Shown here: positions 1-21,246 of the stretch, piece by piece
Position numbering within the stretch: position 1 is the stretch's first letter
How the letters are laid out: each line of letters opens with the position of its first letter
Origin: a virus
Direction: 5' to 3' (one strand)
Virus record (IMG/VR): IMGVR_UViG_3300021957_000385
Span: 1 to 21,246 of that record
DNA length: 21,246 nt
Position numbers and translations under genes: made by a program
The notes under the pieces: generated by a model
What the model saw: only the letters and a program-made list of their open reading frames with translations
The model's database searches: none
Told to the model about the DNA's origin: nothing

Positions 1-1671
1 GAACAACTTCTTCTTCATATCGCTTAGCGATGGCATGAAGTCAAACAAAGATGTGAAAATAAACTTTATATCTTCCCACGCTTCACTGAATATTTTACTG
101 AGCCGAGACTGTCCATCTTCTAGTGGCCCAAAGTAATCCTTCATACCATTGACGATACCTTCCCAAATAGGCTTTACCATCTCTGTAATGCTAAAGCCTC
201 TTAGAAACTCAGCAGCATTGGTCATTCCAAATTTTTCCAGTATCCAAGCAGGCAGGCGGATAAACAAAGCATCAAAAGCATCAGTGATACCAAATATGAC
301 ACCCCCGATACCTCCTGTGATTCCTTTGAACAATTTATCAAACATTGATACTTCTACTTCGTGAAGATTGCCATGATGGTCTTCGACAAACTCTTTTTCT
401 GTGAATCCCTTATAGAAGCCCATGACAAAATCAATTATGGATAATAGTGGACCAGCAATTAATTTGATTGGGGCTTTCAATAAATTCATCACAGGTTTGA
501 ATAAATCACCAATGCCACTAAAGAAATTTCCCACAGGCTTCAGAAAGCCTATCAAGCCAGAGCCAACTCCTTTTGCACTAACAGAACCCAATCCTGTTTT
601 AATGCTATCAAAAAAGCCTTGAAGACCTTCTGGTATTACAATAGAGAACTTAGGTAAATTATCAGCACTTGGTAGTTTCAGTTTTCCATAATCTAGTAAC
701 TTTGCAGCTGTTTGCTTTACTCCATCAAAAAATAAACCAATAGATGGAAGCTTTGGCAATGAGATCTTTCCCCAAGCACTTGCCATTGCATCAGTCATTT
801 TAATTACTTGTCTGCCAACAACAGACACCAAACCTATTTTTGGAAGATCTGGCAGTTTAATATCCGGTAAAGTAATCTTAGCAAATTCAGGTATAGTGAT
901 CTTAGGTATGTCTGGTAATTTTATCTTTGCCCAAACATTTCTAGCGCTCAGGGCAGATATGGCTTTACCAAATGAATCTATAAATGTAATTCTTGGCAGG
1001 TCAGGCAACTTTATCCTACCCCAAGTGGATTTGATGGCATCGCCAGCTAAGTCCAGCAAACCAATCTTAGGTATGTCGGGTAATTTTATTTTTGGCAGGT
1101 CTGGTAATTTTATATTGGCAGTAAGCGCTTTAAAAGCTTTTCCAAGGGAATCAACAATAGTAATTTTTGGCAGGTCTGGTAATTTTAATTTCCAGTTTTC
1201 TGGAACGTCGATTGCTATTTTTGGAATGTATCTGCTAAATGGAAAGGTTTTTATATCGAGAACGAATGTATCGATTGCCTTTACCGTTGTTCTTATACTA
1301 TCCCCAACAGTTGTAAGCCCTTTAGAAAGGTTCTTCAACATTGTAGGAATTTTTAGAGCTTTGACCTCATCATCAAATCCTGCCAGCGATAGTCCTATTG
1401 CAGCCAGTGACGCCAAACCCAAGCGTGATATAATCATTGGAATGTTTAAACCATTGCCAGCATCAGCTCCACCACCTTTACCACCTGGTGGAGGAGGCGT
1501 AGATGCGCGTCTACGACCTTCCATCTTATCTTCAAGACTGTCTAACCTAGCTTGCTTTTGAAGCGTGATCTGTTCCAACACCAAGTCGCCGACAGCCATT
1601 ACAGCTTCGGTGGTATCATCTTGTGAGCCTTTGAGCGTCTTGAGCTCGTTGGTTACAGAGTTTAAAGTCAT
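1..1671 (-). CDS. Probable tail tape measure protein (N-terminal 557 residues; runs off the left edge)
   Basis: The minus strand is open from ATG at 1671 to base 1 with no stop, so the C-terminus is missing. AGG followed by TAA and AAG lies just upstream of the start, overlapping the end of the preceding frame. Residues 1-50 look helical and polar, 55-72 are Pro/Gly-rich, and 77-99 are a hydrophobic stretch (IISRLGLASLAAIGLSLAG). Residues about 162-345 carry repeated LPDLPKI-type motifs alternating with short amphipathic helices. More hydrophobic stretches follow near 400-425 and 449-470. Length, membrane-like segments, repeats and position directly after a gp26/frameshift pair fit a tape measure, which sets tail length and is ejected with DNA. 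No direct sequence match to T4 gp29 was recognised, so the role is inferred mainly from context. An alternative is another large baseplate-associated structural protein. Confidence 0.55.
   Translation of the reverse strand, partial: MTLNSVTNELKTLKGSQDDTTEAVMAVGDLVLEQITLQKQARLDSLEDKMEGRRRASTPPPPGGKGGGADAGNGLNIPMIISRLGLASLAAIGLSLAGFDDEVKALKIPTMLKNLSKGLTTVGDSIRTTVKAIDTFVLDIKTFPFSRYIPKIAIDVPENWKLKLPDLPKITIVDSLGKAFKALTANIKLPDLPKIKLPDIPKIGLLDLAGDAIKSTWGRIKLPDLPRITFIDSFGKAISALSARNVWAKIKLPDIPKITIPEFAKITLPDIKLPDLPKIGLVSVVGRQVIKMTDAMASAWGKISLPKLPSIGLFFDGVKQTAAKLLDYGKLKLPSADNLPKFSIVIPEGLQGFFDSIKTGLGSVSAKGVGSGLIGFLKPVGNFFSGIGDLFKPVMNLLKAPIKLIAGPLLSIIDFVMGFYKGFTEKEFVEDHHGNLHEVEVSMFDKLFKGITGGIGGVIFGITDAFDALFIRLPAWILEKFGMTNAAEFLRGFSITEMVKPIWEGIVNGMKDYFGPLEDGQSRLSKIFSEAWEDIKFIFTSLFDFMPSLSDMKKKLF
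630..1188 (-). repeat. Tandem degenerate repeat in the tape-measure candidate (LPDLPKI units)
   Basis: Residues 162-345 of the minus-strand protein contain repeated units of roughly 25-50 residues. Each opens with a motif close to I-K-L-P-D-L-P-K-I (starts near 162, 187, 196, 220, 250, 271, 303 and 331). Most are followed by a short helix such as VDSLGKAFKALTA or IDSFGKAISALSA, often ending W-x-K. The DNA is also similar between units: on the plus strand GGCAGGTCTGGTAATTTTA or close variants recurs near 905, 995, 1071, 1094 and 1168. That suggests duplication within the gene rather than chance composition. Confidence 0.8.
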
Positions 1672-1674
1672 CTT

Positions 1675-1875
1675 TTACCTTTTTGACATTTGCCGGTTCT
1701 GTTCTTCTTGCCGCTCATTTTCTTCTTTTATGTGATCTATCAACATACTGAGATAGATTTCCCTCTCCCAAGGCATCATCATATCTATTTCTGTTAATGA
1801 ATAATGATGATGCTGCATTAATTGAAAGTTAGTCTTGTAGTAATTGACTAAGCTATCATGGGAGAGGCATATTAG
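1675..1875 (-). CDS. gp51-position tail assembly frame, probably expressed as a -1 frameshift extension of gp26
   Basis: Sixty-six sense codons lie in the -1 frame relative to gp26, beginning at the CTA codon right after the slippery heptamer and ending with TAA at 1675. The peptide reads LICLSHDSLVNYYKTNFQL, continues with a His-rich stretch, then MMPWEREIYLSMLIDHIKEENE and a charged tail. The PWEREIY-like core followed by a charged helix resembles the second half of phage tail assembly chaperones. There is no ATG in this frame between the heptamer and 1818, so LSHDSLVNYY would be lost if translation began at ATG 1818 (47 residues). The frame stays open upstream to an ATG at 1932, but that stretch overlaps gp26 antiparallel to no known motif. 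A frameshift fusion would be 300 residues (234 of gp26 plus 66). The frameshift is inferred and not proven. Confidence 0.65.
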   Translation of the reverse strand, partial: LICLSHDSLVNYYKTNFQLMQHHHYSLTEIDMMMPWEREIYLSMLIDHIKEENERQEEQNRQMSKR

Positions 1876-2576
1876 AAAAAATTGTTTATGCCTGCAAGAA
1901 TCCTTTCTTCCGTGTGGTTGCAATGTGGACATTCCACAGTAAGTTTATGTTCTAGTTTTGGAATCGATTCTAAAAACTCTCTAATCTTTCCAAATTGCTC
2001 TGTTGTTAATGAATCAATGAATGATTGAATTTCTTCTTCTGACTCATCTTTTAGAGAAATATTTTCTTCATTAGTTTGTACTGATTCAATACATTTACTA
2101 ACAATTTTAAAAGATTCATTTGGACCTCCTGCTTCCTGGTCCATTTCTAAAATCTCATTATAAGCAGGATATCTCATCTTGAGTTGTATATCATCAGTAA
2201 GTTTTATAACATCTAATTTTTCTTTTGGCATGGTGACTGTAATGTCAGAAAGAGGAATACTAATTGGAATATCTTTATTGCATTCTGCGCACTGTAAGTT
2301 TATTTCACTAGTCTCTCCAACTGACTTAGAACGGATCTGAGTAAACAAATATTCCACATCAAATGTTGTGAGGGATGAAGTATCAAGATCGTCCTGCACA
2401 CAGGCGTCAATTGTATCTACAATTGCACCAAGCGCTTTCTTGGAATCTTTTGATTCCATAGCCAACATCAAAACCTTTTCTTCTTTGACAAGGTAAGGTC
2501 TGTATCTCACCTTTATCTGAGATGAAGGTACAACAATGTCGTACTTAGGTTGATCATTAAGTTTGGGTAAAGCCAT
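1872..2576 (-). CDS. 26: gp26-like baseplate hub subunit / tail assembly chaperone
   Basis: This 234-residue protein begins MALPKLNDQPKYDIVVPSS and continues with an RPYLVKEEKVLMLAMES segment. Both are hallmarks of the T4 baseplate protein family (T4 gp26, PF12322 by recollection). Two CxxC pairs, CAEC at 96-99 and CPHC at 216-219, could form a metal-binding ribbon. T4 gp26 is of similar length (about 208 residues). The ATG at 2576 is chosen over the in-frame ATG at 2615 because it sits one base after the upstream stop and yields the family N-terminus. The C-terminus ends INNFF at the slippery site, so a minority of ribosomes probably make a longer form. The family is implicated in hub assembly; acting as a tape-measure chaperone is inferred from the frameshift context. 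Confidence 0.85.
   Translation of the reverse strand: MALPKLNDQPKYDIVVPSSQIKVRYRPYLVKEEKVLMLAMESKDSKKALGAIVDTIDACVQDDLDTSSLTTFDVEYLFTQIRSKSVGETSEINLQCAECNKDIPISIPLSDITVTMPKEKLDVIKLTDDIQLKMRYPAYNEILEMDQEAGGPNESFKIVSKCIESVQTNEENISLKDESEEEIQSFIDSLTTEQFGKIREFLESIPKLEHKLTVECPHCNHTEERILAGINNFF
1875..1881 (-). promoter_or_regulatory. Putative programmed -1 ribosomal frameshift site, T TTT TTC
   Basis: On the minus strand the last codons of gp26 are AAT TTT TTC TAA. The seven bases T-TTT-TTC match the X-XXY-YYZ slippery rule in the correct phase, with the gp26 stop directly behind. A -1 slip re-pairs both Phe tRNAs and continues CTA-ATA-TGC into the downstream frame, which is open for 66 codons. This arrangement is analogous to the lambda G/GT frameshift. 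A perfect 6-bp stem (TTAGTC/GACTAA, 11-nt loop) starts 23 nt after the heptamer, further away than usual stimulatory structures, so its role is uncertain. Confidence 0.7.
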
Positions 2577-2577
2577 A

Positions 2578-3207
2578 TTATATATTTCTCCAGTCTTTAA
2601 ATGACAGCTGCACATTCAATTCAATTAAGCCGTCTGCATCGTTATTTAGTTCGAATCCATTCAGTGTTGTTGGAAACGCATTTTGTAATCTCACACCACT
2701 AGAAGCGCCCGTCATCAGCGCAGATACTTGAGAATTTGTCAGTAAGTCTCCTCCCAACAATTCTACAATAACATCCGCGATCACCAATGCATTAGCTATT
2801 TTATTAGTTGATGTGGTAGATCTTTTCTTAATAGTAAAGATTTTTACATCTCTTGTATACTCATTAAAATAGTTGAGTTCTTTTGTTTCTGTATTGACAA
2901 CTAACTCTGACCAAGCATAAAAATAATCTCTAATTTTATTATCATTAAGAACTTGGAAAGTCATAGACACATCATCGTGTAGATATCCATAAGCTGTCTT
3001 GAAAGGCTTCATGCCGATCATTCTATCAGATGTTACAATCTGACGACCTGGCATTGTTACATTCTTGCAGATTAAGTTCATAGTGTTGCTATTAAGGCTT
3101 GGAGCGCGAGGTATGTTGGTTGGTAATTGCACCATCCAGATATTGGATCTAGCAATGCCCCCACCAGCTGAAACAGCACCTTTAAAGTTGTCTATGTCTA
3201 AGCTCAT
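2578..3207 (-). CDS. gp19-family tail tube-domain protein (tube or gp54-like tube initiator)
   Basis: This 209-residue protein begins MSLDIDNFKGAVSAGGGIARSN. The segment WMVQLPTN, then CKNVTMPGRQI, then SMTFQVLNDNKIRDYFYAWSE reads like the T4 tail-tube fold (gp19/gp54 family, PF06841). The start at 3207 shares its A with the upstream stop (TAATG), and the upstream in-frame ATG at 3294 lies inside the preceding gene, so it is rejected. At 209 residues it is longer than T4 gp19 (163) and shorter than gp54 (320). Its place beside gp26 and the tape-measure candidate, instead of beside a sheath gene, favours an initiator or specialised tube protein. The main tube protein cannot be excluded. Confidence 0.65.
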   Translation of the reverse strand: MSLDIDNFKGAVSAGGGIARSNIWMVQLPTNIPRAPSLNSNTMNLICKNVTMPGRQIVTSDRMIGMKPFKTAYGYLHDDVSMTFQVLNDNKIRDYFYAWSELVVNTETKELNYFNEYTRDVKIFTIKKRSTTSTNKIANALVIADVIVELLGGDLLTNSQVSALMTGASSGVRLQNAFPTTLNGFELNNDADGLIELNVQLSFKDWRNI

Positions 3208-3791
3208 TAAATCATCTTCCTTGAATCTTTCCATGCAGCGGCTTGCCCAGCTTTTTGGAATTGGGCTGTCGGCAAGAAGGTAGCAATTTCCCACTCGGGG
3301 GGTGGTACATAGGCAAATCTACTTGCCACTTGACTAGACAAGTAATGTTTAAAACAGGGTTTGTAGTACCTTAGCTTAGATGTTTTCTGCAGCATACTGT
3401 ATCTAGCTTGAAACTTTGTAGTCTCGTCGTACGACTTGTTGTTTGTAATATCAATTAATCCATCTAAAAACTTAGCTCGGAGCACAGGAGGTAAATAATG
3501 AAGATTCAATCCATAGAATCCTCCAGGAGCTTTGGATACAATGACACTCAACGGAAACGAATCATAATAGGGCATCGTATCTTTAGTTTTAGGATTGTAA
3601 TAATACATGAACATGCTACCAATCACTTGCCTGTTACGCAATTCGATAGGCTCACTGTTCATAATCTTCTTACCAGTAACGGAAGACATGGCCCCAGCTT
3701 TCTTGCGGAACCATTCCATAGATTCTTTTGTTCTAGGAGTAATACCTTTACGAAAGGCTTCTAGCTCCAGGGTTTGAAATAAATTTGCCAT
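3207..3791 (-). CDS. Conserved T4-like virion protein, possibly related to gp2 (DNA end protector)
   Basis: This 194-residue protein has motifs RKGITPRTKESMEWF near the N-terminus, MYYYNPKTKDTMPYYDSFPL in the middle, then GLNLHYLPPVLRAKFLDGL, and a C-terminal PPEWEIATFLP. These look strongly conserved, and I associate them with a protein encoded beside gp4 in T4-like phages. In T4, genes 2 and 4 are near neighbours, so a gp2-type role protecting DNA ends in the filled head is possible. T4 gp2 is longer (274 residues), and I cannot confirm homology from memory. It starts just after the gp4 stop and overlaps the tube-domain gene by one base (TAATG), so it is probably co-translated. The product is likely structural or packaging-related. 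Confidence 0.4.
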   Translation of the reverse strand: MANLFQTLELEAFRKGITPRTKESMEWFRKKAGAMSSVTGKKIMNSEPIELRNRQVIGSMFMYYYNPKTKDTMPYYDSFPLSVIVSKAPGGFYGLNLHYLPPVLRAKFLDGLIDITNNKSYDETTKFQARYSMLQKTSKLRYYKPCFKHYLSSQVASRFAYVPPPEWEIATFLPTAQFQKAGQAAAWKDSRKMI

Positions 3792-3796
3792 GAACC

Positions 3797-3804
3797 TATT
3801 TATA
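3797..3804 (-). promoter_or_regulatory. TATAAATA late-promoter octamer at the gp4/gp2-like junction
   Basis: The minus strand reads TATAAATA followed by GGTTC and ATG of the gp2-like gene. It overlaps the TAA stop of gp4 and exactly matches the T4 late -10 element. Transcription would begin close to the start codon, giving a nearly leaderless message for that gene. It could instead serve the genes further along. It may also be a by-product of the stop codon and AT-rich context. Confidence 0.45.
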
Positions 3805-4303
3805 TCTTTTTTCTAGGTTTCTTTTTACGGATTGGTGTTAGAGGCTTCAACTTACCCAATGGTTTCAACTTCGGTAAGATCCCCATCTTTTGTAAAGTAT
3901 GTTCAGTCCAGATTTGAAATTCGTATCCTCTATCCTTGGCAAATTCATTAGCTGCTTCCCATTTGTTTTGATTCTTAACATAAGTCATAGCTTCATTAAT
4001 ATATCGTTTAGACTTATCTGGTCGCTTTGGAGGCTTAGTTTCTTTATCAGGTTTTATTTCTACAAGAATTGTTTTACCATTTTTAAATGTAATCTTGAGG
4101 TCCATGAAGTATCGATGATATTTTTTATCAACATCCCAAAAGTATGGTATCACTGTTTCCTCTGATGACCAAGCTACAACGTCAGCATTTGCATCACACC
4201 ATTTGAATGCACCCAATTCCCATAATGATCTGTATGTCACCTTAGTATGGTCTCCTTTATATTTCTTTGGTTTGGAGACCTTATACTTTCCTGAATAAGC
4301 CAT
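3800..4303 (-). CDS. 4: gp4-like head completion protein
   Basis: This 167-residue basic protein begins MAYSGKYKVSKPKKYKGD. It carries YRSLWELGAFKWCDANADV, then WSSEETVIPYFWDVDKKYHRYFMDL, then a TILVEIKPDKETKPP segment. The pattern E (in WELG), D (in FMDL) and E-x-K (in VEIKP) is the TnsA-like restriction-endonuclease-fold signature described for T4 gp4 head completion proteins (about 150 residues in T4). These proteins act after DNA packaging, before tails join. The C-terminus is Lys/Arg-rich (IRKKKPRKKI), consistent with DNA contact. It is the first gene of the leftward transcription unit. A one-mismatch late promoter sits 25 bases upstream. Confidence 0.85.
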   Translation of the reverse strand: MAYSGKYKVSKPKKYKGDHTKVTYRSLWELGAFKWCDANADVVAWSSEETVIPYFWDVDKKYHRYFMDLKITFKNGKTILVEIKPDKETKPPKRPDKSKRYINEAMTYVKNQNKWEAANEFAKDRGYEFQIWTEHTLQKMGILPKLKPLGKLKPLTPIRKKKPRKKI

Positions 4304-4310
4304 ATAAATA
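4303..4310 (+). promoter_or_regulatory. T4-type late promoter for the gp48 operon (TATAAATA)
   Basis: This is an exact match to the T4 late -10 octamer, 36 bases before the gp48 ATG at 4347, inside the only divergent intergenic gap (4304-4346). It is the likely start of the long rightward baseplate operon. In T4 such sites are read by host RNA polymerase carrying gp55 and the sliding clamp. Those factors are not encoded in this window. Confidence 0.75.
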
Positions 4311-4327
4311 CTTTCAAATGTTTTTGA

Positions 4328-4335
4328 TATTTATT
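4328..4335 (-). promoter_or_regulatory. Probable late promoter for the leftward gp4 unit (AATAAATA)
   Basis: The minus strand reads AATAAATA, one mismatch from TATAAATA, 24 bases before the gp4 ATG at 4303. It faces away from the plus-strand octamer at 4303-4310, forming a back-to-back pair within about 35 bases. Confidence 0.5.
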
Positions 4336-4346
4336 GGAAAGATAAC

Positions 4347-5417
4347 ATGGCAAAATTAAAGTTCCCTTTAGAAGATCAGGACGATTATAAAGGTAAGTTA
4401 AAATTTACTTTATATGAAAATATAGCTCCAAAGGTCACTAGTAAAGCAAACCTGCAAAAAAAATCTCAAAACAGTTCTGATAAATTAGCTGAAGGTGGTG
4501 TCCAAAGTTTTCTTGATACGCTTGGGGATGCTGCCAATGTTTTATCACAGGGGTCATTCACTGGTAGTGGCAATTCAGCAAATGAAAATAAAACTGTTCA
4601 TTTGTATATGCCATCCGGTATGCAAATAACAGACGCTGTTCAATTTGACAACAGAGACATTGGTGCTAGAGGTGCTCTGGCATTACAAGGTCTTCAATCT
4701 GGAGAAATGTCAGCAGTAGGTGCGGCTGCAAGAGCTATGAATCCTTTGGGAGAAATAAATGCTTTGAAAGGTGCTCTAGCTAATGACACATCAGGAAGAA
4801 TCACTCGGAGCGCTGCAGCCATGGCAGCTCAAAAGTTTGGTTCTCCAACAGCTAACGCTGTAGTGAAAAGTGGTCTTCAAGTAGCTGTTAATCCAAACAC
4901 CAGAGCAGTTTTTCAAGGCGTCCCCGTTCGTGAATTTAACTTTGCATTTAAAATGATTCCAACAAGCGCCCAAGAAAATAGAGAGATAGGTAAAATTGTT
5001 CAGTTCTTTAGGCAAGAATTATATCCTGAACAAATTATGGCTGGTTCCGTTTCCATCGGTTATGAGTTTCCTAATCAGTTTTTAATTCATGGAAGGTACA
5101 ATGGTAAGCAAGCAGGACCACAATTTCTACCATGTTATCTACGAGCTGTTAATACAACCTTCAATGCTCAGAATGCCTCGTTTTACAGAGACGGGCAATT
5201 TTCTGAGATTGATTTGTCTTTGACGTTTACAGAAGTAAGAGCTCTGACAAAAGCGGATATTGCAAATGGACTTTCAGCAACTGGCCAAACAAATTGGACT
5301 GGTTGGGAGAGCTTGTTATCTAATAATGGGAATTTAGATTTAGGATCTTACGTTTCGGATCGAATTAACAATGCTATCGAAACAGGTGTCAACAACTTAG
5401 TCAATAGGTTTCTATAA
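4347..5417 (+). CDS. 48: gp48-like baseplate tail tube cap
   Basis: This 356-residue protein is close in length to T4 gp48 (364). The central-to-C-terminal segment contains NPNTRAVFQGVPVREF, then FNFAFKMIPTSAQENREI and IVQFFRQELYPE. These are the conserved core of the T4 tail-cap family (PF11091 by recollection), which sits on the hub and nucleates the tail tube with gp54. The N-terminal third is variable, with low-complexity Ala/Gly stretches. The stop TAA overlaps the next ATG (TAATG), consistent with coupling to gp53. It is the first gene of the rightward operon, behind a late promoter. Confidence 0.88.
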   Translation: MAKLKFPLEDQDDYKGKLKFTLYENIAPKVTSKANLQKKSQNSSDKLAEGGVQSFLDTLGDAANVLSQGSFTGSGNSANENKTVHLYMPSGMQITDAVQFDNRDIGARGALALQGLQSGEMSAVGAAARAMNPLGEINALKGALANDTSGRITRSAAAMAAQKFGSPTANAVVKSGLQVAVNPNTRAVFQGVPVREFNFAFKMIPTSAQENREIGKIVQFFRQELYPEQIMAGSVSIGYEFPNQFLIHGRYNGKQAGPQFLPCYLRAVNTTFNAQNASFYRDGQFSEIDLSLTFTEVRALTKADIANGLSATGQTNWTGWESLLSNNGNLDLGSYVSDRINNAIETGVNNLVNRFL

Positions 5418-6133
5418 TGTCATACTTCCAAACTTTTTCAACAATACCATATCAATTCGGCAACTCAGAGAAAGAAGTAGCATTCCCTGACTTGTCATCG
5501 TATGTTGACTTGATAGACAGAGTGAAAGACAGTTTAGGTTTTTATCAAGAGTTTTTTATAATGGAAGGCGATCGTCCCGATCAACTTTCTCAACGACTTT
5601 ATGGCACTCCTAATTACTATTGGTTATTCTTTTTGATGAATGATCATATAAGAGAACAAGGCTGGCCGTTGACAGAAAGAGCTTTAAAGGCTAGAATGAA
5701 AAAAGAGTTTAGATACACTACTCTTACAACAAAAGAATCTTTAAGCGGAAAGTTAAAGGTTGGCCAAACAATTGTTGGATCGGGTTCTGGTGGGACAGGG
5801 AAAATAATTAAAAGAAGATTAGATTTTGGTCAATTGATTGTTGAGACAGATGACACATTTCTAAGTAATGAGGTTATAGTTTCAGGAGATGGTTCTGTAA
5901 CACTTTCGGGGCAATCAGATGAATTTAATTCTGTAATTCATTACGTGGATGCAGAAGGCAACCAAAGAGACACGTCCCCATTTGAAACTCCATCTGCGCT
6001 TTTGACCCCCGTGACCCATATAGAATTTTTTAGATCAGAGAATGAGAAACTCAAAAAAATAAAAGTTCCAAAAGGTGATGTTGTGTTCGAATTGGTTAGT
6101 AGCTTTACTGAAGAGATGATAAATGCACAATAA
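5417..6133 (+). CDS. 53: gp53-like baseplate wedge subunit
   Basis: This 238-residue protein contains RPDQLSQRLYGTPNYYWLFF and NDHIREQGWPLTERAL. They align well with the gp53 signature in which a short 'RPEELA..IYGNP.LYW' motif is followed by 'ND....GW'. The C-terminal FFRSENEKLKKIKVPK also matches the T4 pattern of a terminal helix with NEKLR-IK. T4 gp53 is 196 residues. The extra length is mostly a Gly/Ser-rich beta-type insertion at about residues 108-165 (VGQTIVGSGSGGTGKIIKR), similar in style to segments in the downstream gp8-like protein. gp53 completes the wedge and contacts the hub. Its end overlaps the hub gene by 11 bases. Confidence 0.88.
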   Translation: MSYFQTFSTIPYQFGNSEKEVAFPDLSSYVDLIDRVKDSLGFYQEFFIMEGDRPDQLSQRLYGTPNYYWLFFLMNDHIREQGWPLTERALKARMKKEFRYTTLTTKESLSGKLKVGQTIVGSGSGGTGKIIKRRLDFGQLIVETDDTFLSNEVIVSGDGSVTLSGQSDEFNSVIHYVDAEGNQRDTSPFETPSALLTPVTHIEFFRSENEKLKKIKVPKGDVVFELVSSFTEEMINAQ

Positions 6134-7511
6134 CGATCCATATAGCTATGTTATAGATCGTGTTAACATCTACATTCCTGGGCAATCCAATGCAATAAAC
6201 ATTGCTGGTAGTGTTCTTGAACTTGAGCTGTATGAAGACATCGATAACATTCACATCCAAGGTACAATATCCTTCCTTGATACCAATAATATTTTTGAAA
6301 ATATTGATTTCAATGGAACAGAGTACATGCAGATATCTGTGTTCATGCCTGATTCTCCATCAAACAAATGGACAGGTTGGTTTTATGTTGCTAGTGTTCT
6401 TAACACTCAAAAGGGCAATGATACTTCCGAAGCTGTAACACTTCAGATTGTTGATCGAGATTCTTATTTAAATAATCTAATCAATGTGTCTAAATCTTAT
6501 GCAGGTAAGATAACACTAATGATGGATAATATTTTACGAGACGCCTTTCAAAATAAAAAAAGGATGATGTTTGGCAGCCAAGATGTACAAGAACCTATTT
6601 TATACATCCCTCCCAACCTAACTCCATATCAGGCGATGAAGGTTTTGAGGGATAGGTGTACTGGACCAACAGGCACACCGTTTTATTTGTTTTCTTCACT
6701 GGCAGATACCCGTTTACGCTTTTTTGATTTAATGGAGTTGTTGGAATTACCACCCATGAACCCTGGCCAGCCATATGTGTATAATCAACGCGCGACAGAC
6801 CAAGGTGATGATACCTCTCATCATATAGCCATGATGAGTATAAAGAATACAGAAAATATGATGGATACAATACGTAAAGGATTTTTAGGAGCAGAATATA
6901 ATTATGTCAATACAACTGGGGGATATGTCGATACGGTAAGATACGATGCTCAAAAAGTTTTAGAAAGCATTTGGAAATATTCTTCAGCTAAATCACTTAC
7001 TCCCAATGTTCAGGTTAATGCAAACATTGGCGGTCAATATATGACAGAGTACACTTCTGCTGTCCACACTGTGATGGCAAGTAGTAATGTACATAACGAT
7101 TATGGTGGTCTTGATGAAGATTTAACAAGTGCTTTTCATAGATCTAAGTCTGTGAGCAAGGCTATTAAACATTATATCAATAAAAGTAACATATCAATAA
7201 GAGTGCCTGGTAGAAACTTTTTTCCTGCGCAAGCCAACATGACAATAGGTAATAAAATATTGATCGATGTATTATCTAATGCGGAGATTCATAAAGGTAT
7301 GTCAGAGTCTGAATTGAAAGATCAAAAAAGATCAGGTGCTTATATAATCTTATCAACTAAACATCACTTTATCAACAACAGATATTCTGTGGATATGACG
7401 TTAGGTAAACTAGGCAACAAACGAGGTCTCACAACTGAAAGTCGTTATGGCGGCGGCCTGGGGCAAGTAGATAGGCGTTTGGCGTTAGCAGCAGGGTTAA
7501 TTGAAAGGTAG
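6123..7511 (+). CDS. 27: gp27-like baseplate hub protein
   Basis: This 462-residue protein opens with an N-terminal beta domain (VIDRVNIYIPGQSNAINIAG, then VLELELYEDID). It contains LTPYQAMKVLRDRC and TPFYLFSSLADTRLRFF, followed by DLMELLELPPMNPGQPY. This layout of two hub beta-barrel domains around a helical segment is that of the gp27/VgrG-N type hub. T4 gp27 is 391 residues, so this is longer. It lies between gp53 and the gp5 OB gene, exactly where a hub gene is expected. Primary sequence identity to T4 gp27 is weak by eye, so the call rests on layout plus context. The start overlaps the gp53 end by 11 bases. Confidence 0.7.
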   Translation: MHNNDPYSYVIDRVNIYIPGQSNAINIAGSVLELELYEDIDNIHIQGTISFLDTNNIFENIDFNGTEYMQISVFMPDSPSNKWTGWFYVASVLNTQKGNDTSEAVTLQIVDRDSYLNNLINVSKSYAGKITLMMDNILRDAFQNKKRMMFGSQDVQEPILYIPPNLTPYQAMKVLRDRCTGPTGTPFYLFSSLADTRLRFFDLMELLELPPMNPGQPYVYNQRATDQGDDTSHHIAMMSIKNTENMMDTIRKGFLGAEYNYVNTTGGYVDTVRYDAQKVLESIWKYSSAKSLTPNVQVNANIGGQYMTEYTSAVHTVMASSNVHNDYGGLDEDLTSAFHRSKSVSKAIKHYINKSNISIRVPGRNFFPAQANMTIGNKILIDVLSNAEIHKGMSESELKDQKRSGAYIILSTKHHFINNRYSVDMTLGKLGNKRGLTTESRYGGGLGQVDRRLALAAGLIER

Positions 7512-7516
7512 TTGGG

Positions 7517-8395
7517 ATGATGAATTATTATGGCGACGATATGAGGTGGTTTGTAGGAACCGTTGCTAATAACTTAGATCCTATTCGAGTGGGAAGAGTA
7601 CAAGTGCGTATCCACGGTATCCACTCTTCTCAGGAAGGACAAATCCCAACTTACGATCTTCCATGGGCTCAAGTAGTTCTTCCGACTACGGAAGGTGGCA
7701 CATCTGGACTTGGTAGAAATCCTATGCTGCAGCCTGGGGCACAAGTGATTGGATTTTTCCTAGATGGTAAAACATCCCAGAATCCTATCGTACTGGGATC
7801 TATTCCTAGTATTGAAATTGTGTCACCAATACAAAGAGCTCAGGCGGGTGATGCTGCTCAACAGATAGGCTTTCCAAGTGGTAGCATATCTGCAGATGAA
7901 ACGAGAGTAGAGGGCGATGTGTATGCGGATCCCAACAAACAAAGACAGTTGACTAGTCAAGGTTCCCCGCAATATCCTCCGGACTGTAATCCTGCTTGGA
8001 TAACTAGTGTGATTACTAGGGAAGCTGAACGTAGATATATGGATCCGAGTGTTTGTATCGCGGTGGCAAAGAGTGAAGGTATGTACAGTTACCAATCTAA
8101 AGCTCCACCAGGGACAAACCTAGCCTATAATGGTAGAGAAGCATCGTTCGGACCTTACCAGCTATATATTGGAGGTAGGGGTGTTGGTAAGAGTTATGGT
8201 TCTAAGGTAGCTGGTGACCCTACTGGTAGGGTTTTGCTTACTGATAACAATAGAGCAGGAATAACCAAACAGATACAATTTACCCTCGACACGGTAATAA
8301 AAAACCGAAGTTGGGCTTGGTGGCATGGGTGGAAGGGTGCACCAGATGCAGGACTTGATTACCGCGGTATTTCCAAACCAAGAGATTTCCAATAG
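7517..8395 (+). CDS. 5: gp5-type OB-fold spike base fused to a lysozyme/transglycosylase-like domain
   Basis: Residues 9-100 form a gp5 OB domain. It starts MRWFVGTVANNLDPIRVGRV and has RIHGIHS, LPWAQVVLPTTEGG and then PGAQVIGFFLDG...PIVLGSIP, matching the gp5/VgrG oligosaccharide-binding fold. A Ser/Gln/Pro linker follows (100-155). Residues 158-285 form a lysozyme-superfamily domain. Its putative catalytic Glu is E187 in VAKSEGMYS, followed by the S-F-G-P-Y-Q-L motif (210-216) typical of soluble-transglycosylase-like muramidases, and then a WWHGWKGAP stretch. There is no C-terminal beta-helix. That part is encoded two genes downstream. AAAGG lies 8 bases upstream, with two in-frame ATGs at 7517 and 7520. 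It likely cuts peptidoglycan glycan strands during infection. Confidence 0.8.
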   Translation: MMNYYGDDMRWFVGTVANNLDPIRVGRVQVRIHGIHSSQEGQIPTYDLPWAQVVLPTTEGGTSGLGRNPMLQPGAQVIGFFLDGKTSQNPIVLGSIPSIEIVSPIQRAQAGDAAQQIGFPSGSISADETRVEGDVYADPNKQRQLTSQGSPQYPPDCNPAWITSVITREAERRYMDPSVCIAVAKSEGMYSYQSKAPPGTNLAYNGREASFGPYQLYIGGRGVGKSYGSKVAGDPTGRVLLTDNNRAGITKQIQFTLDTVIKNRSWAWWHGWKGAPDAGLDYRGISKPRDFQ

Positions 8396-8403
8396 GATAG
8401 AAT

Positions 8404-10395
8404 ATGACTCTTAATCCAAACACATTAAAAACAGATTTAGAAAACCTGCAGAAGTTAATTCAATCTGGTTCTTTAGATGCTGCTACTACGGATACAATAA
8501 AGCAAAAGCTGGCTGCTCAAAGTAGTACTCTTCTTTCAGCAGGACAATCTCAAAGTGGTATCACAAGTCTCACAGATCAACTTAACCATCTTGGAACTTT
8601 AGAAACTGCACCTGGAGACGGTATCGCTAGACTCGGTGGAAACATCACAGGGTTTGAGAATGATGTCAAGACAGACATCAGTTCAGCTGCTGGTGATCTT
8701 TCTACCATGACTGGAGAGACTGTTGAAAGTGGTTTTAGAAAGTTGTATTATGGAGGGACAGGAACAAATGCTGTTAATTCATTATTGGCAGATGCTACAG
8801 GAAAAGATACGACTGCTCTTACTAGCGTTTTAGAGAAGCTTCAAACAGGCGATCTCAAGTCTTTAGTTGCAGATGCACTTACAACTACACTACAAAGTAA
8901 ACTCGCTCCAGCTCTATCACAAATAAGCGACTTGATTAATACATATGTCCCTTCAAACATTGGTTTGGTATTACAAGATATTGTGGATAAATCAGATGGA
9001 TCAATATCGTTTCAACTAAGTGATCTTGCGCAAGGTAGACTCGGTCAGGCTGAATTATCTCTGGCAATGCAGTATATTTCAAACAATAGATTTAATGACG
9101 CGATAAATTTAATTGCAGGAGTTTCTAACAAGCCATACTCGGAAATTGAAGCCGGTGTGTATGGTATGAGTACACAGCTCTCTGATAGATTAACACCTGT
9201 TGAAGATGATCTAACTTCACTAGCACCACTTAACGTTGGTTCATCAAGACCTGGGTTTGACGACCCAACAGACGAGAATTCTAAATTTTCTATTATTCGC
9301 AGCTATGAAGAGCTTGAAGCTGATATGAGAAGCGCGAGTAGGGAAATAACAGAATTTGTTTTGCATTGGTCTGAGTCTGCTACAAATCAATATTTGACAG
9401 CAGAAGACTTAAATGATATACAAAGTGGTATTAGATATCACTATGTTATTTTAAAGAATGGTCAAATACAAAGAGGTCTGCCAATCAATACCGTGGGCAA
9501 TCATATCCCCGTAGCCGTTGTTGCTCAGAATGTCGCCCAAAACAATCCTAATCAAGATGCATATATTGGGGAATCTCAATTTAGGAATAGTGAGACAAAC
9601 GCCAATAGCGCCGCCACGGCTAATCATAATAAGTATAGTATTGGCGTTTGTATCATTGGAGGAATTGCGGCTCCAGCGGGGGCTCCAGAGTATGAAAGAT
9701 TTCTAAGCAAAAGTTCTATAACAGACGCTCAGTGGAAATCCATCGATGGAATGTTCGCAACATTTTTCAAAGCGTTTCCTGGAGGGCAGGTGTTCGGCCA
9801 CAATAGCATTGAACCGAATGAACCAGACCCAGGATTTGATGTACCATCATATTGCAAAAAAAGATTGAATAAGTGGAACACAAGTCCAAATGCGCTTTCC
9901 GCTGCTCAGCTAAACGGTTCGTCTGATGGGGAATTTGATACAACCAGTCTTGGTTCTGTTACCCCAGATACAGGTGCGACATTGACTTCAAGAGTGTTTA
10001 TGGACAGTAGTGACCTGAGTAGATTACCTAAACAAAGTATTATTAACGCTATAGATGCAGCGGTTGGAGCGCTAGGATCTGCTTATCAAGCAAGGATTAC
10101 TCCCCAAGGTGGTAAATTTGCTAGGGCATCAGGGACAAAGAATCACCCAACTGGTGAAGCTGCTGACCATTACTTGGTCCGGAACGGTGAAAGAATTAAT
10201 CCAAATCAGAACCGTCAACTATACAATGACTACATCACCATTCTTGTTCGCAATGCAAAAGCCAGAGGCATACGTCCTGGTATTGGTGGGTACAATAGTT
10301 TTATTCATTATGATGAATCCCCTTGGAGACAGGGCAAAGCTGGGACTGCTGGAACGTGGGGTTCCGGTACAGCATTTGCGCGCAACATAGCATAA
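8404..10395 (+). CDS. Two-domain peptidoglycan hydrolase: N-acetylmuramoyl-L-alanine amidase plus M15-type peptidase
   Basis: This 663-residue protein has three parts. Residues 1-270 are helical, Ser/Thr/Ala-rich and unrecognised, and may anchor it in the virion. Residues 305-490 form an amidase_2 domain. Candidate zinc ligands are H321 (in VLHWSES) and H466 (in GHNSIEPNEPDPGFD), with a D in that acidic loop replacing the usual Cys or His; YHYVI (345-349) is also typical. Residues 545-645 look like M15 peptidases, with H581 and D588 in SGTKNHPTGEAADHYL and H635/D637 in FIHYDES. Together these could cleave the amide and peptide cross-links. The gene sits between the gp5 OB-lysozyme and gp5 spike genes, starting 8 bases after the former, so it is probably a baseplate-borne wall-digesting component. 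Lysis at the end of infection is the alternative role. Confidence 0.82.
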   Translation: MTLNPNTLKTDLENLQKLIQSGSLDAATTDTIKQKLAAQSSTLLSAGQSQSGITSLTDQLNHLGTLETAPGDGIARLGGNITGFENDVKTDISSAAGDLSTMTGETVESGFRKLYYGGTGTNAVNSLLADATGKDTTALTSVLEKLQTGDLKSLVADALTTTLQSKLAPALSQISDLINTYVPSNIGLVLQDIVDKSDGSISFQLSDLAQGRLGQAELSLAMQYISNNRFNDAINLIAGVSNKPYSEIEAGVYGMSTQLSDRLTPVEDDLTSLAPLNVGSSRPGFDDPTDENSKFSIIRSYEELEADMRSASREITEFVLHWSESATNQYLTAEDLNDIQSGIRYHYVILKNGQIQRGLPINTVGNHIPVAVVAQNVAQNNPNQDAYIGESQFRNSETNANSAATANHNKYSIGVCIIGGIAAPAGAPEYERFLSKSSITDAQWKSIDGMFATFFKAFPGGQVFGHNSIEPNEPDPGFDVPSYCKKRLNKWNTSPNALSAAQLNGSSDGEFDTTSLGSVTPDTGATLTSRVFMDSSDLSRLPKQSIINAIDAAVGALGSAYQARITPQGGKFARASGTKNHPTGEAADHYLVRNGERINPNQNRQLYNDYITILVRNAKARGIRPGIGGYNSFIHYDESPWRQGKAGTAGTWGSGTAFARNIA

Positions 10396-10404
10396 GAGGA
10401 ACAA

Positions 10405-11724
10405 ATGACAACTTCTCAAGATAAATTACAGAATCAGATTCAACAGACAGGTAACTATGCAGTATACAGAGGTACCTTTGAAGATCAGTTTGGAGATCCT
10501 AGAGGGGTTAATCCCAAACCAGAGTATCAAGAACAATCCTCTTTAAACAAAGCAGCCACGGGTGAAGAAAAACATCAGCTAAAGGGTTATCAAGGGATCC
10601 CTGGAGTGGATGTTGGTCAAGATGACGCGCCGCCTGAGTATCCCTTTTGCCAGACCCAAGAAAGTTTGTCTGGCCATGTAATTGAGATGGACGATACAAA
10701 AGGTTCAGAAAGACTTCTTATCAAACACGCAAGTGGTGCTGGTGTCGAGATGAGGGCTGACGGAACGGTAATTATAACAACCCAACGAAATCAGATAACC
10801 GTTGTCAATGGATCACAAACTGTGTATGTTGAGGGTGATGCTAAAATGAGATATGACAACTTAACCGTTGAAGTCGCTGGTGACTATAACCTAAATGTTA
10901 AAGGCAACATTAATACAACAGCTGGTGGAGATATTTCAACTGCATCTGTTCACACCACTGAAGTGACAGAAGGTAACAAGAGTGCAAAGGTCATGGGTAA
11001 TGTGTCCGAGACAGTCATTGGATCCAAAGCTGCTATGGTGATGGGGGAAGTAAATGATATCGTCAAGGGTGAACGAACCATTGCTTCTGGCTCTGGATTG
11101 ACAATGGCCTCGACAGGAATATTAAAATTATCAAGCGAAGATAAAATTATTGGAAGTGCTGGGGCGACTGTACAGTTAGCAGCTCCTAAGATCAATGTGT
11201 TTGGAGCTTCTGGCACTATCGGGGGCGAAGAAGTAGTGCACTATGGCAGCACATACCATGGGGATCTGAATGGATTAGCAAGGGAAGCTTCTGAATCATA
11301 TCACCAAAACTATCCAGATGGATCTGCTTCTCCTTCGACTTATACTGTTTCAGTCGGGTCGCCCAATTGGTCTGATCCTACAAATAATAAGACAACTTTC
11401 CAACCAACGACAGCCGCTATGAGTTCTCTTGGCGCGTCCAGCATATACGGGGTTAATGATATCCAAATTGATTTAGACGACCATTTAAAAAATGCGATTG
11501 ACCAAACAACCAATACTAATGGTAAAGCAAAATCGCCTCAGTCCACTATGCAAGTTAGATCATCTTTAAAAGATCCAGGAAACCTGACAGACAAACACTA
11601 CCTTGCCAATGCGGTTGCAGATGGAAAGCTCAGCGCCAAATATACACAGACAGCCCCTGGTGGAGTTGGTCGTACAGTGAATAGCGAGCCAACAGCAACA
11701 AGAATCTATTCAACGGTGCAATAA
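10405..11724 (+). CDS. gp5 C-terminal-type beta-helix membrane-puncturing spike
   Basis: This 439-residue protein has SGHVIEMDDTKGSERLLIKH followed by SGAGVEMRADGTVII (89-124), the VgrG/gp5 signature before the beta-helix. Residues 125-265 are short repeats of beta strands with regularly spaced Gly (VEGDAKMRY, VAGDYNLNVKG, VMGNVSETVIG, VMGEVNDIVKG, IIGSAGATV), as in the triple-stranded gp5 needle. The C-terminal 170 residues are Ser/Thr/Asn-rich and unrecognised. They contain no lysozyme domain. A clear AGAGGA ribosome site precedes the ATG. It presumably trimerises on the hub and pierces the outer membrane. A PAAR-type tip protein was not found. The stop overlaps the next ATG (TAATG). Confidence 0.82.
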   Translation: MTTSQDKLQNQIQQTGNYAVYRGTFEDQFGDPRGVNPKPEYQEQSSLNKAATGEEKHQLKGYQGIPGVDVGQDDAPPEYPFCQTQESLSGHVIEMDDTKGSERLLIKHASGAGVEMRADGTVIITTQRNQITVVNGSQTVYVEGDAKMRYDNLTVEVAGDYNLNVKGNINTTAGGDISTASVHTTEVTEGNKSAKVMGNVSETVIGSKAAMVMGEVNDIVKGERTIASGSGLTMASTGILKLSSEDKIIGSAGATVQLAAPKINVFGASGTIGGEEVVHYGSTYHGDLNGLAREASESYHQNYPDGSASPSTYTVSVGSPNWSDPTNNKTTFQPTTAAMSSLGASSIYGVNDIQIDLDDHLKNAIDQTTNTNGKAKSPQSTMQVRSSLKDPGNLTDKHYLANAVADGKLSAKYTQTAPGGVGRTVNSEPTATRIYSTVQ

Positions 11725-12365
11725 TGGTTAATCGCTCAACATACGATCAGAAGATCAAACCGTCGACTAGCCAGAAAACTATTCTGGTTGATCCTTTATA
11801 TAACACCGAGCTCCAGTCTACTATATCTGCAAGAACTGAATTAGCAAATGGTATAACCATGGCAACTTTTTTAGGTGGTAGAGGAGATGGGACCACTCTT
11901 AATCATTTCACCGATCCGGTCCAGCGCGGACAAGTAGCAAGAAATTTGTACATGCAAGCCTATGCTATGAGTACAATTAGAGATTCCCAAAGGTTTGCAA
12001 ACTATAGATTGATAGTAGATGAGGGATTGTATAAACCAGGACCAACAGAAATTGTTACTCCTGGATCAATAAACGATCTTGCACAGACAGGTAGAGCAAT
12101 AGCGTATAAAATATTCAACTCTGCTGGTGTAGAAGATTTATCCACTTTGTTTGATGTCGCCATATATTGGAAAGATTTTATTTTATTTGAGAAGTTGATC
12201 TGCGATTACGACATTTATAATCCTGACGGCAGCCTTGACTTCCAATTGATTCTGGTCATGCCAGAAATTGCAACAGATTGGTCCGGATCGTTTACAAAAA
12301 AACTTGAAACAATTTATAATGGCAACTCTCAGACTACTGGTGAGTTGATTGAAGTATTGAGTTAA
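11724..12365 (+). CDS. Unrecognised protein between spike and gp25 (probably virion or baseplate-associated)
   Basis: This 213-residue soluble protein has no signal peptide or membrane segment and no motif I recognise. Its most distinctive stretch is DPVQRGQVARNLYMQAYAMS, then a mixed alpha/beta middle (RAIAYKIFNSAG), then FDVAIYWKDFILFEKLICDY. The start shares one base with the spike stop, which implies coupled translation. It is the last gene before a new late promoter. Position suggests a structural or assembly role tied to the spike. It could be a chaperone or an adaptor. Confidence 0.7.
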   Translation: MVNRSTYDQKIKPSTSQKTILVDPLYNTELQSTISARTELANGITMATFLGGRGDGTTLNHFTDPVQRGQVARNLYMQAYAMSTIRDSQRFANYRLIVDEGLYKPGPTEIVTPGSINDLAQTGRAIAYKIFNSAGVEDLSTLFDVAIYWKDFILFEKLICDYDIYNPDGSLDFQLILVMPEIATDWSGSFTKKLETIYNGNSQTTGELIEVLS

Positions 12366-12371
12366 AAACCA

Positions 12372-12379
12372 TATAAATA
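12372..12379 (+). promoter_or_regulatory. T4-type late promoter before gp25 (TATAAATA)
   Basis: This is an exact late octamer, 22 bases before the gp25 ATG at 12402, in the 36-base gap after the unrecognised gene. It probably boosts expression of the wedge genes gp25 and gp6 independently of the upstream promoter. Confidence 0.7.
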
Positions 12380-12401
12380 AAGTTAAAGTTTAGGAATAAT
12401 T

Positions 12402-12845
12402 ATGGCGACCAGAAGTCTATCATATGAGGACGGAAATCTCAACACTACTAGTGTTGTTGGTTCAAGAAGCAAAAAATATGTCGACATTGACTTATCTTTT
12501 GCTCCGAGACCTGATAGAGATATCTACAAAAAGACTGACGCTGGCGCTGTCAAGCAGGCTGTTAAAAATCTTTTGTTAACAGGTAAAAACGAAAAACCTT
12601 TTGCTCAAAACTTTGGTGGGGGGTTTGGTAATATTTTATTTGAACTCGCAGATGAAGATGCAGAAGAAGAACTTGAATTGGTTATAGAAAATGCTTTTGA
12701 CATATATGAGCCTAGGGCTAAACTTCAAGGTCTAAACGTGACTCAAAAACCAAATAAAAATGAAATAGCAGTACAGATTATCTTTAGAGTTGTCAATACT
12801 CAGGAAGTAGTCACGCTGGATACAACTCTATCGAGGGTAAGATAA
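12402..12845 (+). CDS. 25: gp25-like baseplate wedge protein
   Basis: This 147-residue protein is close to T4 gp25 (132). It shows the GPW/gp25 family pattern: DLSFAPRPDRDIYKKTDAGA at the start, KNLLLTGKNEKPFAQNFGGG, then ENAFDIYEPRAKLQ with the conserved E-P-R, and NEIAVQIIFRV near the end. gp25 clamps the sheath to the wedge and nucleates sheath assembly. The stop abuts the gp6 ATG directly. Confidence 0.93.
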   Translation: MATRSLSYEDGNLNTTSVVGSRSKKYVDIDLSFAPRPDRDIYKKTDAGAVKQAVKNLLLTGKNEKPFAQNFGGGFGNILFELADEDAEEELELVIENAFDIYEPRAKLQGLNVTQKPNKNEIAVQIIFRVVNTQEVVTLDTTLSRVR

Positions 12846-14732
12846 ATGGCCACATCCATCCAATCTACAAAATTAGATTTTGATCAAATCAAAGCTTCAT
12901 TAAAAACTTATTTTGCCCAGAAAAGTGAGTTTGCAGATTATGATTTTGAAGCGTCAGGATTAAATAATATTCTGGATGTGTTAGCGTATAATACACACTA
13001 CAATGCTCTAACAGCTAACTTTGCACTTAATGAAGCGTTTCTTAACACAGCGCAATTGCGAAGTTCTGTAATTAGCCATGCCGCTACTCTAGGATACGAA
13101 CCACGATCTATCACAACTTCTTCAACTAGTGTAAATTTATCTTTGAACTTGGCAGGTGTGGCCGGGCGACCATCAGTGATAACACTTCCTGCATTTACTT
13201 CCTTTTCTTCTAAAGTGGGAGAGCAAACATTTACTTTCCAAACTTTAATTGATTACCTGGCAACTGATGATGGAACTGGTTTGTACAATTTTACCACATC
13301 TGAGGGCGGCACTGGTTTAACTTTATCAGAAGGTTCAAAACTTACTAAAACTTTTTATGTTGGTGAAGTGGGCGAGCGACAGCTATATGTTATCCCCGAT
13401 GCAAATATGGATACTTCCACAGCTATAGTAAAAGTATATGAAACAACATCCACCTCAGCGTTTACAACTTACTCTAAGTTGTCAGAAGCTACTAGTGTCA
13501 CTGGAACATCAACGCTATTTCAAATTACAGAAGCGCCCAATGGTTTTTACGAATTAAACTTTGGTGACGGTATTTCTTTTGGTAAAGCTCCCCCAACAGG
13601 AGGAAAGATTACTGTAGAGTATGTTGCAACTGCAGGTGCTGATGCAAATGGTGCATTCTTATTCACTCCTGCTTCGCAAGTTCAAGTAAACGGAGTAGGA
13701 TACACTCTATCTGTTACTACATTGGCAAGCAGTAATGGAGGCGCACCTGCACAAAGTATTGAGTCTATTCGATCAAATGCTCCTATCGCATTTGCTGCGC
13801 AACAAAGGTTGGTAACAGCAGAGGATTACAAAGCAATCATTCTAAAAAGATTTGCATCTGTGACAGATTGTGCGGCTTGGGGAGGTGAAGATAATATTCC
13901 AGCAAACTATGGCAGCACATATGTCAGTTTGGTTTTTGCTGATGGGTATACTGCAGCGCAAAAAACTATGGTCAAAGATAATATACGGAACAACCTGACA
14001 GATAATTTGTCAGTGATATCTATTGACACTGTCTTTTCTGATCCTGTGACCACCTATTTAACACTTGCTCTCACATTCAACTTCAATCCAGCTTTAACAG
14101 GCACAACGATCAAAGCTACAGAAAATTCAGTCATTACTGCTGTTAAAACTTATTTTGAAGACAACTTGAAAAAATTTGGAGGTGTGTTTAGGCGATCTAA
14201 TCTTCTCGCAGAGATAGATAATATTTCTCCTGCTATTCTAAACTCTCAAGCTGTTGTAAAGCTCCAACAGCGATTTAGTCCAACGCTTAATGTTCCCACA
14301 TCATATAATATTGTTTTCCCAGTTGCCTTACAGTCAGCGGATGATGTTAACACTATTATTGAAACATCCACATTTATCTTTAACAACAGAATTTGTTCTA
14401 TTAAAAATAAATTGAATTCTACAACTCTACAAGTAGTAAATGCAGGTGCTGGTGTCGAGATAGACAATGTTGGAGAATATGTCCCTGAGCTTGGAACTCT
14501 ATCACTTACAGGTTTCAACCCCACAAGTATTACAGCTGGTGATGATTTCTTGAAAATCTCTGCCTTGCCTGCAAACACTTCTACGATTGTTCCGCTAAGA
14601 AACTATGTTTTAGACTTAGATGAAGAACCCACATTTGCAAGCGGTATCGTCGATAGGCAAACTCAAACCACATCATTAGGATCTGGTGCTACTGCTGTAA
14701 GTTATACTTCTAGTTCCTCGAGCTCTTATTAG
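12846..14732 (+). CDS. 6: gp6-like baseplate wedge subunit (Baseplate_J family)
   Basis: This 628-residue protein is near T4 gp6 length (660). The N-terminus DFDQIKASLKTYFAQKSEFA, then LDVLAYNTHYNALTANFALN and LRSSVISHAATLGYEPRS, are gp6 hallmarks. A central stretch NFGDGISFGKAPPTGGKITV followed by RLVTAEDYKAIILKRF matches the J-type baseplate core. gp6 dimers form the ring that ties the wedges together. It begins directly after gp25. The Ser-rich end (SYTSSSSSSY) is a possible flexible tail. Confidence 0.93.
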   Translation: MATSIQSTKLDFDQIKASLKTYFAQKSEFADYDFEASGLNNILDVLAYNTHYNALTANFALNEAFLNTAQLRSSVISHAATLGYEPRSITTSSTSVNLSLNLAGVAGRPSVITLPAFTSFSSKVGEQTFTFQTLIDYLATDDGTGLYNFTTSEGGTGLTLSEGSKLTKTFYVGEVGERQLYVIPDANMDTSTAIVKVYETTSTSAFTTYSKLSEATSVTGTSTLFQITEAPNGFYELNFGDGISFGKAPPTGGKITVEYVATAGADANGAFLFTPASQVQVNGVGYTLSVTTLASSNGGAPAQSIESIRSNAPIAFAAQQRLVTAEDYKAIILKRFASVTDCAAWGGEDNIPANYGSTYVSLVFADGYTAAQKTMVKDNIRNNLTDNLSVISIDTVFSDPVTTYLTLALTFNFNPALTGTTIKATENSVITAVKTYFEDNLKKFGGVFRRSNLLAEIDNISPAILNSQAVVKLQQRFSPTLNVPTSYNIVFPVALQSADDVNTIIETSTFIFNNRICSIKNKLNSTTLQVVNAGAGVEIDNVGEYVPELGTLSLTGFNPTSITAGDDFLKISALPANTSTIVPLRNYVLDLDEEPTFASGIVDRQTQTTSLGSGATAVSYTSSSSSSY

Positions 14733-14741
14733 GATTAGAGA

Positions 14742-15752
14742 ATGCAAGAAATAGTTGAAATAGGTCGGTATAACCACAGCTTGAGGAGAAATGCTGTTGT
14801 CGAGGTGCTACCCGAGTACTTCGTAACAGACTATCCAAACCTAGTAGCTTTTCTAGAAAGCTATTATGATAATCTAGATTCTGATGAAACTATTTCATAT
14901 TTGGATGAATTGTTTGGTCTTCGAGACATCGAAAGAGCTACTGTAACTCAGTTAGACCTTATCTTTGAAGAAATAGCTTCAGGAGCATCAAGAGAATATT
15001 TTAGAGACCCTAGAGAGGTTTTAAGAAATTTTGCTCAATTTTATAGAGTCAAAGGGACAAGATTTGCAGCAGAAGGTTTCTTTAGATCGTTCTTTTCAGA
15101 AAATGTTGAGATTGAATTTCCTAAAAATAATTTGTTTATTCTGAACGACCCTAATTCAGAAATTGGTACTGAATCTTTAAGGTATATTCAAAACGGCGCT
15201 CTATATCAAATCTTTTCTGTATTGTTGAAAACTTCTATTCCGATTGACCAGTGGAGAGAGCTTTATAAAGTTTTTGTTCATCCAGCAGGATTCTATCTGG
15301 GTGGAGAAGTGGTTATAGAACAGGCCACAGGCAAACTGTTAGATCAGAATATGCCTATTAGTGTTCCAGATAGTGATGCTGGTACAATTATTTTCACATT
15401 ACCTTCCACATTACCTATTACTGCTTTCTCACAGTATGTTGGAATTATACCAGACACTAATGATTCAGGGACTGGGCAAGAATACATATCACTAAACAGT
15501 ACAGTACGCAAATATCAAAACATGCTTGTTAGTTCGATGTCTGATAACTATAATACTATTAATGGTGTTATAGAAATTAACTCTCCTACTTTTGATGCCC
15601 TGACGAGTTCTATCGTCGGGATTTCTGAGGCCTACGGAGCTGTGGATATGAGCAATAACGTAGAAACAATGGACGCTGATCTTTGGTTTAGAGATTCAGG
15701 ATCAGACATTTACATGAATTCCGGATATGTTGATTCCGGATACGTAACTTAA
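14742..15752 (+). CDS. Wedge protein resembling P2 gpI / the gp7 core
   Basis: This 336-residue protein has LPEYFVTDYPNLVAFLESYY, then FRDPREVLRNFAQFYRVKGT and RFAAEGFFRSFF (residues about 20-125). The 'RVKGT..A..FFRSFF' motif is what one sees in tail protein I-type wedge cores, to which T4 gp7 is structurally related. FVHPAGFYLGGEVVIE follows near 190. T4 gp7 is 1032 residues, so this would be a much reduced version, as in simpler contractile tails. The C-terminal 130 residues end in repeated SGYVDSGYV. Position after gp6 fits. The name gp7 is not assigned because the length differs so much. Confidence 0.6.
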   Translation: MQEIVEIGRYNHSLRRNAVVEVLPEYFVTDYPNLVAFLESYYDNLDSDETISYLDELFGLRDIERATVTQLDLIFEEIASGASREYFRDPREVLRNFAQFYRVKGTRFAAEGFFRSFFSENVEIEFPKNNLFILNDPNSEIGTESLRYIQNGALYQIFSVLLKTSIPIDQWRELYKVFVHPAGFYLGGEVVIEQATGKLLDQNMPISVPDSDAGTIIFTLPSTLPITAFSQYVGIIPDTNDSGTGQEYISLNSTVRKYQNMLVSSMSDNYNTINGVIEINSPTFDALTSSIVGISEAYGAVDMSNNVETMDADLWFRDSGSDIYMNSGYVDSGYVT

Positions 15753-15767
15753 CTAAGAGGTTAACAA

Positions 15768-16637
15768 ATGGCAATAACACTCAGAACCGCTAAAGGATCG
15801 GCATTAACTCACTCTGAGCTGGATGCCAACTTTACAACTTTAGACTCAGCAAGCAATAGACCTTTAAATTACTTTGCTGGAGATTCAGATATTGATTTTG
15901 GATCAAACAAAATATTATATTCCAACAACTATGCTACGACTGGGGACTTACCATCAGCTTCTACGTATCATGGTATGTTTGCTCATGTGCACGCAGAAGG
16001 CCGTGGTTATTTTGCTCATGGTGGTAGCTGGACTGGACTGGCAAACCAATCAGAACTCACATCTGGAGGCATTGCACTCACTGACTTGAGCGTAAGTTCA
16101 AACTCTGCTGGAACAGCAGCATTAAGCTACAATAATAGTAGTGGTGCATTTTCATACACACCCCCAGACTTGAGTTCTTATTATGATTCGGCTACTTTCC
16201 ATTCTAAGTTGACTACTAACTATTCATTAGGAGGTGGCGGTGGCTTAGCTGATGTAGTAGATGATGCAACTCCGCAACTAGGTGGCGATCTGGATGTCAA
16301 TGGTAAAACAATTGCTCATACATTCACAATGGGGTCTAACGGATCTTCAGATTATACGTTCTCTGATGCAGGAAACATATGGTTTCCAACTACTGAAAAT
16401 GATCCAGTATTGTATCTACGTAGAGGCGAACAATATATATTTGTCAACAACTCAGGTGGTAGTCATCCATTTCAAATTAGAGTAAGTAATGGTGGCTCTG
16501 CATATAGTACTGGTGTAACTAATAATGGTGCTAGTAGCGGTAACATAATTTTCAAGGTTCCTATGTCTGCCCCAGCAACATTGTATTATCAATGCACAGC
16601 GCATTCAGGCATGGGCAACACAATAAACATCGTATAA
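15768..16637 (+). CDS. Tail fibre-type protein with C-terminal cupredoxin-like domain
   Basis: The N-terminus (MAITLRTAKGSALTHSELDA) is a short anchor module. Residues 55-95 contain YHGMFAHVHAEGRGYFAHGG, a His/Gly motif seen in marine phage fibres. DATPQLGGDLDVNGKTI (166-182) is a typical fibre collar. Residues 195-289 resemble a small blue-copper fold: PVLYLRRGEQYIFVNNSGG, SHPFQI with H233, then YYQCTAHSGMGNTI with C276, H279 and M282 (CxxHxxM spacing as in amicyanin). All four ligands of a type-1 copper site are therefore present. Copper binding is predicted only. The role may be receptor contact or folding. AAGAGG precedes the start. Confidence 0.75.
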   Translation: MAITLRTAKGSALTHSELDANFTTLDSASNRPLNYFAGDSDIDFGSNKILYSNNYATTGDLPSASTYHGMFAHVHAEGRGYFAHGGSWTGLANQSELTSGGIALTDLSVSSNSAGTAALSYNNSSGAFSYTPPDLSSYYDSATFHSKLTTNYSLGGGGGLADVVDDATPQLGGDLDVNGKTIAHTFTMGSNGSSDYTFSDAGNIWFPTTENDPVLYLRRGEQYIFVNNSGGSHPFQIRVSNGGSAYSTGVTNNGASSGNIIFKVPMSAPATLYYQCTAHSGMGNTINIV

Positions 16638-16650
16638 ATAAGTATAAATA
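16633..16650 (+). promoter_or_regulatory. Tandem T4-type late promoters (TATAAATA twice, 10 bp apart)
   Basis: Octamers at 16633-16640 and 16643-16650 are identical and exactly one helical turn apart. The first overlaps the stop codon of the upstream fibre gene. The second ends 27 bases before the ATG at 16678. The site lies in the 40-base gap between the fibre genes and would drive the second fibre, gp8 and the DUF4815 gene. Confidence 0.7.
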
Positions 16651-16677
16651 CACTAAAGATAATTCAAAGGAATTAGT

Positions 16678-17661
16678 ATGGCGCGGCAAAATATTGGTAT
16701 TGGCAGTGTAGCTGATGATGGAACTGGTGACACACTCAGAACCGCTGGCACGAAAATAAATCAAAACTTCCAAGAAATATATGGAAGATTTGGAGACAGC
16801 ACAGCTATCTCTGATAAAATTACTATTGATTCTTTTGGTATTATATTTGAAGGAAACGCGGCAGATTCATTCGAGACAATTCTTTCTTTGAATGAGCCAA
16901 CAGCAGACAGGATGGTGTATATTCCAAACGCAAACGGAACCATCATAACTGATTCTGCGACTCAGACTTTAACTAACAAAACTATCTCGAGCCCAAATTT
17001 ATATGATCCTAAACTAGTAGATTCAAATCTCAATTCTTTTATAATGAGAGCTGGTAACATAGCTACAGACATAAATGTTAATTTTCCTGTGTTGGGAGAT
17101 TCTGACACTCTTGTTTTTCAAGCTCACAACCAGACTCTTACAAACAAAACTCTTACAGCGCCAACAATCGCGTCTCCTAAAATAACAACTGCAGTGGAAG
17201 ACGCCGCTGGCGCTGAAATAATTAAGTTAAACGCAACAGTATCAGCAGTTAATGAAATTACAGTTAAGAATAATACTGCTGGTCTCGATCCTTTAGTTTC
17301 AGCTTCTGGAGACGATACTAATCTTAATTTGAATTTAGCTGGTAAAGGGTCTGGAGCAGTCGAATTAGCTAAAGTAGCTTATACAGTAATCACACAGACA
17401 GCTGGTGGGGCTGTGTCAGCAAACCACTCATATATTATATTCAACAATGGTTCTCCATTCTCTGCCTCTTTAGCGGATGGTTCAGTACAAGGTGAAATAA
17501 AAATATTTACAAATAAAGGAGCCGGAGCTGTTACTGTACAGCCTGCCAATTACGCGCAAGGATCCTTCTTTCAACTTGCCCAATATGATGGATGCCAAGC
17601 AGTTTGGGATGGTACAAACTGGTATGTGGTTGGCAACCAAGGTGAATTAACGGTAGCATAG
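16678..17661 (+). CDS. Fibre- or whisker-like structural protein with TLTNKT repeats
   Basis: This 327-residue protein has an N-terminal module ADDGTGDTLRTAGTKINQNF, QEIYGRF. It is common at the start of phage fibre and baseplate-attached proteins and shares TLRTA with the preceding gene product. Residues about 97-160 hold two copies of a T-Q-T-L-T-N-K-T-type motif (TQTLTNKTISSP and NQTLTNKTLTAP), as in other phage fibre shafts. The C-terminal 100 residues (IIFNNGSPFSASLADGS, QYDGCQAVWDGTNWYVVGN) form a compact beta domain typical of a fibre tip. It has its own tandem promoter. Receptor specificity is not predictable from sequence. Confidence 0.7.
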   Translation: MARQNIGIGSVADDGTGDTLRTAGTKINQNFQEIYGRFGDSTAISDKITIDSFGIIFEGNAADSFETILSLNEPTADRMVYIPNANGTIITDSATQTLTNKTISSPNLYDPKLVDSNLNSFIMRAGNIATDINVNFPVLGDSDTLVFQAHNQTLTNKTLTAPTIASPKITTAVEDAAGAEIIKLNATVSAVNEITVKNNTAGLDPLVSASGDDTNLNLNLAGKGSGAVELAKVAYTVITQTAGGAVSANHSYIIFNNGSPFSASLADGSVQGEIKIFTNKGAGAVTVQPANYAQGSFFQLAQYDGCQAVWDGTNWYVVGNQGELTVA

Positions 17662-17670
17662 GAACAAGAC

Positions 17671-19080
17671 ATGGTCGCAATAATTACAGACGCTTTTAAA
17701 AGACAGCTTATTGATCAGCTAACAGATGATGTCGACAGTACTTCTGTTGCCTATTATCTCGGCATTGGTAGATCACAAGATTGGGACAGTACAGATACTC
17801 CTCCTAATCCAACTAATAGTTTGAGAGAAATAAGAAACTATAAGTTGAACCAGCAGGCTATGAAATTGGGAGAAGACATTTCTTTTGTCATTCCTCGTTA
17901 TAACTGGACTTCTGGTACGACTTATTCAGCGTATGATGATGCAGTTGCAGGATACCCCTCTAACGCCTATTATGTTATGACGGACGAGCTTCAAGTATAC
18001 ATTTGTCTGCAACAAGGTAAAAACACTTCTGGAATAGCCGTTCCGTCTACCATTCAGCCAGCTGGTGTTCTTTTAAACCCACAAACAACGGCAGATGGTT
18101 ATGTGTGGCGGTACTTGTATTCTGTAAGTGCGGGCCGGTCACAAAAGTTTCAGTCAGCTAACTATCAACCAGTAGAATTTATCAAAACCACAGCGACTGG
18201 ACTAACAGCGCAACAAACTGAACAAAGAACAACTCAATATTCTTCTATCCGAGGTGAGATAACAGGAATTGAAATGATTAATGGTGGTACAGGATATACC
18301 TCTACACCTGTTGTTACTATCACAGGCCGGCAGGCTACCTATGACGGTGTCGCTCCAAAAATAGCTACAGCGACCGCTACAATGTCAGCTGGGGCTATTG
18401 TTAAAATTCAAATGAATGATAGTTCTTATTTGGGAGTAGATGGAAAAGCATATGGTAGAGGTTACCAAGCAGCAGCTGTAACAATAACAGGTGGTGGTGG
18501 TTCTGGTGCAACAGCGAGAGCTGTCCTAGCGCCAGGCGCGGGTATTGGTGGTGATCCTCGAGACGATCTCAGGTCTACTGCTATTATGTTTAACTCCAAA
18601 TTTTCAGGCACAGAGGGTAACACCTTTGTAACAGGTAATGATTTTAGACAGGTAGCTATCATTAGAAATCCACGAACTGGTCCTGATTCCGACTCACCGT
18701 TGTTTCAAGGAAACGTGGCTAACACACTATCCAGTTTAAAGTTTACATCCGTAGGTACTTCTTTCACTAAAGATAAGACTATCTTAGGAGCGGTCTCAGG
18801 GGCAGTGGGTCTTATTGACAGAACAGATTCGAACCGAGTTTATTTCCATCAAGATGAAGCAACAGGGTTCCTTGCTTTTACCGAAGGTGAGGCAGTAAAT
18901 GAGATAGATGGTAGTGGTGTAGGCACTTTGGATTCAGCTGGAGTGGATGGTAATACGAGAGCATATGATAGTGCTGAAGTTGATATGATGTCAGGTGATA
19001 TTTTGTATATAGATAATAGAGCTGCTGTTACTAGAGCGGGCGATCAAAACGAAGATGTTAAAGTAATTATACAACTCTAA
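17671..19080 (+). CDS. 8: gp8-like baseplate wedge subunit
   Basis: This 469-residue protein is longer than T4 gp8 (334). Its N-terminal DSTSVAYYLGIGRSQDW, YYVMTDELQVYICL and DGYVWRYLYSVS are gp8-like. Residues 293-333 (GGDPRDDLRSTAIMFNSKFS, then NDFRQVAIIRNP) and the ending GDILYIDNRAAVTRAGDQNE match the conserved gp8 core. The extra length is a Gly-rich pair of repeats at about 200-285 (GGTGYTSTPVVTITG, RGYQAAAVTITGGGG) and a second small beta segment near 370-420. gp8 sits at the wedge periphery and binds gp10/gp7 and gp6 in T4. Confidence 0.85.
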   Translation: MVAIITDAFKRQLIDQLTDDVDSTSVAYYLGIGRSQDWDSTDTPPNPTNSLREIRNYKLNQQAMKLGEDISFVIPRYNWTSGTTYSAYDDAVAGYPSNAYYVMTDELQVYICLQQGKNTSGIAVPSTIQPAGVLLNPQTTADGYVWRYLYSVSAGRSQKFQSANYQPVEFIKTTATGLTAQQTEQRTTQYSSIRGEITGIEMINGGTGYTSTPVVTITGRQATYDGVAPKIATATATMSAGAIVKIQMNDSSYLGVDGKAYGRGYQAAAVTITGGGGSGATARAVLAPGAGIGGDPRDDLRSTAIMFNSKFSGTEGNTFVTGNDFRQVAIIRNPRTGPDSDSPLFQGNVANTLSSLKFTSVGTSFTKDKTILGAVSGAVGLIDRTDSNRVYFHQDEATGFLAFTEGEAVNEIDGSGVGTLDSAGVDGNTRAYDSAEVDMMSGDILYIDNRAAVTRAGDQNEDVKVIIQL

Positions 19081-19091
19081 GAAGGCTAGAC

Positions 19092-21246
19092 ATGACAACT
19101 AAATATACAACAGACCTCTTTAGCACTACGTATAAAGATGACTTTAGCGATAGTGATAACTATCATAGAGTCCTTTTCAACTCTGGTCGTGCCTTGCAAG
19201 CTCGCGAGCTTACACAAATGCAAACCATCATCCAAAGAGAGATAGAGCGGTTTGGTCGAAATGTCTTCAAAGAAGGCGCTTCTGTTAATCCAGGGGGCCA
19301 AGTCTTAAATACAAGATACGAGTTTATTAAATTAGACACTTCCACATACTCTCTTCCAACAGCTGTTAACACACTTGCTCTGATGGTTGGAGATACATTC
19401 ACAGGGCAAACATCTGGCATTAAAGTTAAGATTATCGAGATTGTTGCAGCGACAGCGACTGACCCTGCTACTCTGTATGTTTCTTATATAGACACTTTGG
19501 GCGGCACTTCAGGCGATACACCGATTCGTATGACACCAGGCGAAACTATAATTGGTACATCCGCAAACTCTGTTGCTTTGGCTGTACAAACAACCGACAT
19601 CTCCACAAACCGTCCGACAGGAAAAGGTTGTAAGATATCTGTTAACCAAGGGACATTCTTTGTTCAAGGTCATTTTGTTCATGTTGCTCCTCAGGGTAGA
19701 ATATTGGGGAAGTATACTCACACTCCTAGCGCGACAATTGGTTTCAAAGTTTCTCAAGATGTTGTATCTGCAAGTGATTTCCAAGCCTTATATGATAACC
19801 AAGGGGCAGCACCAAATACCTCGGCTCCTGGCGCAGATCGATATAGAATTAGGTTAACACTAGCTACTGAGGATGAAATTGCCTCTGATGAAAACTTCAT
19901 ATATTTTTGTCGAGTAATCAACGGAGTTGTTTTTGATGTAGTAGGTGGGATCGATTCTTATAATAAAATTGAAGAAAATCTTGCCAGACGCACAAAAGAA
20001 ATTCAAGGTAACTTCTTCGCAAAACCTTTTACGGTTAACTACGAACCTGATTCCTCCACAACACATTTACAAGCTGTTGTCTCACCTGGTACAGCGTATG
20101 TCAATGGATATAGAGCCAACACTAGCTTTCCTACAAGACTTCGTATTCCTCGCGCGCAAGAAACTCTAGCGCTTGAAAATGACGTATCTGCTGCAGAATA
20201 TGGCAACTACGTAAAAGTTTTGAACAAAAAGGGTCAGCCCGATATATCAACCTTGGTCAGGCAGAATCTACAAGATGCAATCACATTTGGTGGTAGTACT
20301 ATTGGTACCGCCCGCGTAAGAGCCATGGAAGAAGATGGTAACGGCTGGCGTTATTACTTGTTTGATATAGAAATGAATGTGGGATCATCCTTCTCTCAAG
20401 TAAAGTCAATTGGTCTTTCGAGCACACAACACGCAGACCTGACAGACGTATTGGGTCAAACTAACGGGATACCTGCTGTCTATGAAGGGCAACACAATAA
20501 CCTGCTGTTTGATTTGAAGTATCCTCGACACAGATCACTATCTGACATCTCTTTAGCAGTACAACGGCGCTTTGCTACATCAACGGACGCTAGCGGGAAC
20601 TTAACTATTACTTTATCTGCTGCTGGCGAAACTTTCCTCAGCACTAGTGAGTGGATTGTTACTAAGAACTCTGATGGTGCGGTTATGTCACCTAGCATTT
20701 CGGGAGCTGGGACTCAGTCAGCTGTACTCGCTTTTGGTGGAGCGCATGCAAGTTCTCAGATGACGATTATGGCAAAGGTAAATAAATCCAATGGATCGTT
20801 GAGAACTAAAACTCTGACAGAACTAACTGTGGTAAAGCCTTTTGAGTCAGACGGCTCGGGGACAAAGTTTGTTAGTCTCGGCCGCCCAGACTTATATTCT
20901 ATCGATAGTATTAGAGATTCTGCTGCTGATATTGGTACAGACATGTTCTCTAGCTTCATTGTGGATAATGGACAACGAGATAACTACTATGGCAATGCTA
21001 GATTGATATTGAAGGGTGATAAAGCTGCACCACCAAGTGGCAAAGTATATGCCAAATTCAAACACTTTACACATGGTGGAGCCGGAGACTTCTTCTCAGC
21101 CCAATCTTATGTTGGTCAAGTAGATTATGGTGAAATTCCTAGTCACACATTGAATGATGGTGGGATTGTTTCTCTGAGAGATGTTATTGACTTTAGACCA
21201 AGACAAGCTGATAGCGATTCCAACTATGTCGGTGGTATCATTAACG
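19092..21246 (+). CDS. DUF4815-type virion protein (5' part; runs off the right edge)
   Basis: The frame is open for 718 codons from ATG at 19092 to the end of the window; the stop lies beyond. Residues 20-60 read YHRVLFNSGRALQARELTQM followed by QTIIQREIERFG, the signature I associate with DUF4815 proteins, large virion components common in marine T4-like phages. Further markers are VSPGTAYVNGYRAN (about 336-350) and LRDVIDFRPRQ near the end of the window. The preceding gene ends 11 bases before, and AAGAAGG acts as a ribosome site. It is presumably a baseplate or fibre-linked structural protein with unknown exact role. Confidence 0.8.
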   Translation, partial: MTTKYTTDLFSTTYKDDFSDSDNYHRVLFNSGRALQARELTQMQTIIQREIERFGRNVFKEGASVNPGGQVLNTRYEFIKLDTSTYSLPTAVNTLALMVGDTFTGQTSGIKVKIIEIVAATATDPATLYVSYIDTLGGTSGDTPIRMTPGETIIGTSANSVALAVQTTDISTNRPTGKGCKISVNQGTFFVQGHFVHVAPQGRILGKYTHTPSATIGFKVSQDVVSASDFQALYDNQGAAPNTSAPGADRYRIRLTLATEDEIASDENFIYFCRVINGVVFDVVGGIDSYNKIEENLARRTKEIQGNFFAKPFTVNYEPDSSTTHLQAVVSPGTAYVNGYRANTSFPTRLRIPRAQETLALENDVSAAEYGNYVKVLNKKGQPDISTLVRQNLQDAITFGGSTIGTARVRAMEEDGNGWRYYLFDIEMNVGSSFSQVKSIGLSSTQHADLTDVLGQTNGIPAVYEGQHNNLLFDLKYPRHRSLSDISLAVQRRFATSTDASGNLTITLSAAGETFLSTSEWIVTKNSDGAVMSPSISGAGTQSAVLAFGGAHASSQMTIMAKVNKSNGSLRTKTLTELTVVKPFESDGSGTKFVSLGRPDLYSIDSIRDSAADIGTDMFSSFIVDNGQRDNYYGNARLILKGDKAAPPSGKVYAKFKHFTHGGAGDFFSAQSYVGQVDYGEIPSHTLNDGGIVSLRDVIDFRPRQADSDSNYVGGIIN

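Follow-up and report, generated by a model that had tools for sequence, protein, structure and literature searches.

A conserved slippery heptamer at the end of gp26 and a covarying RNA stem just past it point to a probable frameshift-made chaperone pair in a marine T4-like phage

Two overlapping frames at the end of gp26

How does an uncultured marine T4-like phage express a reading frame of 66 codons that opens at the very end of gp26 and shows no start codon at its beginning? The question is posed by a 21-kb virus fragment (IMG/VR record IMGVR_UViG_3300021957_000385), whose 21,246 nt we analyzed as a whole and call the window. Its gp26 gene encodes 234 aa on the minus strand (1872 to 2576) and ends, read 5' to 3' on that strand, in AAC AAT TTT TTC TAA, with AAT at 1883-1881, TTT at 1880-1878, TTC at 1877-1875, and the TAA stop at 1874-1872. 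The initial annotation had read this end as a programmed -1 frameshift site, and the layout it described is confirmed: the heptamer T_TTT_TTC (1881-1875) is in X_XXY_YYZ phase, the gp26 stop is the next codon, and the -1 frame is open for 66 codons from 1875 to a stop ending at 1675. Because 66 codons are open after the slip, a fusion of the two frames would have 300 residues (1675 to 2576, minus strand), with the predicted junction peptide ILAGINNFFLICLSHDSLVNYYK and the junction residues NNFFLICLSH. The heptamer is not rare as such: bare TTTTTTC occurs 5 times in the window versus 8.7 expected. It is the phase, place, and conservation of the heptamer that go beyond chance, rather than its mere occurrence.

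Both frames are coding. The gp26 product, which we refer to as TAC-N, the putative short chaperone form, matches PF12322 (E=2.3e-62; 211 bits versus a curated cut-off of 24.5) and the phrog_150 baseplate hub family (E=1.9e-65). The 66-residue domain encoded by the -1 frame (TAC-C, the "gp51" of cyanophages; 1675 to 1875, minus strand) matches phrog_634, "baseplate hub assembly catalyst" (E=1.4e-28). The structure model of gp26 was confident (pLDDT 91). The HK97 tail assembly chaperone 2ob9 was its highest-probability PDB match among those listed by Foldseek, but the match was nonsignificant (probability 0.69, E=0.91, TM 0.19-0.41). The 66-residue domain was modeled as all-helical (pLDDT 88), and a Foldseek search of this model against BFVD gave no significant match. 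Searching solved structures by sequence returned nothing meaningful for either gp26 or the domain.

Conservation of the junction in relatives

Is this arrangement peculiar to one contig? A tblastn search with the fusion returned 1,173 phage records, and we compared 388 loci, mostly from viral contigs. In 372 of the 388, these being the loci in which the PWE motif was found, TTTTTTN stands exactly 34 codons before the proline of that motif, an invariant distance. The other 16 include T4 and phiMAM1, the piece of the window read in the opposite orientation, contigs that are cut short, and variants of the motif, which, where inspected, still carry TTTTTT at the gp26 end. Every one of 273 distinct junctions has NNT as the preceding codon. 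In the A site stands TTC (157), TTT (99), TTA (15), or TTG (2), all of them re-pairable after a -1 slip, and in 268 junctions at most one codon separates the heptamer from the gp26 stop. The base before TTT is T in every one of 160 distinct relatives, which, given the residues used, has a codon-usage probability of about 10^-34 if kinship is ignored. The roughly 270 junctions span cyanophages, KVP40-like vibriophages, Sinorhizobium phage phiN3, and Acidovorax phage ACP17, and isolates that keep the heptamer include P-SSM2, Syn33, S-CAM4, C48C1, the KVP40-like phi-pp2 and D483, phiN3, and ACP17. Hence, the comparison of related phages that the initial annotation had suggested as a check recovers both the heptamer and the overlapping -1 frame in about 270 distinct junctions.

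Perhaps the two frames are a single gene that has been broken or mis-sequenced? One homopolymer indel would look identical in a single contig. However, the same junction is found in isolates and in some 270 distinct sequences from many samples, with gp26 often only about 40% identical. This conservation refutes a sequencing error or a broken gene, to which we give next to no credence.

The frame change could also be transcriptional, with RNA polymerase slipping on the T run to yield mixed mRNAs. Of the 156 loci with Phe-Phe at the end, 42 do have seven T residues in a row (TTTTTTT), but in most loci the run stops at six and a C, A, or G comes next. Moreover, transcriptional slippage needs no codon phase, and yet the phase, the re-pairable A-site codons, and a stem at ribosomal spacing (described below) are all kept. 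We see only an outside chance that the change of frame arises in this way.

The second Phe codon has a bias of its own: in the first 160 loci it is TTC in 110 and TTT in 41, though TTT makes up 73% of gene-wide Phe codons.

One relative departs from the pattern. In the Ackermannviridae Serratia phage phiMAM1 (3190-3369), there is no TTTTTT at the gp26 end, which reads CAG GTT TTC ATC TGA; the -1 frame is open and encodes a related domain. The slip site of phiMAM1, if it has one, must therefore differ.

T4 gp26 and gp51

The initial annotation held that T4 encodes gp26 and gp51 as separate genes. There are indeed two genes, but gp51 is more than a 66-residue domain: it consists of a complete gp26-like chain followed by a small C-terminal domain. 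T4 gp26 and gp51 are paralogs (BLASTP E=2e-6; both match PF12322), and the 66-residue domain of the window is homologous to T4 gp51 residues 204-244. The slippery site is absent from the 3' end of T4 gp26, where the sequence is GAG TTC TTT GAG. Since gp51 carries both domains, T4 manages with two paralogous genes where these relatives would frameshift. Judged by these homologies, T4 gp51 is the single-chain counterpart of the predicted frameshift product and T4 gp26 the counterpart of the short form. Cyanophage gp51 has been noted to be only about 20% as long as other gp51 proteins (Sullivan et al. 2010, PMC3037559), and T4 gp51 is required for assembly and absent from the particle (PMC3004832).

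Start codons in the -1 frame

We wondered if the small frame might be an independent gene, started inside gp26 or by re-initiation after its stop, as the "gp51" of GenBank records implies. In the window, the initial annotation's statement that the frame lacks a start codon stands for the stretch from the slip to M20, but it does not extend upstream, where the frame is open for 23 more codons and an ATG at 1932 gives an 85-aa open reading frame. This ATG, the sole start candidate of the window, is without a good ribosome-binding site and is not conserved in relatives. Many cyanophages do have an ATG just past the gp26 stop (P-SSM2, TAAGTATG), and 86 of the 273 loci have one within residues 1 to 6. 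Against this, ATG, GTG, and TTG are all absent from the first six residues in 162 of the 273 loci, and in 150 none is found over the whole span from the previous stop to the start of the domain; loci without start codons still keep the heptamer and the conserved LSH or MAH start. The annotated starts also disagree with one another, lying 2 nt past the gp26 stop in P-SSM2 and about 75 nt downstream in C48C1, while S-CAM4 has none annotated. An independent gene would further leave unexplained both the invariant heptamer and the full-length, fusion-like gp51 of T4, and we consider it very unlikely.

Public cyanophage records either annotate the -1 frame as a separate "gp51," with varying starts, or omit it. 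These separate annotations are probably wrong; our comparison indicates that the small "gp51" genes of cyanophages mostly form the end of a fusion and do not stand alone as genes.

An RNA stem downstream of the slippery site

Does the RNA past the heptamer fold as a frameshift stimulator might? In the window, the 120 nt past the heptamer gave a minimum free energy fold with z=-5.4, in which CCUCUCCCA (1867-1859) pairs with UGGGAGAGG (1770-1762), both on the minus strand, to form a 9-bp stem closing an 88-nt loop. The stem starts 7 nt from the heptamer, inside the range of about 5 to 9 nt 3' in which a base-paired stimulator of a dnaX/IS911-type signal is sought, and its arms lie in the codons of the conserved LSH and PWER motifs. 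An Rfam search of window positions 1600 to 2000 gave no match.

We scored covariation by corrected mutual information among relatives with the LSH motif, numbering codons in the -1 frame so that the count begins at the last base of the heptamer. Two adjacent pairs, r3.3-r38.3 and r4.3-r37.3, have a third codon position on either side and are thus silent on both. They ranked first and second among 4,619 column pairs in 57 loci, took the same two ranks among 4,331 in 70 held-out loci, and kept them among 4,421 in all 122. Fisher tests gave 1e-10 and 3e-8 for the two pairs, column statistics that overstate independence because the contigs are related. In the 122 sequences, 90.8% of cells of helix 1 are paired, and 82 cells show changes in both partners. 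Over the full structure, pairing reaches 73.9% of cells, compared with 37 to 50% when the partner is slid.

On the gp26 protein tree, each silent pair has undergone at least 11 switches between C-G and T-A. In independent tree comparisons, both sides changed the same way in 4.7 and 3.9 cases versus 0.0 and 0.1, a trend that most of the control pairs shown do not share. Fully supported comparisons number seven, and neither pair alone reaches p<0.05; hence, what carries the case for the stem is that the tree agrees with the column ranking, which was replicated, and with the folding signal, which is position specific. We take the covariation to show an RNA stem at this site, conserved in more than 100 relatives.

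An inner hairpin within the loop (1773 to 1813, arms 1813-1804 and 1782-1773, minus strand; HHH/MMM codons) is strong in the fold of the window. It was rejected as a conserved structure, only 58.7% of its cells being paired in relatives.

Might the stem be real but serve another purpose, such as mRNA stability or the control of tape measure translation, by coupling or by blocking it? It lies inside the -1 frame and about 90 nt upstream of the tape measure start, as such a role would allow. However, its start is fixed 7 nt past the slippery site, and in a second lineage a hairpin of another kind is kept in almost the same position. We regard a different role as unlikely and suggest that the long-range stem probably stimulates the slip in the group to which the window belongs.

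Candidate stimulators in other lineages

The MAH group of cyanophages has a local hairpin that starts 5 nt past the heptamer, with 91.5% of cells paired. Its best covarying pair, r5.3-r10.2, ranked first of 2,487 column pairs: the wobble base of Ala5 tracks residue 10 (GCT with Glu, 37; GCG with Ala, 7; GCA with Val, 7). Sliding folds gave a signal at offsets 0 to +6 that peaked at +3 to +6 nt and was largely gone at +12; the minimum of the mean fold z was -3.2 in the LSH group of the window and -3.8 in the MAH group.

An additional element lies upstream, where a Shine-Dalgarno-like sequence of a dnaX/IS911-type signal is sought about 10 to 15 nt 5' of the heptamer. GAGG or GGAG occurs 12 to 15 nt before the heptamer in 119 of 160 loci, versus 76+-6 under synonymous shuffling, and at codon -5 GAG encodes 89 of 116 Glu residues, compared with 28% gene-wide. 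The window is weak at this Shine-Dalgarno-like site, where relatives have GAGG(G), and carries only GCAGGC (1890 to 1895, minus strand).

On balance, we favor the view that T4-like phages use a composite frameshift signal. The slippery site would be fixed and the RNA stimulator swapped between lineages (the LSH stem, the hairpin of typical cyanophages), with an upstream Shine-Dalgarno-like element in many and two paralogous genes instead in the group of T4. If this is true, the exchange of stimulators around a fixed slippery site is a natural experiment on the tuning of frameshift efficiency. The covarying stem is a concrete stimulator candidate and the part most worth following.

Relation to known systems

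A frameshifted chaperone pair has already been proposed for T4-like phages (Vladimirov, Gautam, and Davidson, Virology 2022;566:9-15), as related by the papers that cite that study (PMC12846349, PMC10885494), and the core finding here, a frameshift chaperone pair in these phages, is prior art. According to the citing papers, poly-T slippery sites occur in the TAC-N genes of T4-like phages (PMC12846349), and some T4-like phages do without frameshifting and carry the short form and the fused long form as two genes (PMC10885494). We found no description of the covarying stem or of its exchange between lineages in the open literature that we searched, which is weak evidence of novelty, the 2022 study being known to us through its citing papers.

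The lambda gpG/gpGT pair (Xu et al. 2004; PMC5009743) likewise has short and long forms encoded at the same gene place, but family searches revealed no sequence relation to the genes of the window. The G-T frameshift was described in 2016 as widely conserved "except T4" (PMC5009743). The TAC locus of the Vandenendeviridae and Andersonviridae (PMC12846349) resembles that of the window: a conserved -1 frame follows TAC-N and is annotated elsewhere as a separate hypothetical gene. These are other phage families, however, and their invariant GTTTTT differs from the slippery sequence seen here. The -1 signal of IS911 (Rettberg 1999; Prere 2011; PMC4066793) is built along similar lines: its slippery heptamer is stimulated by a Shine-Dalgarno-like sequence on the 5' side, an element that is weak in the window, and by a branched stem (three-way junction) on the 3' side. 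The genes are unrelated, though, and the stem of the window closes an 88-nt loop, its arms encoding the LSH and PWER motifs.

A proposed chaperone pair and its gene neighborhood

The minus strand of the window has the order tail tube, gp26, -1 frame, tape measure, as judged by PHROG matches that are weak at the tape measure end. The tail-tube-like gene (2578 to 3294) matches phrog_45 (E=2.2e-27). The tape-measure-like gene (1 to 1671) runs off the window and was called from weak matches to several PHROG tape measure families (best E=2.9e-6). In C48C1, phiN3, and D483, too, a tail tube gene is annotated just upstream of gp26.

The initial annotation had suggested that gp26 and a gp26-51 fusion are the chaperone pair of the tape measure protein. 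The conserved heptamer and -1 frame, the gene order, and a T4 gp51 that is homologous to both parts of the fusion all support this proposal. We think it very likely that gp26 is TAC-N and that a ribosomal -1 slip, probably stem stimulated, makes a 300-residue TAC-NC. On U_UUU_UUC, immediately ahead of the gp26 stop, a minority of ribosomes would slip by -1 and go on to complete the long form with its extra helical domain; in the group of the window, the long-range stem, 7 nt past the heptamer and with its 88-nt loop, would stimulate the slip. By analogy with the lambda G/GT scheme, coating the tape measure protein would fall to the short form and recruiting tail tube subunits to the long form. 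These comparisons indicate that marine T4-like phages as a rule make their tail chaperone pair by frameshifting and that T4 genes 26 and 51 correspond to the short and long forms of such a pair.

Elsewhere in the window, on the plus strand (7517-11724), a T4 gp5-like spike seems to be split across three adjoining genes, which encode an OB-domain protein (PF06714), an Amidase_2 protein (PF01510), and a gp5 needle-like protein (PF22178, below the cut-off).
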